The notes beneath the pieces are model-generated. The model made no database searches, was not told the DNA's origin, and worked only from the letters and a program-made list of their open reading frames with translations. From a virus: 64,000 bases of DNA. Position numbers and translations under genes: made by a program. Positions 1-64,000 of the stretch are shown here, piece after piece. The DNA lies in IMG/VR virus record IMGVR_UViG_3300032307_000731, positions 1 through 64,000 of that record; one strand, given 5' to 3'. Position 1 is the stretch's first letter; each line of letters starts with the position of its first letter.

Positions 1-112
1 ACCTATCAAAGGTATTATGACACGTTACGCTAAGAAAATGGTTAACAACAGATTCTACGGACGTATCACAGTTGATGGTGTTAGAACATTCGACTTAAGA
101 GAATTGAGATAA
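1..112 (+). CDS. C-terminal end of an unidentified protein (partial)
   Basis: An open frame enters from the left edge and stops with TAA at 110-112, giving 36 residues that end in FYGRITVDGVRTFDLRELR. The tail is rich in Arg and has no family motif I recognise. It is followed at once by a rho-independent hairpin, so this is the last gene of a plus-strand unit. Most of the protein lies outside the window and no function is proposed. Confidence 0.6.
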   Translation, partial: PIKGIMTRYAKKMVNNRFYGRITVDGVRTFDLRELR

Positions 113-132
113 TCAATATCTTATGATATACC

Positions 133-167
133 AAAAAGAGGACAAATATTTGTCCTCTTTTTTTTTT
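133..167 (+). terminator. Rho-independent terminator after the first gene
   Basis: The inverted repeat AAAGAGGACAA / TTGTCCTCTTT is followed by a run of about ten T. It lies 20 bases after the stop at 112 and separates that gene from the next plus-strand gene, whose promoter-like motif follows at once. Confidence 0.85.
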
Positions 168-172
168 CTAAG

Positions 173-180
173 TATTTATA
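173..180 (+). promoter_or_regulatory. Candidate late promoter motif TATTTATA
   Basis: TATTTATA sits between the terminator and the ATG at 195, ending 14 bases before it. Its place directly after a terminator makes a promoter role the simplest reading. Confidence 0.5.
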
Positions 181-194
181 GTAAAACAATAGAA

Positions 195-1301
195 ATGATT
201 AAACAAAATTGGAATATAAATGAGGATGAAAAAAATAGAATTTTAAATCTTCATGAGAGTGCAACTAAAAGATTGTACTTATCAGAACAAGAAAACGAAG
301 AAGTAATAGATGATTCTTATTATCAAATAGTTAATACTCCACTATATTTTAAAATTAACGAAGGTTACTTATATTGTTCAGTATGGGATGATAGAAAAAA
401 TAAAGAGGCGACTCCTTGGACTTATATAGGTGGTGATTTATATAATTTTAAAGTTAATTATAAATCAGGTGAGTTAATTTCCGATAAAGGTTGGGATTTA
501 AATTTTAAAATTACTGACGATAATTGGAATGAAATTGGTGCAACTTCGTTATCCTCACAAGGTGTTAGACCTATGCAATATAATAATGTTGAATATAAAC
601 TTATTGCTATGTCACCCCCTTTCTCTGACAAAAGACTTCCACATGCACTTGACAAAACAAAAGTTGGGGCTCCAACAGTTTATACTGCGAAAATAGTAGC
701 GATGGATATAACTTTATTAAAAGGTAGGTATGAAGAATCTGAAGATGATACAATATCACCAGTAATGTATGTTAAAAAAGGTAATAAAGGAATTTTAATA
801 CAATTGTTTCCTGGGGTTAGTGCTAAATATTTTTCAAATAAACCTACACCTGAAACACCTGAAGACAGACCTGAAGATATACCATTTGAATTAAATATTG
901 AAAGTCCATTTAAATTTAATGAAACTAATTTAACAGATGAGGCTGAACAAGAATTTAAAGATTTTATCAAATCAATTAAAACTAATTATTCTGATGCTAC
1001 AGGAGATGTAGAAGTAATATCATCAGCATCTATTGATGAAGACCCTGAAGGTAAACTTAAAACAGGTCAAAAAAGAAAAGATTATAATATGGATTTATCT
1101 AAAAAAAGAGCAGAAACAATTGCTTTACTTCTTAAAAATAGTTTACCGGGAATTAAATTAAATTTTATACCTAAAGGTATTGGAGAAACTGACCAATTTG
1201 CTAAGGGTAAAAAATGGCCTGACGTAACAGATGAAAATCAAACGGCACCTAATAGAAGATTAATAATTAAACTTCCTCAAATAATGAAAAAAGGGTCTTA
1301 A
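195..1301 (+). CDS. OmpA-like domain protein with shared N-terminal module
   Basis: The protein has 368 residues. The start at 195 is preferred over the upstream in-frame ATG at 123 because 123 lies before the terminator hairpin, and because residues from 195 align with the start of the gene at 1797 (MIKQ-WNINEDEKNRIL...). The middle is unrecognised. Residues about 245-368 resemble the OmpA/MotB peptidoglycan-associated domain: a segment LSKKRAETIALLLKN, then GIGETD, then NRRLIIKL near the end. There is no signal peptide or membrane segment, unlike cellular OmpA proteins. This could fit a virion or internal head protein that meets the cell wall, but that is inference. Confidence 0.7.
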   Translation: MIKQNWNINEDEKNRILNLHESATKRLYLSEQENEEVIDDSYYQIVNTPLYFKINEGYLYCSVWDDRKNKEATPWTYIGGDLYNFKVNYKSGELISDKGWDLNFKITDDNWNEIGATSLSSQGVRPMQYNNVEYKLIAMSPPFSDKRLPHALDKTKVGAPTVYTAKIVAMDITLLKGRYEESEDDTISPVMYVKKGNKGILIQLFPGVSAKYFSNKPTPETPEDRPEDIPFELNIESPFKFNETNLTDEAEQEFKDFIKSIKTNYSDATGDVEVISSASIDEDPEGKLKTGQKRKDYNMDLSKKRAETIALLLKNSLPGIKLNFIPKGIGETDQFAKGKKWPDVTDENQTAPNRRLIIKLPQIMKKGS

Positions 1302-1313
1302 AGACCCTTTTTT
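1287..1313. terminator. Bidirectional terminator between convergent genes
   Basis: AAAAAAGGGTCTT / AAGACCCTTTTTTTT forms a hairpin with A-rich and T-rich flanks. It overlaps the 3' end of the gene ending at 1301 and can serve the minus-strand gene ending at 1317 too. Confidence 0.85.
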
Positions 1314-1316
1314 TTA

Positions 1317-1706
1317 TTAAAATACCTTAATATTAATAATTTTACTGTCAGTATAATTATCAAAACAATAAACCATAACATATTTGTTAGGTTTTGGTAT
1401 TTTTTTTACGTGAGGAATTGATTCCATAGTGACAACACCTGTTTTCTTATCTAATGCATAAACATATGTTGTGTAAGAGTAGTTATCATGTAATTCTTGA
1501 CTTAATTCAAAATCGCCAAAAAATTTAACATAAACTAAATTAGAGATATCTAATTTGTAGGTATCCATTAATTGTTTAACTGAAATGGAATCACGTTTCC
1601 ACAAATCATTTAATTCATAATAGTTTCCCGCTTTTACGGCTTGAATTTGACCAAACGATAAATTTGAAATAAAAATAAAAAGAATGATGGTAATTAAGTT
1701 TTTCAT
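1317..1706 (-). CDS. Small secreted protein, likely a moron
   Basis: The protein has 129 residues and begins with a signal peptide: Lys near the start, a hydrophobic core (LITIILFIFIS) and an end NLSFGQ typical of Bacteroidota exported proteins. The mature part has no lipobox Cys and no family I recognise; it contains several Tyr and Lys residues and a DKKTGVV turn. It stands alone on the minus strand between plus-strand genes and has its own host-type promoter (1732-1763). Together these suggest a gene expressed in the infected cell that acts in the periplasm or at the surface, for example in exclusion or envelope change. The role is inferred only from signal peptide and context. Confidence 0.75.
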   Translation of the reverse strand: MKNLITIILFIFISNLSFGQIQAVKAGNYYELNDLWKRDSISVKQLMDTYKLDISNLVYVKFFGDFELSQELHDNYSYTTYVYALDKKTGVVTMESIPHVKKIPKPNKYVMVYCFDNYTDSKIINIKVF

Positions 1707-1731
1707 ATGTGTAGATGTTTTAATATTTGTA

Positions 1732-1763
1732 CAAATATAAATATTTTTTAATTACCTACAAAA
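1732..1763 (-). promoter_or_regulatory. Host-type (Bacteroidota sigma-A) promoter
   Basis: On the minus strand the sequence reads TTTTG, then 19 bases from the TTTG to TATATTTG, matching the Bacteroidota -33 TTTG and -7 TAnnTTTG consensus. The -7 box (1732-1739) lies 25 bases upstream of the start codon at 1706. Confidence 0.75.
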
Positions 1764-1774
1764 TTTTTTGGGTA

Positions 1775-1781
1775 TATTTAT
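1775..1781 (+). promoter_or_regulatory. Candidate late promoter motif TATTTAT
   Basis: TATTTAT ends 15 bases before the ATG at 1797. The spacing matches that at 195 and 4513. Confidence 0.5.
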
Positions 1782-1796
1782 TATAAAATAGTTAAA

Positions 1797-2969
1797 ATGA
1801 TTAAACAAACATGGAATATAAATGAGGATGAAAAAAATAGGATATTAAATCTTCATGAATCCGCGACAAATAGACAATACTTAACTTTAGAACAGGCTGT
1901 ACAACCAATTGTAACTAAAACAACTACATCATCCGCTAATACGGTATTTCCAACACAAAACATTGGAAATCAATTTAAATTTGGTGAATATCAATCTGAT
2001 GTTGTTAAAAATTCTATTGAGGCTTTAAAACCTAAAATTGAAGAATTTATTAAAAAAAGTGGTGGTAACGAATTTATTGTAAATATTAGTGCGGGGGAAT
2101 CAAATGTGACAAATCCAAAAGGGTTTGAAACAAAAGGAAGTTTAGCTTTGGCAAGAGCCAATTCGGTTAAACAATATTTTCAAGAAATATTTCCTGAGTT
2201 AATTGAAAACGGTACTTTAATTATTGAAGGACCTAAGGATGTTAGCCAAGTTGTTTCAGGTAAAACACCATATGATAAAACTAAAGGTGACAGTAAAAAT
2301 CCTGAATTAATTAAATTATACAAACAGGAACAATTTGTTAATTTCGATATTAAAGGAACTGGAGAGGTTAGAGATTCGGATTCCCAAAATATTTGTCAAT
2401 GGCCCGGTAGAAAAATAAACGCAGGACAAGGTGAAGAAAGGTATGATTATGTGTTAACCAATGAAAAATTATTTGGTAAAGGTGTTATAACTTTTGATAC
2501 CGGAAGTATTCCTGATAGATTAATTGTTACTAATAAAAATAATGTAATAACTCAAGACACCGGATATGTTACAACACGTGCTCATGTATATAGAAATTTT
2601 AAATGGGTTCCATTATATGTTTACCAATTAACACTTATTAATTTAAAAAATAATGTATCGGTTAGTGGTAGTAAAATTATTAAAATAACTGCCAATAGTT
2701 ATGAAGAATTATTTAAACAACTTTTAATAGACCCAACAAAAAGTTTTGGTGGAGGAAATGATGAAGTTGGAGACCCATTAGACGACCTTAAACGTTTATG
2801 TGAACAAGGTGTTAAAGAATTTGTTGTTTATACGCAACAAACAAGTCCTGTGACTTTAAATTTTAATGGACCTTCTGGAGAATCAGGACTTAAAGTTTAT
2901 TCACCAATTGGAACATATAAGATTAAAACCGGATATAGTGTTACCGCAAACTGTAATAAAACTATTTAA
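1797..2969 (+). CDS. OmpA-like domain protein with shared N-terminal module
   Basis: The protein has 390 residues. The first 27 residues are nearly identical to those of the gene at 195 (MIKQ-WNINEDEKNRIL, then HESAT and a Tyr-Leu), while the rest differs. Residues about 55-190 look like a diverged OmpA-type domain: FKFGEYQSDVV, a helix, then LALARANSVKQYFQE and a late FVNFDIKGTGEV strand. The C-terminal half is unrecognised. There is no signal peptide. The two genes flank the host-promoted gene at 1317. The 3' end overlaps the convergent gene at 2966 by 4 bases, with no terminator between them. The role is unknown; a virion location is a guess. Confidence 0.65.
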   Translation: MIKQTWNINEDEKNRILNLHESATNRQYLTLEQAVQPIVTKTTTSSANTVFPTQNIGNQFKFGEYQSDVVKNSIEALKPKIEEFIKKSGGNEFIVNISAGESNVTNPKGFETKGSLALARANSVKQYFQEIFPELIENGTLIIEGPKDVSQVVSGKTPYDKTKGDSKNPELIKLYKQEQFVNFDIKGTGEVRDSDSQNICQWPGRKINAGQGEERYDYVLTNEKLFGKGVITFDTGSIPDRLIVTNKNNVITQDTGYVTTRAHVYRNFKWVPLYVYQLTLINLKNNVSVSGSKIIKITANSYEELFKQLLIDPTKSFGGGNDEVGDPLDDLKRLCEQGVKEFVVYTQQTSPVTLNFNGPSGESGLKVYSPIGTYKIKTGYSVTANCNKTI

Positions 2970-3238
2970 TAGTTGCCAAATATATTTCTTTTTGTTGGGT
3001 TTTTTTCTGTTTGAATAACTTTGTAGGTTAATTCATCGTTTTGATAATAGGCAATTGACGTGACTCTTAAATTAGGATAATCCTCAACAATAACTGAACC
3101 AACTTTTACTTTATAGACTTTAGATAATGAATCTAATAAGACATTGATATCCTTATCGATGTCTTTTGTTTTTGGTTTAGTTTGAGAAAATGTTAATGTT
3201 CCAACAAGTAATACTAAAGTAATAAATAATTTTTTCAT
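2966..3238 (-). CDS. Small secreted protein, likely a moron
   Basis: The protein has 90 residues: a signal peptide (LFITLVLLVGTLTFSQ) then a short mature part of about 70 residues with a KDIDKDINVLLDSLSKVY helix and a YYQNDELTYKVIQ strand. No family is recognised. Like the gene at 1317 it lies alone on the minus strand, is exported by its N-terminus, and has a host-type promoter with the same 19-base spacing (3256-3287). This points to an independent cargo gene acting in the host envelope. The exact function is unknown. Confidence 0.75.
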   Translation of the reverse strand: MKKLFITLVLLVGTLTFSQTKPKTKDIDKDINVLLDSLSKVYKVKVGSVIVEDYPNLRVTSIAYYQNDELTYKVIQTEKNPTKRNIFGNY

Positions 3239-3255
3239 AATTTATAAATTTTCTA

Positions 3256-3287
3256 CAAATATAAATAGTTTTTACTACACTGCAAAA
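3256..3287 (-). promoter_or_regulatory. Host-type (Bacteroidota sigma-A) promoter
   Basis: Read on the minus strand: TTTTG, then 19 bases from TTTG to TATATTTG. The -7 box (3256-3263) is 17 bases upstream of the start at 3238. The -7 box is identical to that of the gene at 1706. Confidence 0.75.
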
Positions 3288-3299
3288 TTTTTTCACATA

Positions 3300-3306
3300 T
3301 ATTTAT
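3300..3306 (+). promoter_or_regulatory. Candidate late promoter motif TATTTAT
   Basis: TATTTAT lies 104 bases before the ATG at 3411, the longest leader seen with this motif in the window. The leader contains a possible folded element (3327-3362). Confidence 0.4.
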
Positions 3307-3326
3307 TCATAGATTTTAGATTATTG

Positions 3327-3362
3327 GTCCCGAGTCATTTTGACTTTTGAGTATTCACGGAC
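3327..3362 (+). promoter_or_regulatory. Possible folded leader RNA
   Basis: GTCC (3327) can pair with GGAC (3359), enclosing an inner AGTC-ATTTT-GACT hairpin (3333-3345). It lies in the untranslated leader of the gene at 3411 and has no T tract, so it is not a terminator. It may affect translation or mRNA stability; the pairing is short and unproven. Confidence 0.25.
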
Positions 3363-3410
3363 ACGAAGGTATCAGTAACATAGTCATTAACTATTATAAA
3401 ATTAAGTAAA

Positions 3411-4193
3411 ATGAATTACACAACTGCGGTGAGCAAACCAAATGCTCACATCACAAAGAAAAAATCGCGTCTAAAAATCTACAACGGACACGTAGTCTTC
3501 ATGGAAGACCAAGACAATTTCGAATTCGAAATTCATAACCCAACAAGAAAAACAGTACTTTGTAAAATTAAATTGAACGGAGATTATATATCTCAAAGTG
3601 GTTTAGTTTTAAGACCGGGTGAAAGAATCTTTTTAGAGAGGTTTTTAGACACTAATAATAAATTTCAGTTCAGTACCTACTCTGTTAATAATACTTCCGA
3701 AAATCAATCGGCAATATCGTTAAACGGGGATGTTAGGGTAGAGTTCTATGATGAAAAGATTGTTCACACAAATAATCTTAATCTAAACCATTCCGGTACA
3801 TATCGTCCATGGGCGAATAATGTATTGTGTGGAAATTTAAATCACACAGGTGGGTATGTTCCAACAACATTTACAACTAATTCCTCAAGTTTGATTGGAG
3901 GTTCAAATGCATACTATACTAACACATCATCAGTTGATTTGAGTATACCTCGTACTCGTAGTAAAAAATCAATTGAAACAGGTAGAGTTGAGAAAGGTGA
4001 AAAATCTAACCAAAATTTTCAAAACTCATATGAGGAATTTAATTCTTATACTTCTCATCAGATATTGTATAAGATACAACCACTAACAACTAAAAATAAA
4101 ACATCTCAGGATATCAGACAATATTGTACTGAGTGTGGGACTAAAACAAAATCAAACTTTAAGTTTTGTCCGTCTTGTGGTAATAAATTATAA
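3411..4193 (+). CDS. Probable virion protein with C-terminal zinc ribbon
   Basis: The protein has 260 residues. Residues about 20-105 form a beta-rich domain (FEFEIHNPTRKTVLCKIKLN, then LVLRPGERIFLERFLD and KFQFSTY) of a kind I have seen in large phage and giant virus proteins, probably a jelly-roll-like structural domain. The middle (110-230) is Asn/Ser/Thr-rich and looks disordered. The last 25 residues are a zinc ribbon with two CxxC pairs (YCTECG and FCPSCGNKL). A decoration or fibre role is plausible but not shown. Confidence 0.6.
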   Translation: MNYTTAVSKPNAHITKKKSRLKIYNGHVVFMEDQDNFEFEIHNPTRKTVLCKIKLNGDYISQSGLVLRPGERIFLERFLDTNNKFQFSTYSVNNTSENQSAISLNGDVRVEFYDEKIVHTNNLNLNHSGTYRPWANNVLCGNLNHTGGYVPTTFTTNSSSLIGGSNAYYTNTSSVDLSIPRTRSKKSIETGRVEKGEKSNQNFQNSYEEFNSYTSHQILYKIQPLTTKNKTSQDIRQYCTECGTKTKSNFKFCPSCGNKL

Positions 4194-4199
4194 AAACAG

Positions 4200-4229
4200 A
4201 AAAAGGTCCCGTGAGACCTTTTTTTTTTA
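4200..4229. terminator. Bidirectional terminator
   Basis: AAAAAGGTC-CCGTGA-GACCTTTTT followed by more T forms a strong hairpin between the convergent genes ending at 4193 and 4227. Confidence 0.85.
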
Positions 4230-4475
4230 TTCTGTTGTTTCGGATTCGTTGGGATTATCTGATATTACCTTATGTAATATTCTTAATGACTTTGAAACCA
4301 ATTCTGTTTCTTGCATTGTAAATAATCTAGTTTTGTGAACATAATGTAATGCTTCGGTTAAAAGGTAAAAAGATTGTGCGATTGTCATTTCATCCGTTAA
4401 TTTATCTACATCATCAGGTGAATTGTACCCCACACTATCAAATAATAATCCAATTGGTTGTCTTTCGTGTTCCAT
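4227..4475 (-). CDS. Hypothetical acidic protein
   Basis: The protein has 82 residues, is acidic and probably all helical (EMTIAQSFYLLTEALHYVHKTR, then ELVSKSLRILHKVI). It has no signal peptide, membrane segment or known motif. It is convergent with the gene at 3411 and divergent from the gene at 4513. No TAnnTTTG promoter is visible upstream, unlike the other isolated minus-strand genes here. Function unknown. Confidence 0.65.
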   Translation of the reverse strand: MEHERQPIGLLFDSVGYNSPDDVDKLTDEMTIAQSFYLLTEALHYVHKTRLFTMQETELVSKSLRILHKVISDNPNESETTE

Positions 4476-4490
4476 TATTGTTAAATTGTA

Positions 4491-4497
4491 TATTTAT
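4491..4497 (+). promoter_or_regulatory. Candidate late promoter motif TATTTAT
   Basis: TATTTAT ends 15 bases before the ATG at 4513, in the divergent intergenic space between the genes at 4475 and 4513. Confidence 0.5.
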
Positions 4498-4512
4498 TAA
4501 TAAGTTAAATAT

Positions 4513-5199
4513 ATGAAAAAGAATAAGATTAGTGAAGCAACCGGTTCCGGAAATGCAGGTTCAATTAAAGTTCCAATAGTGTTGGCGCCCCAAATTTGGG
4601 GGAAAAATCAATTAGGTCCATTTACTGATAGTGTTTATCATTATTCAAACGCCGAATTAGCGTATGAAGAGGCCGATGGTGATTTTAAAGAATCACCACA
4701 AAAAAGAAAAGAAATTGAAGATAGAACAATAAAAACCTCAAAAATGTTAATGAAGCAAAAACAATCTTATCAGGGACAAAATGATGAGGAAGGTTCTGCA
4801 ATTAACCCCACCTTAGATGGTAAACCTATTAAAGAAGATTTATTAAGAGAGGATTTAGCGGTTTGGTTTGGTACTAAGAAAAAACCTAAGGGGTCTAAGC
4901 AACCAAAAGGTCCTTGGGTTAATATTTGTCGTAAAGTTGACGGAAAACATCCTCCATGTGGTCGGCCTGATGCGAGTCCAAAAAGTTATCCAAAATGTCG
5001 AGCAGCAGGAGTCGCGGGGAAAATGAGTGATAGTGAAAAAAAATCTGCTTGTTCACAAAAACGTAGAGAGGAAAAGAAAGACCCTAAAATTGGTAAAGGT
5101 AATAAACCAACAATGGTTAGTTATAAACCAAAAAAACCTCAAAACGAATCGTTAAGAGGTTTGATTATCAAAATAATTAAAGAACAATATAAAAATTAA
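4513..5199 (+). CDS. Cysteine-containing phage protein with C-terminal amphipathic tag
   Basis: The protein has 228 residues. The N-terminal part (SEATGSGNAGS, then VYHYSNAELAYEEADGDF) looks processed or extended. Residues about 113-190 carry a domain with CGRPDASPKSYPKCR and a basic SACSQKRREEKK segment, similar to the DUF5872-type domains common in marine T4-like phages and giant viruses. The last residues (SLRGLIIKIIKEQYKN) form an amphipathic helix like the terminal tags of other small proteins in this window. Function is unknown; an internal virion protein is possible. Confidence 0.6.
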   Translation: MKKNKISEATGSGNAGSIKVPIVLAPQIWGKNQLGPFTDSVYHYSNAELAYEEADGDFKESPQKRKEIEDRTIKTSKMLMKQKQSYQGQNDEEGSAINPTLDGKPIKEDLLREDLAVWFGTKKKPKGSKQPKGPWVNICRKVDGKHPPCGRPDASPKSYPKCRAAGVAGKMSDSEKKSACSQKRREEKKDPKIGKGNKPTMVSYKPKKPQNESLRGLIIKIIKEQYKN

Positions 5200-5200
5200 A

Positions 5201-5611
5201 TTAGGATAGTCTTTCAAGTATTGTGGTTAACGAATGTTTAATTTGACTTTTAATCTCAGTTTCAAATTCTAATCGTAAAGATTCTACTTTATTATCAAAC
5301 ATATTGTTTAACTTATCTGAAATAATTTGAGTTAAGTTAACATCATAATTATAAATGTGGTTAGTGATGTTTATTCTATTATTGGATAAAACAATAAACA
5401 CACCTAAAGAATCGTTTTTAATATATCTTTTTTGAGACAATGGAGCAATTAAAAAAGTCGAATCCGGATGTGAAATTAATTTTCTACAAATAGCGGAAGA
5501 TTTAATTTCATTCGCATCAACAGACGACATATTCGTTCTTGATATACTTTTAAATTTTAAGTAAATTCTTAGTCCTAATCTTTTAAATAATCTTTTAAAA
5601 TATCTTCTCAT
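5201..5611 (-). CDS. Basic N-terminus small protein, likely a moron
   Basis: The protein has 136 residues from the ATG at 5611. This start is chosen over the upstream in-frame ATG at 5767 because a host-type promoter lies between them (5637-5667). The first 25 residues are strongly basic (MRRYFKRLFKRLGLRIYLKF), which suggests binding to membrane or nucleic acid. The rest has beta strands (GVFIVLSNNRINITNH) and a helical C-terminus (KVESLRLEFETEIKSQIKHSL). No family is recognised. With the genes at 1317 and 2966 it forms a set of three isolated minus-strand genes with the same promoter type. Confidence 0.7.
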   Translation of the reverse strand: MRRYFKRLFKRLGLRIYLKFKSISRTNMSSVDANEIKSSAICRKLISHPDSTFLIAPLSQKRYIKNDSLGVFIVLSNNRINITNHIYNYDVNLTQIISDKLNNMFDNKVESLRLEFETEIKSQIKHSLTTILERLS

Positions 5612-5636
5612 TTGTTTAGTTTTTTTTTTAACACTA

Positions 5637-5667
5637 CAAAGATAATTATATTTTCGAGAATACCAAA
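5637..5667 (-). promoter_or_regulatory. Host-type (Bacteroidota sigma-A) promoter
   Basis: Read on the minus strand: TTTTGG, then 19 bases from TTTG to TATCTTTG. The -7 box (5637-5644) lies 25 bases upstream of the start at 5611. This promoter decides the choice of start for the gene. Confidence 0.75.
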
Positions 5668-5782
5668 ACATAATAAAAAAATAATAATTTATTTTACTTT
5701 TTACACCTTTTGGGTTATACTTATCAAAGTAAAATAATGACAATGAATAACGTATATAGTTACACATTTAACGAGAAATAAC

Positions 5783-5818
5783 AAAAGTCCCTAGGCGAAT
5801 CGTCTTTGGGACTTTTTT
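5783..5818 (+). terminator. Terminator or attenuator hairpin in the receptor leader
   Basis: AAAAGTCCC / GGGACTTTTTT with an inner GGCG-AAT-CGTC helix forms a long hairpin with a T tract. No plus-strand gene ends just upstream (the nearest ends at 5199), and the hairpin lies 25 bases before the TonB-dependent receptor start. It either blocks read-through into the receptor gene, acts as an attenuator, or ends a short RNA. Confidence 0.7.
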
Positions 5819-5842
5819 ATTATAAACCAAAAATAAATTTAA

Positions 5843-8545
5843 ATGAAAACAAAATTTTTAGGAGCATTGCTATTAACATTAGCATTTTCGTTAGGAGCTT
5901 TCTCCCAAACAAAAGGAAAAGTAGTTGACCAATCTACAAATGAACCATTGGTCGGGGCTCATGTTCAGTTTAAAACTGAACATGCAACCACAGGTCTTGA
6001 AGGAGAATTCGAATTAAAGACCGCAAAAACTAATGATATTATTACAATATCTTTTTTAGGGTTCGGAAAGAAACAATATACTGTAAATGGTAATAACGTT
6101 TCAATTTCACTTATCCCTGAAGAAAATTCACTAGCAGAAGTTGTAGTTGTTGGTAAAGGGGTAATTGACGTTGCTCAAGGTCGTAAAACACCTATTGCAG
6201 TGTCAACCATCAAAATGGCTGAAATCCAATCTAAAATTGGTTCTAATGACATTACACAAACATTGGTTAACACACCATCAGTTTATGTTGCAGGTCAATC
6301 AGGTGGTTTTGGTGATTCAAGAATTTCGGTTCGTGGATTCCAACAAGATAACACAGCGTTCTTATTAAACGGACAACCAATTAATGGTATGGAAGATGGT
6401 AAGATGTATTGGTCGAATTGGTCAGGTATGGGAGATATCGCAAGTGCGATTCAAATCCAAAGAGGTTTAGGTTCTTCTAAACTAGCAATATCTTCAGTTG
6501 GAGGTACTGTGAACTTTATTACTAAGACTATCGATAAAAGAGAAGGTGGTTTTGTATCTACCGGTCTTGGTAATGACAATTATTTAAAAACAACAGCATC
6601 GTATAGTACAGGTCTAATGAAAAACGGATTGGCTGTTACTACAATGTTCTCACATTGGGAAGGTGATGGTTATAATGACGGGACTCAAGGACAAGGTCAA
6701 AACTATTTTATCTCATTAGGTTATAAATTAAATGACAAACATAATTTTAACTTCTTAATTACAGGTGCACCACAATGGCACAATCAAAACTTTAGTAAAA
6801 GAATTTCAGATTATTTAGGGTTCGGTAGAAAATACAACAATAACTATGGTTATTTAAACGGACAATTTTTGTCTGAAAGAGTAAACTTCTATCACAAACC
6901 GGTCGCGAATATTAACTGGGATTATAAGATTAGTGAAAAAACTAATTTATCTACAGTGTTATATGCATCTTGGGGTAGAGGTGGTGGAACCGGAAACTAT
7001 GGTGGTTCCGCTAATAAAAAATTCAAAACTGAATTAAACCCTTACACTAACCAAGTTCAAAACACATATATTGATTTTGACCAAATTTATGCAAACAATA
7101 GTAATCTTGCTAATGGTGCTGGAACATTTAATAATAGTTATTTAATTAGGTCATCAATGAATAACCATTCTTGGTATGGTGTTGTGTCTAACCTTAATAC
7201 AAAATTAAATGAAAACCTTAATTTAAATTTAGGGGTTGATTTAAGAACTTATGATGGTACACACTACAGACAAGTTAATAACTTTTTAGGTTTAACAAAC
7301 TTTACAGACTCAAGAAGATTAAGAGGAAGTAATCACCAAATGCAAGGTAGTAATGTTTTACAAACTGTAACAGAATCATTATCAACAAATCCTTGGGGCG
7401 CTTCATTTAACAATTTAAGTGAATCTCAAAGAATTGATTATGATTATAGTGAAACAATTAACTATGGTGGTATATTCGGACAATTAGAATATAGTAAAGA
7501 TGATTTCTCGGCATTCGTACAAGGGTCTTTATCAAATCAAACACACGTTAGATTTGATACGTATGATTACTTACCTGAATTTAAAGAATCTGAGAAAGTT
7601 GAAAATTTAGGATATAACCTTAAAGCTGGTGGTAGTTACTCAATTAATGACAAACACTCAGTCTATGTGAATACAGGGTTATATTCTCGTCAACCATACC
7701 ATGATAACATTTATTTGAACTTTACGAATGAAGTGAACCCATTAACATCAAATGAAAAAATATTTGGTTTAGAGGGTGGATATACATTCAAATCTAAATA
7801 TGTGAGTGGTAGTGTTAATGCTTACAGAACTTCTTGGAAAGATAGGGTTGTTTCGTCTTCAAGAGTGGTAACGTTAGCTACAGAGACAATCGGAACAACA
7901 GTGTTGACTCAAGGTGATTTAGTTTACAAATCTAATTTAGGTGTAGAACAAATTCATAATGGTATAGAATTAGATTTTATTGTAAGACCAATAAATAAAT
8001 TAGACATTAAAGGTTTTGCATCTATTGGTAATTGGGAATATAATGGTAGTTCAATAACTAGACAAACAGATGAAAATCAAAATTTATTAACAGAAACTTT
8101 AGTGGATGTTGATGGAGGTAAAGTTGGAGACGCGGCTCAAACTACTTGGGGATTAGGTGCTAAATATGAAGTATTAAGAGGTTTATCTATTGACGCTGAT
8201 TGGAGAACTTACGATGAGTTATATGCAAGCGTCGGTGCTGTTAAAGACAATTTATTATTACCAACGTATGATTTAGTTGACGCAGGTGTTTCTTATAAAT
8301 TATTATTAGGTAAAAACAAAAAAGATAATTTAACTTTTAGAGTAAATGTTAACAACGTATTTGATGAAGTTTATTTATCTGAATTATCAAGTAACATTAA
8401 AACAACTGACAATTTAAGTTCATCTAACCCATCATTAGGGACTTATCAATCAAATGGTAGAGTTTATAATGGAATTGCTGATGGTAACCAAGGGTTCTTC
8501 GGATTAGGTAGAACTTGGAACTTATCTTTACGTTACAATTTCTAA
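5843..8545 (+). CDS. TonB-dependent outer membrane receptor (full length)
   Basis: The protein has 900 residues and all parts of a Bacteroidota TonB-dependent receptor: a signal peptide (1-21, ending LGAFSQ); a carboxypeptidase-regulatory-like beta-sandwich (about 23-95, with GKVVDQSTNEPLVGAHV); a plug domain (about 113-225, with ISVRGFQQDNTAFLLNGQPI and SVGGTVNFITKTI); and a long beta-barrel that ends in the aromatic residue expected for BamA-dependent insertion (LSLRYNF). No frameshift is seen. Such receptors import siderophores, vitamins or glycans using TonB energy. The gene is unusual cargo in a phage. It is followed by a terminator and has no clear TAnnTTTG promoter upstream. The substrate cannot be read from the sequence. 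Confidence 0.93.
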   Translation: MKTKFLGALLLTLAFSLGAFSQTKGKVVDQSTNEPLVGAHVQFKTEHATTGLEGEFELKTAKTNDIITISFLGFGKKQYTVNGNNVSISLIPEENSLAEVVVVGKGVIDVAQGRKTPIAVSTIKMAEIQSKIGSNDITQTLVNTPSVYVAGQSGGFGDSRISVRGFQQDNTAFLLNGQPINGMEDGKMYWSNWSGMGDIASAIQIQRGLGSSKLAISSVGGTVNFITKTIDKREGGFVSTGLGNDNYLKTTASYSTGLMKNGLAVTTMFSHWEGDGYNDGTQGQGQNYFISLGYKLNDKHNFNFLITGAPQWHNQNFSKRISDYLGFGRKYNNNYGYLNGQFLSERVNFYHKPVANINWDYKISEKTNLSTVLYASWGRGGGTGNYGGSANKKFKTELNPYTNQVQNTYIDFDQIYANNSNLANGAGTFNNSYLIRSSMNNHSWYGVVSNLNTKLNENLNLNLGVDLRTYDGTHYRQVNNFLGLTNFTDSRRLRGSNHQMQGSNVLQTVTESLSTNPWGASFNNLSESQRIDYDYSETINYGGIFGQLEYSKDDFSAFVQGSLSNQTHVRFDTYDYLPEFKESEKVENLGYNLKAGGSYSINDKHSVYVNTGLYSRQPYHDNIYLNFTNEVNPLTSNEKIFGLEGGYTFKSKYVSGSVNAYRTSWKDRVVSSSRVVTLATETIGTTVLTQGDLVYKSNLGVEQIHNGIELDFIVRPINKLDIKGFASIGNWEYNGSSITRQTDENQNLLTETLVDVDGGKVGDAAQTTWGLGAKYEVLRGLSIDADWRTYDELYASVGAVKDNLLLPTYDLVDAGVSYKLLLGKNKKDNLTFRVNVNNVFDEVYLSELSSNIKTTDNLSSSNPSLGTYQSNGRVYNGIADGNQGFFGLGRTWNLSLRYNF

Positions 8546-8565
8546 TTAGAAATTAACATATAAAA

Positions 8566-8595
8566 TAAAACCCCCAAATAATGGGGGTTTTTTAT
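8566..8595. terminator. Bidirectional terminator
   Basis: AAAACCCCC-AAATAAT-GGGGGTTTTTT lies between the convergent genes ending at 8545 and 8598. Confidence 0.88.
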
Positions 8596-8597
8596 TT

Positions 8598-9281
8598 TTA
8601 ACAATATGGTGGTGAACACCTTTTTTTTCCGTCTAATCCGGGTTTAGTTCCTTTACACACTTGAACCGCATATCCATTCGCATATGCGCTAGGATACACA
8701 TCAAATTTTGATTTAGCTGCTGATTTACCTCTGGCACATAATTTAGTTCCGGTTTTCTTTTTACCCTCTGAAACTACAGGTTCACTTTGACGTTTTGCTT
8801 TATCAAGATAGTCATAAACTTTATCTCCGTACATTTGATAAATTTTCTTAATAAATTGAGCAGGACTCTTCCTAATATATCTAATAACATCATTAGGAAT
8901 ATACTGACCATATTTATCCCCAAATAAAGATTTTACTTGACGTTCTCTGTCACTTGTTGGTCTATCAGAGTCACTTGAATAATCTTGTTCATTAACATCT
9001 TCATAATCAATATATTCTTTTTTAGTTTCGTTCATTAAAAAATCGAATACTTGGTCCATATTATTTTTAGCTTCAGTTACGTGGTCATCTGCCCAATCAT
9101 GCCCCCCTTCATTAATAATTTCATCAATTTGTTGAGGGTCCATTTCTAACAATATTTCACATTGTCTTTTAATTTGTTGTAAATTACTAAAAAACATATA
9201 ATCTGCGACTTCTTGTTCTTTTAAAACTTTCTTTACGATTTTATTTAAATCGGATTCAGTTAATTTAATTATTTTTTTCAT
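8598..9281 (-). CDS. Tagged phage protein with FDVYPSAYAN cysteine domain
   Basis: The protein has 227 residues. It begins with an amphipathic segment (IKLTESDLNKIVKKVLKEQ), the clearest case of the terminal tag seen on several proteins here. The middle is acidic and helical. The C-terminal 50 residues hold a compact motif, LCARGKSAAKSKFDVYPSAY, then AVQVCKG and RCSPPYC, which I associate with small domains found in many large marine phages and giant viruses; its function is not established. The gene is the 3'-most of the minus-strand block and overlaps the next gene by one base. A virion role fits its baseplate neighbours. Confidence 0.65.
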   Translation of the reverse strand: MKKIIKLTESDLNKIVKKVLKEQEVADYMFFSNLQQIKRQCEILLEMDPQQIDEIINEGGHDWADDHVTEAKNNMDQVFDFLMNETKKEYIDYEDVNEQDYSSDSDRPTSDRERQVKSLFGDKYGQYIPNDVIRYIRKSPAQFIKKIYQMYGDKVYDYLDKAKRQSEPVVSEGKKKTGTKLCARGKSAAKSKFDVYPSAYANGYAVQVCKGTKPGLDGKKRCSPPYC

Positions 9282-10783
9282 TATTTTTGATTTACAATAT
9301 TAAAGGTTAATTGTTTCTTATAAGTATCTTTTTCACCTGAAGTGTTAACTTGGATGTCAACATAATACTCATTTGGTATTTTATCTCTCATATCAAACAT
9401 GAAATAATATTCAGTTGGTGTTCTGTTAATTGGGGTCCAATCTTGAACCATAACTTCTGTAGTTCCTTCTTTAACATATACTCTGTAATACGCTGATACG
9501 TCTAATAATAGTTGTTGTCCGGTGTATGCCTTTTTAATAGTTACACCAACTTTTCTAATATCACTATTAATAATTTTTTCGTTTTGTAATATACCATAAA
9601 AATCAAATCCAAATTTTTGAGGTTCTCTTGATACTGAACCTATTTGAATTCCTGAGGTATATTCTTGAAGAACAAATTGATTTTGAACATTAGGTATGTT
9701 TTGACCATTAATAGTTAATCCTGACCAAACATCATAATACAAACAAGGTGCAGGGCTACCTGTAAACCCATTAGGTATTATAACTTCATAAACACCTTTA
9801 GTTTTTAAACAAGTTGATAACGAAGTCATCCCACTAACCGCAACACCATCTCTATCTTCAATTCTAACAAAAGGGTTTGAATCTAAATTAACTGAATCAC
9901 CATTTTGATAGACATATAAATATAATTTATTTTCTTGGTTTTTTAAAAACTGATTCCTATCGTCTTGGATTAAATCGTCATAAGTTGTTTGTAAAAATGG
10001 TTGATAAAAAGTTTGTGTATGTCTTGAAAAGAATGCGACACTATAACTATCGGTTAATCCTGATATATTTTCAAGTTGTGGTAAATATGCTAATCCCCAT
10101 CCTGTGACACCGGTAATTGTTCCGTTTAATACCCCATTAATTTCATTAGACATATCCATAGATAAATCTTCATTTCCTAATTCAAAATGTTGTTGTGCAA
10201 CAATTGTAAGACCTGAGTAATTAACTTCACCTTGATTTTTGTTATCGTATATTCCGGGTTGAGACCAATTATTAATTGTTGTTGTTTGATACCAGTTTGA
10301 TGGTCTTGTTGAGAATGCTCGAGTATCAACATAAGTTAATGGTGTTGAGGTCCCATTGGCACTTCCTTTACTAAGGTTAAAATCATTATAATCGTATCCA
10401 ACACCTTCATCCCATAATTGTGGACCTCCGGTTGTTCCCGATATTTGTGGAATTCTAAACAATATTAAATCAAAAGATGTTGCTCTTCTTCTTTCATTTG
10501 TCATGAATGTATTTAATAATTCATTATCAAATGACGAAGTGTTAGTCATCTTTAATGTGTGAGTCATTGCCGAAGTACAACCTGTTGAAATAACCCCGGA
10601 CTGAATGTTTTCTATTAGGCTCGATAAATCTAAATCAAAGATATATCTTGTGTAACCAAAGTTAGGAACTATAATATCAGAGGCACCAAAATTCAACTCA
10701 ATAACAGGGTTCCTTCCTGTATTAACGTAAGAGTTTGAACTAATGGTGTTGTTTTTATCTATGTAAGACCTTAAAATTGACAT
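9281..10783 (-). CDS. Probable virion (baseplate or tail-associated) protein
   Basis: The protein has 500 residues, beta-rich and full of Ser, Thr, Asn and Gly, as in phage fibre or baseplate proteins. The N-terminus (SILRSYIDKNNTIS, then NPVIELNFG) resembles the attachment end of a virion protein. The C-terminal 120 residues look like an immunoglobulin-like or FN3-like beta-sandwich (VGVTIKKAY, then YYRVYVKEGTTEVMVQDW and YYVDIQVNTSGEKDTY). It shares an operon with the gp5-like protein at 10805. No exact T4 counterpart was recognised. Confidence 0.55.
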   Translation of the reverse strand: MSILRSYIDKNNTISSNSYVNTGRNPVIELNFGASDIIVPNFGYTRYIFDLDLSSLIENIQSGVISTGCTSAMTHTLKMTNTSSFDNELLNTFMTNERRRATSFDLILFRIPQISGTTGGPQLWDEGVGYDYNDFNLSKGSANGTSTPLTYVDTRAFSTRPSNWYQTTTINNWSQPGIYDNKNQGEVNYSGLTIVAQQHFELGNEDLSMDMSNEINGVLNGTITGVTGWGLAYLPQLENISGLTDSYSVAFFSRHTQTFYQPFLQTTYDDLIQDDRNQFLKNQENKLYLYVYQNGDSVNLDSNPFVRIEDRDGVAVSGMTSLSTCLKTKGVYEVIIPNGFTGSPAPCLYYDVWSGLTINGQNIPNVQNQFVLQEYTSGIQIGSVSREPQKFGFDFYGILQNEKIINSDIRKVGVTIKKAYTGQQLLLDVSAYYRVYVKEGTTEVMVQDWTPINRTPTEYYFMFDMRDKIPNEYYVDIQVNTSGEKDTYKKQLTFNIVNQK

Positions 10784-10796
10784 CTATCGTTTTAAT

Positions 10797-10804
10797 TATA
10801 AATA
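10797..10804 (-). promoter_or_regulatory. Candidate late promoter motif TATTTATA
   Basis: On the minus strand TATTTATA ends 13 bases before the start at 10783, in the short gap after the stop of the upstream gene. Confidence 0.45.
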
Positions 10805-12313
10805 TCAATTAAGTCGAATATTTGCATTAAGTATTTTAGTATATGCATTTTGTAGTTCCTGTAGGATATTTGAAACGTTTGAACCGTCTTCAGTTATACT
10901 GACTGGTGCTAACCCAGGATATGCGTGAGTATGACTAACCAAGAATCTAACAATCAAATTAATTAACTCTAAAAGTTCTTCACCACGAACCATACTTGAA
11001 GTATTTGGAATTATTTCATTTGCAAATACATCAGAAGAAATCCCATATAATGTGTCTTTTAAATTAATTTTGTTTTTACCCGGAATTTGAGAACTATTTG
11101 AAAGTAAAAATAAAGAATCACTACCTAACGCACCATAAGTTGTCATACCAACAATTTCTCTTGATTGAGGTACGACCACTTTTACAGGTGTTAATGGAGT
11201 TGTTAAACTAACCACATCTTGACTTATAATTATACCATAACCTCCTTGGTCAGCACTATTTAATTTAGTTGCTTTGTATATTTCTGAGACATTTTTAACT
11301 TCGGTGGAATTAGTCGACTTTAACTTATTATACATTAAATTTGTTGGTCTAAAAAATATTGGGAATTTTGTACCAACAGCTGGAAATAATCTATCACCGG
11401 TAGAACTAAAATTTTTAGAATTACAAGTTTTAATAAAATCATTTATGAATTTTATTGTATCAACCTTTGATAATAATGTGAATGGTTGTGTGTAAACTAA
11501 TTTTTTTAAATTTTCATTTACAACACTACCTACTGTTAAATTTTTGGTGTTAACCGATGAATCGGGTTTTAATTGATATAAATAAACCGAACCTGTAAAT
11601 TTATTTTGAGTATTTTCAGGGTTTGATAATGTCCATTCAATTAAATAATTATTTAAAATTACCCTGTCTTTAAATTCAAAATAAGTTTTAGGTGACAAAC
11701 TTTCTTTAGTACTACTAAAACGAGTCAATTGTAAATAACCTCTCTTTTCGTTACCTGTTGGTGGTATTGTTGGTTGTAAAGTATTATCAGTAAATTTACC
11801 AGCCCTTAATAAAACCTCATCTTGTTTTACAATTAAATCGGCACTACCACGGCCTAATATTGCATTATCACCTGGTTCAGGAAAAACCCCGTTAGATATT
11901 GAATTAGCTAAACTACCATCTTTATTTTTTAAATCTTGAGGATTTTGAATTTGTAACCCTGTACCGGTATGTACATTCGCACCAAAATTAAACTCACCAT
12001 ATGATGCTCTTGGACTTGAAAAACTATTTTGTATGTAATATTGATTTTGATATTTAAAATCTCTATTTACATAAAAAACTTGAATTAACTCATTTATTTT
12101 TGGTACTTGATAAACAAAATAAGGTAATAATGTATTAAAAACTAAAGGGTCTCTTGGGGACCATGGGTCTGTTTCAGGATTCCATTTTGGGCTATCAACA
12201 CTTTTTAATATGTCTTCGTAATTATCCGTAACAATTCTTGCCCTAACTCTTCCAAGCATTAGAGGGTCTTGATTATCTAATACAATACATTGAAAAAATA
12301 TTGGTCTACTCAT
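10805..12313 (-). CDS. Baseplate spike/hub protein with gp5-type OB fold
   Basis: The protein has 502 residues. The first 100 residues carry the OB-fold signature of phage baseplate spikes: VLDNQDPLMLGRVRARIV, then VPKINELIQVFYVNRDFKYQ and a YIQNSFSSP end, as in T4 gp5 and VgrG-like proteins. The remainder is beta-rich and ends in a helix with LVSHTHAYPG. No lysozyme domain, as found in T4 gp5, is visible. It should form the central spike or hub of the baseplate. It sits in a row of virion genes with 8-base overlap to the gene at 12306. Confidence 0.65.
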   Translation of the reverse strand: MSRPIFFQCIVLDNQDPLMLGRVRARIVTDNYEDILKSVDSPKWNPETDPWSPRDPLVFNTLLPYFVYQVPKINELIQVFYVNRDFKYQNQYYIQNSFSSPRASYGEFNFGANVHTGTGLQIQNPQDLKNKDGSLANSISNGVFPEPGDNAILGRGSADLIVKQDEVLLRAGKFTDNTLQPTIPPTGNEKRGYLQLTRFSSTKESLSPKTYFEFKDRVILNNYLIEWTLSNPENTQNKFTGSVYLYQLKPDSSVNTKNLTVGSVVNENLKKLVYTQPFTLLSKVDTIKFINDFIKTCNSKNFSSTGDRLFPAVGTKFPIFFRPTNLMYNKLKSTNSTEVKNVSEIYKATKLNSADQGGYGIIISQDVVSLTTPLTPVKVVVPQSREIVGMTTYGALGSDSLFLLSNSSQIPGKNKINLKDTLYGISSDVFANEIIPNTSSMVRGEELLELINLIVRFLVSHTHAYPGLAPVSITEDGSNVSNILQELQNAYTKILNANIRLN

Positions 12314-12518
12314 TGTTATTTCTTTCTTGGTATACTTTTAAAGTGTTATTGTATAATTCTTCTAATTTATCTAAATAACGAGTTGAATTAATAATGTTTT
12401 CTTTGGTACCTTCAAAATCTGAAGATAATAAATCCATAAATTCAACTAATTTTTGATTAGGTAAATTTTTAAGATTTTTTTGTTCTTTTATAATATTTTC
12501 AAATTCTTCTTTTTTCAT
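12306..12518 (-). CDS. Small coiled-coil protein
   Basis: The protein has 70 residues, nearly all helical and charged (KKEEFENIIKEQKNL, then YLDKLEELYNNTLKVYQE). It overlaps the start of the gp5-like gene and begins 2 bases after the gene at 12521 ends, so the three genes are probably translationally coupled. It may be a chaperone or assembly factor for the baseplate proteins on either side; that is inference from context. Confidence 0.6.
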   Translation of the reverse strand: MKKEEFENIIKEQKNLKNLPNQKLVEFMDLLSSDFEGTKENIINSTRYLDKLEELYNNTLKVYQERNNNE

Positions 12519-12520
12519 AT

Positions 12521-14650
12521 TTAATATGGTTTTCCTATTCCTGTGTATGGTGTTTTCATTACCACTTCAACTTTTTCGTTTTCAGCCCTTTCCGCACTTA
12601 CACCTCTATTTGACGCTAAATTATATATTAACATTAAATTTGGAGTACCATCAGGTAACGTTCCAGTAGGAATTCCGACCGCTTGTAAAAGTTGAATTGT
12701 GTTAATAGTTGCTCTTTCAGGTGAAAACCCTGGAAGAAAATCGGCAAATCTAACTAACGCTTCCGGTATCTCATTACGTGAAATTAATGGTTTAGGTCCA
12801 ATGTTATTTACTGCATCTAATAATGCAAGTATATTACTCATTAAAGACTTACATTTTCGATAATCATTTACTAATTGTGAGATTATTAAAACAATTCTTA
12901 TTAATTTTAAAATAATTGTATATTTTTTTAACCTATTTGATTTATTAACATCTGTAATAATAATTGAGACTAAATTCAATATATCTCTTTTTAATTCCTG
13001 AAATAATATTTTTAAAAATTCGTTATTAATTAAAGATATTGTTTGTATTGAAAATGTTCTAAATTTGTTTAAGAAATCTACCCCACTTGTAACAACATTA
13101 CTTGCACTACCACCAACTGTGTTACCGGATTGAATTACGGTATTAGCACTTGTAACATTTTGATTATACGTATATGTCGCAGCAGATTGTACCGTTGCCA
13201 TTAACGTATATAATGGTAATAACACTTTAGGTGATAAAACAGCCGATGCAACGGCCATAGGGATTTGTTTAAGAACATTTTTGTCAATGGCAACAGATGC
13301 GTTAAAATTAGAAGGTATCAATGGGTCCCATTTAGGATTTTGAGATATTGAGTCAATCATATTTGACATTGTTGCAACTTGTTGTTGAGTAGTTTGACCA
13401 CTCAACTCATCTCTAAAATTAATAAGTTGGTCAACTAATACCTGAGAATCTACGGGTAATTTTACGTTCTCACAATCCTTAAATTCCATAACACCATTTT
13501 GGACATTAGAAACTTCATTATCGATATTTCGTAAATCAACTTCAGTAAATTCAAAAAAACTATCATCAACACCATCTAATTCCGCAATTTTTGCAGTACC
13601 ACTAACATCTATTTCTTGTCTTGAGTCGAAACACAATCCTAAAATTCTTTGTGCTATTATATAGAATTTTGATTGTGATGATAACGGACCACTACCAATT
13701 TGAGAATTAATACTAACCGCACCGGACAATAGATTAATTAATCTCATCTGAATATCGGTTGAATCAACTAATTTAATTGTGCTATAATAATCAGATAAAA
13801 ACTCTCCAACATTGTTTGAGACATTCCCATTGTTATCCAATCTATCTATTAATGCAACACGATAAAAATTACCTGTTAACCCTAAATTATTAGTTGTAGT
13901 ATATTGTAAGTCAAATAAATTTCTACCGGATTTCCCTTTATATATTTGACCATTAATTTGACCAAAAGATTGATTAGAATATTGGGATTCCGTTAAAACG
14001 TATAATTGTTTATTCATTGGAAACGCTTTAGTACCACCATAAGGTCTAAAAATAGGACTTGAAGATGGTTGGTCTGTTTCATAAAAAATTTTACCAAAAG
14101 CAGTATTAGGTGATAATTTTAAACTCGAACCAAAATCAATTGATTCTATTGGGATATAAATTCCTTCACCCGCAGGTAATGTTGATAATGGTGTAATATT
14201 AGGGTTAAAATTAACCGAAAGACCTTTATAAGTTTGTTCTTGAGAACAACCTAACGCCTTTATTGTTTGTTCTTTAACAATACCGGCAATTTTTGGTTCT
14301 ATTTTTGCTGCAACTTCTAATACTTTAGCTCTAAGATATTTAGTAGTTTCAGAACCATTACCTCGTGTTTCTCCTAAAAAATCTAATAATTTGTCGGTTG
14401 AATTTGGAGGGTCTTTTAAATAACGTTTTTGTAGGTCTTTGATTTTATCAAGTTGCGTAGCTAATTGAGCGGTAGATTTAGATAATGAGTCTCCATTTGT
14501 TTTTCTTAATTGTGTTTCTGCACCAGAGACTTCTCTATATGTTTTATATGCTTTTATTCTAGCAGCAATAGATTCTTCCGAATTATTTAAATCGACCATC
14601 CCATTGCTATTTCCACCTCCACCTCCTCCGTATGATAAAGTTTGTTGCAT
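12521..14650 (-). CDS. Large virion protein, probably baseplate
   Basis: The protein has 709 residues. It starts with a Gly-rich stretch, followed by a helical region (residues 25-130, KTYREVSGAETQLRK and on), a beta-rich middle (150-370) and a long hydrophobic helical region (about 460-640, with VASAVLSPKVLLPLYTLMA and TIILKLIRIVLIISQLV). The hydrophobic helices could be a membrane-interacting or tape-like segment. No known domain was recognised. Its place between the coiled-coil genes at 12306 and 14652 and near the gp5-like gene supports a baseplate or tail role. Confidence 0.5.
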   Translation of the reverse strand: MQQTLSYGGGGGGNSNGMVDLNNSEESIAARIKAYKTYREVSGAETQLRKTNGDSLSKSTAQLATQLDKIKDLQKRYLKDPPNSTDKLLDFLGETRGNGSETTKYLRAKVLEVAAKIEPKIAGIVKEQTIKALGCSQEQTYKGLSVNFNPNITPLSTLPAGEGIYIPIESIDFGSSLKLSPNTAFGKIFYETDQPSSSPIFRPYGGTKAFPMNKQLYVLTESQYSNQSFGQINGQIYKGKSGRNLFDLQYTTTNNLGLTGNFYRVALIDRLDNNGNVSNNVGEFLSDYYSTIKLVDSTDIQMRLINLLSGAVSINSQIGSGPLSSQSKFYIIAQRILGLCFDSRQEIDVSGTAKIAELDGVDDSFFEFTEVDLRNIDNEVSNVQNGVMEFKDCENVKLPVDSQVLVDQLINFRDELSGQTTQQQVATMSNMIDSISQNPKWDPLIPSNFNASVAIDKNVLKQIPMAVASAVLSPKVLLPLYTLMATVQSAATYTYNQNVTSANTVIQSGNTVGGSASNVVTSGVDFLNKFRTFSIQTISLINNEFLKILFQELKRDILNLVSIIITDVNKSNRLKKYTIILKLIRIVLIISQLVNDYRKCKSLMSNILALLDAVNNIGPKPLISRNEIPEALVRFADFLPGFSPERATINTIQLLQAVGIPTGTLPDGTPNLMLIYNLASNRGVSAERAENEKVEVVMKTPYTGIGKPY

Positions 14651-14651
14651 A

Positions 14652-15017
14652 TTATTTCATTTTATAATTTTCTAAATCATCTGAAACATCTTTGTCGATA
14701 AGATTATTTAATAAATCTTCGTCCAAATCGGCCATTGAAAATGATTCGGTATTATTATTGGATTTTTCCCAAATACTTGATTGTAATTTAGAAAGACTAA
14801 TTTTCTTTTCAACACAATCATTAACTATTTTTTGTTGTTTTTCAATTACAGGTCCAATAGTTATCATGTCAGCAGGGTCTTTCAACATTGCTAACATTTT
14901 GTTTTGGATTCTAATTGCAGTCTGTCTTTGCTCAACAAGTTCATTATAGATTTCTTGCATAAGCGATAATATAGAATCTTTGGAAAAATTAATTTCTTTT
15001 CTAGTTGGTCTTGCCAT
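14652..15017 (-). CDS. Helical small protein next to baseplate genes
   Basis: The protein has 121 residues. It is predicted mostly helical (SILSLMQEIYNELVEQRQTA, then VIEKQQKIVNDCVEKKISL) with an acidic C-terminus (DLDEDLLNNLIDKDVSDDLE). No family is known to me. It precedes the 709-residue virion protein by one base, which implies coupled expression and perhaps a partner or chaperone role. Confidence 0.55.
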   Translation of the reverse strand: MARPTRKEINFSKDSILSLMQEIYNELVEQRQTAIRIQNKMLAMLKDPADMITIGPVIEKQQKIVNDCVEKKISLSKLQSSIWEKSNNNTESFSMADLDEDLLNNLIDKDVSDDLENYKMK

Positions 15018-15021
15018 GATA

Positions 15022-15028
15022 ATAAATA
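15022..15028 (-). promoter_or_regulatory. Candidate late promoter motif TATTTAT
   Basis: On the minus strand TATTTAT ends 4 bases before the start at 15017. If this is a -10-like element, the transcript would be nearly leaderless or the true start may lie further in. Confidence 0.4.
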
Positions 15029-15043
15029 CCTTTTAATTAATTT

Positions 15044-15613
15044 TTATTCTTTAGTAGCTAAATACCATCCATAAGGTTCATAAATTGAAACAACTTTAAA
15101 ACCTGAATTTTTTAATAAATTTAAAGACGATTCTGTTAAATTTTTATATTTAGGATTTAACCAATCGTGAAAACTAACCGCGATTTGGTCAATTTGATTA
15201 AAGTCATCTGTATCCATACTATTCAGTAATGTATATTCAGAACCTTCAATATTTAATTTCAATATTGAAATTTTATCTATATTAAATTTTTTACAAAAAG
15301 TTTTCCAAGATAACATTTGTGATTTTTTAATTGTGTCATCGTCTGAGTGGTTATCAACAGATAATGAAATACCATCACCTGTTACCGGTAATTCACAATT
15401 AAATGGGCCTAAAAGACCTTTAAACATTTCGACACCATCAGGTATTCTTTCTTCTAAAGGGTCGATACCAATTATTCTCTTTTTCCCAATTAAAGAATGT
15501 GACCAATCCCACATATAACATCCTACATCAACAATACAACCATCATGTTCAAACGCTCTTTTATCTATCTGAGACCAACCTAATCCAGGTATTGTTTCTA
15601 TTAAATTTTTCAT
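15044..15613 (-). CDS. FkbM-type SAM-dependent methyltransferase
   Basis: The protein has 189 residues, compact for this family. Motif I is IVDVGCYMWDWS (SAM binding, about residues 27-38), followed by IIGIDPLEERIPDG (acidic residue binding the ribose). The FkbM signature SILKLNIEGSEYTLL is near residue 117, with QIAVSFHDW after it. FkbM proteins O-methylate sugars or small molecules, so a role in capping or altering glycans made by the surrounding glycosyltransferases is likely. It lies between the baseplate block and the sigma factor gene. Confidence 0.8.
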   Translation of the reverse strand: MKNLIETIPGLGWSQIDKRAFEHDGCIVDVGCYMWDWSHSLIGKKRIIGIDPLEERIPDGVEMFKGLLGPFNCELPVTGDGISLSVDNHSDDDTIKKSQMLSWKTFCKKFNIDKISILKLNIEGSEYTLLNSMDTDDFNQIDQIAVSFHDWLNPKYKNLTESSLNLLKNSGFKVVSIYEPYGWYLATKE

Positions 15614-15614
15614 A

Positions 15615-16361
15615 TTAATTTTTCATTTTAATTTGTATAATTAAGTAAAGTTTTTTAAATCGTTTAATTGAACTACGAATTTCTTTAGTACTTAAATTAG
15701 TCATTTCTCTTAATGATAAAAGTATGACATTTTTATTAAATTTATTATTATCGGCACCTGAAAAAATTTCCTCATAATTACCAAATAAATCGATAAGTGC
15801 GTAACCTAGTTTTTTTTCATTTTCATTCAATGATTCCTTATCAATGAATAATTTTAATTCTTTTAAATATTCATTGATGACGACAGTTGTATCAACAATG
15901 TCGTCATCAATTCTATATATCATGTCAGGTCTTTCTTCAATACTTGCGGAAATATCTTCATAAGATACTTTTCTATTTGTTTCTTTTTGGTCTTTAATGA
16001 TTTGACCCATTAAGTAATTTTTACAAATTGTTCCAAAATACGAATATGCTTTCTTTTCTTTTGAAGGTTTGAATTTATCAACCTTAGTCATTAAAAAGGA
16101 ATGAGTATCTGTGTGGATTTCTGTGAAGTCCATATCTTTACGGTAAAGTTTGTATCGTCTAATAATAGAAGATATCATTTTATCAAGAGGACCTCTTAAA
16201 AATTCATTATAAATTTTATTTTTTTCCTCAAAAGTTTCTGCAATTAAAAAATTCCTAACCGCTAATTCTTCCTTAACATCAAAATAATTTAAATTAACTG
16301 TTTTTCGACCTCTTTTTTTAGATAAAACATCTTCTGTTGACGCAGATAGAGTATCTTGCAT
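15615..16361 (-). CDS. Late-transcription sigma factor, T4 gp55-like
   Basis: The protein has 248 residues. After a basic N-terminus (KKRGRKTVN), residues about 55-130 look like sigma-70 region 2: helices with a conserved aromatic/basic set, KVDKFKPSKEKKAYSYFGTI then KNYLMGQIIKDQKETNRK, which resembles the DNA-melting part of T4 gp55 and other phage sigma factors. The C-terminal LREMTNLSTKEIRSSIKRF may be a helix-turn-helix like region 4, which T4 gp55 lacks. It would direct host RNA polymerase to late promoters, for which TATTTAT is the candidate here. An alternative is another DNA-binding regulator. Confidence 0.65.
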   Translation of the reverse strand: MQDTLSASTEDVLSKKRGRKTVNLNYFDVKEELAVRNFLIAETFEEKNKIYNEFLRGPLDKMISSIIRRYKLYRKDMDFTEIHTDTHSFLMTKVDKFKPSKEKKAYSYFGTICKNYLMGQIIKDQKETNRKVSYEDISASIEERPDMIYRIDDDIVDTTVVINEYLKELKLFIDKESLNENEKKLGYALIDLFGNYEEIFSGADNNKFNKNVILLSLREMTNLSTKEIRSSIKRFKKLYLIIQIKMKN

Positions 16362-17168
16362 TTAAACATTTTCTGATTCGTATTTTATGGTTCTATCTTC
16401 TACGAAGAAATATTCTCGTTTTGCGGTTTGAATCCAGAATTTAACTTCATCTTCCGTCATAACTGATTGACCGTATTTATAATTCCAAAAAATAGACCCT
16501 TCTCTCATGTTAGTATGTTTATATCCTAATTTAGGTATAGTCATAATTGTAACTGAGTTATAAGTTAATCTTAATAAAAATTCATAAATAAATGTTAACT
16601 TAATAGATGGTTTAAAACCTCCAAAATCTTCTATAATTTCTTTTTTAAATACTGAACCTGCAGTTTGGAAATTTTGATAGTCTTGAAGAGTGTCATTAGT
16701 TAAAATACCCATCTCTTGAGTGAAATTCGCTGCAAATGTCGCTTCATTAGTAAAACCAGCAAAAACTCCTTTTTCATCAGTTTCAACCACAACCGGTAAA
16801 AACATTTGAACTTCAGGATATGCTTTAACATATTTTGCAACATTTTTAAACCAAATTGATGAATATTCATCATCAAATTCGAATAATGAAACCCATTGAC
16901 CTTTAGCATTTTTAATACCATAGTTAACTTGTTCTGAGTAATTAGGTTCTTTATCCCAACTTAATTTAGTAACATTAAGTTTACCAAAATCGTAGGTGTC
17001 TAAATACGAAACTAACGATTCTTCATTAGTATGTACAATAACTAATTCTTCAACTTCTATTTGTTGACTAATAATTGAGGTTATTGCTTTATTAAAATAA
17101 TCTTCAAAATCTTTTGCTTTTGATGATTTAATTGGTAATATAATTGAAAGTGATAAATTATTGTCCAT
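16362..17168 (-). CDS. Family 2 glycosyltransferase
   Basis: The protein has 268 residues from the ATG at 17168, chosen because it begins one base after the stop of the upstream gene; an earlier in-frame ATG at 17201 would overlap that gene. The GT-A fold is shown by SLSIILPIKSS at the start, IISQQIEVEELVIVHTNEE, and a metal-binding FEFDDEYSS (DDE in place of DxD). It transfers a sugar from a nucleotide donor. Acceptor unknown. It is paired with the GT-B gene at 17170. Confidence 0.8.
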   Translation of the reverse strand: MDNNLSLSIILPIKSSKAKDFEDYFNKAITSIISQQIEVEELVIVHTNEESLVSYLDTYDFGKLNVTKLSWDKEPNYSEQVNYGIKNAKGQWVSLFEFDDEYSSIWFKNVAKYVKAYPEVQMFLPVVVETDEKGVFAGFTNEATFAANFTQEMGILTNDTLQDYQNFQTAGSVFKKEIIEDFGGFKPSIKLTFIYEFLLRLTYNSVTIMTIPKLGYKHTNMREGSIFWNYKYGQSVMTEDEVKFWIQTAKREYFFVEDRTIKYESENV

Positions 17169-17169
17169 A

Positions 17170-18222
17170 TTATTCTTCTGTTTTAGTGATTTGTTGTTCA
17201 AATGCGTCTGCTCTTGTGTTTAAATAATTTTCAAATAAAGAAACAACTGTTGATTCGAATTTTTGTTTATCTGAATATTTCTCTGAGGTTTTTTTCATTT
17301 CTTCGTACACGTCAGGTTTGATATTGTCTTCTAACCAATTTTGGATAAAATCTGCTATTACATCGGCAGTTAATGTTTGGTCTGTAATCCAAATACCATT
17401 ATCTTCATTAATCCAATCAGGTACTAAATTTGGAACTTTTCCAATAACAGGAACATTACATTTCATAGATTCTAATGGGAATGTTCCAAATCCACTTTCG
17501 TTGTCAATCCACACACTCAAGAAACAATCTTTTAGTGAATTAGCAAATTCTCTTTCAGATAGACCTCTTAAATCTCTAAACGTAAACCATCTATACTGAG
17601 GAAATTTTAAATAAAATGTTTTGATTATGTTAACCGCATCACTTTGGTCTTTAGTATGAATACCAATAATTGGCATAGGTGGCAAAGATTTAGGTTCAAA
17701 TGATTCAGTAATGTAAGGTTCAACGATATCAATTGAACAATTTCTCATTACTTTTTCAATGTATTCTTTTTGTTTTCCATTTGTTGTGATACATTTCATA
17801 AATCCAAATTGTGACCAAGATTGACCTGGTTGTAATGTTTCTAACATATACGCATATGACTGAGTTAAGACAATTTTTGCACAAGGTAATTGTTTGACTT
17901 GTTCCATTACATAACCAAAAATTTCAGGTATTACAATGAAATCTTCCGGTGAAATCTCCAAATTTTGACCTTCGATAGATTTATGAGGTAATTCCATATA
18001 TTCTTCATCTAACCACGCAATTACACCTGCGTAATCTTGTTTTTCATGAAGGATAATTGGATTATATCCGTTGTCTTTTAATGTTTTTGCCATTTGATAA
18101 ATGTATCTAACAGACGCTTTGGCATTACCTTTAGTATCTTGTACTAACAAATATATTCGAGCCTCTTTGTCTCTTAGAGTTTTAATGGATTGTTTTACTT
18201 TTTCTTCTAATGAATTTTCCAT
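17170..18222 (-). CDS. GT-B fold glycosyltransferase (GT4-like)
   Basis: The protein has 350 residues. The C-terminal Rossmann half shows a GT4-type donor site: FGTFPLESMKCNVPVIGKVP and then GIWITDQ, with a final helix. The N-terminal half begins with KEARIYLLVQDTKGNAKASV, an acceptor-side Rossmann start. The canonical EX7E pattern is partial (E in PLESMKC). Donor and acceptor cannot be told. It is directly upstream of the GT2 gene, so both probably build the same glycan. Confidence 0.75.
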   Translation of the reverse strand: MENSLEEKVKQSIKTLRDKEARIYLLVQDTKGNAKASVRYIYQMAKTLKDNGYNPIILHEKQDYAGVIAWLDEEYMELPHKSIEGQNLEISPEDFIVIPEIFGYVMEQVKQLPCAKIVLTQSYAYMLETLQPGQSWSQFGFMKCITTNGKQKEYIEKVMRNCSIDIVEPYITESFEPKSLPPMPIIGIHTKDQSDAVNIIKTFYLKFPQYRWFTFRDLRGLSEREFANSLKDCFLSVWIDNESGFGTFPLESMKCNVPVIGKVPNLVPDWINEDNGIWITDQTLTADVIADFIQNWLEDNIKPDVYEEMKKTSEKYSDKQKFESTVVSLFENYLNTRADAFEQQITKTEE

Positions 18223-18225
18223 ATT

Positions 18226-18504
18226 TTAATAGTGATTTATAAGTTTTTTATTTAATAAACTGTTAAATGCAATCCTAAACGGAATGCTTGTGTTTGATGT
18301 TTGTTTCATTCCTAAAGTCTCATCAGAGTCTTCGTGTTCGGTTAATACTGTGTCCAATAACATTTTAACCAAGTCAAACTTAATTATGTTTATTTTCATT
18401 TCAGATGTTTCACCTGACATTGACACTTCGTTGTTTGGGATTCCGATGTACTCCTCAACTAAGTCTAAGTCAACATAATAAGTTTCTCCTAATACATTAA
18501 TCAT
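18226..18504 (-). CDS. Hypothetical small protein
   Basis: The protein has 92 residues with a beta-rich start (INVLGETYYVDLDLVEEYIG) and a helical middle (IIKFDLVKMLLDTVLTEHE). It is acidic, lacks export signals, and its start overlaps the end of the gene at 18497 by 8 bases, so the two are coupled. No function is recognised. Confidence 0.6.
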   Translation of the reverse strand: MINVLGETYYVDLDLVEEYIGIPNNEVSMSGETSEMKINIIKFDLVKMLLDTVLTEHEDSDETLGMKQTSNTSIPFRIAFNSLLNKKLINHY

Positions 18505-19093
18505 AAATTTCCAATATTTTAGATTTGAGCTCTTTAATACTTGATATTGAATGCTCGACGTTAATTTCTGAGTTGTAATTGGTATTGAATTTAATTACCA
18601 ATTTATTCTCAGGATGCTCTAATAATAGTTTAGGATTCGCAGTAAGTAAAACGTCTACAGAGTCCCATAGCGAATTAATTGTTGATTCACTATAAAATTT
18701 TACTGTTTCGACCAAACATCCAAATTTAGAAATGAAAAATAAAGATGCAGGTTTAGATTTACCCATTTCATCCGAAACAATTAAAATATCGTGGTTATCT
18801 CTTATGTCAAGATAAAATTCATTAAAATCGGCCATACTCGAAATTTCAACAGAACCGGCATGACCAAATATTTCCATAGTGTGTTCTTTATATAAAAAAT
18901 TATATAATTCGTCTTCATTTTTAAATTTTAAATGATTTTCAATTTCTAAACTATTAAGGTCTGAAATTACTTGATATTCAAATTCTTCTTCAGGGTTATT
19001 AAACGGGTTTTCAATATACCATTTTTCATATTCCTGTTGTATTTTTTTTAAAGTGTCTCTCAACACCCCATTTAATTCGATTCCTATTCTCAT
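18497..19093 (-). CDS. HAD-like protein with altered catalytic motif
   Basis: The protein has 198 residues. It begins MRIGIELNGVLRDT, where HAD phosphatases and phage 5'-nucleotidase-like proteins have DxDGVLRDT; both aspartates are replaced (Glu6, Asn8). Later parts fit a HAD fold: ILIVSDEMGKSKPASLFFIS (motif II Ser/Thr and motif III Lys region) and SLWDSVDVLLTANPKLL (motif IV region). With the nucleophile missing, phosphatase activity is unlikely. It may bind a substrate or partner. It overlaps the PhoH gene start by one base. Confidence 0.6.
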   Translation of the reverse strand: MRIGIELNGVLRDTLKKIQQEYEKWYIENPFNNPEEEFEYQVISDLNSLEIENHLKFKNEDELYNFLYKEHTMEIFGHAGSVEISSMADFNEFYLDIRDNHDILIVSDEMGKSKPASLFFISKFGCLVETVKFYSESTINSLWDSVDVLLTANPKLLLEHPENKLVIKFNTNYNSEINVEHSISSIKELKSKILEIYD

Positions 19094-19836
19094 TATTTCT
19101 CTTCGTATTTTTCTAAAATTTTACTAATTAAAGGATTTCTAACAATATCTTTTTTATCCTTAAATTCAAAAATAGAAACAAAGTTATCATCTCTAAATTT
19201 TTCAATTGCGTCCCATAAACCACTATGAGTTTTATTTTTAAATTTGTCTGATTGTTCAACATCACCGGATATAAAAAATTTACTATTAAATCCTATTCGT
19301 GTTAAAAGTAATTTCATTTGACTTGGAGTTGCGTTTTGTCCTTCTTCAAATATTAATATAGAATTATCAATATTCATTCCTCTCATAAATGCTAGTGCAA
19401 ATACTTCGATGATGTCAGCGTCTTTTAATTTCTCTCTATTTTCTTTCCCGATTATTTTGTTCATTAAATAATAAGATGGGAATATATATGGGTCTAATTT
19501 CTCTTCAACATTACCGGGAAGAGAACCTAATTTTTCTTCTGCTTCAACAGCTGGTCTTACAATTATAATTTTTTCATAAGGAGTTTCAGGGTCGGATAAT
19601 AAATCAAGTGCCGCTTTCATTGTTATATAACTTTTTCCAACACCGGCGGGTCCGGAACAAATTGTGATTTCACTTTCAATTAAAGTGTCATAATATTTTT
19701 TTTGATTGGTTGTTAAAAATTTGTCTTTAGTTTTTCTTTTAATAACACTAGAAATAAAATCTTTTTTATTAATAGGTTTATGTGTTGTTTCAGGTGTGGG
19801 TGTTGGTTTAGTATTTCTTGGTTTGGATGATGCCAT
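19093..19836 (-). CDS. phoH: PhoH-like ATPase
   Basis: The protein has 247 residues: a basic, Pro/Thr-rich N-terminus (1-25), then the PhoH core. Walker A is SGPAGVGKSYIT (about 60-72), followed by IIIVRPAVEAEEKLGSLPG (family signature) and a Walker B region ILIFEEGQNATPSQMK, where Glu replaces the usual Asp of DEAQN. Sensor-like FISGDVEQSD follows. PhoH proteins are ATPases, with RNA-linked roles suggested in bacteria, and are frequent in marine phages; the phage role is unknown. Confidence 0.92.
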   Translation of the reverse strand: MASSKPRNTKPTPTPETTHKPINKKDFISSVIKRKTKDKFLTTNQKKYYDTLIESEITICSGPAGVGKSYITMKAALDLLSDPETPYEKIIIVRPAVEAEEKLGSLPGNVEEKLDPYIFPSYYLMNKIIGKENREKLKDADIIEVFALAFMRGMNIDNSILIFEEGQNATPSQMKLLLTRIGFNSKFFISGDVEQSDKFKNKTHSGLWDAIEKFRDDNFVSIFEFKDKKDIVRNPLISKILEKYEEK

Positions 19837-19847
19837 TTAAAAATATT

Positions 19848-20840
19848 TTATTTAATTAATTTATAATGATTTAACCAATGTTCAATCATTTCGTCTAACA
19901 TTGTTTCAAATGTATATGTTGGTGACCACCCTGTCAATTCTCTTAATTTGTTAGAATCTCCTTTTAAGTCATTTAATTCTTCAGGTCTTAAAAATTTTTC
20001 ATCAAGTTTAACGTAGTCTTCATATTTTAAATCCAATTTAGTGAACACATAATCACATAAATCTCTAACTGAATGAGAAATTCCTGTTGAACAAATAAAG
20101 TCATTTGGTTCATCTAATTGAAGTATTTCCCACATCGCTTTAACATAATCTTTAGCATGTCCCCAATCTCTTGTTGCATCTAAATTACCTAATTTTAATT
20201 CATTACTTAATCCTAATTTTATTTTAACAGCTTCTTTACACACTTTATTAGTTACAAAATTAGTTCCTCTTCTTGGAGATTCATGATTAAATAAGATTCC
20301 ATTGGAAATAAACATGTCATATGAATTACGATAATTTCTACAAATGTGATAACTAAAAACTTTTGAACAACCATAAGGTGATACTGGATTCATAGGAGTG
20401 GTTTCTCTTTGAAATCCGTCAGAATCTATTGAATTCCCAAACATTTCAGATGAAGAGGCTTGATAGATTTTAATTTTAGGGTTAATTAATTTAACCGCCT
20501 CTAACATATTTAAAGTACCAACCCCGGTTGCATTTGCAGTATAGATTGGTTGGTCAAACGAAATTCTAACATGTGATTGAGCTGCAAGATTATAAATTTC
20601 AGTTGGATTACATTTTTGAATTACACTAATTAATGATGATAAATCAGTTAAATCCGCGTAATGTAATTTTAATTTAGAGTAAACAGAATCAAGACGTGAT
20701 GTTTGGTTTTCCGCAACCGAATTACGTTTTAAAGTACCATGTACTTCATATCCTTTTTCTAAAAGAAATTCCGCAAGATAAGAACCATCTTGACCATTTA
20801 TTCCTGTAATAAGAGCTATTTTATTTTCTTGCATTTTCAT
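19848..20840 (-). CDS. gmd: GDP-mannose 4,6-dehydratase
   Basis: The protein has 330 residues, a short-chain dehydrogenase/reductase of the extended type. The NAD(P) site is ALITGINGQDGSYLAEF (10-26), the catalytic YxxxK is in SPYGCSKVF, with SSSEMFG before it (Ser/Glu) and HESPRRGTNFVT after it, all typical of GMD. It converts GDP-mannose to GDP-4-keto-6-deoxymannose, the first step towards GDP-fucose. The start overlaps the end of the GDP-fucose synthase gene by 20 bases, so the two are co-translated. The pathway continues with the fucosyltransferase at 21720. Confidence 0.95.
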   Translation of the reverse strand: MKMQENKIALITGINGQDGSYLAEFLLEKGYEVHGTLKRNSVAENQTSRLDSVYSKLKLHYADLTDLSSLISVIQKCNPTEIYNLAAQSHVRISFDQPIYTANATGVGTLNMLEAVKLINPKIKIYQASSSEMFGNSIDSDGFQRETTPMNPVSPYGCSKVFSYHICRNYRNSYDMFISNGILFNHESPRRGTNFVTNKVCKEAVKIKLGLSNELKLGNLDATRDWGHAKDYVKAMWEILQLDEPNDFICSTGISHSVRDLCDYVFTKLDLKYEDYVKLDEKFLRPEELNDLKGDSNKLRELTGWSPTYTFETMLDEMIEHWLNHYKLIK

Positions 20841-21723
20841 AATTTGTTATAAACCAATTAACGGTTTCTTTTATTCCATCTTCAATGGGTGTAAATTTAA
20901 AATCCGGTAAATATGATTTTAATTTTGAATTATCTGATGGTTTTCTAAATTGTCCGTCAGGTTTTGATGAATCAAAAATCACATTACCCTTAAAGTTAAA
21001 TTCTTTTACTAATAAATCAACTAAATCCATTATACTAATCTCTTCAGATGTACTAAATATTATTGGTTCGGATTCATTATAGTTGTCAATCGCCCATTCC
21101 GATAATTTTGCAATATCTTTTGAAAATATAAATTCTCTTAATGGTTTACCTGACCCCCACACTACAAAATCTGTTTTATTTTGTTGAGCCAAATAAAGTT
21201 TATGTATTAACATTGGCATTACATGACCATGGGTTAATGAAAAATTGTCATTAGGACCATATATGTTTGTTGGAATAACAGAGACATAATTTAACCCATA
21301 TTGTTCTCGGTATGCTCTAATTTGTATATCGGCCATTCTTTTTGCGTAGGCATAAGGATAGTTTGAATTATGAGGTTCTCCTAAATGAATTTTTGATTCA
21401 ATTAGAGGGTATTCAACATTATCAGGGAATACACATGTGGATAAAAAAGAAACTAATTTTTCAACTCCATTTTTTCTAGCACCTTCAATAACATTAGTAT
21501 TAATCATAATGTTGTCATAAAAATATTCTCCTTTGTAGTTCATGTTCCCACCAACACCACCAACCTTACCGGCACAATGAATGACATGAGTTGGTTTATG
21601 ATACTCAAACATTTTATTTGTTTCATCAGTAAGTTTTAAGTCATATTGTCTTCCAATTTTAACATCTGAGTTTATTGATGAACCAACCAAACCATTTCCT
21701 CCGGTTACTAATAATTTTTTCAT
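20821..21723 (-). CDS. fcl: GDP-L-fucose synthase
   Basis: The protein has 300 residues. The NADP site is KLLVTGGNGLVGSSI, the conserved HCAGKVGGVGGN segment follows, and the catalytic set is STCVFP (Ser) and YPYAYAKRM (YxxxK). It carries out the epimerase and reductase steps that turn GDP-4-keto-6-deoxymannose into GDP-L-fucose. It lies between gmd and a GT11 fucosyltransferase, overlapping both by a few bases, so the phage encodes the whole route from GDP-mannose to a fucosylated product. Confidence 0.95.
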   Translation of the reverse strand: MKKLLVTGGNGLVGSSINSDVKIGRQYDLKLTDETNKMFEYHKPTHVIHCAGKVGGVGGNMNYKGEYFYDNIMINTNVIEGARKNGVEKLVSFLSTCVFPDNVEYPLIESKIHLGEPHNSNYPYAYAKRMADIQIRAYREQYGLNYVSVIPTNIYGPNDNFSLTHGHVMPMLIHKLYLAQQNKTDFVVWGSGKPLREFIFSKDIAKLSEWAIDNYNESEPIIFSTSEEISIMDLVDLLVKEFNFKGNVIFDSSKPDGQFRKPSDNSKLKSYLPDFKFTPIEDGIKETVNWFITNYENARK

Positions 21724-22481
21724 ATTATATTATTTTTTATTTTATAGCATATTAATTTATTCTTTGATGTAAAACATTCAGGTTCCCAATCATAATGAAG
21801 AGGGGTCCATTCAGGGAAAACAAAAATATCACCATGCCAAAATCTTTCCCTTTGATTATAATATATGTTTTTGGAATTACTTAGTATTCCAACCCACCAA
21901 CTAAAACTGCCTTCACTTAATACTAAATTATTAAAATTTTTAGCAAAATTAATAGTTTCTGATGGAGTGTTATTATATATTTTTAAATTAAATTCTTTTG
22001 ATAAATTAATAACATTTGGATGAGTAGGTGAATCTGATGTAATATAACCACTTTTTGATGATATTTTAGTTAATGCATCTCGATAAAATTCTATCGGTAA
22101 CATTTGTCTAATACCTTCAATGTCACCAATTCTATACATAACAAAAACTTCATCTTTATTAATTTCATCATATGATAAATCAAATAAAGATTTAATCTCA
22201 TTTTTGTAATTTAACACAAAATCTTTAATTTGAAAAAAACCATCAAAAATGTAATGTCTTGGTTCTATTGTTTCGGAATTTAATAATTCTAAAAAATTAG
22301 AATCATTGACAATTAGTTTATTATCTACATGTACGGAACCATTTAATTGGGGAAATTTAAATTTACCGTCAATAACATTTGAATTTATAAATAATTTAAA
22401 TTTTTTTGCAAAAATATGAGCGGCTACATATTGAAATAAGTTATTACCTAATCTACCGTTATAATTTATAGATACTGACAT
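21720..22481 (-). CDS. GT11 fucosyltransferase
   Basis: The protein has 253 residues. The GT11 start GRLGNNLFQYVAAHIFA (10-26) is clear. The nucleotide-binding HxRxGD motif of the family is altered to VMYRIGD (His replaced by Met-Tyr), and the late motif LVLSEGSFSWWVGIL is intact. GT11 enzymes add L-fucose, usually alpha-1,2, from GDP-fucose. It overlaps fcl by 4 bases. The changed HxR may affect activity or donor handling. Confidence 0.85.
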   Translation of the reverse strand: MSVSINYNGRLGNNLFQYVAAHIFAKKFKLFINSNVIDGKFKFPQLNGSVHVDNKLIVNDSNFLELLNSETIEPRHYIFDGFFQIKDFVLNYKNEIKSLFDLSYDEINKDEVFVMYRIGDIEGIRQMLPIEFYRDALTKISSKSGYITSDSPTHPNVINLSKEFNLKIYNNTPSETINFAKNFNNLVLSEGSFSWWVGILSNSKNIYYNQRERFWHGDIFVFPEWTPLHYDWEPECFTSKNKLICYKIKNNII

Positions 22482-22490
22482 TGAATTATA

Positions 22491-23297
22491 TTATAATAAT
22501 TTTTTTTCAAACATTTTGATTTTATCACGCCAAAAATCAAAATACATCATCTCAGTAGAATTGTTTTTAACCTTATTTATTTCTGTTTTTATTTTTGAGT
22601 GGTCTGATAAATCATTGGCGTTGTCAACATATACAATAGGTAAATGTTTATATATTGATTCATAAACAGATTTATATTTGGAATAATCTCCAACACATAT
22701 GGGTACTTCTCCCAAATATAAAGTTTCAAAAGTCCTAATACACTCAATACCGTTACCTTCAGGTGAAATCGACCCGAGATATGATTTAGTTTTAGAAACA
22801 AAATCAGAATAAGTTAAACCGGTTTCAAAGTCAATATTTTCAGAATTTAAACAAATATCTCTAACCATTGTACGAAACCCTAAATTAGTTGAAACATTAA
22901 AATTAGCATATAACTTATTAATCTTATCTGTTGAAGGTTTAAAGATTTCATCATTTAATATGAAAGGTAATTTTCCAAAAACTTCTTTGTTAATTATTCC
23001 GTGACCTTCTCTTTTTGAGCTTGTTATATTTTCAATACCAACAGGTAATGGGGTTATAAACTCGTTATGACATAGTGAATTGTTTGCAAAGATGTGTTTA
23101 ATATTGTCCGGTTTGATTTTCAATAAAGATTCATCAAATGAATAATCACTATTACCCACAATTAATATTACATTATGATTTAATTTTGATAATTTGATAT
23201 ACTCATCAACAATAAAATCTCTTTTACAATAAAATATTGTTTCATTATTATGCAATTCAGTAAATCTATTAGGATAAATTAAATCTTCTTGTTTCAT
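22491..23297 (-). CDS. Exostosin-like glycosyltransferase
   Basis: The protein has 268 residues. The best sign is the C-terminal donor-site block GSISPEGNGIECIRTFETLYLGEVPICV, typical of exostosin-like GT-B enzymes (spaced here as SPEGNGIEC and ETLYLGEVPI). The N-terminal part includes FYCKRDFIVDEYIK and HIFANNSL. The donor is unknown. It lies between the fucosyltransferase and an acetyltransferase gene and overlaps the latter by 4 bases. Confidence 0.72.
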   Translation of the reverse strand: MKQEDLIYPNRFTELHNNETIFYCKRDFIVDEYIKLSKLNHNVILIVGNSDYSFDESLLKIKPDNIKHIFANNSLCHNEFITPLPVGIENITSSKREGHGIINKEVFGKLPFILNDEIFKPSTDKINKLYANFNVSTNLGFRTMVRDICLNSENIDFETGLTYSDFVSKTKSYLGSISPEGNGIECIRTFETLYLGEVPICVGDYSKYKSVYESIYKHLPIVYVDNANDLSDHSKIKTEINKVKNNSTEMMYFDFWRDKIKMFEKKLL

Positions 23298-23767
23298 ATT
23301 TTTTTTACACTTTTAAATTTACAAGGGTTTCCAAAACATATTGAATTTGGAGGCATACTTTTACTAACTACCGACCCGGCACCAATTAGTGTATTTTCCC
23401 CAATTACATTACCACAAATTATGGTTGAATTTGCACTAATACTACATCCTTTTTTAAATAAAGTCGTTCTAAATCTATGTTTCCAATCATTACTAACATC
23501 AGGATAAATGTCATTAGTTGTTACAACATTAGGACCAATAAACACATTATCTTCAATAGTCACTCCTTCATAAATTAACGAATTGTTTTGGATTTTTACA
23601 TTATTACCAATAATAACATTTGGTCCAATATAAACTCCTTCTCCGATTACACAGTTCTCACCTATAATCACACCTTTACATATGTGTGAGAATGCCCATA
23701 TTTTAGTGTTTTCTCCAATCGTTTCGGTTTCAATAATTGACGTTGGGTGTATTTGTACGTTTTTCAT
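23294..23767 (-). CDS. Hexapeptide-repeat acyltransferase (sugar N- or O-acetyltransferase)
   Basis: The protein has 157 residues made almost entirely of left-handed beta-helix hexapeptides: IGENTKIWAFSHICKG, VIIGENCVIGEGVYIG, PNVIIGNNVKI, then VTIEDNVFIGPNVV and an insert before the last coils (VIGENTLIGAGSVVSKSMP). This is close to WbpD/WlbB and FdtC-type sugar acetyltransferases that use acetyl-CoA to acetylate amino sugars. In context it should modify a sugar of the phage-made glycan. Confidence 0.85.
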   Translation of the reverse strand: MKNVQIHPTSIIETETIGENTKIWAFSHICKGVIIGENCVIGEGVYIGPNVIIGNNVKIQNNSLIYEGVTIEDNVFIGPNVVTTNDIYPDVSNDWKHRFRTTLFKKGCSISANSTIICGNVIGENTLIGAGSVVSKSMPPNSICFGNPCKFKSVKKI

Positions 23768-23768
23768 T

Positions 23769-24557
23769 TTAAATGTATTTTGGTATATTATTAAACATTG
23801 TGTCTAAATAATTTTTATGACTTGAATATGGTCGACACGAATGACATTCAATGTAGTGGTCATTTTTTAATAAATCAACATTGTAAGGTATTTCATGGTC
23901 TCTACCACAATCAATCCTTTTTAACATTAATTCTTTAAATTGACTTAAACAATTTATTTTTTCTTTTTTTTCATAATTGTATAATACAGATGAGCTATAT
24001 CCTTCATCGGTTCCCCACGAATTTCCCCACATTGTTTTAACGTTTAAGTTTTTAATTTTTAAAATCTCAGATTCAAATGATTCTTCAAATTTATAAATTT
24101 CATTAAATACGAAACCTTTAGATATATGATAAGCGGAAGGGCTAAAACCATCCGAACTCCAATCTTTATCAGTTTCACCAAGGGTGATATATGCATCATC
24201 AATTAACATTACATAATCATTCTCATTAACATTTTCAATGATGTCTTTTAAAAAATAACTTCCCAAAGGTATTTGGTCAATACCCATTAATACACAAGTT
24301 TCATTTGGAAAAAATTTTGTATAATAAAAAAGTGCCCAAGTATATTGCCAATTACCCACACTTTGAATAGGTTTTTCAAAAAACACTTCTCCATATTCTT
24401 TTGATAGTCCTAAATTATTGAATTCATCTTCAGTTCCGAAAAACACTAATGTTGGAGTTATTCCAAATTTTTCTTTGTAAGTATATGACAATTGATTCCA
24501 AAACTCATAATAAGTTTTGTCTGTATTTGAGGTTAAAATAACTCTATCTATTTTCAT
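23769..24557 (-). CDS. Glycosyltransferase-like protein, tandem copy 1
   Basis: The protein has 262 residues. It starts with a Rossmann-like strand (KIDRVILTSNTDKTYYEFW), then TPTLVFFGTEDEF, a WQYTWALFYYTKFF helix and a likely metal-binding GIDQIPLGSYF (DxD-like), as in GT-A enzymes. Its first 61 residues are identical to those of the gene at 24561, which lies 3 bases upstream; differences cluster in a few blocks. Neither donor nor acceptor is known. Confidence 0.65.
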   Translation of the reverse strand: MKIDRVILTSNTDKTYYEFWNQLSYTYKEKFGITPTLVFFGTEDEFNNLGLSKEYGEVFFEKPIQSVGNWQYTWALFYYTKFFPNETCVLMGIDQIPLGSYFLKDIIENVNENDYVMLIDDAYITLGETDKDWSSDGFSPSAYHISKGFVFNEIYKFEESFESEILKIKNLNVKTMWGNSWGTDEGYSSSVLYNYEKKEKINCLSQFKELMLKRIDCGRDHEIPYNVDLLKNDHYIECHSCRPYSSHKNYLDTMFNNIPKYI

Positions 24558-24560
24558 TTA

Positions 24561-25349
24561 TTAATTGAATTTTGGTATATTTCTAAATAGTGTATCTAAA
24601 TAATTTTTATGGTCTGAATATGGTCTACACGAATGACATTCAATATAATAGTTATTTTGTAAATGATGAAAATCGTATTGAGGTTCATATACTCTAAAAC
24701 ATTCAATTCTTCGTTTAACAAGTTCTTCAGACTTACTAAAAGACTTAATAATGTGTTTTTTTTCATAATTGTATAATACAGATGAGCTATATCCTTCATC
24801 GGTTCCCCATCCATCTCCCCACATTGTTTTAACATTTAAGTTTTTAATTTTTAAAATCTCAGATTCAAAAGAATCTTCAAATTTATAAATTTCATTAAAT
24901 ACAGAACCTTTAGATATATGATAAGCGGAAGGACTAAAACCTCCCAAACTCCAATCATATTTTGTTTGATTTGTTTTGACATAATGGTCATCAGTCAACA
25001 TTACATAATCATTCTCATTAACATTTTCAATTACATCTTTTAAGAAATAAGTTCCCAAAGGTATTTGGTCAATACCCATTAATATACAAGTTTCATTTAG
25101 AAAAAATTTTGTATAATAAAAAAGTGCCCAAGTATATTGCCAATTACTAACATCATGAACTGATTGTTCAAAAAACACTTCTCCATATTCTTTTGATAGT
25201 CCTAAATTATTGAATTCATCTTCAGTTCCGAAAAACACTAATGTTGGAGTTATTCCAAATTTTTCTTTATATGTGTACGATAATTGATTCCAAAACTCAT
25301 AATAAGTTTTGTCTGTATTTGAGGTTAAAATAACTCTATCTATTTTCAT
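24561..25349 (-). CDS. Glycosyltransferase-like protein, tandem copy 2
   Basis: The protein has 262 residues and is the paralogue of the gene at 23769. Differences are concentrated around residues 62-68, 122-138 and 195-230, leaving long identical runs elsewhere. The same GIDQIPLG motif is present. The pattern suggests a recent duplication with selection or gene conversion shaping the substrate-facing parts. It lies in the minus-strand carbohydrate operon. Confidence 0.65.
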   Translation of the reverse strand: MKIDRVILTSNTDKTYYEFWNQLSYTYKEKFGITPTLVFFGTEDEFNNLGLSKEYGEVFFEQSVHDVSNWQYTWALFYYTKFFLNETCILMGIDQIPLGTYFLKDVIENVNENDYVMLTDDHYVKTNQTKYDWSLGGFSPSAYHISKGSVFNEIYKFEDSFESEILKIKNLNVKTMWGDGWGTDEGYSSSVLYNYEKKHIIKSFSKSEELVKRRIECFRVYEPQYDFHHLQNNYYIECHSCRPYSDHKNYLDTLFRNIPKFN

Positions 25350-25350
25350 T

Positions 25351-26022
25351 TTAATAATAATTGTATTTAATTATATCGTTTGTAAATTTGAAACTTTTGA
25401 TATTTCTTTTTAAAACAACATTTGTTAAAACACTTTGGTCGTGTCTATGGTCTGTAAATCCATCTAAATTATTTTCATTGAATTTATTAGGAGAATCAGT
25501 TAAAATTTGTTCATTTTTACAATAAAAAAACCACTCATTTAATAAATCTATATTTGAATCTGTATTTTTTAAACAAATAATACCCGCTTCAAGCTGAACA
25601 GAATTATAATATTTTTCATCATCACAATTCATAAGAGTAAAACAATCTTTCTTGGTCCAATCACCATTTTTATATCCACGATTAACAAATAAATTATCGT
25701 TCTGTGACATGTGATTATTAATAATATCAAATAAAAGTTTTTCTGGTTTATCACCAGAATCTAAATACAATAAAATTTCATCCGGTTGTAATTTTTTTAA
25801 TTCTTCAATTATTATATATGGTTTCCATAACCAATAACCAAACCCTCTATTCATTGAAAGAATTTTCTGATTTTCTTTCACAAAATCTTCAGAAAAACAT
25901 GTTTCATCTAAATTAATAAAATTATTTAATCCAAGTGATGTTAAATGTTTAATTAAATTTTCTCTACTATTCAAATATCGATTGTTTGCAAATGTCAATA
26001 TTCTAATTTTATCCAAATTCAT
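25351..26022 (-). CDS. Glycosyltransferase-like protein
   Basis: The protein has 223 residues. KIRILTFANNRYLNSRENL starts the fold; GFGYWLWKPYIIIEEL and LLYLDSGDKPE (a DSGD metal-site candidate) follow, then QLEAGIICLKNT and DHRHDQSVLTN near the C-terminus, a pattern seen in small capsule or LPS glycosyltransferases. It is one base from the next gene. Specificity is unknown. Confidence 0.65.
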   Translation of the reverse strand: MNLDKIRILTFANNRYLNSRENLIKHLTSLGLNNFINLDETCFSEDFVKENQKILSMNRGFGYWLWKPYIIIEELKKLQPDEILLYLDSGDKPEKLLFDIINNHMSQNDNLFVNRGYKNGDWTKKDCFTLMNCDDEKYYNSVQLEAGIICLKNTDSNIDLLNEWFFYCKNEQILTDSPNKFNENNLDGFTDHRHDQSVLTNVVLKRNIKSFKFTNDIIKYNYY

Positions 26023-26024
26023 CT

Positions 26025-26792
26025 TTACAATAACTTATACAATTCTTTAGCCCTTTCAGGTGGTAATGGTGATGTTCCGTGAGAATTTAATTGTACATGA
26101 ATCATTAAATTTTGTACTAAAAAAACTTTTAAATTTTTCATAAAATAATAAAAACTCAAAGACCTTTCATGGATATGTCCTGAAAAATTACTTTTAACAA
26201 TGTTATCGAGATGGTCAGCAAACCATTCAATGTAATTTTTTAACTCAGATACTTTCCAAGTGGAATTACTTGAAGAACTCCACATAGTTCTTGGATTATT
26301 ATTTTGAAGATTATTTATCATTTTAGTGATATCAAATCCTGTTTTTTCTCTAACCGAATTAATTAATTCGATACTATATTGTTCTTGTTTAATATATACA
26401 ATGTCTGAAATAATCATAGGGAAATATCCGATAAAATCGAAATCTTTTTTAATCATCTCTTTATTAATATCTACAAATTCAGGGACATAATTAATATCAT
26501 ATTCAAAAAAATTAACATAATCACTGGTTATTAAGTTGTTTTTATGTAATGCATACCATCCGGTAAATGAAGTTAACTTTGGATATTGTTCTATATTATG
26601 TTCTAAATTTCTTACAATAATTAAATTACTTAAATCTTGTATTTTATCATATGGTTTATCCCCTAAAAACACCCATTTAAAATTTTTAAAATCGTTAAAC
26701 TTATTTTTAGATATAAAATCTAATATGATTTCTTGGTCGTGAACAAAAATAAATGTGTCAATCTTTAATTCGTTTTTAATACTTGTTTCCAT
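26025..26792 (-). CDS. Possible glycosyltransferase
   Basis: The protein has 255 residues. IDTFIFVHDQEII and NFKWVFLGDKPYDKI look like alternating strands of a GT-A type fold, with FFEYDINYVPEF as a possible acidic metal site. No firm family match. Its start overlaps the end of the gene at 26765 by 28 bases. The call rests partly on its place among glycosyltransferases. Confidence 0.5.
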   Translation of the reverse strand: METSIKNELKIDTFIFVHDQEIILDFISKNKFNDFKNFKWVFLGDKPYDKIQDLSNLIIVRNLEHNIEQYPKLTSFTGWYALHKNNLITSDYVNFFEYDINYVPEFVDINKEMIKKDFDFIGYFPMIISDIVYIKQEQYSIELINSVREKTGFDITKMINNLQNNNPRTMWSSSSNSTWKVSELKNYIEWFADHLDNIVKSNFSGHIHERSLSFYYFMKNLKVFLVQNLMIHVQLNSHGTSPLPPERAKELYKLL

Positions 26793-28708
26793 TTTTCTAA
26801 TATTTCGTTGTTTGTTAATGGAGACACTTCATGGTCGGTCTCTTCATTTCCGTAAAATTTAGTGTTTGTTAAATAACATTCGTCTTTAACTAAACATGCC
26901 ACTTCACCTTTTGAACTATGATAAACTCTTCCAATTGAATCATACATAGATTGTTTATCTGTTTGATAACCCGACATTTCAACACGAGGGTCATTTAATA
27001 AATCTTTAACTAAATCATTATAATAGTTTTCATCACCTATTTTACCAAATAAAATCACTTTTTCACATCCGTCTTCAAGTGCTCGTTCGATTGATTTATG
27101 AGTTTGTTTTCTATCTTCAATAGTCCCTATCACACCTGCAATTAAATCGACATTTTCTTTTTTAGTGTTTGATGTTAAAGGTTCTTTTAAATTTGGTATT
27201 ATATCATATTCACCATGATAGTCTTCATGGTATTCTCTGTGTTTTTCGTGTAAGAAAATTACTTTATCCCAATGTTGAGGGATTTTACCTACCGGAAACC
27301 ACCATTTTTCATGAGATGCTAATATTACTGTGTCAACAGGTAATCGTGTTTCAGGTCTAACCGCATGAGTTATAACTTTATCTGACGGGTCTAATTTTAA
27401 ATTAGAAATTAAATCTGATTTACATTTATCTAAATGCCAACTATGTGGTCCATAAAACGTACAATCAATACCATTTTCGTTAAATAAATTAGTTAAATTT
27501 ATTAATGCGGTTGTAGAACCACCTCTTTCCGAAAACCCAGTTAATATTTTAACTTTTTGTGTTTTAGGTTTTAACTCGTTTAATGAATTAATAATAACAT
27601 CCCCAAGGTTATTAATTGTATTATCTTTAAATGTTAAATAATTAATTATTGAGTCGTGATAAGGTATTTTATTTTCGTCTTTTATATTGAAAATTTTTGG
27701 AACAAAAGGATATAAAACTTTAATTTTATTTAAATTTTCAAAATTATCTGAAAATATTAAATCATAATTAATATTAGATATTTTATAGTATTGTCCTAAT
27801 TCGGCCTTTATTGTACCATTAGATGTTTTAATCGTAGATTTACCATCACCTAATCTAAAACCAGGTATTTCAGTGTCTTTAAATGATTTTATTCGTAATT
27901 TATTTAAAATTTTAACATTTTCTTTGTTGATGTTATTTGAAATTACAACAATTTCTTTATTAGATTTTGTTAATAATCTAAATTCCTCAATATAATCTAA
28001 GTGATTTTCAATAAAGAACAGAAGTTTTAAATCGTCATTTGAATTTAATTTTATCTTTGAAGGTAAATTATTTTTAAAATTTTCTGAAAATAATTTTCTA
28101 TTTTCATTCCATTGTTCATTTGTTTGACCAATTGACTTATGGGTTATTCGAACATTAAAAACAACACCAACTTCAACTCCTTCTAAAAAATTATTAAAAC
28201 AGAAATTTACATCATAAAAATGAAATCCTTTGACATTTTCGTCAAAAGTTTTTTTAATTCTTGTTTTATCTACACCTATAAATAAACCATCAACAATTAC
28301 TGTTTTCTGTATCTTAATACCAATATCTTCCGAATATCTTGATTCCCATTTTTTTCCATCATTTTCATGGTTTACAATCCCCACCATTTTTGAAGGGTCT
28401 TCCCACCATTGACCAGACTCAGGTAATAACGTTGTTCCCGCAACTCCTAAAATACCATAATTGGTTTTTTGAAATTGTTTTAAAATTTTTTCACCCCACT
28501 TTTTTGAATCAAAATAAATGTCATCGTGACATAATATAACAATATTATTTTTTGATTCGGATAATATTTCATTATAAGTTTGAGACAATGATTTATTTCC
28601 AGTGTTTATTTTTTCAATTACTTCAATGTTTTTTAAACCTGAACTTATTTTTAAGTATTCAATAAATTCAGGGTTATGTTTTCTTGTCGAATATCCTACT
28701 GTTATCAT
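26765..28708 (-). CDS. Two-domain glycosyltransferase (GT-A plus GT-B)
   Basis: The protein has 647 residues. Residues 1-220 form a GT2-like domain: MITVGYSTRKHNPEF, NIVILCHDDIYFDSKKW (DD metal site) and later GFHFYDVNFCFNN. After a variable middle (220-400), the C-terminal part (400-647) is GT-B-like: KILTGFSERGGSTTALINL as an acceptor-side start, then IAGVIGTIEDRKQTH and KVILFGKIGDENYYNDL as the donor-side Rossmann. Such fusions can add two sugars in a row. It is one base from dut. Confidence 0.72.
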   Translation of the reverse strand: MITVGYSTRKHNPEFIEYLKISSGLKNIEVIEKINTGNKSLSQTYNEILSESKNNIVILCHDDIYFDSKKWGEKILKQFQKTNYGILGVAGTTLLPESGQWWEDPSKMVGIVNHENDGKKWESRYSEDIGIKIQKTVIVDGLFIGVDKTRIKKTFDENVKGFHFYDVNFCFNNFLEGVEVGVVFNVRITHKSIGQTNEQWNENRKLFSENFKNNLPSKIKLNSNDDLKLLFFIENHLDYIEEFRLLTKSNKEIVVISNNINKENVKILNKLRIKSFKDTEIPGFRLGDGKSTIKTSNGTIKAELGQYYKISNINYDLIFSDNFENLNKIKVLYPFVPKIFNIKDENKIPYHDSIINYLTFKDNTINNLGDVIINSLNELKPKTQKVKILTGFSERGGSTTALINLTNLFNENGIDCTFYGPHSWHLDKCKSDLISNLKLDPSDKVITHAVRPETRLPVDTVILASHEKWWFPVGKIPQHWDKVIFLHEKHREYHEDYHGEYDIIPNLKEPLTSNTKKENVDLIAGVIGTIEDRKQTHKSIERALEDGCEKVILFGKIGDENYYNDLVKDLLNDPRVEMSGYQTDKQSMYDSIGRVYHSSKGEVACLVKDECYLTNTKFYGNEETDHEVSPLTNNEILEKWKQVLKTN

Positions 28709-28709
28709 A

Positions 28710-29333
28710 CTATATTAATCCTGTACTACCAAATCCATTATCTCCTCTATCACCATCAGTAATATTATCAACTTTAATTAAGTTAACAAATTTTCCATTA
28801 ATTACAGGACATAAAACCGCTTGTGCAATTTTAGTTCCTTTAGGAATCGATACCGATATGTTATTTGTGTTGAAAACAATTACTTTAATTTCACCATTAT
28901 ATCCAGAATCCACAGTTCCTGGGGTGTTTAATACTGTTAACCCTTGATTGATTGCTAACCCACTTTTAGGTCTAACTTGAATTTCAAATTCTTCAGGAAT
29001 TGACAATTTAATACCGGTTGGTACTAATGCTCTACCGAAAGGTTGTAATGTAACTTCCTCTGTTGAGAATAAATCAAATCCTGAATCACTTGGATATGCG
29101 TATTCCGGGAATGTTGCGTCGTCATTAATTAATTCCACTTTAAGTGTTTTACTTTTAAATGCCAACATCATATCTTCATTCATTTCTTCGTAAGTCATAC
29201 CAATTAATTTTTCTAATTCTTCTTGATATTCATCATCGATTTCAATTTCGGCTTGCTCGTGAAGACTTTCCAATTGTTTTTGAATACTTGCCATCATTTC
29301 AGGGTCAAACCCTAATCCATCTAAATTTTGCAT
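28710..29333 (-). CDS. dut: dUTP diphosphatase with acidic N-terminal extension
   Basis: The protein has 207 residues. All five dUTPase motifs are seen: YPSDSGFDLFS (1), RPKSGLAI (2), LNTPGTVDSGYNGEIKV (3), GTKIAQAVLCPV (4) and RGDNGFGSTGL (5). It hydrolyses dUTP to dUMP, protecting phage DNA from uracil and feeding dTMP synthesis. Residues 1-70 are an extra acidic, helical region (EIEIDDEYQEELEKLIGMTY) absent from typical trimeric dUTPases (about 140-150 residues). It overlaps the exonuclease gene by one base. Confidence 0.93.
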   Translation of the reverse strand: MQNLDGLGFDPEMMASIQKQLESLHEQAEIEIDDEYQEELEKLIGMTYEEMNEDMMLAFKSKTLKVELINDDATFPEYAYPSDSGFDLFSTEEVTLQPFGRALVPTGIKLSIPEEFEIQVRPKSGLAINQGLTVLNTPGTVDSGYNGEIKVIVFNTNNISVSIPKGTKIAQAVLCPVINGKFVNLIKVDNITDGDRGDNGFGSTGLI

Positions 29334-30034
29334 TATACTAATTCTTTTAATTTTTTAATTACTTCTACTAACACTTCAACATCTTTCTCACAATATTCGA
29401 CAATACCTTTAATGTCTTTTTTGTCCCAAAACGATTCATGTACTTTATTTCCGGTTACTTCCATATTTTTAGAAGATTCGACCCCTAAACATACACACAT
29501 TAATTCTAATGATGCAATTGACCCATAACCACCATATTGCCAAACTTCTTTTGTATCAAGAGCTTTAATTTCCCATGGTTTTGTATCATGTCCGGGTAAA
29601 ATCTTTGGAGGTAGTAATCCGTTCATTATCATTCTTTTTGCCAAAACAGGAATATCAAAACCTTTAACATTATGACCACAAAGAAAAAAACCTAATTCAC
29701 CTGTACGATAAAGCATTTTTTGAACGTCTTTTAATAGTTCTTTTTCGTCTATGTTACTAAATGATTGCATTTTTGTTTCACCATCAGGTCCGATAAACGC
29801 AACACTTACACAAGCAATCCTTAGAAATTCAGGTACCAATGCTGCTCGGTTAACAAACATTTTTCCCGGACCTTCATCAGCGTCTTCAGGAAATCGTTTT
29901 TGAAACCAATCAAAATATTTTTCAAATTGAAATGAAAGTTCCGGTCTGTTTAAACATAATGATTCCCATGTTGGTTCAATCCCAACTGTCTCAATGTCTA
30001 AAAATAAAATTTTGTTTAATGGTATGTTTATCAT
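29333..30034 (-). CDS. DEDD-family 3'-5' exonuclease
   Basis: The protein has 233 residues of the RNase H-like fold. Exo I is ILFLDIETVG (10-19), Exo II is CGHNVKGFDIPVLAKR, and Exo III is YCEKDVEVLVEV near the C-terminus. The arrangement resembles the predicted PolB-like exonucleases (PF10108). It probably removes nucleotides from DNA 3' ends in repair or recombination; the phage polymerase at 48449 has its own exonuclease domain. Overlaps the next gene by 4 bases. Confidence 0.82.
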   Translation of the reverse strand: MINIPLNKILFLDIETVGIEPTWESLCLNRPELSFQFEKYFDWFQKRFPEDADEGPGKMFVNRAALVPEFLRIACVSVAFIGPDGETKMQSFSNIDEKELLKDVQKMLYRTGELGFFLCGHNVKGFDIPVLAKRMIMNGLLPPKILPGHDTKPWEIKALDTKEVWQYGGYGSIASLELMCVCLGVESSKNMEVTGNKVHESFWDKKDIKGIVEYCEKDVEVLVEVIKKLKELV

Positions 30035-31242
30035 AATATTGATTTATAAAATTCTGCCCTTGATTTTGTTACTATGTTTAAATCGTATTTATCTTTAACG
30101 GTTTCATACAATCTTTCCCCCATGTCTGTTACTAAATTAGGGTTTTTAATTAACTTTTCTATGTTTTTAGCCCAATCTGAATGATTTCTATTTTCGTCGA
30201 CTAACATTGCATTTCCATCAACAAATTCACCATTTTTTAAACAATGTTTTAAATCTAAAGTATAAGGACCGATATTAGATGCAATTAATGCTTTTTTATA
30301 AAATCCTGCCTCAATGACTTTTAATTGAGATTTCATCCTATTAAACATGTGGTTTTTAATTGGGGCCAAAGATACATCAAATTTTGAATAATTTTTAGCA
30401 TAAGAAGTTACGGGTTTTGTCCAAACTCTTAAGTAAGATTCATTAATTTCGTCTTTAAATGATTCTTGATTGTAATTTGTAAGGTATTTTTTATAATTTT
30501 CTGAAATTATTTTATAATCTTGAGTGAATATTTTTTCATATTGTGCCCAAACAGTTTCTTCAGGTCTAATGTCTCTTTTTGTGTGTTCACCTGTTTGAGA
30601 ATTAATTTCAGTTACGGAACCTCGAGTATCGAATCCGCAAAGTACGTATTGTAAATTATCTTTATACTTTATTAATTTACCAAATGACTCGTTTAATAAT
30701 TCAATGTCGTGTAAATGAGAGGAACCACCTAACCATCCAATTCGTAATCTATCTGACTCTAATGTTGGTTCTTTAAATTGAGGTTCATTTGGATTAATTG
30801 CATTTGGTATTACAAATACATTTTTATTTAGTTTTTTGATTTCATCAGCAAATAAAGTTGTTGTAGTTGTAACGTATTTTGATACTTTAAGATTTGCGGT
30901 AATTTTCTCATTAATTTTGTGAAACTTAATAATGTCGTGAATTGGGTGTTCTTTACCGGGCATCCAATAGTCATCGATATCACAAACAGTTATGATATCC
31001 ATAGCATTTAATTTTTGGATTAACTCATGAGCTTTTTCAAAATCAGACCCAATACTTCTATGGAAACTAACAATTTGGTATTGTTTCCAAAAGTTCATAT
31101 CGTCATAAGACGGGTCATAGATGATATCTATATGAAAATCATCTCCATAAAGATTTTGTAAGAAAATGTGAGGGTCAACTGACCTAAATTTACCAACTCC
31201 GGTTCTGTCCGATGGTACTACTAATACTTTTATTTTTGACAT
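30031..31242 (-). CDS. GT-B glycosyltransferase (GT4-like)
   Basis: The protein has 403 residues. KIKVLVVPSDRTGVGKFRSV begins the N-terminal Rossmann domain; VCDIDDYWMPGKEHPIH and FVIPNAINPNEPQF lead to the donor domain with LRIGWLGGSSHLHDIELL, then VSLAPIKNHMFNRMKSQLKV and EAGFYKKALIAS. This is a common pattern of GT4-like enzymes in phages and capsule loci. Position beside nucleic-acid genes shows that carbohydrate and DNA genes share one operon here. Confidence 0.8.
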   Translation of the reverse strand: MSKIKVLVVPSDRTGVGKFRSVDPHIFLQNLYGDDFHIDIIYDPSYDDMNFWKQYQIVSFHRSIGSDFEKAHELIQKLNAMDIITVCDIDDYWMPGKEHPIHDIIKFHKINEKITANLKVSKYVTTTTTLFADEIKKLNKNVFVIPNAINPNEPQFKEPTLESDRLRIGWLGGSSHLHDIELLNESFGKLIKYKDNLQYVLCGFDTRGSVTEINSQTGEHTKRDIRPEETVWAQYEKIFTQDYKIISENYKKYLTNYNQESFKDEINESYLRVWTKPVTSYAKNYSKFDVSLAPIKNHMFNRMKSQLKVIEAGFYKKALIASNIGPYTLDLKHCLKNGEFVDGNAMLVDENRNHSDWAKNIEKLIKNPNLVTDMGERLYETVKDKYDLNIVTKSRAEFYKSIL

Positions 31243-31297
31243 AGTTATATTTTATATTCACTAAAATATAATAATTTATGTCATAGAAAGAAAGTCG

Positions 31298-31918
31298 TTA
31301 GGACAATTTTTTAATTTTTGTTACTTTGCCTTCAAATATGTGTTTACCAACTTTAAAACTAAATGTTTCGTTAGAATTTTCTGAACTTTCGGCAATTAAT
31401 CCGTTTTGTTTTAATGATTTAGTAACGGCCTCGTTAATCATTTTTTGAATTAACTTATAATCAATTCCGGTATTGTTAGTTGGTGGTGATTGAGTCGGAA
31501 CTGATTTTGGTTTTGCTGACTCAGGAATATAACTTCCTTCCGTATTTCCCATTAACCTTCTTGATTTCTCAATTAACTCATTTGACATAGTCATTGTAGG
31601 TGCTTGGTTTGGTTGAGAGATTGGATGTTCCATCATTAATTTTTTAATTTCATCCGGTAATTTTGAATTTTTAATTGCATCAACTGTAGGGACCCCAACT
31701 GGTTTGGTGTTTTCAACAGGTAATGATGAAAGATATGGTTGTGATGATTGTTGTGGACTTTCTTGTAGGAATTCTTGTGGTATGTTATATTTTACATTTG
31801 GCATATCGAATTGTTGAACCATTGGTTGTGATGATGAGTCCATTCTTCTTGGATTATCTGTTTGGGTCATAAGGGCTTTAGCATTTGACATTGCTAATTT
31901 TTGCATTAAATCACTCAT
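31298..31918 (-). CDS. Disordered virion or assembly protein
   Basis: The protein has 206 residues. Residues 1-150 are rich in Pro, Gln, Ser and Met and look disordered. The C-terminal 55 residues are folded: a helix (YKLIQKMINEAVTKSLKQNG) and a small beta hairpin (TFSFKVGKHIFEGKVTKIK). No homologue is named. It heads the small-protein block 31298-34189, which is probably a set of structural or assembly proteins. Confidence 0.5.
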   Translation of the reverse strand: MSDLMQKLAMSNAKALMTQTDNPRRMDSSSQPMVQQFDMPNVKYNIPQEFLQESPQQSSQPYLSSLPVENTKPVGVPTVDAIKNSKLPDEIKKLMMEHPISQPNQAPTMTMSNELIEKSRRLMGNTEGSYIPESAKPKSVPTQSPPTNNTGIDYKLIQKMINEAVTKSLKQNGLIAESSENSNETFSFKVGKHIFEGKVTKIKKLS

Positions 31919-31941
31919 AAGTTTTGAATTTTAATATAATC

Positions 31942-31948
31942 ATAAATA
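31942..31948 (-). promoter_or_regulatory. Candidate late promoter motif TATTTAT
   Basis: On the minus strand TATTTAT ends 23 bases before the start at 31918, in a 61-base gap between two minus-strand genes. Confidence 0.45.
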
Positions 31949-31979
31949 ATATTATGATTTTGTCATCATAAGGTTAAAA

Positions 31980-32612
31980 TTATTTTTGTAATTTGTTTGT
32001 AATTGTTTGTCTTAATGTTGTTTTTTCGGAGTCGGTTAATTTATTACCTGTTTCAGATTCAATTGCAGAATATATTCGTTTAAACGCTTCTGCTGATTTA
32101 GATAAATCAAATCCTCCTTCACCATATTTTTGTGTAAATTCATTTGTTAATGAATCAATAGTTCTATCAATAATGGTGTCAGTATTTGTTTGTTGGAATT
32201 GTTGAGGTATAATAGAAGGTGTTGGTGGAGTGGCAAAGTTTGCAACTATTTCAACAGAAACCATACTTTTATCTCCATTAGGATTAAACCCAGGTCTTAT
32301 TTCTGTAAAAACGTCTGATGTGGGTAGAAAAGTGAATGTTTTATCTAATCTAAAAAGTCTCCATCCTGGTAATGGTTGTGAACCAATTGTTGCGGTGTGA
32401 GATGCCCCCTCTCTTTCCCAAGCACGAACAACACGATTACCGGCTTTACTAACTCCGACACAAACCGGCTCTATAAGTCTTTGACCTTTACCACCCGGTT
32501 CATCACCATCGTAACTAGTACCCATTACTCGTTTGTTCTTGATTGCGTCAATAACACTTTCAATAGATGCTATTTCTAATATTAAACTTTTAAGAGAGCT
32601 TTGTAATTTCAT
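31980..32612 (-). CDS. WYL-like domain protein
   Basis: The protein has 210 residues. The start MKLQSSLKSLILEIAS resembles the terminal tags of other proteins here. Residues 18-100 look like a WYL domain (SH3-like barrel): VIDAIKNKRVMGTSYDGD, LIEPVCVGVSKAGNRVVRAW, and WRLFRLDKTFTF. WYL domains bind ligands or nucleic acids in bacterial regulators. No helix-turn-helix is present. The C-terminal 80 residues are helical. It could sense a ligand or act in the virion; unclear. Confidence 0.55.
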   Translation of the reverse strand: MKLQSSLKSLILEIASIESVIDAIKNKRVMGTSYDGDEPGGKGQRLIEPVCVGVSKAGNRVVRAWEREGASHTATIGSQPLPGWRLFRLDKTFTFLPTSDVFTEIRPGFNPNGDKSMVSVEIVANFATPPTPSIIPQQFQQTNTDTIIDRTIDSLTNEFTQKYGEGGFDLSKSAEAFKRIYSAIESETGNKLTDSEKTTLRQTITNKLQK

Positions 32613-32911
32613 TATAGTTGAAAGTTCGGGTAAGTGTTAGAAGAATTAAATTTATTTATTTTAATTTCATTTTTTCTTTCAACAATATCTGTTGATGTTC
32701 CTGCGTTTACATTATAAACATCAAGAAATGAACCTGTACCTCTACCCATAGAATCTCCATCCGCAACCGCATCTCTATTCACAGAAGAATATTCATTACC
32801 TGCTGCGTTATAATCATTCTTAGGTATTAATTTCGCTCTTTCCATATCAGCAATTGCTGTAAGAGAGTTTTCAACATTTTGGGATAAATCCACAGTAATT
32901 TCGTTTGCCAT
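32612..32911 (-). CDS. Hypothetical small protein of the virion block
   Basis: The protein has 99 residues with Asp, Asn and Ser-rich composition (YSSVNRDAVADGDSMGRGTG). No motif is known. It overlaps the WYL-like gene start by one base and precedes it in the same operon. Probably virion or assembly related from context only. Confidence 0.5.
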   Translation of the reverse strand: MANEITVDLSQNVENSLTAIADMERAKLIPKNDYNAAGNEYSSVNRDAVADGDSMGRGTGSFLDVYNVNAGTSTDIVERKNEIKINKFNSSNTYPNFQL

Positions 32912-32913
32912 AA

Positions 32914-33390
32914 TTATAATTTTGTCATTATTTCATTTATTCTTCGTAAACTTTCAGTAACTGCCTCATCATATCGTTCAACAGTTTTAGAATGTTCTTG
33001 AGATTTTCTTACGTTTGTAAAATCTTTTTTCTCGTGAGAGTCAATGTAAGAATTTTGCATTCCAGTATCCATTTTATTTCGTTTGGTTAAATCTCCAAAC
33101 TCTCTCATTTTTCTTAACTCATCGTTAACCCAATTTTTTATTTCAACACCACCATTTAAAATAAATGAAGGTTCAGTTTGTTTCCCTTTAAAATTGTCAA
33201 AAAAGTTTTTAATTCTTTTTAATTGTTTGTAATCAATATATGTTTTAGTTTGTAATTCTTTGTTTCTGTTAAACCCCTCAGTATTTTCATCGGCACCTTT
33301 AACCATATGAAAAGATTTTTTCATATGTTCCCTTTTATCTTTTGGGAATTCAATTTCTCCTTTGGGTGAATTATATAAATCTTTATTCAC
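32914..33390 (-). CDS. Charged helical hypothetical protein
   Basis: The protein has 158 residues, Lys- and Glu-rich and mostly helical (YKQLKRIKNFFDNFKGKQTE, then EAVTESLRRINEIMTKL). No signal peptide or known motif. It overlaps the upstream gene (33383) by 8 bases. No function can be assigned. Confidence 0.5.
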   Translation of the reverse strand: MNKDLYNSPKGEIEFPKDKREHMKKSFHMVKGADENTEGFNRNKELQTKTYIDYKQLKRIKNFFDNFKGKQTEPSFILNGGVEIKNWVNDELRKMREFGDLTKRNKMDTGMQNSYIDSHEKKDFTNVRKSQEHSKTVERYDEAVTESLRRINEIMTKL

Positions 33391-34189
33391 TTTTTAACAT
33401 TTTGATTAATTCTGATATTGAAATTCCTTCTTTATCTGCTTGTCTTTTTAATACAGATAAGTTTCTTTTTAACATTCTTGACACTTCAATATCTTTTTTA
33501 TTTATATCAGAAGAATCTGAATTTTTCTTTTTTGTTAACATATCTTCAACAACTTTAATTGCTTTTTGTTTTTGTATTTCAGATAATGTTTCTCTTGAAA
33601 TAAAATTAGGGTCATCATAGTATTCTGACTTCTTATCTTTTTTTCCTGTCCAATCTTTTCCTTGTTCCTTTGTTCTTTCTTTTGCCTCATCTTCATCCAT
33701 ACCTAATTCTTCAATATAATATTTATAAGTTTCAGGTCCATCCATGTCTTTAGTTTCTTTATTTCCAAAAGTTTTTGACAAATTAGTTTCTTTCATTTCA
33801 CTTTCACCAAAATAAGTTCTATAACCACGAGAAATTGGGTCGTTTGTGATTCTTGAAGCGGGAACAATTTGGTCCATTGTTTTTTCTGACCCAACTCTTG
33901 GGTCAAGGATTGGAATTGCCGAATTTGACATTGCTCCATCTGCGTTTACTAATTCTTCCAAATCAGTTTTAAGTGTTTTGGTTGATTTCTTTTTTTTGTC
34001 TTTTACGGTTTTTTCCAAATAATTTTTAACTTTCTTTCCTTTCTTTTTATCAAAGTGAATAACCTCGTCTTTTTTACGGGCTTCAGTTAAAGTTTCCTCT
34101 ACGGAGAAATATAAGGAATATTTATCCCCTTTATCTCTAATAAGAAAATAATAAGGTGATGAATAAAATTCTGTGTCTACGCTAATCAT
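33383..34189 (-). CDS. Highly charged hypothetical protein
   Basis: The protein has 268 residues with very high Lys, Glu and Asp content. A short N-terminal beta part (FYSSPYYFLIRDKGDKYSLYFS) is followed by a Lys-rich stretch (KKKGKKVKNYLEKTVKDKKKK) and acidic helical regions (YIEELGMDEDEAKERTKEQG). The composition resembles phage scaffold or internal head proteins. First gene of the long minus-strand block; divergent from the adhesin gene at 34214. Confidence 0.5.
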   Translation of the reverse strand: MISVDTEFYSSPYYFLIRDKGDKYSLYFSVEETLTEARKKDEVIHFDKKKGKKVKNYLEKTVKDKKKKSTKTLKTDLEELVNADGAMSNSAIPILDPRVGSEKTMDQIVPASRITNDPISRGYRTYFGESEMKETNLSKTFGNKETKDMDGPETYKYYIEELGMDEDEAKERTKEQGKDWTGKKDKKSEYYDDPNFISRETLSEIQKQKAIKVVEDMLTKKKNSDSSDINKKDIEVSRMLKRNLSVLKRQADKEGISISELIKMLKSE

Positions 34190-34203
34190 CTATTCTTTTT
34201 AAT

Positions 34204-34211
34204 TATAAATA
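34204..34211 (-). promoter_or_regulatory. Candidate late promoter motif between divergent genes
   Basis: TATTTATA on the minus strand ends 14 bases before the start at 34189; the same bases read TATAAATA on the plus strand, 2 bases before the ATG at 34214. It may drive the minus-strand block; a plus-strand T4-like reading would give almost no leader. Confidence 0.45.
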
Positions 34212-34213
34212 CT

Positions 34214-36340
34214 ATGAAACAAGGTATTTATCAATTGTATATGGCATATCAAAACATTAATCAGTATAATTTTAGACGATGGGGTCTAAAACCGGCGAAT
34301 GAAATCACGGACATTTGTCTTGCTTCAGACGAAAAAGACTACGACCAAGAGGTTGTATTTTCACCTTTACTAATTGGGGAATTGGATGGTAATAGAATGC
34401 CATTTAAATTTGATTTTAATAGTAGTGGCACCACATTATGCCCAACAAGTGCTTGTACTTTTGATTATGACACTATCGTATCTGAAAATTATTGGAACCC
34501 TGATGATATTGACCCAAACTTTTGTCCAATCATAACTGATTTATGTGATGTTGGATTAACAGGGATTGATAATGGACTTGTTAAAAAAATGTCCGGAGAA
34601 ACAATTCAAATTAATACAGGTTTATATCTTACCCAATCCGATAAATTTAGTAGATACAAATATGATAGAAGGATGAAGATGCACCCAATTACCGGGTTCA
34701 CCACATCTGAAAATAGATTATGGGATGATAATTCATATAACTACGATTTAAATTATGTAAATGCCGGTGGTGACATTGGTTATGTTGCAAGATTAGACGG
34801 AGGATTCTTCCAAGGATTTTATAAAATACCGGGTTATGATTATCAAGTATTTCCACAAAGACCTAATTTAGGGTGGACTGCTGAATTTATGTTAAAATAT
34901 CGATGGACCGGTGATACTTCAGTTGGTCTTAATGTTCGATATCCTGAAAATAAAGGAACATTCTTTTATATGGGTGCCAGAGCGGAAAACAAATTTTATC
35001 ATTACGCTGACGGTTCTCCAAAACAAGATACAGGATATACCCGAGTAACATCAGGTTTAACTTGTATGAACACTTGTGCTTGTAATCTATTAGGTAGTAA
35101 CTCTAACGATTGTCTACCGGTTTATCAACCATCAGGTGGTACATCATACAATTGTAGTTGTGGGTGCCCTTGTAATTGTGATGTTACAGTACAATATCCG
35201 GAAACTGACCCATTATATGATGGGGTTTCAAATGCATTATCATTGAGATTAAGTGGTGACACCGGAAGTCCAAGATTATGTGTAAAAACATATAGAATCA
35301 CCGGAGGATGTGAAACAACAGGAACTTGTTTAACTGGAGTGACTTATACAACAGGAACATCCGTAACAGAATGGTGTTCAACAAGAGGAATTTTTGATGA
35401 TTGTAGTGGTACCACTTATACTAATGTTGAACATTGGGTTCAAATAGATGCCGTATTTCAACGAAATGAATGGTTTGATGCTTGTGATTTAAGTTTAAAA
35501 GGTGGGTTAGGTTTAATCACCAAAGAGGTGTATACTGCAACTACCGCAAATAATAGTATTAGTTTAATTGAACCACCTCTTACTCATGAACCGGATTATG
35601 ACCCGGCAACTACTGAAGTGGTAACATTTAATGACGCTTGGACTGCTGAAGAAAAATATCGTTTAGGTACTTTAAAATTCTATGTTAATGGTAAATTGTT
35701 TTTAGTTGCCGAGGATTTTGAAGAAATTATACCAAGATTACTTAATACCCCAAAAGAAAAACAAATTGGGGTTGGGTATAATATTTCATTAGGTGGTGGG
35801 ACACAAGGACTTCATGATAACTTAACATTTTCGGGAGGTTGTCCTGAAACAATAGATGACATTGTTTATCAACAAGACCCTGAGTGTTTAACAACTCACG
35901 ATTTAGACAATACAATTTATTCAGGTCTAACGACTCATATTAAATTGGAAGAATATTTTGGGGGTAGTTTGATTGGTGATATTAGTACATTTAGAATGTA
36001 CACTGAACCATTAAATGCATCTCAAATAAAACATAATTTTAATTTATTAAAATTTAAGTATGATTTATTAAATCCGGATTGTAAGGATTGTAGAATTGTA
36101 ATTCCAAGTAATGACCTAACTTACATTTTTATTCCGGATAATGATTTGTATTACATTTCTATACCAAGTAATGATTTATCTTATATTAATATACCTAACA
36201 ATAATTTATATTATGAATTAATTGAACCAACTCCAACACCTACCCCAACACCTACTCAAGTACCTTTAATTAACCCAATATTAATTAGTTCTAACATATA
36301 TCTTAAGGTTAGAATCGATGAATACTTACAATATAATTGA
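34214..36340 (+). CDS. Tail fibre or adhesin protein with Cys-rich loop and 10-residue repeats
   Basis: The protein has 708 residues, beta-rich. Residues about 185-520 look like a concanavalin/laminin-G type beta-sandwich (GWTAEFMLKYRW, then YRLGTLKFYVNGKLFLVAED and IGDISTFRMYTEPLN). Inserted at about 275-325 is a dense Cys cluster (CMNTCACN and CNCSCGCPCNCD), probably disulfides or a metal site. Near the C-terminus are four 10-residue repeats (IPSNDLTYIF and variants) and a short PTPTPTPT stretch like the stalks of the following genes. A glycan-binding virion protein is likely. Confidence 0.65.
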   Translation: MKQGIYQLYMAYQNINQYNFRRWGLKPANEITDICLASDEKDYDQEVVFSPLLIGELDGNRMPFKFDFNSSGTTLCPTSACTFDYDTIVSENYWNPDDIDPNFCPIITDLCDVGLTGIDNGLVKKMSGETIQINTGLYLTQSDKFSRYKYDRRMKMHPITGFTTSENRLWDDNSYNYDLNYVNAGGDIGYVARLDGGFFQGFYKIPGYDYQVFPQRPNLGWTAEFMLKYRWTGDTSVGLNVRYPENKGTFFYMGARAENKFYHYADGSPKQDTGYTRVTSGLTCMNTCACNLLGSNSNDCLPVYQPSGGTSYNCSCGCPCNCDVTVQYPETDPLYDGVSNALSLRLSGDTGSPRLCVKTYRITGGCETTGTCLTGVTYTTGTSVTEWCSTRGIFDDCSGTTYTNVEHWVQIDAVFQRNEWFDACDLSLKGGLGLITKEVYTATTANNSISLIEPPLTHEPDYDPATTEVVTFNDAWTAEEKYRLGTLKFYVNGKLFLVAEDFEEIIPRLLNTPKEKQIGVGYNISLGGGTQGLHDNLTFSGGCPETIDDIVYQQDPECLTTHDLDNTIYSGLTTHIKLEEYFGGSLIGDISTFRMYTEPLNASQIKHNFNLLKFKYDLLNPDCKDCRIVIPSNDLTYIFIPDNDLYYISIPSNDLSYINIPNNNLYYELIEPTPTPTPTPTQVPLINPILISSNIYLKVRIDEYLQYN
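36101..36220 (+). repeat. Four 30-base coding repeats
   Basis: Four diverged 30-base units encode IP-S/D/N-ND/NL-Y repeats within the C-terminal part of the adhesin at 34214. The protein period of 10 suggests stacked short beta strands. Confidence 0.8.
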
Positions 36341-36373
36341 AAATTATTTTCAAAATAAAAAAAATAAAATATT

Positions 36374-36955
36374 ATGATGACAGGAAAAACAATTAACGAA
36401 TTACCGGAAATTTTTGAAATAACTCAAGATGCGGAATTTGTGGTAGAACAATTAGATACAACTTACAAAATTAAAACTTTAAACATTACTTCAGGTTTTG
36501 CTAAAGGTTCTTTTTACTCAACTGAAACACAATCAATAACAGGGACAACTGAACAACCCTACCTAATGTATACAGAAGTTACAGATTTTGCTCAAGGGAT
36601 TTCAGTAGTTGACAATACTAAGTTTACTGTTGAATCGGGTGGGACCTATAATTTAATTTTTAGTGTTCAAATGGATAAATCCTCTTATGGTTCACCATCT
36701 CTTATTTCTATATGGATTAGAATAAATGGGGAAGATATTGAGTGGAGTGCAGGTGAGGTGATTACACCACCAACGGTTGTAGGGGCTAGAATTATTTTAG
36801 GTTGGAATTATCTTTATACATTGAACGCTGGTGATTATATGGAATTAGTTTGGTATTCAAATAATGCTGCTACTATAATCGAAGCTACCCCAAGAAACGA
36901 AGAACTTGGAATTCCTGCGGTACCATCAGTTGCGGTAACTATAACACAAGTATAA
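36374..36955 (+). CDS. C1q/TNF-like jelly-roll fibre protein
   Basis: The protein has 193 residues. A short N-terminal attachment segment (KTINELPEIFEI, common at the start of phage fibre proteins) is followed by a trimeric jelly-roll domain: STETQSITGTTEQPYLM, then GISVVDNTKFTVESGGTYN, LIFSVQMDKS, ISIWIRINGEDIEWSAGEV, WNYLYTLNAGDYMELVW, and the end VPSVAVTITQV. These domains form fibre knobs that bind host surfaces. It lies between the fibre gene at 34214 and the Thr/Pro stalk genes. Confidence 0.75.
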   Translation: MMTGKTINELPEIFEITQDAEFVVEQLDTTYKIKTLNITSGFAKGSFYSTETQSITGTTEQPYLMYTEVTDFAQGISVVDNTKFTVESGGTYNLIFSVQMDKSSYGSPSLISIWIRINGEDIEWSAGEVITPPTVVGARIILGWNYLYTLNAGDYMELVWYSNNAATIIEATPRNEELGIPAVPSVAVTITQV

Positions 36956-36957
36956 TA

Positions 36958-37524
36958 ATGCCAAATTGTTATCAATATCAAATAACCAATTATAATAATA
37001 TTCAAGAAGGATATTATAGATGGACAGGTTGTACAGGAATTGTAAGTGTTTCACAAGTAAATCCTTTACAGACCGATTATGTTTGTGCTGATGAATTAGT
37101 TCAAGAAGAATATGGAGCTCCTTTAACAATAAATAATATTGGATTATGTCCATCGAACACACCAACACCTTCAATAACCCCATCGGTAACTCCTACTGTG
37201 AGTTTAACACCAACTCCGGTTACTCAAACCCCAACACCAACTAATACCGCAACACCATCAAATACGCCTCAACCAATATATGTTCAAAATTTAAGAACAG
37301 GTGGTTGGTATCAAAATGTCTGTGAATCGGTAAATTCATTTGCAAATCCTGCAAATGTCACAATATATTCAACAAAACCTTTCGGTCAACTTAATGTAGG
37401 TGACCATGTTTATGGTAATAGAATATTAACAATACCTCCGGTTAATGCTAGTTTTACAATATCGGATGGTGCAAAATTTATACAAATATCAGGAACATTA
37501 ATCATAAATGAAGGTGTTTGTTAA
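36958..37524 (+). CDS. Thr/Pro-rich stalk protein with small C-terminal domain
   Basis: The protein has 188 residues: an N-terminal globular part (about 1-60, NCYQYQITNYNNIQEGYYRW), a Thr/Pro stalk (about 63-100, with PTPSITPSVTPTVSLTPTP), and a C-terminal domain (105-188) with two Cys. It starts 2 bases after the stop of the fibre gene. No signal peptide, so it is virion-bound rather than exported. The stalk is like those in the next two genes. Confidence 0.7.
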   Translation: MPNCYQYQITNYNNIQEGYYRWTGCTGIVSVSQVNPLQTDYVCADELVQEEYGAPLTINNIGLCPSNTPTPSITPSVTPTVSLTPTPVTQTPTPTNTATPSNTPQPIYVQNLRTGGWYQNVCESVNSFANPANVTIYSTKPFGQLNVGDHVYGNRILTIPPVNASFTISDGAKFIQISGTLIINEGVC

Positions 37525-37551
37525 AAAAAAAATAAAATAAGAAAAATTGAG

Positions 37552-37558
37552 TATTTAT
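37552..37558 (+). promoter_or_regulatory. Candidate late promoter motif TATTTAT
   Basis: TATTTAT ends 4 bases before the ATG at 37563, so a leaderless or very short-leader message is implied if it acts at -10. Confidence 0.4.
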
Positions 37559-37562
37559 TAGT

Positions 37563-39572
37563 ATGGCAATCGGAATAAGAATTTTAAGTGATAATTTAAG
37601 TGGTTTAACCACAAATGTAACATTTTTACCTCAATCAGGTGGAACAATCAGTCTTGGGACCCAAGTATTCCCATTTAATTATATTTCAGACTATGTTTAT
37701 GGAACATACAATTGTTATGTGCCAACATATGGATACACTTATAGTTTAGATGTTTTAGGTCCGACTCCAACACCGACTACTACGATAACTCCAACAAATA
37801 CAAGTACTCCAACTCAAACTCCAACAAATACAAGTACTCCAACTCAAACTCCAACAAATACAAGTACTCCAACTCAAACTCCAACAAATACAAGTACTCC
37901 AACTCAAACTCCAACTTCAACAACTATTGCTAGATATATCTTTAGTATATGTCATGATGAATCAGATGTGGACAATGTTTGTAATTGTCCCGCTAATGCA
38001 ACTGTATGGACTAATAATCCCGTATTTAGTGCAAGTACGTTAATATGGTCAGACGCTTCAGGTCCTAACACAGGAAATCCTGAAGGGTGGTATGCAACTG
38101 ATAGTTTTATTTATTTTGCAAGTACTGAATGTGGACCGGGATGTACAAGTGGTGCAACACTAACTCTTGTTGGTCCATGTAGTGTTACTCCAACACCAAC
38201 TCCAACAAATACAGGAACACCAACACCAACTCCAACACAAACTCAAATTCAAATTTTGGTAACATACCTTATTGCACCTTGTTTGGGTGGTACGGCTTTA
38301 AATGTTGACTTTAATAGTGTATCTCTTCCTGTAATTGGAGGAAATTATTATTTAACATTCTCAGGAGAAACATCAGATGGGTGTTATGAAATTGTTAATA
38401 CTGAGGCCCCGGGAACTGGTTCTGATTATGTATCATCATTATCGATAGATTATGATAATTGTTCGACTTGTTTAAGTGTTGTGACAACACCTACTCCAAC
38501 ACCAACTAATACATCAACTAATACACAGACGCCAACTAATACACCTACTAATACATCAACACCTATTGTAAGTTCAACGCCAACAACAACACCGACTAAT
38601 ACAGAAACTCCAACTAATACACCGACTAATACTCCGACAAATACGGAAACTCCAACTAACACACCAACTAACACAGAAACTCCAACTAACACACCGACAA
38701 ATACGGAAACTCCAACTAATACACCAACTAACACAGAAACTCCAACTAACACACCGACAAATACGGAAACCCCAACTAATACACCAACTAATACAGGAAC
38801 ACCTGCGGAAACACCAACAAACACACCAACTAACACCGAAACTCCAACTAATACACCAACAAATACACCAACTCAAACTCAAACAGGTACCCCAACAAAT
38901 ACTCCAACAAATACACCAACTCAAACACCAACTCAAACTCAAACTCAAACTCAAACAGGTACACCAACAAATACTCCAACTAATACTCCAACTAATACAC
39001 CGACAAATACACAAACACCTACTCAAACTTCTACACCTACATCAACATTTGCATGGTATACGTATAGTTTAGGGACAGGTGCAACTTCTAATGATGCGTG
39101 TAATGCAATACCACAAACAATCTACGGAACAATTGAAGGTGGTGTAGGTCCAAACGTGGGTGAATATTTATACGAAACCGAAGGAAGACCTCTTACAGAT
39201 GCAGTGCCTGATGGATATTATTCTGACGGAACCTCATCGTATCGAGTTACAGGTGGTTTTGGACAAATTACTTCATCAGACCCATTAGGTTGTGCTGGTT
39301 TAATTACTCAAACTCCAACCTCAAGTCCAACACCAACACAGACAACACCTCTAACTCTTTACTATGACACACTACCTAATTGTGGTGCAACTAATCCATT
39401 TAATAATGTTATTTTAGATAATGACTTTTGTTCTGCAACAACAATAACATCAACAACAGTATTGCCTGATGGAACTTATTGGATAGTTGATAGTCTTCTT
39501 TCAGGTAGAAGAGATATTATTGCAAGTTCGGGTACATACACATTTAATGGTGGTTGTGTGGGTTGTGCATAA
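37563..39572 (+). CDS. Mucin-like adhesin with long Thr/Pro repeats (first)
   Basis: The protein has 669 residues. Globular domains alternate with stalks. An N-terminal domain (1-70) is followed by a [10 protein letters not shown] stalk, a Cys-containing domain (about 120-212), a stalk, another (about 225-310), and then a roughly 180-residue stalk made of [12 protein letters not shown] and [11 protein letters not shown] units. [16 protein letters not shown] domain follows (about 495-580), and a last domain with [10 protein letters not shown] and GGCVGC ends the protein. The stalk contains almost only Thr, Pro, Asn, Glu and Gln, offering dense O-glycosylation sites. It likely holds binding domains away from the capsid or tail. 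Confidence 0.8.
37791..37910 (+). repeat. Four perfect 30-base tandem repeats
   Basis: Four exact copies of a 30-base unit beginning CCAACAAATACAAGTACTCC encode [10 protein letters not shown]. Perfect identity points to recent expansion or conversion, so copy number probably varies between isolates. Confidence 0.95.
38480..39045 (+). repeat. Long imperfect Thr/Pro coding repeat array
   Basis: About 560 bases of 12-, 30- and 60-base related units (ACTCCAACTAATACACC and variants) encode the main stalk of the adhesin at 37563. A 60-base higher-order period is visible at about 38650-38790. Confidence 0.9.
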
Positions 39573-39613
39573 AATTATTTTAACATAAAAACATAAAATC
39601 AATACTATCATAG

Positions 39614-39620
39614 TATTTAT
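39614..39620 (+). promoter_or_regulatory. Candidate late promoter motif TATTTAT
   Basis: TATTTAT (followed by ATATA) ends 18 bases before the ATG at 39639. Confidence 0.5.
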
Positions 39621-39638
39621 ATATAAAACAGAAATAAG

Positions 39639-41543
39639 ATGGCATGTAGTAAATATACTTTAACAAATACAGGTTCTACAATAGTGAACTTTAACTATAG
39701 AAGATGTGATGATTCTCTATGGCAATATCAAGTTGAATTAATTCCAAATCAAACTAAAAATATTTGGTTACTTAATAATACTTATTCAATTGCACCTTCA
39801 TTTAGAAATAGTGTTGTATTGGTAAACCAAGGCGCATTTCCTCCGGTTACGGCTAGTAATACACCAACTCAGACCAATACACCAACTACCACTCAAACTC
39901 CAACACCAAGTAATACTGCCACAAATACGCCTACACCAACTCAAACTCAGACTCAAACTCAAACACAAACTCAGACTCAAACACAAACTCAGACTCCGAC
40001 AAATACGGAAACTCCAACTAATACTCCAACCCAAACTCAAACTCAGACTCCGACAAATACGGAAACTCCAACTAATACTCCAACACCAACAAATACAGAA
40101 ACTCCAACTAATACTCCAACACCAACTCAGACTCAAACTCCAACCACAACTTTTTTATATTTTATTTATAGTTTAGGTTTTGGAAATAATGCAAGTGATG
40201 CATGTAATGATTTTGCAGCATCACCTCAAACTGTTTATGGTCAAGTAGTTGACGGACCGGGTCCTAATGTTGGTGAATTCTTATATCAAACACCTGGTAA
40301 CCCATTAACTAATCCTGTTTCTGACGGATATTATTCTAATGGAACTGCTTGGTTTATTGTATCAGGAGGTTTAGGTGAAATTACACAATCAGACCCTAAT
40401 GGTTGTATTGGATTACCAACGGCAACGCCAACTAGTACTCCAACAAATACACCAACAAATACAGGAACACCGGCAGAAACTCCAACTAATACTCCAACAA
40501 ATACAGAAACTCCAACAGGAACACCAACTAACACTCCAACAGGAACACCAACTCAAACACCAACTCCAACTGCTAATAGATTTGCGTTTACAGTTTATTC
40601 AGGAACAACATCTGACGAGGCATGTGGATTATATTTCCCATCAATAACAATTTATGGTGAAGAACAGGTTTTTGATGATAATACAATACTTTATGATACA
40701 ATTGTTGGACCAAGTGTTGGAAACTTAACAGGATATTTCAATAATTCTCAAATTGTTGTTCAATTAAATAATGGTGTGGAAACAGGTGGTTATGTTGCTT
40801 GTCAAACCTTAACTCCAACACCTACACAAACTCAGACACAAACGCCTACACAAACATCTACTCAAACACCTACTCAAACATCTACTCAGACTCCAACTCC
40901 AACTCAAACTCCAACTCAAACAGGAACACCAACACAAACTCCAACACCAACAGGTAATAGATTTGCATTTACTGTTTATTCAGGAACAACATCTGACGAG
41001 GCATGTGGACTATATTTCCCATCAATAACAATTTATGGTGAAGATTCTTTATTTGATGAAAATACTATATTCTACAATACAATTGTTGGTCCAAGTACAT
41101 TAAACTTGACCGGATACTTTAATAATTCTCAAATAGTTGTTCAATTAAATAATGGTACACAAACAGGAGGTTTTTCATTATGTCAAACATTGACTCCAAC
41201 ACCGACACAAACATCAACTCAAACTCCTACACCAACAAATACACAAACTCCTACACAAACATCTACTCAAACACCAACTCCTACATCAACTTTCGCTTAT
41301 TATACATATAGTTTAGGAACGGGAGCAACGTCAGGAGCGGCGTGTATTGCAACACCACAAACAATTTATGGAACTGTTGCAGGAGGACCTGGCCCTAATA
41401 CGGGTGAGACATTATACTTAACCGCAGGTATCCCTCCAACTAATCCAGTACCTGATGGATGGTATTCTGACGGAACTAAAACTATTAACGTAACAGGTGG
41501 ATTAGGTGTAGTTTTCTCCGTAAATCCAACGGGATGTGCATAA
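39639..41543 (+). CDS. Mucin-like adhesin with long Thr/Pro repeats (second)
   Basis: The protein has 634 residues. An N-terminal domain (CSKYTLTNTGSTIVNF, to about 70) is followed by alternating Thr/Pro stalks and four small domains of about 75-85 residues. The first and last are of the type ending TIYG...PNVGE...PDGYYSDGT...GGLG (about 173-255 and 555-634). The middle two are near-identical copies beginning FAFTVYSGTTSDEACGLYF. Each has two Cys, probably one disulfide. The bead-on-stalk design suits multivalent binding. It has no signal peptide and is followed by a terminator. Confidence 0.8.
   Translation: MACSKYTLTNTGSTIVNFNYRRCDDSLWQYQVELIPNQTKNIWLLNNTYSIAPSFRNSVVLVNQGAFPPVTASNTPTQTNTPTTTQTPTPSNTATNTPTPTQTQTQTQTQTQTQTQTQTPTNTETPTNTPTQTQTQTPTNTETPTNTPTPTNTETPTNTPTPTQTQTPTTTFLYFIYSLGFGNNASDACNDFAASPQTVYGQVVDGPGPNVGEFLYQTPGNPLTNPVSDGYYSNGTAWFIVSGGLGEITQSDPNGCIGLPTATPTSTPTNTPTNTGTPAETPTNTPTNTETPTGTPTNTPTGTPTQTPTPTANRFAFTVYSGTTSDEACGLYFPSITIYGEEQVFDDNTILYDTIVGPSVGNLTGYFNNSQIVVQLNNGVETGGYVACQTLTPTPTQTQTQTPTQTSTQTPTQTSTQTPTPTQTPTQTGTPTQTPTPTGNRFAFTVYSGTTSDEACGLYFPSITIYGEDSLFDENTIFYNTIVGPSTLNLTGYFNNSQIVVQLNNGTQTGGFSLCQTLTPTPTQTSTQTPTPTNTQTPTQTSTQTPTPTSTFAYYTYSLGTGATSGAACIATPQTIYGTVAGGPGPNTGETLYLTAGIPPTNPVPDGWYSDGTKTINVTGGLGVVFSVNPTGCA
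39861..40148 (+). repeat. Thr/Pro/Gln coding repeat array
   Basis: Runs of ACTCAAACTCAGACT and ACGGAAACTCCAACTAATACTCC units encode a TQTQTQTP and TETPTNTP stalk in the adhesin at 39639. Confidence 0.85.
40575..41190 (+). repeat. Duplicated adhesin domain with intervening stalk
   Basis: Two copies of a roughly 230-base domain (about 40575-40805 and 40960-41188) are separated by a Thr/Pro stalk. They are nearly identical over their first 80 bases and their C-terminal NNSQIVVQLNNG part, pointing to internal duplication. Confidence 0.85.
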
Positions 41544-41565
41544 AAAAAATAAAATATATTTCAAT

Positions 41566-41595
41566 AAACCCTCGACTTATCTCGAGGGTTTTTTA
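41566..41595 (+). terminator. Rho-independent terminator after the adhesin genes
   Basis: AACCCTCGA-CTTATC-TCGAGGGTT followed by a T tract. It separates the fibre block from the glycosyltransferase block. Confidence 0.88.
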
Positions 41596-41618
41596 TTTTT
41601 AAGACAAAAAGTAATATT

Positions 41619-42884
41619 ATGAAAATATTTGTTCAAATCGCCTCTTACCGAGACCCACAATTAGAACCAACAATTAAAAATATGTTGGAAAATGCCAAGA
41701 AACCTAAAAACATTCATTTTGGAATTGCAAGACAATTCAGTGAAGATGATGGTTTTGATAAATTAGAAGAATACAGAAAAGATAAGAGATTTAAAATTTT
41801 AGATATACCTTACAATGAATCTAAAGGTGTTTGTTGGGCAAGAAATTTAACTCAACAACTTTATGGTGGTGAGACATACACCCTTCAAATTGATTCTCAT
41901 ATGAGATTTGTTAAAGATTGGGACGACATTTTAATTAAGATGATTAAAGGCCTTCAAAAAGACGGATATGAGAAACCTTTGTTAACCGGTTATGTACCAT
42001 CTTTTGACCCTGAAAATGACCCTGCGGGTAGAGTAAATGAAGCTTGGAGAATGGTGTTTGATAGATTTATCCCTGAAGGAGCGGTATTCTTTTTACCTGA
42101 AACAATTCCGGGATGGAGAGAAATGAAAAAACCGGTAACGGCAAGATTCTATTCTGCTCACTTCTGTTTCACATTAGGTGCTTTCTCAATAGAGGTTCAA
42201 CACAACCCTGAATATTATTTCCATGGAGAAGAAATTTCAATTGCAGCAAGAGCATATACTTGGGGTTACGATTTGTTCCACCCACAAATTCCTGTGGTAT
42301 ATCATGAATATACTCGTAAAGGTAGAACTAAACAATGGGATGATGACAAATCGTGGGGAGAGAAAAACAAACATTCTCATTTTACAAATAGAAAACTATT
42401 TGGTATGGATGGTGAAAAACAAGAAGGTCATGATGGCCCATTTGGATTTGGCCCTGTTAGAACTTTAAAAGATTATGAAAAATATTCGGGGTTATTATTT
42501 GAAAAGAGGGCTATTGACAAATATACTTTGGAAAAAAACTATCCACCAAATCCATATAATTTTGAGACAGAACAAGAATGGAAAGATAGTTTTTGTATGA
42601 TGTTCAAACATTGTATTGATATTGGATATGACCAAGTACCTGAAAATGATTATGAATTTTGGGTGGTTGCATTTCACAACGATAAGGATGAAACTTTATA
42701 TAGAAAAGATGCGGACAAAAATGAAATTGCTGGATTTATGAGAGACCCTGACAAATATTGTAAAGTATGGAGAGAATTTCAAACAGATGAGTTACCATCT
42801 CATTGGGTTGTTTGGCCATTTTCAACATCAAAAGGGTGGTGTGATAGAATAACAGGTAGACTACACCATAATATAGTTAGTTAA
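41619..42884 (+). CDS. Polypeptide GlcNAc-transferase family protein (PF11397 type)
   Basis: The protein has 421 residues. It shows the pattern of the GlcNAc-transferase family that includes Dictyostelium Skp1 hydroxyproline GlcNAc-transferase: IFVQIASYRDPQLEPTIKNM (4-23), NIHFGIARQFSEDD, GVCWARNLTQQLYGGE, and YTLQIDSHMRFVKDWDDILI with the DSH metal site. Later, GEEISIAARAYTWGYDLFHP is the catalytic-region motif. Known members transfer a sugar to a protein residue. It lies right after three Thr/Pro-rich adhesin genes, which are obvious possible substrates. No prolyl hydroxylase is seen in the window, so Thr may be the acceptor; that is inference. Confidence 0.85.
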   Translation: MKIFVQIASYRDPQLEPTIKNMLENAKKPKNIHFGIARQFSEDDGFDKLEEYRKDKRFKILDIPYNESKGVCWARNLTQQLYGGETYTLQIDSHMRFVKDWDDILIKMIKGLQKDGYEKPLLTGYVPSFDPENDPAGRVNEAWRMVFDRFIPEGAVFFLPETIPGWREMKKPVTARFYSAHFCFTLGAFSIEVQHNPEYYFHGEEISIAARAYTWGYDLFHPQIPVVYHEYTRKGRTKQWDDDKSWGEKNKHSHFTNRKLFGMDGEKQEGHDGPFGFGPVRTLKDYEKYSGLLFEKRAIDKYTLEKNYPPNPYNFETEQEWKDSFCMMFKHCIDIGYDQVPENDYEFWVVAFHNDKDETLYRKDADKNEIAGFMRDPDKYCKVWREFQTDELPSHWVVWPFSTSKGWCDRITGRLHHNIVS

Positions 42885-42891
42885 TAAATCA

Positions 42892-43842
42892 ATGAGTAGA
42901 AAATTAATTGTTCATCAACCAACAAACCATCAAAGTAAAAAATATAGATATTATAATATATTTTTTGATAATTTTATTAAAAAATTATCGGAAAGACATG
43001 ATGTTGTAACTGATAGATATTATAGAGATGCTCATCTCGGACAAAAATTAGTTAGACTTGGGTGGCAACATAATGAAAATGATATTGATGTATTAACATA
43101 TGAATGTGAAATGATTATTGAAGATTATGACACAGGAGAAACATATGTATTTGGAGTTGCCGATGATTTAACTTCAGCGACATTAAACTTACAATCGTAT
43201 GACAATGTTAAAAAGGTATTTATTTCTCAATTTATTAGAGAAAAAGTCTATCATCATGTTTCACCCGAAAATCGACATAAATATTTCCCATGGATATATT
43301 TCCCGTCAAATGAATATGATTTAGACTATTATTATAATCTAAGAAAAAATATGGTTATATCTAATGATAAGTTTTATTTTAGAGGAGATACATCAACAAG
43401 ACCTATTCTTAATTATTTTAGTTCTGATGTTTTTTATGGAGGTGTTCCAATTGGAGGTTTTGAAAGTTACGCTAAAGAAATGTTAAATTTTGAGATAGCA
43501 TTTTCAGTTGCAGGTAGGGGTGAAATTTGTTATCGGGATATAGAATGTATGGCAATGGGTATTCCATTAATTAGATTTGAGTTTACGAGTGAATTTCACG
43601 AACCATTGATTCCAAATTATCATTACATATCAGTTGAAAGACCGGATGACTTGAAAGATTGGATGAACTTAGATAGAAATGGATTACAACACCATGCGGA
43701 CATGATAACAAAAAGATTTTTAGAAGTAAAAGACGATAAAGAATTTTTAAATTTTATTTCAGAAAATGCTAGAAAGTACTATGAAACATATTTGTCTCCG
43801 GAAAGTAGTGTAGAATACACATTAAACTTATTAGAATTATAG
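42892..43842 (+). CDS. Exostosin-like glycosyltransferase
   Basis: The protein has 316 residues. The C-terminal half has IAFSVAGRGEICYRDIECMA and GIPLIRFEFTSEFH, a donor-site pattern of exostosin-like GT-B enzymes. The N-terminal half is Tyr- and Asp-rich (KKYRYYNIFFDNF). It starts 7 bases after the polypeptide GlcNAc-transferase gene and is probably the next enzyme in extending the glycan. Confidence 0.65.
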   Translation: MSRKLIVHQPTNHQSKKYRYYNIFFDNFIKKLSERHDVVTDRYYRDAHLGQKLVRLGWQHNENDIDVLTYECEMIIEDYDTGETYVFGVADDLTSATLNLQSYDNVKKVFISQFIREKVYHHVSPENRHKYFPWIYFPSNEYDLDYYYNLRKNMVISNDKFYFRGDTSTRPILNYFSSDVFYGGVPIGGFESYAKEMLNFEIAFSVAGRGEICYRDIECMAMGIPLIRFEFTSEFHEPLIPNYHYISVERPDDLKDWMNLDRNGLQHHADMITKRFLEVKDDKEFLNFISENARKYYETYLSPESSVEYTLNLLEL

Positions 43843-43843
43843 A

Positions 43844-44782
43844 ATGGTTATTAATATACAAATAAATTTTACTTCAGGTATTGGGGATTTTTACACTTAT
43901 TTTTGTGAAATATATTTTTTATCTAAACAACTTAAAGAATTAGGACATGACGTTCATTTGTACTTTAATTCCAAAAGGAAGATAGATTTTTTAAATTTAT
44001 TTGAATCTAAATATTATGAATATTTTGACCAAATATTTTTAATTGAAAATGGAAAAACTTTAAATGATTTTGAGAATTATAAAATAAAGTATCCACATGA
44101 AAAATGGCCTGCGGGTGTACATTGTTGGGAAATGTTTGTTCCTGAAGAATTTAATGATGAATATAAACAATATTTTGTTAATTTATCACATCCTGGATTA
44201 TTAAATTATGAAGACTTAAGTGATTTTCCAAAATTATCTGAAGAAATTATTAAAAACACCGAAAAATTTAAAATAGAAAATGGTTTAAATAATTTTAGTG
44301 TTATTCATTTTAGGGAGTGGGATGACATTGGAGATGCATACAACGTTAGAATATTACATCCTGAAATACAAGATGAAGAGTTTCAAGTAAGACACAAAAC
44401 ATTAAAATCAGCATTTTCTATAAATGAAAATACAATGAACAAAATAAAAGATATTTGTGATAATAATGAAATGGTTTTTGTTTGTTCAAATAGTATGAGT
44501 GTTAAACGTTACATTAAAGAACATTTTGATAATGTTTTCTTATATGATGATGACATCTTAAAAACAACAAGAAGAGATTATAGTGATGAAGAGTATTGGA
44601 ATTTTTGTTTAATAGAATTTTGCCTAATTTCTATGTCGGAAAAAATTAATATATTCACAAATTATGATTGGATTAGTAATTTTATTGTTTATGGTGTGTT
44701 AAATAATAAATTTGGGATTGTTAACCCATATAAAAATAATTTGTTTATTCAAAATTACGGACCTTTTATGAATTTATCATGA
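43844..44782 (+). CDS. GT-B-like glycosyltransferase candidate
   Basis: The protein has 312 residues. INFTSGIGDFYTYFCEIYFL resembles the GxGD start of heptosyltransferase-like GT-B proteins, and FVCSNSMSVKRYIKEHFDNV looks like a donor-domain loop. No firm family. Its stop overlaps the next start (ATGA), showing coupled translation in this operon of sugar genes. Confidence 0.55.
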   Translation: MVINIQINFTSGIGDFYTYFCEIYFLSKQLKELGHDVHLYFNSKRKIDFLNLFESKYYEYFDQIFLIENGKTLNDFENYKIKYPHEKWPAGVHCWEMFVPEEFNDEYKQYFVNLSHPGLLNYEDLSDFPKLSEEIIKNTEKFKIENGLNNFSVIHFREWDDIGDAYNVRILHPEIQDEEFQVRHKTLKSAFSINENTMNKIKDICDNNEMVFVCSNSMSVKRYIKEHFDNVFLYDDDILKTTRRDYSDEEYWNFCLIEFCLISMSEKINIFTNYDWISNFIVYGVLNNKFGIVNPYKNNLFIQNYGPFMNLS

Positions 44783-45420
44783 TGAAAAAAATAATATCAT
44801 TTTCTTTATATGGAGCACAAATAAAATATTCTTATGGGATGATAAGTAATGTTGAGATTGCTCAGGTTATTTTTCCGGATTGGATATGTAGAATTTATTA
44901 TGGTAAATCAGTCCCATCGGAGATTGTAGAACAATTAAAAACTTATCCCAATGTTGAATTATGTTTAATGGACGAAGGGGAAGAATACATTTTTCCTATG
45001 ATGTGGAGATTTTTGGCAATTGATGATGACGATGTTGAAGTAATGATATCAAGGGATGCCGATGCTAGATTATCATATAGAGAAAAACATTGTGTGGACA
45101 TTTTTATGGAATCTAATTACTTATTACATTCAATTAGGGACAATCCTAGTCATAATAATATTATGGGTGGTATGTGGGGAATTAAAAAAAATAATAGAGT
45201 TAAAATGAATGAATTAAGTAAAGATTGGAAAGGTCATTACTACGATTCAGACCAAAAATTTTTAAGAGAAAAATTAGTACCTTTATTTAATGACAGTTAT
45301 TTAATTCACTGTTCAACATATTTGAAAACCTTTCCAATTGAAAAAACCAATGAATATTTTGTTGGTGGATGGTGGGACGAAAATAATTTCGGAAAACCTC
45401 AAAATTATATATTTTTTTAA
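44779..45420 (+). CDS. GT-A-like glycosyltransferase candidate
   Basis: The protein has 213 residues. KKIISFSLYGAQIKYSYGM opens the fold, VEVMISRDADARLSYRE gives a DxD metal site, and YDSDQKFLREKL and FPIEKTNEYFVGGWW follow. This pattern is common in small glycosyltransferases of capsule loci. It uses ATGATG at its start, overlapping the upstream stop. Confidence 0.65.
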   Translation: MMKKIISFSLYGAQIKYSYGMISNVEIAQVIFPDWICRIYYGKSVPSEIVEQLKTYPNVELCLMDEGEEYIFPMMWRFLAIDDDDVEVMISRDADARLSYREKHCVDIFMESNYLLHSIRDNPSHNNIMGGMWGIKKNNRVKMNELSKDWKGHYYDSDQKFLREKLVPLFNDSYLIHCSTYLKTFPIEKTNEYFVGGWWDENNFGKPQNYIFF

Positions 45421-45429
45421 AACATTAAA

Positions 45430-46293
45430 ATGGAAAACAAAACATTATTTATAACTTGTTTTTATAACGGGTTAGATAATACGATTTTAGGAGGTCGTGT
45501 TGGTAGAATACATCATTACATAAATTCACTAAAAACTTTACTTAATTTAGAATCTGATTTTGTAATTTATACCTCAGAAGAGGATAAGAACGAACTTGAA
45601 AAACATATTGATTTTACTAAGTATAAATCAAATGTTAGGTTAATTGTTTATGATTTATTTTCACATCCAAACCATGAATATTTTCAAAAAATGTTGAATG
45701 GAAATAAAAACGATAGATGTCATGAAATAATGCATAATAAGACTTCATGGATTAAAAATCATATGTCTGAAGATTATGATTTTTATTATTGGATTGATTG
45801 TGGATTATCTCATGGTGGGTTATTTCCAAGAAGATATAGAAGTGGTGATTCTTTCTACGATTTCTTTTCATGTACTTTATTTAACCCAACAATGGTTGAA
45901 AACTTGAATAAGGTTGAAGATAAAGTTACAATATTATATGGAGACCAATCAAAACACTTATTAGAAAGAAGAGCAAATGAAAAATTTTATCATAACATAG
46001 ATGTTGTTGAAAATTGTCATATTGTCGGAGGTATGTTTGGTGGTAAAAAAGAACTTGTTAATGATTTTTGTTTAATGTATGATGATGTTTTAAAAGAAAT
46101 GATTGAATATAATGCTTTAGATATGGAAGAGGCTTTATATACAATAATATATCAAAGAAATAAAAATAACTTTAATAAATTAATATTCACTACGTGGCAC
46201 CATGAGGATAGTGATATGGCAAAATATAACTTTGATAATGAGATATATTTTTATAAAATTTTTGAAAAATTAAATAACATAATTGATGAATAA
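45430..46293 (+). CDS. HtrL/YibB-like glycosyltransferase candidate
   Basis: The protein has 287 residues. FITCFYNGLDNTILGGRVGR starts the fold and DYDFYYWIDCGLSHGGLFP is the family mark of HtrL/YibB-like proteins (a DCG acidic site), followed by HIVGGMFGGKKELVNDF. HtrL/YibB proteins are linked to lipopolysaccharide loci but have no proven activity. It overlaps the next gene, which starts with a related domain. Confidence 0.65.
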   Translation: MENKTLFITCFYNGLDNTILGGRVGRIHHYINSLKTLLNLESDFVIYTSEEDKNELEKHIDFTKYKSNVRLIVYDLFSHPNHEYFQKMLNGNKNDRCHEIMHNKTSWIKNHMSEDYDFYYWIDCGLSHGGLFPRRYRSGDSFYDFFSCTLFNPTMVENLNKVEDKVTILYGDQSKHLLERRANEKFYHNIDVVENCHIVGGMFGGKKELVNDFCLMYDDVLKEMIEYNALDMEEALYTIIYQRNKNNFNKLIFTTWHHEDSDMAKYNFDNEIYFYKIFEKLNNIIDE

Positions 46294-47959
46294 TATAACG
46301 TTAGTAACAGGAATATGGGATATTGGTAGGGAAGGTTTAACCGAAGGATGGTCAAGGTCATACCAACATTATTTAGATAAATTTGAACAACTTTTAGATG
46401 TTCAAGAAAATATGATAATTTTTGGAGACGCAGAACTTAAAGATTTTGTTTTTAAAAAAAGAAATGAATCAAATACTCAATTTATTGAAAGACCTTTAAA
46501 ATGGTTTACCGATTCTGAATTTTTTCCATTAATTCAAAATATTAGAACAAACCCTGACTGGTACAATCAAGTTGGGTGGTTAAAAGATTCTACTCAGGCT
46601 AGATTAGAAAACTATAATCCATTGGTAATGTCAAAAGTTTTTCTTTTACACGACGCAAAAATATTTGATAAATTTGATTCAGAATATATGTTTTGGATTG
46701 ATGGGGGTTTAACCAACACAGTTCATCCGGGTTATTTTACTCATGATAAAGTTCTTGATAAACTTTCTAAATATATTTCAAAATTTTCATTTATAAGTTT
46801 CCCTTATGGTGCTGAAAGTGAAATACATGGTTTTGAGTATAATAAATTAAATTCATTAGCCGGAGATAAAGTTACTAAAGTTTCAAGAGGTGGGTTTTTT
46901 GGGGGTCCTAAAAACACAATAACCGATATTAATGGTGTTTATTATGGATTATTAAAATCCACATTATCGGACGGTTATATGGGAACTGAAGAATCTATCT
47001 TCAGCGTAATGGCTCACAAACACTCAGATTTGATTAATTATTTTGAAATTGATTCTAATGGGTTAGTTGGTAAGTTTTTTGAAGATTTAAAAAATGATAC
47101 CTTAGTCCCAAAGAATGAATCGAAAGTTAGTGTTGAAAATAATTTGGACATAAATAAAGTAGGTTTATATGTTTTAACTTTCAATAGTCCAAAACAATTT
47201 AAAACATTAATTGATTCAATGATGGCTTATGACCAAGATTATTTACTAAAAACTACTAAATTTTTATTAGATAATTCAACAGATGATTCAACTTATGATG
47301 AATATTCTAAATTATGTAATGAATATAATTTCACTCACATTAAAAAAGATAATTTAGGAATTTGCGGTGGAAGGCAATTTATTGCGGAACATTTTAATGA
47401 CACCGATTTAGATTATTATTTATTTTTTGAAGATGATATGTTTTTCTTCCCAAATGAAGGTATTGTGTGTCGAAATGGATTTAATCGATATGTACCAAAT
47501 TTATATTCAAAATCATTGGAGATAATTAAAACAGAAGATTTTGATTTTATCAAATTAAATTATTCTGAATTTTATGGTGATAATGGAACTCAATGGTCTT
47601 GGTATAATGTACCTCAATCGGTAAGAGAAGAATTTTGGCCTGAAAAACCAAGATTACCTGAAATGGGGTTAGACCCTAACGCACCAAAAACTGTTTACAA
47701 TAAAGTAGTATCTTATAAAGGTTTACCTTACGTTAGTGGTGAAGTTTATTATTGTAATTGGCCTCAAATTGTTAGTAGACCCGGAAATAAAAAAATGTTT
47801 TTAGATACCACATGGGCACATCCATTTGAACAAACATGGATGAGTCATATGTATCAATTAACTAAAAAAGGTGAATTGTCATCAGGATTATTACTTTTAA
47901 CACCAACCGAACACGATAGATTCGAGCATTATGATAGAGATTTGAGAAAAGAGTCATAA
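46286..47959 (+). CDS. HtrL/YibB-like domain fused to a GT2-like domain
   Basis: The protein has 557 residues from the ATG at 46286; a TTG at 46283 is also in frame. Residues 1-265 repeat the fold of the upstream gene: LVTGIWDIGREGLTEGW, YMFWIDGGLTNTVHPGYF and RGGFFGGPKNTITD. Residues 285-557 are a GT2-like domain with GLYVLTFNSPKQFKTLID, GICGGRQFIAEHF and LFFEDDMFFF (EDD metal site). It is the last gene of the plus-strand sugar operon and could add two residues in sequence. Confidence 0.72.
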   Translation: MNNITLVTGIWDIGREGLTEGWSRSYQHYLDKFEQLLDVQENMIIFGDAELKDFVFKKRNESNTQFIERPLKWFTDSEFFPLIQNIRTNPDWYNQVGWLKDSTQARLENYNPLVMSKVFLLHDAKIFDKFDSEYMFWIDGGLTNTVHPGYFTHDKVLDKLSKYISKFSFISFPYGAESEIHGFEYNKLNSLAGDKVTKVSRGGFFGGPKNTITDINGVYYGLLKSTLSDGYMGTEESIFSVMAHKHSDLINYFEIDSNGLVGKFFEDLKNDTLVPKNESKVSVENNLDINKVGLYVLTFNSPKQFKTLIDSMMAYDQDYLLKTTKFLLDNSTDDSTYDEYSKLCNEYNFTHIKKDNLGICGGRQFIAEHFNDTDLDYYLFFEDDMFFFPNEGIVCRNGFNRYVPNLYSKSLEIIKTEDFDFIKLNYSEFYGDNGTQWSWYNVPQSVREEFWPEKPRLPEMGLDPNAPKTVYNKVVSYKGLPYVSGEVYYCNWPQIVSRPGNKKMFLDTTWAHPFEQTWMSHMYQLTKKGELSSGLLLLTPTEHDRFEHYDRDLRKES

Positions 47960-47964
47960 CTATA

Positions 47965-47972
47965 TATTTATA
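47965..47972 (+). promoter_or_regulatory. Candidate late promoter motif TATTTATA
   Basis: TATTTATA lies between the stop at 47959 and the ATG at 47976, ending 3 bases before the start. Confidence 0.4.
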
Positions 47973-47975
47973 GTT

Positions 47976-48353
47976 ATGGAATTTTATATCAAACAAAACG
48001 CAACATTACCTGTATTGAAAATGCAAGTTGTTAAAGACGGGAGAGCCGGTTACCAACAACTAATGCGTGATTTAGAGGTATCTACAATATTTTTTACAAT
48101 GATTGACGTGGAGACGGGTATTCCTAAAATAGTATCCGCTCCTGCTCAAATTGTTAATTTAATCTTACCTGACGGTGCCGAACCTGAATATTATATCTAT
48201 TTTAAATTTACCTCCCGAGATACTAACACTCCGGGAAGATATGAAGGACAATTCTTAATTAAGAATGATGAGGGTAATTTAATTCTTCCAATTAGAGAAG
48301 AATTATATATTAATGTTCAACCAAGTTTTATTTCTGAAACTGCATGTTGTTAA
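47976..48353 (+). CDS. Small virion protein, BppU-like N-terminal fold
   Basis: The protein has 125 residues. KQNATLPVLKMQVVKDGR, then STIFFTMIDVETGIPKI and YYIYFKFTSRDTNTPGRYEG, fit the beta-sandwich found at the N-terminus of some phage baseplate or fibre adaptor proteins (BppU-like). It ends in two Cys. It lies between the sugar operon and the DNA polymerase and probably joins a fibre to the tail. Confidence 0.55.
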   Translation: MEFYIKQNATLPVLKMQVVKDGRAGYQQLMRDLEVSTIFFTMIDVETGIPKIVSAPAQIVNLILPDGAEPEYYIYFKFTSRDTNTPGRYEGQFLIKNDEGNLILPIREELYINVQPSFISETACC

Positions 48354-48378
48354 TTTGATTCTTAATAAATTTTAATTA

Positions 48379-48385
48379 TATTTAT
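48379..48385 (+). promoter_or_regulatory. TATTTAT motif in the polymerase leader
   Basis: TATTTAT lies 63 bases before the polymerase start. The leader includes a 9-codon open frame (48396-48425). Since polymerase is usually an early gene, this copy may be coincidental. Confidence 0.25.
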
Positions 48386-48448
48386 TTACGATGAGAAAGG
48401 TAAACTTCACAACTAAGTGATTGCCAATAAACCACTCGTAGATAATAT

Positions 48449-51175
48449 ATGATTAACAGTGAAGAAATTGAGGCGTTCCTACATGGGAATGACCCGGAAG
48501 AATTTATAGTTGCCATCGAGTATGATTACCGAGACAACTGTATCTACAAAATTAAGGAGATTCCCGGAAAAGGGAAAGAAATCCGTAAAGACACTTTTAC
48601 CCCGTTCGCTTGGGTAGGTGATTTAAAAAATCTAAAATTTTATAACGACTCGAAAGCCGCTCAGAAAGAGGCGATGACCAAGTATGGGATTCTAATTGAG
48701 AAATTGGAAACTCACGGGAACGAACGTCTTGAAAAAGGTTTAACCTTTATGGTTAAATCAATGAAAGGGTACCGAGAACTTATCCAATTCTTTAGAGATG
48801 GTGGATGTGACCCATGGGGTGACAAAGCTAAGGATAAGATAACACTTCTATCTCCGGTGGAACAATACCTTGTATCCAAAGAAAAGAGATTATTTAAGGG
48901 GTTTGAAAACTATAACGAGGTTACTCGAATGGTATATGACTTGGAGACGACCGCACTTGAACCAAAGGACGGTCGTATCTTCATGATTGGAATTAAAACC
49001 AATAAAGGTTACCATAGAGTAATCGAATGTACTGATGAGAATGAAGAAAAGGGGGCAATCATTGAATTCTTCAAAGTAATCAACGAACTTAAACCATCTA
49101 TTATTGGTGGGTATAACTCAGCAAACTTTGACTGGCATTGGATATTTGAAAGAAGTAAGATATTAGGGATTGATTTAAAGAAAGTTTGTAAATCATTAAA
49201 CCCTAATCATTCATATACTCGTAAAGATGGTATGTTAAAATTGGCAAATGAGGTTGAGACTTATACTCAAACTTCTATTTGGGGATATAATGTAATTGAC
49301 ATTATCCATGCTGTTCGTAGAGCTCAAGCAATCAACTCAAGTATTAAAGCGGCGGGTTTGAAATACATTACCAAGTACATTAATGCCGAATCCCCGAGTC
49401 GTGTTTATATTGACCACTTGGATATTGGTCCGTTCTACGCGGATAAAGATGATTTTTGGTTAAACACAACTAATGGTAACTACAAGAAAGTTGGTGTTGA
49501 TGAAAAGATTGATGGTATTTGTTCAAGACGTACTGACATCTATGAAAAAATTCAGGGAGATAAGTTAGTTGAAAAGTATCTTGACGATGACTTAGATGAA
49601 ACTCTTAAAGTTGACCAAGAGTTCAACCAAGGTTCATTCTTGTTGGCGGCAATGATTCCAACAACATATGAAAGAGTTTCAACAATGGGTACCGCAACAT
49701 TATGGAAAATGTTAATGTTAGCTTGGTCTTATAAACATGGGATTGCAATTCCTGCTAAAGAGGCAAAGACTGACTTCGTAGGAGGTCTTTCAAGACTCTT
49801 AAAAGTTGGTTATAGTAAGAATGTACTAAAACTTGACTTTAGTTCCCTATACCCTTCAATTCAGTTGGTACACGATGTATTTCCTGATTGTGATGTTACA
49901 GGGGCAATGAAAGGTATGTTAACCTATTTCCGTAATACCCGTATCAAATACAAACAATTGGCTGAGGAGTTTTACGAAACGGACAGAGCAAAATCAGAAT
50001 CATATGGTAATAAACAATTACCAATTAAGATTTTCATTAACTCGATGTTCGGTGCGTTATCCGCTCCTCAGGTTTATGCTTGGGGTGATATGTATATGGG
50101 AGAACAGATTACCTGTACCGGTAGACAATATCTTCGTCAGATGATTAAGTTTTTTATGAGTAAAGGATATGTTCCTTTGGTTATGGATACTGACGGTGTC
50201 AATTTCTCTACTCCGGATGAAGCGAATGACCGAGTTTATGTTGGTCGTGGTTTGAATTGGAAAGTTAAAGAGGGTAAAGAATATTATGGACCTGAGGCGG
50301 ATGTTGCGGAATATAACGATGTCTTTATGAGAGGTGAGATGGCACTTGATACTGATGGTGTTTGGCCGTCAACCATTAACTTAGCTCGTAAAAACTATGC
50401 GGTTATGGATTCTAAAGGTAAAATTAAATTAACCGGTAATAGTATTAAGTCTAAAAAACTTCCGTTGTATATTGAGGAGTTTTTGGATAAAGGAATTAAG
50501 TTATTACTTCAGGGTGATGGGCAGGCGTTTGTTGAATATTATTATGAATACTTACAAAAGATTTATGATAAAGAGATTTCTTTAAGTAAGATTGCTCAGA
50601 GAGCGAGGGTCAAATTATCATTAGAAGATTATAAGAAACGATTGTCAACTAAAACTAAAGCTGGTAATAGTATGTCAAGGATGGCTCACATGGAATTAGC
50701 ATTACAAGAAAATTTAAAAGTTAATTTGGGGGATGTCATTATGTATGTGAATAATGGTCTTAGAGCATCTCATGGTGATGTTCAGAAAAAAGGAGAGGGG
50801 ATTCAATTAAATTGTTATATGTTGGATAAAAATATCTTGGATGATAATCCTGATTTGAAAGGTGATTATAATGTTGCAAGAGCGGTAACCACGTTTAATA
50901 AGAAATTACAACCCTTAATGGTCGTTTTCCAAGATGAAGTTAGAAATAACTTATTAGTTAATGACCCTGAAAAGAGAGGTATCTTTACTAAATCACAATG
51001 TGAATTAATAAATGGACATCCATTAGACGAAGGGTCTCAAGACAGATTACAAGAAGATGTTCTTGACGTTACAGAACAAGAATTAAAATATTGGGAAAAA
51101 CGAGGATTATCTCCTGATTATATGTACGACTTAGCCGAAGAAGGTTGGGAGGAAAAATTAAAAGTGATGGTATAA
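48449..51175 (+). CDS. Family B DNA polymerase, T4 gp43-like
   Basis: The protein has 908 residues, the usual size for T4 gp43. The 3'-5' exonuclease site YDLETTALEP starts near residue 163, with GGYNSANFDWHWIF as Exo II. Polymerase motif A is LKLDFSSLYPSI (about 464), motif B is KIFINSMFGALSAP (about 526) and motif C is VMDTDGVNF (about 579), where T4 has DTDS. It replicates the phage genome. The gene has higher GC in its first half than the flanking sugar genes. A convergent terminator follows. Confidence 0.95.
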   Translation: MINSEEIEAFLHGNDPEEFIVAIEYDYRDNCIYKIKEIPGKGKEIRKDTFTPFAWVGDLKNLKFYNDSKAAQKEAMTKYGILIEKLETHGNERLEKGLTFMVKSMKGYRELIQFFRDGGCDPWGDKAKDKITLLSPVEQYLVSKEKRLFKGFENYNEVTRMVYDLETTALEPKDGRIFMIGIKTNKGYHRVIECTDENEEKGAIIEFFKVINELKPSIIGGYNSANFDWHWIFERSKILGIDLKKVCKSLNPNHSYTRKDGMLKLANEVETYTQTSIWGYNVIDIIHAVRRAQAINSSIKAAGLKYITKYINAESPSRVYIDHLDIGPFYADKDDFWLNTTNGNYKKVGVDEKIDGICSRRTDIYEKIQGDKLVEKYLDDDLDETLKVDQEFNQGSFLLAAMIPTTYERVSTMGTATLWKMLMLAWSYKHGIAIPAKEAKTDFVGGLSRLLKVGYSKNVLKLDFSSLYPSIQLVHDVFPDCDVTGAMKGMLTYFRNTRIKYKQLAEEFYETDRAKSESYGNKQLPIKIFINSMFGALSAPQVYAWGDMYMGEQITCTGRQYLRQMIKFFMSKGYVPLVMDTDGVNFSTPDEANDRVYVGRGLNWKVKEGKEYYGPEADVAEYNDVFMRGEMALDTDGVWPSTINLARKNYAVMDSKGKIKLTGNSIKSKKLPLYIEEFLDKGIKLLLQGDGQAFVEYYYEYLQKIYDKEISLSKIAQRARVKLSLEDYKKRLSTKTKAGNSMSRMAHMELALQENLKVNLGDVIMYVNNGLRASHGDVQKKGEGIQLNCYMLDKNILDDNPDLKGDYNVARAVTTFNKKLQPLMVVFQDEVRNNLLVNDPEKRGIFTKSQCELINGHPLDEGSQDRLQEDVLDVTEQELKYWEKRGLSPDYMYDLAEEGWEEKLKVMV

Positions 51176-51206
51176 AAAAAGTGGTCTTAGGACCACTTTT
51201 GTTTTT
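51174..51206. terminator. Bidirectional terminator
   Basis: AAAAAGTGGTC-TTAG-GACCACTTTT with A and T tracts, between the convergent genes ending at 51175 and 51206. Confidence 0.88.
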
Positions 51207-51541
51207 TAAGATTGTTTTAATCCATCTGAAGATAATATATACCAATTACCTGCGACATATCTAAATTCAATACATGCAAATTTGTCGGCAACTATTTCAT
51301 CATATTCTTCATCTATTTTACCGATATCTGGTTTAATTGTTAGATTTGTCATCGATTTTACTACCACATGGTCAGTTGTTTTTGAATCTAATATAATTAC
51401 TGATTGTGCGACTCCTCGTACGATAACACAACTTTCTCCTGTAGTCCTGTAGTCTAACTCAGAAACTACTGAAATTTCTGAAGTATCTATGGTTAGTCCA
51501 TTTATTATTTTTCTTGATGGTATTGATTTTACTATTGCCAT
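51206..51541 (-). CDS. Small beta-rich hypothetical protein
   Basis: The protein has 111 residues and is mostly beta (SVIILDSKTTDHVVVKSMTN, ACIEFRYVAGNWYILSSDG). The pattern is like small virion decoration proteins in which the last strand carries a WYILSSDG-type turn. It starts one base after the gp13-like gene ends. Probably structural; no homologue named. Confidence 0.5.
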   Translation of the reverse strand: MAIVKSIPSRKIINGLTIDTSEISVVSELDYRTTGESCVIVRGVAQSVIILDSKTTDHVVVKSMTNLTIKPDIGKIDEEYDEIVADKFACIEFRYVAGNWYILSSDGLKQS

Positions 51542-51542
51542 A

Positions 51543-52664
51543 TTATATTACGTAAATTTGTCGAGGCATTGCTCTAAATTTCATTTGTTTGTTTAAGTTT
51601 TCTGCGATTAACGCTTCTCGTTCCATTACTTTTTCAGGTCTTAATCTTGTTAACCATCCTTCGGCACCTGTAAGTTCTTCAAGTAATTTTGTTTTTTCAT
51701 CCTTTGCCTCAGTTGATAAAGATTGGTAATCCATCGTTAATTCACTATCAGGTGTTTTAAGATTTCCACTATATTTTCCTCTAACTCTTGCTAAAGTTTC
51801 TTTACAATATGCCGTAAACCATCTTCTAACCCATTGTTGTCCCGGAACGTTTAGGTCTTCCCAACTTAATTCTTCAAGTGGTACATCTGTTGGTAATTTA
51901 ATTACATCAGGATTATTTTTTAAACAATCCGCTCTATTGTCAGGTGTTACATCATAATACCAATACCAAACTGCTTTACCAACATATTGTCCATAACTTG
52001 ACCAGTTGAATCTTCCTCCCGGTGTATTGTATAAGTGAATGTTTTTCTTACCATCAGGTAAACCTGTTATTCTATATGTTAAAGAGCCACCTAAAATTCT
52101 GTTAAGAATATTTGATTCTTGTGCTCTGATTAAGTAATCGAATCCTGACATCATAAAGTAAGACCCCTGATTACCCATTTGAGCAAAACCTGCTTCACTA
52201 GCACCAAGTCCAACACCACCAAAAGGACCTGCCATACCACCTAATCCAAGATTATATGGACGGTCACTAAACCATAAAAGTTCGTTAACTTCTCTACCTG
52301 CGGGAATTTCATATGTTTGGACATTCTTCTCAAGAATAAAATAATCTTTCTTTAACACCCAAGGACCTTCAGTTTGAAGACCGACGATTTTAGAATACGA
52401 ATAACTAAACTGTTGTTCAAAATCCATGGTTCGAGTAATCAAAGCTTTTGCAACTGATTTCTCATTCATGTTTAGGTTAACTAAATTAACCCATTGACTA
52501 TCTATTAACCATTGAAGAACATATTCTTCATAGTCACCTATAGATAATTCCATTAACGAGTCCATCATTTCATCCTCAAGTTCAACACTTCTAAGTGGTG
52601 CACCTAATTGATGTTTGACTCTAGTATAAATTTTACTTCTTTCTGGTTCCGGTATAACTGCCAT
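51543..52664 (-). CDS. Neck (head completion) protein, gp13-like
   Basis: The protein has 373 residues. IYTRVKHQLGAPLRSVEL at the start, a Gly-rich loop (about 140-170), a FDYLIRAQESNILNRILGGS segment and the end MKFRAMPRQIYVI match my memory of neck proteins in T4-like cyanophages and related phages. In T4, gp13 joins the head to the tail with gp14. Support comes from the gp14-like, gp15-like and gp18-like genes downstream in T4 order, although this gene is on the opposite strand. Confidence 0.5.
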   Translation of the reverse strand: MAVIPEPERSKIYTRVKHQLGAPLRSVELEDEMMDSLMELSIGDYEEYVLQWLIDSQWVNLVNLNMNEKSVAKALITRTMDFEQQFSYSYSKIVGLQTEGPWVLKKDYFILEKNVQTYEIPAGREVNELLWFSDRPYNLGLGGMAGPFGGVGLGASEAGFAQMGNQGSYFMMSGFDYLIRAQESNILNRILGGSLTYRITGLPDGKKNIHLYNTPGGRFNWSSYGQYVGKAVWYWYYDVTPDNRADCLKNNPDVIKLPTDVPLEELSWEDLNVPGQQWVRRWFTAYCKETLARVRGKYSGNLKTPDSELTMDYQSLSTEAKDEKTKLLEELTGAEGWLTRLRPEKVMEREALIAENLNKQMKFRAMPRQIYVI

Positions 52665-52667
52665 AAC

Positions 52668-52675
52668 TATAAATA
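52668..52675 (-). promoter_or_regulatory. Candidate late promoter motif TATTTATA
   Basis: On the minus strand TATTTATA ends 3 bases before the start at 52664. Confidence 0.4.
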
Positions 52676-52687
52676 TATTGTTAAATA

Positions 52688-54220
52688 TTATTGTATATCA
52701 TATAATAAAGAATCTAATGGAAATAAAAAGTTACCATTAACAATTACAGGTTTTTTATCAAAAACTAAAACATTTTTACCTTTTTGAAAAATCATTAAAT
52801 CCGTTTTATACATTTTAACACTTGCGGTTCCCTCAAGTAAAATACCCTCATCTGTTATCTTTTTTTCTCGGAAAGGTTTAACTTGAGCGGTTTTAGTTAC
52901 ACCATCTTTGGTTATCTCTAAATCAATTCCACCAATTCCATCTCTTTTACTTCCAAGTTCACCAACAATTTCAACTTTAACACCTTTACCAAAATATCTT
53001 CTTAATATTGAAGCTGTTATCTCTTCACGTTTTGAACCCGCAGCATCCTTAACAATTAAGACCTTTAACAAGTTTTGAAATGTTGAACTCTCTCGATTAA
53101 ATATTTTAAATTTATAATAGTTAATTGCTGAAACAAATCTTGTAGCTTCTTTTTTTTGTTCTTCAATATTTTTATTTCTAAAATTAATTGGTGGTTCTTT
53201 TGTTAATTTTGTAATAACTTGATTTAAATCATTTAATAAAATACAGAATGTTGTGTAATTCGTATTTAATTTATTAATTATTGACCGACCTGGTCCTTCT
53301 AAGTCATAGACACCTGACATTTGGTTATTACTTGGATTTTGAATATAATTTTCGGAAAAAACTTCTTTCAAAATCCTATCAATACCATGCATATAAATCC
53401 ATTTAACATCTTCGTTAGTGTTAAATAAAGTTCTATAAAATTCGTTTTCAGATGATGAACACATTTCTGATTTACCTTCACTTAATATTAGTCTCATTTT
53501 TGTGGACTCTAAAAGTTTTGTTTCAGTTTTCATTTCATATAATTTGGAAACAAAATTCCAATTCACAACTTTCCAAAAGTTTGAGATATACTCATCTCTC
53601 TTATTCCTATACTTTAGATAGTAAGCGTGTTCCCATAAATCTAATCCTAATAGTGGGAATCCACCACCTTCGATAACATTCATTAGTGGGTTATCTTGGT
53701 TTGGGGTAGACATAATTTTTAAAGTATTTCTTGATGTTAAAACTAACCATACCCAACCCGAACCAAATCGTTCTTTTGCAATTTTTTCAAATTCTTTTTT
53801 AAAGGTAGGAAAACTACCATATTGTTTGGTAATTTTATTTAAAAGTTCCCCTTTAAGTTTTGTGGGTGTTGGTGATAACATATTCCAAAACAATGCGTGG
53901 TTAAATGCACCTCCGGCATTATTTCGAATTGTTTTATCAAATCGACTAATTGTTTTAATTATTTGAATTAGTTCTAAATCCCCGTATTTTTTCTTTGAAA
54001 GAGCGTCATTCAATTTATCCACGTATCCCTTGTAATGTTTGTTGTAGTGAAATTCCATTGTTTCGGGGTCAATGAATTGTTTCAAGGCTGAGTAAGAGTA
54101 AGGTAATTTTTCAATCCCTATTTTCTTCATTTCTGTAATCAACAGATTTTTTTCCTTAAGTACGTGGTTCCCAAGGATTGTTGTTTCTAATTGTTGAATT
54201 TTTTGTTCTATTTTTTTCAT
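52688..54220 (-). CDS. Mn-type superoxide dismutase fused to a nuclease-like domain
   Basis: The protein has 510 residues. After a coiled-coil-like start (1-35), residues 36-225 form a complete Fe/Mn superoxide dismutase. The metal ligands are visible: His58 (MEFHYNKHY), His108 (FNHALFW), Asp194 and His198 (LGLDLWEHAY). NNAGGAFNH and the later NQDNPLM glutamine favour Mn over Fe. SODs convert superoxide to peroxide and oxygen. Residues 226-510 are extra: helices and then a PD-(D/E)xK-like core, SKREEITASILRR, GGIDLEI (Asp433) and AQVK (Gln446, Lys448), similar to the Mrr catalytic pattern. No frameshift separates the parts. Confidence 0.85.
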   Translation of the reverse strand: MKKIEQKIQQLETTILGNHVLKEKNLLITEMKKIGIEKLPYSYSALKQFIDPETMEFHYNKHYKGYVDKLNDALSKKKYGDLELIQIIKTISRFDKTIRNNAGGAFNHALFWNMLSPTPTKLKGELLNKITKQYGSFPTFKKEFEKIAKERFGSGWVWLVLTSRNTLKIMSTPNQDNPLMNVIEGGGFPLLGLDLWEHAYYLKYRNKRDEYISNFWKVVNWNFVSKLYEMKTETKLLESTKMRLILSEGKSEMCSSSENEFYRTLFNTNEDVKWIYMHGIDRILKEVFSENYIQNPSNNQMSGVYDLEGPGRSIINKLNTNYTTFCILLNDLNQVITKLTKEPPINFRNKNIEEQKKEATRFVSAINYYKFKIFNRESSTFQNLLKVLIVKDAAGSKREEITASILRRYFGKGVKVEIVGELGSKRDGIGGIDLEITKDGVTKTAQVKPFREKKITDEGILLEGTASVKMYKTDLMIFQKGKNVLVFDKKPVIVNGNFLFPLDSLLYDIQ

Positions 54221-54242
54221 ATGTTTGGATTAACCATTACAT

Positions 54243-54249
54243 ATAAATA
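54243..54249 (-). promoter_or_regulatory. Candidate late promoter motif TATTTAT
   Basis: On the minus strand TATTTAT ends 22 bases before the SOD fusion start at 54220, in the gap after the helicase gene. Confidence 0.45.
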
Positions 54250-54262
54250 ATCAAAAAATAGT

Positions 54263-56017
54263 TTAACGACGCATTTCATTAATTCTCTTTAATATTTCTT
54301 CCGCGGCATCAGCTGTATTTTGATTATCTCCCATGACGGTGGCTATCACTTGTTTTTTATTATGTAGTATGTCGTAAATAATACCCTCAATAGTATTTTC
54401 AAAAATTGGGTAATAAACTAATACATTATTTTTTTGACCATAACGATATGCTCGGTCTTCCGCTTGTGCGTGGTCAGATGGTAAAAATGATAAATCATTA
54501 AAGATAACAGCTTCGGCGGATGTTAAAGTAATACCAACACCAGCGGCTTTAATATTACCAACAAATACTTTTACTTTTTCGTTTTCTTGAAATTGGTCCA
54601 CACTAAATTGTCTTTCAACCTTTGACATTGACCCATCAAGTTTAACCGCAGCTTTCCCAAAATGTTCTGTTATTTTATTTAATGAATCAGTAAAATTACA
54701 GAATATAATAACTTTTTTATCTTGTTCTATAATGTTCTCAGCTATCTCGATAGTTTGTGCAATTTTTTCATCGGCAATAATTTGACGAACTTTGGTCAGT
54801 TTGGTAAATTGTACCGTTAAAGATTTTGATTCTTCCGGATTTTTTTCATACCAATTATAGTAGTCACCCATTACTTCCTCGTATACTTTTGATTTTAATC
54901 TCAAATATACTGGTGTAATAATTTTGTCGGGTAAATCTAATACATTTTCTTTTAACCTTCTTAAGGTTAGACCTACGGTTCTATCTCTCAATTCTTCAAG
55001 GTTTGATGCTCCTTGAACGTTCCAAATTTTTCTTGGACCAACTTTAAATTGAAAACCGGCACAATAACGAATAACATATGCCATCCAATTCTTGGCAACA
55101 GGTGAATCAATTAAACTAAGTAAATTAAAATAATCGATTGGACGGGATGTCATTGGTGTACCGGTTAACAACCATAATCTATCAACACTCTTGGTGATGT
55201 CGTTAATAAGTTTTGTTCTTTGAGCTTGGGCATTTTTGATATAGTGTGCCTCATCAATAATAATTAAATCGAATTTGGACATTAAAATTAACGACTCATC
55301 TTTTTTCTTAGGGTCGTGAAAATTTTTAATAATATCGTAATTAACAATAACAAAATCATCTTCTGTACTAAATTGTTTTCCTTCAGATATGAATATACTT
55401 CGGTCTGAATAATTTTCTATTTCTCGTTTCCAGTTAATTTTTAAAGTTGCCGGACAAATTATTAAAATTTTCTTTGCTCCGGTTTCTAACGCGGCTATAA
55501 TAGTTGATGTGGTTTTACCAAGACCCATATCATCGGCAAGGATAAACTTTTTATTCTCAACTAATTTTTGGATTGCCTCTTTTTGATGTTCAAGAGGTGG
55601 ACGATTAGAATATTTTGAATAATCTATTACAACATCTTTAACCGAATTATCTTTAATGATTGCGGCTTTTGGTAACCAAAAGTGGTGGAATTCCTCATTC
55701 TCAAATACTTTACCCCAAATATGATACGCCTTTTCTTTATCACATAATAGTTTTTCTACCCAAACTTTTTGTGGTATTTCCGTGTATAGTTTATCGTCGG
55801 CGAGTTTTTGAGCAAAGTAGGCATCAAGTATTACCCATTTTTTTGCAACTTTGGGTTGTTTGTCATGATTATTAACAATATATTCTGATTGACTCCTTGT
55901 TGGATAAAACTTTCTGTTTAATTGAGATTTACGTTTTAATTCAATTAAATAATTATTACCCCCTTCATAAGTTTCCAATAGGGATAACGCCTTTGACTCT
56001 ATACTAGTATTTTCCAT
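54263..56017 (-). CDS. SNF2-family DNA helicase/translocase
   Basis: The protein has 584 residues. Walker A is DDMGLGKTTST (GLGKT at 165-169), Walker B is IIIDEAHYIKN (DEAH at 255-258), motif III is LLTGTPMTSR, and motif VI is QAEDRAYRYGQ, which marks the SNF2 family. The N-terminal 135 residues may bind DNA. It resembles the SMARCAL1-type ATPases and T4 UvsW in role: it moves on DNA to reverse forks or branch-migrate during repair. It overlaps the SET-domain gene by one base. Confidence 0.93.
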   Translation of the reverse strand: MENTSIESKALSLLETYEGGNNYLIELKRKSQLNRKFYPTRSQSEYIVNNHDKQPKVAKKWVILDAYFAQKLADDKLYTEIPQKVWVEKLLCDKEKAYHIWGKVFENEEFHHFWLPKAAIIKDNSVKDVVIDYSKYSNRPPLEHQKEAIQKLVENKKFILADDMGLGKTTSTIIAALETGAKKILIICPATLKINWKREIENYSDRSIFISEGKQFSTEDDFVIVNYDIIKNFHDPKKKDESLILMSKFDLIIIDEAHYIKNAQAQRTKLINDITKSVDRLWLLTGTPMTSRPIDYFNLLSLIDSPVAKNWMAYVIRYCAGFQFKVGPRKIWNVQGASNLEELRDRTVGLTLRRLKENVLDLPDKIITPVYLRLKSKVYEEVMGDYYNWYEKNPEESKSLTVQFTKLTKVRQIIADEKIAQTIEIAENIIEQDKKVIIFCNFTDSLNKITEHFGKAAVKLDGSMSKVERQFSVDQFQENEKVKVFVGNIKAAGVGITLTSAEAVIFNDLSFLPSDHAQAEDRAYRYGQKNNVLVYYPIFENTIEGIIYDILHNKKQVIATVMGDNQNTADAAEEILKRINEMRR

Positions 56018-56385
56018 TATTCAAACACACTACCATTACCATAGTTTATTAACAATTCTTCCTCTTCATTAATATCTCTTAATGCAAAATATACAAATGT
56101 TCGTTCTTCATTATTTGTGTACCAATCAACATTTGGTGTTTCAGAGTGATTGTAATATGAACCATAACCCAACACCAACGCATGTTCATCCCAATTTTCA
56201 GAACGAGGATAGCAAAATGAATAATTTGAAAAAACCGGTATTTTTTCCTTAGAATTTTGAGGAAAAGAAAGAAAAGGGCATACATCTATTACTTCACCTT
56301 TTTTTATGGTTTGTGAAGAAAAAACCCCTAAATTATGTAAGGGACTGTCTTTTAAATATATTTTAGTTGGAGGACTGATTTTCAT
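56017..56385 (-). CDS. SET-domain protein (putative lysine methyltransferase)
   Basis: The protein has 122 residues, just a minimal SET domain. The N-terminal SET motif is LGVFSSQTIKKGEVI (19-33); the SAM-binding and pseudoknot part is YYNHSETPNVDW (Asn79-His80), and the final ELLINYG has the catalytic-region Tyr115. It lacks cysteine-rich pre- and post-SET parts. SET enzymes methylate lysine in proteins such as histones or ribosomal proteins. The target in a bacterial cell is unknown. It is coupled to the SNF2 helicase, whose families occur together in eukaryotic chromatin; here the pairing may be chance. Confidence 0.85.
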   Translation of the reverse strand: MKISPPTKIYLKDSPLHNLGVFSSQTIKKGEVIDVCPFLSFPQNSKEKIPVFSNYSFCYPRSENWDEHALVLGYGSYYNHSETPNVDWYTNNEERTFVYFALRDINEEEELLINYGNGSVFE

Positions 56386-56413
56386 ATTTCTTTAAATATA
56401 GTTAATAACCGAG

Positions 56414-56420
56414 TATTTAT
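56414..56420 (+). promoter_or_regulatory. Candidate late promoter motif TATTTAT
   Basis: TATTTAT ends 37 bases before the ATG at 56458, in the divergent gap with the SET gene. Confidence 0.45.
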
Positions 56421-56457
56421 CAATATATGAAAATAACACAACAAAAACATTATTAAT

Positions 56458-56970
56458 ATGCAAAAATTAGTTCCAATAACAAGACTAGGTAAATTCTTTG
56501 GTGCTGAAGATTATGCTTTGGATATTGGTATGGGTGAAGAATGGTTATTGGGAGATATGAACTTTACCGTAATTCTTTACCGTATTGATAGATATAAAAC
56601 CAAAACGGATGATGTTTATGGTGAGGTAACGGAAGATGGTATTCAATTTATGGCACCTGTTGAATTACAAGGATTAGTTCAAGTTATGGCACCAACCTCT
56701 AAGAATTATGGAAATTCACGAGTTGAATTACAAGAACCTGGTAATATGAAATTTTCATTGTATCAAAAAACTCTTGACGATATGGGTGTTGAGATATTCC
56801 AAGGGGATTATCTTGGGTATTATGAAACTGAAGATAGAGTTAGATATTATGTTGTAAGTGATGATGGATATGTTAGGTCAGATAATAAACATACATATGG
56901 AGGATACAAACCATTCTACAGAAGTGTTGTTGCAACTTATGTAAGTGAAAACGAATTTAGAGGAATATAA
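56458..56970 (+). CDS. Neck protein, gp14-like
   Basis: The protein has 170 residues. DDVYGEVTEDGIQFMAPVEL, then VMAPTSKNYGNSRVELQEPG, MKFSLYQKTLDD, VEIFQGDYLGYYETEDRVRY and the closing Tyr-rich YRSVVATYVSENEFRG match the pattern of head-tail neck proteins in T4-like phages (gp14 type). It would work with the gp13-like protein to close the head and join the tail. The next gene starts on the last base of its stop. Confidence 0.5.
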   Translation: MQKLVPITRLGKFFGAEDYALDIGMGEEWLLGDMNFTVILYRIDRYKTKTDDVYGEVTEDGIQFMAPVELQGLVQVMAPTSKNYGNSRVELQEPGNMKFSLYQKTLDDMGVEIFQGDYLGYYETEDRVRYYVVSDDGYVRSDNKHTYGGYKPFYRSVVATYVSENEFRGI

Positions 56971-57359
56971 TGGAATACGTAATAAAAGAGAGTAAATTAT
57001 TTAATGCCATCTATCAGTATATTAATGGGTCTTATGATTTGACTAAAATTGATTTTTTTAATCCAACCACTTGGAATGATGATGAACATGATGACAAAGA
57101 AAATCCATATATTACGGAGTTTTTCAATACAGAATATGATGGTGATTATGATGAAAATGGGATGTTATTTATTTATATTGTAAAGGAATATTATTCAGAT
57201 GAACCTTCAAGACAATCTTTTATAAATCAAACACCAATTTTAATTGTTAATGATTATGGAAAATTAGAAACAATGTTTGGTGAATATTGGAAAGACCCTT
57301 TTAAAAAATGGTTTGAAAATAAATTTGAATTACCTGTTAAAACAATTGTTGCTGATTAA
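56970..57359 (+). CDS. Acidic tagged protein, tandem copy 1
   Basis: The protein has 129 residues, very acidic. It begins MEYVIKESKLFNAIYQYI, the short tag form seen also on the next two genes, and ends with KKWFENKFELPVKTI. It shares the same start and end pattern with the gene at 57359, so the two are duplicates. TAATG overlaps join this gene to both neighbours. Function unknown. Confidence 0.65.
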   Translation: MEYVIKESKLFNAIYQYINGSYDLTKIDFFNPTTWNDDEHDDKENPYITEFFNTEYDGDYDENGMLFIYIVKEYYSDEPSRQSFINQTPILIVNDYGKLETMFGEYWKDPFKKWFENKFELPVKTIVAD

Positions 57360-57760
57360 TGGAATACGTAATAACAGAGAGTAGATTATTTAATGCTATC
57401 TATCAGTATCTTGATAGTTATCTAAACCCAAACGAAATTGATTGGGTTTATGGAGTTGGTACTGATGAAGATGGTTATGAGGATATAGATAAGGATGATG
57501 AAAACTTTTTAATGTTCTTTAAAGGAGAGTGGAATGGGGAAGATGATACTGACATAGTTTTTTATTATTTTGATGTGGATTATTATGAAAATAGTCCATC
57601 AACTAAATCGTTTAGAAATCAAGCACCTATTTTAGAAGTTATGGGTAAATATGGTGAACATTTAGACACTATGTTTGATGACCATTGGGTCGAACCTATG
57701 AAAAAATGGGTTCAAGATAATTTTAAATTACCGGTTAAATCGGTATCAACACATTATTAA
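57359..57760 (+). CDS. Acidic tagged protein, tandem copy 2
   Basis: The protein has 133 residues and is the paralogue of the gene at 56970: MEYVITESRLFNAIYQYL at the start and KKWVQDNFKLPVKSV near the end, with a diverged acidic middle (DEDGYEDIDKDDENF). No known domain. The coupled arrangement suggests equal amounts of both proteins, perhaps as a complex. Confidence 0.65.
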   Translation: MEYVITESRLFNAIYQYLDSYLNPNEIDWVYGVGTDEDGYEDIDKDDENFLMFFKGEWNGEDDTDIVFYYFDVDYYENSPSTKSFRNQAPILEVMGKYGEHLDTMFDDHWVEPMKKWVQDNFKLPVKSVSTHY

Positions 57761-57762
57761 TA

Positions 57763-58296
57763 ATGAAAGTATTAGTTAAAGAATCTCAATTAAGAAGAAT
57801 ATTTGAAATTGTCACAAAAGATAAAGTAATTTGTGACGAGTGTGGTTGGTCATGGGATTTAGCTGATGGTGGTGACGACCCTTATATTTGTCATAAATGT
57901 GGTCATGATAATGAAGAAAAAAAACATATAGGTGATAGAGTTATGGTGTATTATAATCTACATAAGCATACTTTTTCAGTTACTTATGATGGTAGGGTTA
58001 TAACTCATGCTGACTATGTTAAATTAACAGATGTTGAATTTAGGGTAAGACAAGGTGGTAGAGAAAAAGTTATTAAAGAAAAAAGAAAAAATGTTCATTC
58101 GTTTGTGATTGGTACTTTAGTGGATTATTGTAAATACCCATGTGAAAACCTACCGGATGAACCGAATAATAATATTGTTACATACAACCCTTACAAATAT
58201 AATACTTATGTAATGAAGGGTACTGAAGAGCCAGTATATCGAGCAAATGAGGTCGATATGATTAATTTAAAGAATAAATTATTTATAATAAGTTAA
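57763..58296 (+). CDS. Tagged zinc-ribbon protein
   Basis: The protein has 177 residues. It starts with MKVLVKESQLRRIFEIV (tag form). Residues about 24-48 are a zinc ribbon, CDECGWSWDLADGG and then CHKCGHDN, a type frequent in phages of Bacteroidota. The C-terminal part is beta-rich (VMVYYNLHKHTFSVTYDGRV). It could bind nucleic acid or protein. It starts 2 bases after the previous stop. Confidence 0.65.
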   Translation: MKVLVKESQLRRIFEIVTKDKVICDECGWSWDLADGGDDPYICHKCGHDNEEKKHIGDRVMVYYNLHKHTFSVTYDGRVITHADYVKLTDVEFRVRQGGREKVIKEKRKNVHSFVIGTLVDYCKYPCENLPDEPNNNIVTYNPYKYNTYVMKGTEEPVYRANEVDMINLKNKLFIIS

Positions 58297-58301
58297 AAAA
58301 A

Positions 58302-60101
58302 ATGAGATTATTAAAATTCCTTAATCAAAATATATTGAATGAGGTTTCTGAAAAAGTTAAGAACCAATTATATTCAAAATTTAAAGATGATACTTCTGAT
58401 AGCCGTGAAGTTATAGTATCATATATTGATTTATTTGACCGATACAAAGATAGTTTGTCTTCTGATAAGAGAGATATTACAAAATATTCATATAATGAGT
58501 TAAAATCATTAGTGGATTCAAAACAAAATGCCAAACTAATTTCTGACATTTTTAAACAATTTAAGAAAAAAGAAAAAGGAATTGAAAATAATGTATTAAA
58601 AAAATACATTAAAAAGTTTTTGGAAATCCAATCAGAACTTCCAAAAGAGTTTCAAGATATAACCAAACTAAAATTTTTACAAGTAGTTAAACTAATTGAC
58701 AAAGCGTATTCTCAAATATTAACTAATAAGATGATTGAAAAATTTTCTGAAGAGAATCCAAATTTAACAAAAGACCAAATTGTTTTTTATCTTGACACAT
58801 ATAATGAGAATTTTGATTTAATTCCATTTGAAACAAAAGGTATTGATAAAATGTCTTTTGATGAGTTGGAACATTTGTTGGATGGGTTAGAAGGAAAAAA
58901 AGACGCTACCGACAAAAGCAAAGAAGAGGTCGGTGACATTGATTTGAAATATGACCAAAACAATTTGAAAATATTTGCACCAAAAACAAAAGACCAATGT
59001 ATTCGTTTAAAAAATGGTAGAGGTTGGTGTACTAGTCGTGAAGGTAGTGGTAATATGTATTACAATTATAGATTAGGTAGTGAAAGAACTCTTTATTATG
59101 TAATTGATGAAGACAAAAGTTTTGATGATTTAAACTTTGCAACCGTAATTCTTGTTGACCCTAATGGAAGAAAATCAATGGCAGATAAATCTAACTCGGG
59201 AAAATATGGAGGTAGTACTAATTTACCTTGGGATGAGATTGTTTCAAAAGTGCCAAAACTTAAAGGGTTAGAAAATATTTTTGTACCGGAACCTTTAACT
59301 CAACAGGAAAGAGAATTGATTAATACAGTTAAAAATGTAAGGGTTGGTGATAATCCAATGGAGTCTTTTGAAAACCCACAACAAGTAGAAATGTGGTTAG
59401 AGTATAATAGCCCAAATTTAAACGATATTCAATATTCTAATTTAACTCCGGACTTAAAGAAAAAATACATTGCGTTAGGAATGAACTTAACTTCTCCAAT
59501 GATTAAATCTTCCGAACCTGAAGTGTTAAAATATTATATTAGTAAAAAAATTGATGTAATTAAAAATAAGGACATTAGTAGTTTAACGAATGAAGAAATT
59601 TCATTATTAGAAACTCCTATGTTGAAAAAACTTAAAGAAGAGTTAAAACCAAAATTTGCAAATTCATTAACTTCTAATGGTGATAGATTAATAATTGATG
59701 ATTTTGAGAGAGGTTCTGCAGCTAAATTTATTAGATTGTATGGGTTAGAGGATTTATTTTCAAATATACCTAAAACTATTACAGAATTCCAAATTCAAAA
59801 TAAAACACAGAACGTGGTTAATATCACAATCCCTCAAGACATTGGAAGGTTTAAAGATTTGGATATGATTATGTTAGATAATTGTATAAGTTCTATACCT
59901 GATAGTGTTTGTACTTTACCAAAATTAAGATTTTTATCTTTAATTAACAATGAAAGATTAACATCCATTCCTGAATGTATTGCCAATTTACCAACGATAA
60001 TATTTCTTAATCTTAAAAATAGTAAAAATGTAGTTATACCTGAAAACATTAAACAAAGAGGTAACGACATGGGTGGCGGAATGTGGGATTTAGGAGAATA
60101 A
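58302..60101 (+). CDS. Large protein with WCTS motif and leucine-rich repeats
   Basis: The protein has 599 residues. The start MRLLKFLNQNILNEVSEKV resembles a terminal tag. Residues about 10-200 are helical. A domain at about 225-300 has CIRLKNGRGWCTSREGSGNM, then YYVIDEDKSFDDLNFAT, a pattern seen in several phage proteins of unknown role. After a helical linker, residues 500-590 are leucine-rich repeats (FKDLDMIMLDNCISSIPDSV, LPKLRFLSLINNERLTSIPE), probably for protein binding. No signal peptide. It lies between neck and tail-completion genes. Confidence 0.65.
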   Translation: MRLLKFLNQNILNEVSEKVKNQLYSKFKDDTSDSREVIVSYIDLFDRYKDSLSSDKRDITKYSYNELKSLVDSKQNAKLISDIFKQFKKKEKGIENNVLKKYIKKFLEIQSELPKEFQDITKLKFLQVVKLIDKAYSQILTNKMIEKFSEENPNLTKDQIVFYLDTYNENFDLIPFETKGIDKMSFDELEHLLDGLEGKKDATDKSKEEVGDIDLKYDQNNLKIFAPKTKDQCIRLKNGRGWCTSREGSGNMYYNYRLGSERTLYYVIDEDKSFDDLNFATVILVDPNGRKSMADKSNSGKYGGSTNLPWDEIVSKVPKLKGLENIFVPEPLTQQERELINTVKNVRVGDNPMESFENPQQVEMWLEYNSPNLNDIQYSNLTPDLKKKYIALGMNLTSPMIKSSEPEVLKYYISKKIDVIKNKDISSLTNEEISLLETPMLKKLKEELKPKFANSLTSNGDRLIIDDFERGSAAKFIRLYGLEDLFSNIPKTITEFQIQNKTQNVVNITIPQDIGRFKDLDMIMLDNCISSIPDSVCTLPKLRFLSLINNERLTSIPECIANLPTIIFLNLKNSKNVVIPENIKQRGNDMGGGMWDLGE

Positions 60102-60119
60102 TTAAAAAAAAAATAAAAA

Positions 60120-61157
60120 ATGCCATTACCAAAGAAAGTAATACCAACATTACCATTAGTACCACAGAAGACATTGTCTGCTCGTAGGGAACAATTGTTG
60201 GAGTATATCAACAAAGACGGAACTTATTTACCTAAGTCGGTATTACATGCCGATTTGGATAGAGGAATGTTGGATTTTGTTAAAAACGATTTAGAGGTTA
60301 TTACCGCAGGAAAAGTGGTTCCAATGGTGGATATTATAATTACAACACAAAACTGGACTCAATATGTTGAGACTGCCTTATTTGTTGATTTAGATTATAA
60401 CCCATCCCCGCCTTTTATCACGGTAGTTAGAAGTCCTGAAGTTAAGTTTGGTACCAATCCATCATTACAATATACAATCCCTGATAGAAAACAATTCTAC
60501 TACGCGTCTGTTCCAACTTGGAATGGAAACGAACAGGGGATGGATATTTACACAATACCTCAACCGGTTCCCGTAGATATCAATTATAGTGTGAAGATTA
60601 TTTGTAATCGTATGAGAGAACTTAATCAGTTGAATAAAGTGATTATGCAAAAGTTTTCATCAAGACAAGCTTACACATTTATTAAAGGTCAGTATGTTCC
60701 AATCGTAATGAGTAATGTTTCTGATGAATCACAAATGAGTTTGGATTCAAGAAAGTATTATGTTCAAAGTTATGACTTCACCATGTTAGGTTATTTAATA
60801 GATGAAGAAGAGTTTGAAGTTAAACCGGCAATTGCAAGGGTTACTCAACTTATGGAATTAACAGGAACAGGTAATACCAAAAGAGAAAAATACCCAAAGA
60901 ACCCGAATGAATTTTTAGAAAATTATTTATTTGTTGTGGGTAATGATAGTTTAAGTGATGTGGTTGCTTATACCGCAAATCTTTCATTTTCAAATTGGGT
61001 TAATGTAGATTCGTATGATGTCTATATTAATGGTGATTATTTTGGTACCGACGTTCAAAATATTCAAATAACAACAAATGATATTTTACGAATTGATGTT
61101 GTTAAAACTGATGATACTTTAGAGTCAACAATTCAGTTCGAAAACTTACTTGTTTAA
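60120..61157 (+). CDS. Tail completion/sheath-terminator protein, gp15-like
   Basis: The protein has 345 residues. Residues about 100-225 resemble T4 gp15-type tail terminators: FVDLDYNPSPPFI, QPVPVDINYSVKIICNRMRE, a helix with KVIMQKFSSRQAY, and YYVQSYDFTMLGYLIDEEEF. An extra C-terminal beta domain (about 255-345) follows. It would cap the tail tube and sheath and join them to the neck. The place just before the sheath gene supports this. Confidence 0.55.
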   Translation: MPLPKKVIPTLPLVPQKTLSARREQLLEYINKDGTYLPKSVLHADLDRGMLDFVKNDLEVITAGKVVPMVDIIITTQNWTQYVETALFVDLDYNPSPPFITVVRSPEVKFGTNPSLQYTIPDRKQFYYASVPTWNGNEQGMDIYTIPQPVPVDINYSVKIICNRMRELNQLNKVIMQKFSSRQAYTFIKGQYVPIVMSNVSDESQMSLDSRKYYVQSYDFTMLGYLIDEEEFEVKPAIARVTQLMELTGTGNTKREKYPKNPNEFLENYLFVVGNDSLSDVVAYTANLSFSNWVNVDSYDVYINGDYFGTDVQNIQITTNDILRIDVVKTDDTLESTIQFENLLV

Positions 61158-61315
61158 TTTTCCCCATATATATCTTTCTTTTCTTTACAGGTATCTACAA
61201 TTAATTTTTCTAAAAATTTGTACATCTTTAAACCTCGTTTTTCACAATACTTTTTTAGTATCTCGTGGATGGCGGGGTCTATTTTAATATTCTTGATTTC
61301 TTTCGTCTGTTTCAT
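61154..61315 (-). CDS. Ribbon-helix-helix regulator (53 residues)
   Basis: The protein has 53 residues. A beta strand (KNIKIDPAIHEILKKYC) and two helices (EILKKYCEKRGLK, then YKFLEKLIVDTCKEKK) give the ribbon-helix-helix pattern of Arc/MetJ-type repressors. Its stop codon overlaps the end of the gp15-like gene tail to tail. Directly upstream of its start are two AGGTAGAA direct repeats 11 bases apart, a likely operator. It may control its own gene and perhaps the divergent tail sheath gene. Confidence 0.75.
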   Translation of the reverse strand: MKQTKEIKNIKIDPAIHEILKKYCEKRGLKMYKFLEKLIVDTCKEKKDIYGEN

Positions 61316-61334
61316 AGGTAGAAAAAAGGTAGAA
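61316..61334. promoter_or_regulatory. Direct-repeat operator candidate
   Basis: AGGTAGAA occurs at 61316-61323 and 61327-61334, exactly 11 bases apart (one DNA turn). It touches the start codon of the ribbon-helix-helix gene, where a bound dimer pair would block expression. Confidence 0.5.
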
Positions 61335-61363
61335 TTTATTCATACTCTTTATTAATAGATATT

Positions 61364-61371
61364 CAAAAGTA
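61364..61371 (-). promoter_or_regulatory. Possible host-type -7 element
   Basis: Reads TACTTTTG on the minus strand, a match to TAnnTTTG, 48 bases upstream of the start at 61315. At the 19-base spacing the upstream box is TTAG rather than TTTG, so this is weaker than the three promoters at 1732, 3256 and 5637. Confidence 0.35.
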
Positions 61372-61394
61372 AAGTTTTTTCACATTCTATCTAA

Positions 61395-61401
61395 TATTTA
61401 T
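61395..61401 (+). promoter_or_regulatory. Candidate late promoter motif TATTTAT
   Basis: TATTTAT ends 34 bases before the tail sheath start at 61436, as expected for a strongly expressed late gene. Confidence 0.5.
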
Positions 61402-61435
61402 CAATAAAATAAATCTGCAATAGAATAATTTAATA

Positions 61436-64000
61436 ATGGCAACAGCACAAGCAAATCAAAAAGTTTTCGTTTCACCAGGAGTTTATACTTCAGAAACTGA
61501 CTTATCATTCGTAGCACAAAGTGTGGGTGTTACAACCCTAGGTTTAGTTGGTGAAACTTTAAGAGGTCCAGCGTTCGAACCGGTATTCATTACAAACTAC
61601 GACGAATTCCAAGCCTTTTTCGGAGGAACAGAACCGACAAAATTCGTAAACACACAAATCCCTAAATATGAGGCTGCTTATATCGCAAAATCTTACTTAC
61701 AACAATCAAATCAATTGTTTGTTACAAGAATCTTAGGTTTATCGGGATATGATGCGGGTCCATCTTGGAGTATTAGAGTTACTGCAAATGTTGACCCAAC
61801 AACAATAATCCAAAGTCCAACAGGTGTTACATCTTGGAATAGAAGTTTTACAGGAGCCACTAGTGGTGGTACCGTTGATTTCGTTTCAGGTTCGTTCCCA
61901 TTAGCGATTCAAGCAAATTTAGATACTCAATATAGATTATCTGATGGTAGTACATCTACACTTGATGATGATTTTACCGCAAACATTTACAATGCGGTTG
62001 GGAATAATACTTTAACTGCGACAACAGCTTTCATTTATGGAGCAATTCCTGAGACAGATTATTATGATATCACTGATAACTACACAACAGTTATAAATGA
62101 ATATGGTTCTGATACTAATAACTTAGCAACTAATGATTTATCTGCATCTGAAAATGACCCATGGTTTTATGCAAACTTTAACAATTATGTTGGTAACTCT
62201 TATTCAGGTTATTCATTTGATTATAACATAAGTGCTTTAGAAGTAACAGGAGTAGGAAATTCACAAACTTTTTCGGGTACAATTTCAGGTAATTATTATA
62301 CATTTATTGGTACTGCTTACACTGAATTTAATAATATGGTTGTTGCAACACTTCGTTCAAGAGGTATTTCATTATATACTAATAGTTCATCAAGTGATAA
62401 TCACGGACAAATCTATGAAGTAAATAATGAAAACAATGTTACAATTTTAAATACTGACCAATATGCTGATATTGATAAAAATCCATTTGCGTCGTTTGGT
62501 TTATCAGGTGTTACTAAAGATGGTGATACTTTCACATTTGAAACTAACTTATCAGCAACTTCATCTAAGTTTATTACAAAAGTATTAGGTGTTGATAATT
62601 TTGGAAAATCAAGAAATGAAGTTCCTTTATTTGTTGAAGAAATTTATCCAAACTCATTAGCTTACGCTTACAATCAAGGATATATTAAAGGTATTAATCC
62701 TGAATTAATTGCATTACCTGAGGCTAGAAGTCAACAATCAAATTCAATTGCTTATAGTGTTGAAAGATATCAATCACCTAGTACACCTTATTTAGTATCA
62801 GAATTAAGAGGTAATAAAGTTTATAAATTATTCAAATTTGTTTCAATCTCTGATGGTGACGCAGCGAACACTGAGGTTAAAGTGTCGATAGCTAACTTAT
62901 CATTCAATAACATGACATTTGATGTATTAGTAAGAAATTTCTTTGATACGGATTCAAACCCAGTTGTTATTGAGAAATTTACTAATTGTAACTTGGACCC
63001 TAACTCTAACAACTTTGTCGCTAAGAAAATCGGTTCAACAAATGGGGAGTACGCATTATTATCGAAATATGTGATGATTGAAATGGCGGACGAAGCACCA
63101 ATTGACGCGATACCTTGTGGTTTTGAAGGATATATTCAAAGAGAATATGATTCGGTTACTAACCCGTCTCCATACCCTGTATTTAAAACGAAATATTTCT
63201 TCCCGGGTGAGACAATTGCTAATCCACCATTTGGAAACGCTAGTGGAAGTTCAAATTTAGTTGAATCTCCTGGTGATATTGTTAGAAGAACTTATTTAGG
63301 TTTCTCAACACAATATGGTATTGACGAATCATTCTTATCATATAAAGGAAGACAAAATCCTGCATCTTGGGTTAACTCTATAACACCTGTTGAAGGTGCT
63401 GCTTGGAACTATGTAAGTAAAGGTTTCCATATGGACTCCGGAGCAACAGTTGTAACAATTTCAAATAGTTATGACACGAGTGGTCAAACTGCTTTTGAAT
63501 GTGGTGTTGCTGACTTTAGAACAGACCCTGAAACTCAAGAGAATCCATATTACTTTATTTTCTCAAGAAAGTATACTTTATGTTTTGCTGGAGGGTTTGA
63601 TGGATGGGACATTTATAGAGAATATCGTACAAATGAAGATAGATTCCAATTAGGTCAATCAGGATTTTTAGCAGGAGCATCGGTATCAACAAGATATCCA
63701 AATGCAACGGGTGAAGGTTTATTCAAACGTATTGTAGTTGAAAATAATACTCAAGATTTTGCAAACACTGACTATTACGCTTACTTACTTGGTATATTAA
63801 CATTTGCAAATCCTGAGGCGACTAATATTAATGTATTAGCAACAGCAAGTATTGATTATGTTAATAACTCAAACTTAGTTGAGGAAACAATTGATATGGT
63901 TCAATTCCAAAGAGCGGATTCTGTTTATATTACTACAACTCCTGATTATAGAATGTATACACCGGATTCAACAAATCCACAAGACGTTATCTATTCTCAA
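61436..64000 (+). CDS. Tail sheath protein, gp18-like (partial, runs off the window)
   Basis: At least 855 residues are encoded without a stop to the end of the window; T4 gp18 has 659. The start MATAQANQKVFVSPGVYTSE and TLGLVGETLRGPAFEPVFI are typical sheath N-terminal sequences, and LCFAGGFDGWDIYREYRTNE near residue 720 is the conserved GGFDGWD part of the core. The region about residues 110-370 is rich in Ser, Thr, Asn and Gly and may be an enlarged surface-exposed domain. The sheath contracts to drive the tube through the cell envelope. Confidence 0.95.
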   Translation, partial: MATAQANQKVFVSPGVYTSETDLSFVAQSVGVTTLGLVGETLRGPAFEPVFITNYDEFQAFFGGTEPTKFVNTQIPKYEAAYIAKSYLQQSNQLFVTRILGLSGYDAGPSWSIRVTANVDPTTIIQSPTGVTSWNRSFTGATSGGTVDFVSGSFPLAIQANLDTQYRLSDGSTSTLDDDFTANIYNAVGNNTLTATTAFIYGAIPETDYYDITDNYTTVINEYGSDTNNLATNDLSASENDPWFYANFNNYVGNSYSGYSFDYNISALEVTGVGNSQTFSGTISGNYYTFIGTAYTEFNNMVVATLRSRGISLYTNSSSSDNHGQIYEVNNENNVTILNTDQYADIDKNPFASFGLSGVTKDGDTFTFETNLSATSSKFITKVLGVDNFGKSRNEVPLFVEEIYPNSLAYAYNQGYIKGINPELIALPEARSQQSNSIAYSVERYQSPSTPYLVSELRGNKVYKLFKFVSISDGDAANTEVKVSIANLSFNNMTFDVLVRNFFDTDSNPVVIEKFTNCNLDPNSNNFVAKKIGSTNGEYALLSKYVMIEMADEAPIDAIPCGFEGYIQREYDSVTNPSPYPVFKTKYFFPGETIANPPFGNASGSSNLVESPGDIVRRTYLGFSTQYGIDESFLSYKGRQNPASWVNSITPVEGAAWNYVSKGFHMDSGATVVTISNSYDTSGQTAFECGVADFRTDPETQENPYYFIFSRKYTLCFAGGFDGWDIYREYRTNEDRFQLGQSGFLAGASVSTRYPNATGEGLFKRIVVENNTQDFANTDYYAYLLGILTFANPEATNINVLATASIDYVNNSNLVEETIDMVQFQRADSVYITTTPDYRMYTPDSTNPQDVIYSQ

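What the first reader, a model, noticed from the sequence alone, without database searches (positions are those of the whole stretch)
52688..54220. Superoxide dismutase fused to a PD-(D/E)xK nuclease-like domain
Seen: all four SOD metal ligands (His58, His108, Asp194, His198) plus Mn-type features in residues 36-225, then about 285 extra residues containing SKREE...GGIDLEI...AQVK, the layout of Mrr-type nucleases with Gln in place of Glu in the ExK motif. Known: SODs are normally stand-alone 200-residue enzymes. Inference: the fusion could link oxygen-radical chemistry to DNA cleavage or binding, for example a defence or exclusion factor triggered by redox state, or a virion protein that uses the SOD fold for structure. 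I know of no described fusion of this kind.
Basis: partly seen in the sequence, partly recalled or inferred. Interest (0 to 1): 0.87.

Follow-up and report, generated by a model that had tools for sequence, protein, structure and literature searches.

The report
Cleavable phage superoxide dismutase–nuclease precursor
A large group of uncultured aquatic phages carries one gene that joins an intact superoxide dismutase to a DNA-cutting-type domain, with three conserved sites like those cut by a phage head protease exactly at the domain borders, so the protein is probably packed in the virus head, cut apart and injected with the phage DNA.

Summary
On the minus strand, 54220-52688 is one 510-residue ORF: a full Mn-type superoxide dismutase (SOD, residues 36-229) followed by a module predicted with high confidence (pLDDT 94.6) as a PD-(D/E)xK nuclease fold. 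It is not an assembly error: I recovered 122 further distinct fusions. In all 123 the SOD ligands and the nuclease residues E399, D433, Q446 and K448 are invariant, although the nuclease module diverges down to 23% identity while SOD stays at 71% or more. One is the SOD metal site. The other three (E30, E238, E248) sit exactly at the domain borders and match L/I-x-E, the cleavage consensus of the T4 prohead protease gp21. Sibling phages encode that protease and a gp23-type capsid protein. The gene lies directly upstream of a neck gene, behind a promoter-like motif shared with structural genes. Best reading: a capsid-packaged, protease-matured, ejected SOD plus nuclease. Packaging, cleavage and enzyme activity are inferred, not shown. 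I found no isolate and no paper describing it; one UniProt entry is named only 'superoxide dismutase'.

The parts
52688..54220 (-). SOD-nuclease fusion ORF, 510 aa (P0001)
   Evidence: 122 further distinct homologues
54131..54220 (-). Residues 1-30: variable N-terminal segment, predicted helix, candidate capsid-targeting propeptide
   Evidence: ends in conserved [IL]xE|M; inferred by analogy with T4 (PMC9026906)
54128..54139 (-). Site 1, I28-T-E30|M31, prohead-protease-type motif
   Evidence: E30 123/123, I/L at -2 123/123
53534..54115 (-). Mn-type superoxide dismutase domain, residues 36-229; ligands H58, H108, D194, H198
53504..53515 (-). Site 2, L236-L-E238|S239, prohead-protease-type motif
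   Evidence: E238 123/123, L/I at -2 123/123
53474..53485 (-). Site 3, L246-S-E248|G249, prohead-protease-type motif, in the low-confidence linker 233-250
   Evidence: E248 120/123, L/I/M at -2 123/123
52691..53473 (-). C-terminal module, residues 250-510: helical region plus PD-(D/E)xK nuclease-like core with E399, D433, Q446, K448
54242..54249 (-). TATTTATA promoter-like motif, starting 29 bases before the start codon
   Evidence: upstream of 13 of 94 genes vs 0.71 expected; 28 of 159 vs 1.25 in a sibling; 110 of 122 family members
51543..52664 (-). Head-tail adaptor (neck) gene, immediately downstream, same strand (context)
   Evidence: phrog_211 E=1.7e-9; adjacent in 81 of 81 loci
54263..56017 (-). 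SNF2-type helicase gene, immediately upstream (context)
   Evidence: adjacent in 74 of 75 loci

Best explanation
The gene encodes a late, capsid-packaged precursor of T4-like phages, probably of Bacteroidota. The N-terminal 30 residues target it into the prohead. The gp21-type prohead protease cuts after E30, and after E238 and/or E248. This leaves two mature internal proteins, a Mn superoxide dismutase and a PD-(D/E)xK nuclease, which are ejected with the DNA. The SOD would remove superoxide around the packaged or entering genome; the nuclease would act early on host or competitor DNA, or on a structure in the entering DNA. Shown here: the fusion, the predicted fold, the invariant active sites, the three L/I-x-E sites at the domain borders, the protease and gp23 capsid gene in siblings, and the neck-gene context. 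Inferred: packaging, cleavage, ejection and both activities. The target of the nuclease is a guess.
For: Three of the four conserved [LIM]xE columns in the 510-residue protein lie in the inter-domain segments, about 11% of its length; the fourth is the SOD metal-site LWEH. The residue between L/I and E varies while both are held. The sites persist while the nuclease module diverges to 23% identity. T4 gp21 cuts after L/I-X-E; a short N-terminal capsid-targeting sequence packages internal proteins, even foreign nucleases; Alt is also trimmed at its C terminus (PMC9026906). Sibling phages encode a Peptidase_S77 (gp21) and a gp23 capsid protein, and that capsid protein has a conserved LINE|A motif where a propeptide cut is expected. 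The gene is fixed upstream of the neck gene (81 of 81) behind a motif shared with portal-, tail- and baseplate-type genes. dN/dS is 0.047 for SOD and 0.091 for the C-terminal module, so both are under purifying selection. Precedent: PBCV-1 packages its SOD in the virion (PMC7019647).
Against: No proteomics and no isolate. The window's contig (115-kb fragment) contains neither protease nor capsid gene. E248 is not kept in 3 of 123 sequences, and by direct reading two sequences have V in place of L/I at site 3. The genome-wide N-terminal excess of such motifs is modest (40 proteins vs 23.3 +/- 4.3 in shuffles; 11.4 vs 6.1 conserved sites per 1000 columns). One targeting sequence followed by two folded enzymes is not the usual T4 layout. 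Packaging an active nuclease with the genome needs some restraint on it.
Confidence: 0.57

Rival explanations
1. A packaged but uncut bifunctional protein: SOD and nuclease stay joined and the L/I-x-E sites are only linkers. SOD protects the head contents or dimerises the nuclease.
For: The fusion is universal in the family; SODs form dimers or tetramers (general knowledge) and could assemble the nuclease domains; residues 233-250 are predicted flexible.
Against: A mere linker would not be expected to keep Glu and Leu/Ile two before it through deep divergence while the residue between varies. Site 1 lies before the SOD, where no linker is needed.
Confidence: 0.15
2. An intracellular enzyme made during infection (a classic auxiliary gene): SOD protects the infected cell from superoxide, and the nuclease module acts in phage DNA metabolism, for example junction resolution.
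For: Freshwater phages carry many ROS-defence genes, SOD included, read this way by Kavagutti et al. (PMC6802176). The fold weakly resembles Hjc resolvases. A helicase gene lies next door.
Against: It is a fixed gene next to a neck gene with a late-type motif, unlike a patchy auxiliary gene. The cut-site pattern stays unexplained.
Confidence: 0.18
3. A superinfection-exclusion or counter-defence nuclease, made in the cell or ejected, whose faster-evolving C-terminal module tracks a host or rival-phage target; SOD only stabilises or protects it.
For: The C-terminal module evolves about twice as fast as SOD and exists as very divergent types on nearly constant SODs. A sub-threshold Pfam match to an ABC-3C component (MC4) was seen.
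Against: No defence-system association; PADLOC gives one weak match only; purifying selection still dominates.
Confidence: 0.08
4. Chance or artefact: a read-through, sequencing error or misread motif.
For: None found.
Against: 122 further distinct ORFs from many contigs, invariant active sites, low dN/dS.
Confidence: 0.01

Closest known systems
T4 internal/ejection proteins (IPI-III, Alt) with capsid-targeting sequence, processed by gp21 (PMC9026906, PMC7411985)
   Same: Short N-terminal segment ending in L/I-x-E; phage group with gp21-type protease and gp23 capsid protein; late structural context.
   Different: Here the mature part would be two enzymes separated by two further sites. Sequence similarity to IPs or Alt was not tested. 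Packaging is unproven.
Fe/Mn superoxide dismutase family (Sod_Fe_N + Sod_Fe_C)
   Same: Full domain, all ligands, Mn-type residues.
   Different: Normally a stand-alone protein of about 200 residues; here fused and flanked by cut-type sites.
PD-(D/E)xK nucleases (I-Ssp6803I, Hjc; DUF6602 and EcoO109I as weak Pfam leads)
   Same: Helix with Glu, then strands with Asp and QxK; Foldseek matches.
   Different: E-values are modest and no named family passes its cut-off. It has its own helical N-terminal half.
PBCV-1 Cu/Zn SOD packaged in the virion (PMC7019647)
   Same: A virus-packaged SOD thought to lower superoxide in infected cells.
   Different: Unrelated SOD class, algal virus, not fused to a nuclease.
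UniProt A0A6J5L953, 'superoxide dismutase' of an uncultured Caudovirales phage, 501 aa
   Same: Same C-terminal module (38% identity, TM-score 0.89) under an SOD name; evidently the same fusion.
   Different: Annotated only as SOD; I could not read its sequence.
Polyvalent proteins of phages and conjugative elements (PMC5512222)
   Same: Multi-domain phage proteins deployed in conflicts with the host.
   Different: Only title and abstract start were seen; no shared domain was tested.

Membership tests
Fe/Mn superoxide dismutase | Both Pfam domains above cut-off | tested here: met
   77.2 and 135.9 bits vs cut-offs 27 and 20.9
Fe/Mn superoxide dismutase | Four metal ligands and Mn-type residues | tested here: met
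   H58, H108, D194, H198, G103, Q175 in 123/123; which residues mark the Mn type is from general knowledge
Fe/Mn superoxide dismutase | Superoxide dismutation activity | not testable with these tools
   Needs purified protein
PD-(D/E)xK superfamily | Core fold | tested here: met
   pLDDT 94.6 model; top solved matches are superfamily members, best E=3.4e-3 with probability 1.00, though none is below 1e-3
PD-(D/E)xK superfamily | Catalytic Glu, Asp and (D/E/Q)xK in the right elements | tested here: met
   E399 in long helix, D433 at a strand start, Q446/K448 in the next strand; invariant 123/123 and in LR756501; active-site geometry not measured
PD-(D/E)xK superfamily | Nuclease activity | not testable with these tools
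   Needs an assay
Mrr restriction family | Match to a Mrr family model | tested here: not met
   No Mrr model among the Pfam matches listed for P0001 or for 29 relatives
T4-type protease-processed internal head protein | N-terminal segment ending in L/I-x-E | tested here: met
   Site 1 columns 123/123
T4-type protease-processed internal head protein | gp21-type protease in the same phage | tested here: inconclusive
   Found in two sibling contigs carrying the fusion; not in the window's own 115-kb fragment
T4-type protease-processed internal head protein | Present in virions, cleaved, ejected | not testable with these tools
   Needs virion mass spectrometry and infection assays

The most novel reading that the evidence does not exclude
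A virion-borne polyprotein: a prohead protease liberates an antioxidant enzyme and a DNA nuclease inside the head, and both are injected together. Superoxide chemistry (protecting the genome, or the nuclease) would thus be coupled to an early attack on host or rival DNA.
Probability: 0.4. Interest if true: 0.85.

Novelty: new variant of a known kind. Interest (0 to 1): 0.7.

Why it matters
If right, a common group of aquatic phages injects an antioxidant enzyme and a nuclease made as one precursor and cut apart in the head. That would move these phage SODs from 'auxiliary metabolic genes' that help the host to virion proteins, and would show that a phage head protease can mature a multi-enzyme precursor. 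The claim is directly testable by virion proteomics.

Tried and rejected
Internal translation start at M242 for a stand-alone nuclease: rejected, since M is present in only 70 of 81 sequences. Plus-strand reading of the region: full of stops. C-terminal relatives in bacterial genomes: none confirmed. Relatives of the stand-alone LR756501 protein in viral contigs: none. Second copies of the nuclease module in 10 sibling contigs: none. SOD without the module among close SOD relatives: none; apparent cases were divergent modules or cut contigs. PHROGs: no match. Profile of the module against sequences of solved structures: no match. PADLOC: one weak match to ShosA, E=0.012, dismissed. The nearest isolates by capsid protein (for example Flavobacterium phage immuto, 42% identity) are not among the phage records that match P0001. 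A paper on Baltic Flavobacterium phages does not mention immuto or mass spectrometry. Paper searches found no description of the fusion, within an open-licence library only. Shuffle and ortholog tests of a genome-wide N-terminal tag gave modest support only.

Full report
The object. The finding is one ORF on the minus strand of the window, 54220 to 52688, 510 aa; the plus strand is closed by stops. Residues 37-226 match both Fe/Mn SOD Pfam domains well above cut-off, and the nearest solved chains are SODs of the Fe/Mn family, many of them Mn SODs. The remaining residues match no family above cut-off in Pfam, PHROGs or NCBIfam. The Pfam leads are sub-threshold: DUF6602 (25 of 29 members, best E=7e-4), MC4, and EcoO109I.

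Is it real? Scans with the C-terminal module returned more. Two further scans from divergent members gave 82 loci, all of them SOD fusions. From all loci I extracted 122 distinct complete proteins plus the query. Gene order is fixed: the neck gene follows on the same strand in 81 of 81 testable loci and the helicase precedes it in 74 of 75. In 115 pairs with moderate dS, median dN/dS is 0.047 (SOD) and 0.091 (C-terminal module), so both parts are maintained. A sequencing-error fusion is excluded.

The C-terminal module. AlphaFold2 with 29 family sequences gave pLDDT 94.6 and pTM 0.88. A long helix carries E399; D433 opens a strand; Q446 and K448 lie in the next strand. Foldseek against solved structures puts the homing endonuclease I-Ssp6803I first (E=3.4e-3, probability 1.00), then restriction enzymes and Hjc resolvases at much weaker E-values. 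None is below 1e-3, so the fold call rests on topology, motif and these matches together. E, D, Q and K are invariant in 123 of 123 and in a stand-alone 290-aa relative, at about 24% identity to the divergent clade, in a 735-kb phage. That pattern suits an active enzyme better than a decayed one. I could not measure the active-site geometry.

The cut-type sites. In the alignment of 123 sequences, four columns have Glu in at least 90% with L, I or M two before it in at least 85%. One is E197, part of the SOD metal-site LWEH. The others are E30 (just before SOD), E238 and E248 (between SOD and nuclease). At E30 and E238 the Glu and the L/I are kept in 123 of 123; at E248 the Glu is kept in 120. 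The residue between varies. These are the domain borders, and the second pair lies in the low-confidence stretch of the full model, 233-250. T4 gp21 cuts after L/I-X-E and removes short N-terminal capsid-targeting sequences from packaged proteins (PMC9026906).

Does the phage have the machinery? The window is 64 kb of a 115-kb contig in which no protease or gp23 gene was found. Two sibling contigs carrying the fusion encode a Peptidase_S77 (gp21) above cut-off, and five carry at least part of a gp23-type capsid protein. That capsid protein aligns with T4 gp23 from its residue 72, and a conserved LINE|A motif sits at residue 60, where a propeptide cut is expected. In the 182-kb sibling G001, 40 of 151 proteins have an [LIM]xE[GASQN] motif in the first 40 residues versus 23.3 +/- 4.3 in shuffles, with none of 500 shuffles reaching 40. 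In 66 ortholog pairs conserved [LI]xE sites are 11.4 per 1000 columns in residues 1-30 and 6.1 beyond 60. These support a packaging-tag system only modestly.

Expression. TATTTATA occurs within 60 bases upstream of 13 of 94 genes in the window's contig versus 0.71 expected, and of 28 of 159 versus 1.25 in G001; its reverse complement does so for 1 and 6 genes. Genes so marked include the fusion, the neck gene (window's contig) and, in G001, a 618-aa portal-type protein and tail- and baseplate-type proteins; these last names are my reading of size, order and sequence, not database matches. The motif is present in 110 of 122 fusion loci. I read it as a late promoter element, unproven.

Mechanism. 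Best supported: late synthesis, targeting by residues 1-30, cuts by the gp21-type protease, release of SOD and nuclease in the head, then ejection. The motifs, the protease in siblings and the architecture are shown by sequence; the acts are inferred. The nuclease's target is unknown. Its faster divergence on a near-constant SOD (median pairwise identity 38% versus 87%) hints at a changing target. The host phylum is inferred from the nearest isolates by capsid protein, which include Flavobacterium phages, and from Bacteroidota-type secreted proteins in the window (for the TonB-dependent receptor).

What is known. Phage SODs are known among freshwater ROS genes and read as helping the host (PMC6802176). 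PBCV-1 packages an unrelated SOD (PMC7019647). I found no paper on this fusion, but the library is open-licence only and my searches were few. UniProt A0A6J5L953 is evidently the same fusion under the name SOD.

Verdict. Observation confirmed; interpretation partly supported; new variant of a known kind, because packaged, protease-trimmed enzymes are known but a SOD-nuclease precursor with sites at its domain borders is not, as far as I could find.

Noticed in passing
window 54242-54249 and upstream of 12 other genes in the 115-kb contig: TATTTATA is strongly over-represented upstream of genes in one orientation (13 of 94 vs 0.71 expected; 28 of 159 vs 1.25 in sibling G001): a candidate late promoter element (the T4 late promoter TATAAATA, from memory, is its reverse complement).
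   Followed up: partly
window 5843-8545 (+): A 900-aa TonB-dependent receptor-like protein (Plug and CarboxypepD_reg domains, signal peptide-like start) in a phage genome.
   Followed up: partly
window 8598-9281, 56970-57359, 57359-57760, 57763-58296, 4513-5199: Many unrelated ORFs carry short N-terminal tags such as MKKIIKLTESDLNKIVKKVLKEQ, MEYVIKESKLF, MKVLVKESQLR, MKKNKISEA, possible capsid-targeting sequences; similar starts occur in Flavobacterium phage immuto (L272).
   Followed up: partly
L180:17933-19030 (-): A polyphosphate kinase 2 (PF03976, E=2.9e-70) with a tag-like N terminus (MGIIKEAEE) and the TATTTATA motif upstream: another possible packaged enzyme.
   Followed up: partly
L179:234-704 (-): DUF5856 protein with a tag-like N terminus (YKVIQLSEAEKK) and the TATTTATA motif upstream.
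   Followed up: partly
window 56017-56385; L159:5302-5739: A SET-domain protein lies near the fusion in the window, and a SET-like protein lies beside the stand-alone nuclease-like gene in the 735-kb phage LR756501.
   Followed up: no
L297, L323, L328, L331: Contigs of 317-326 kb carry the same fusion, so it also occurs in jumbo-size phages.
   Followed up: no
window 15044-47959: A long block of glycosyltransferase- and sugar-epimerase-like genes around threonine-proline repeat proteins (37563-41543).
   Followed up: no
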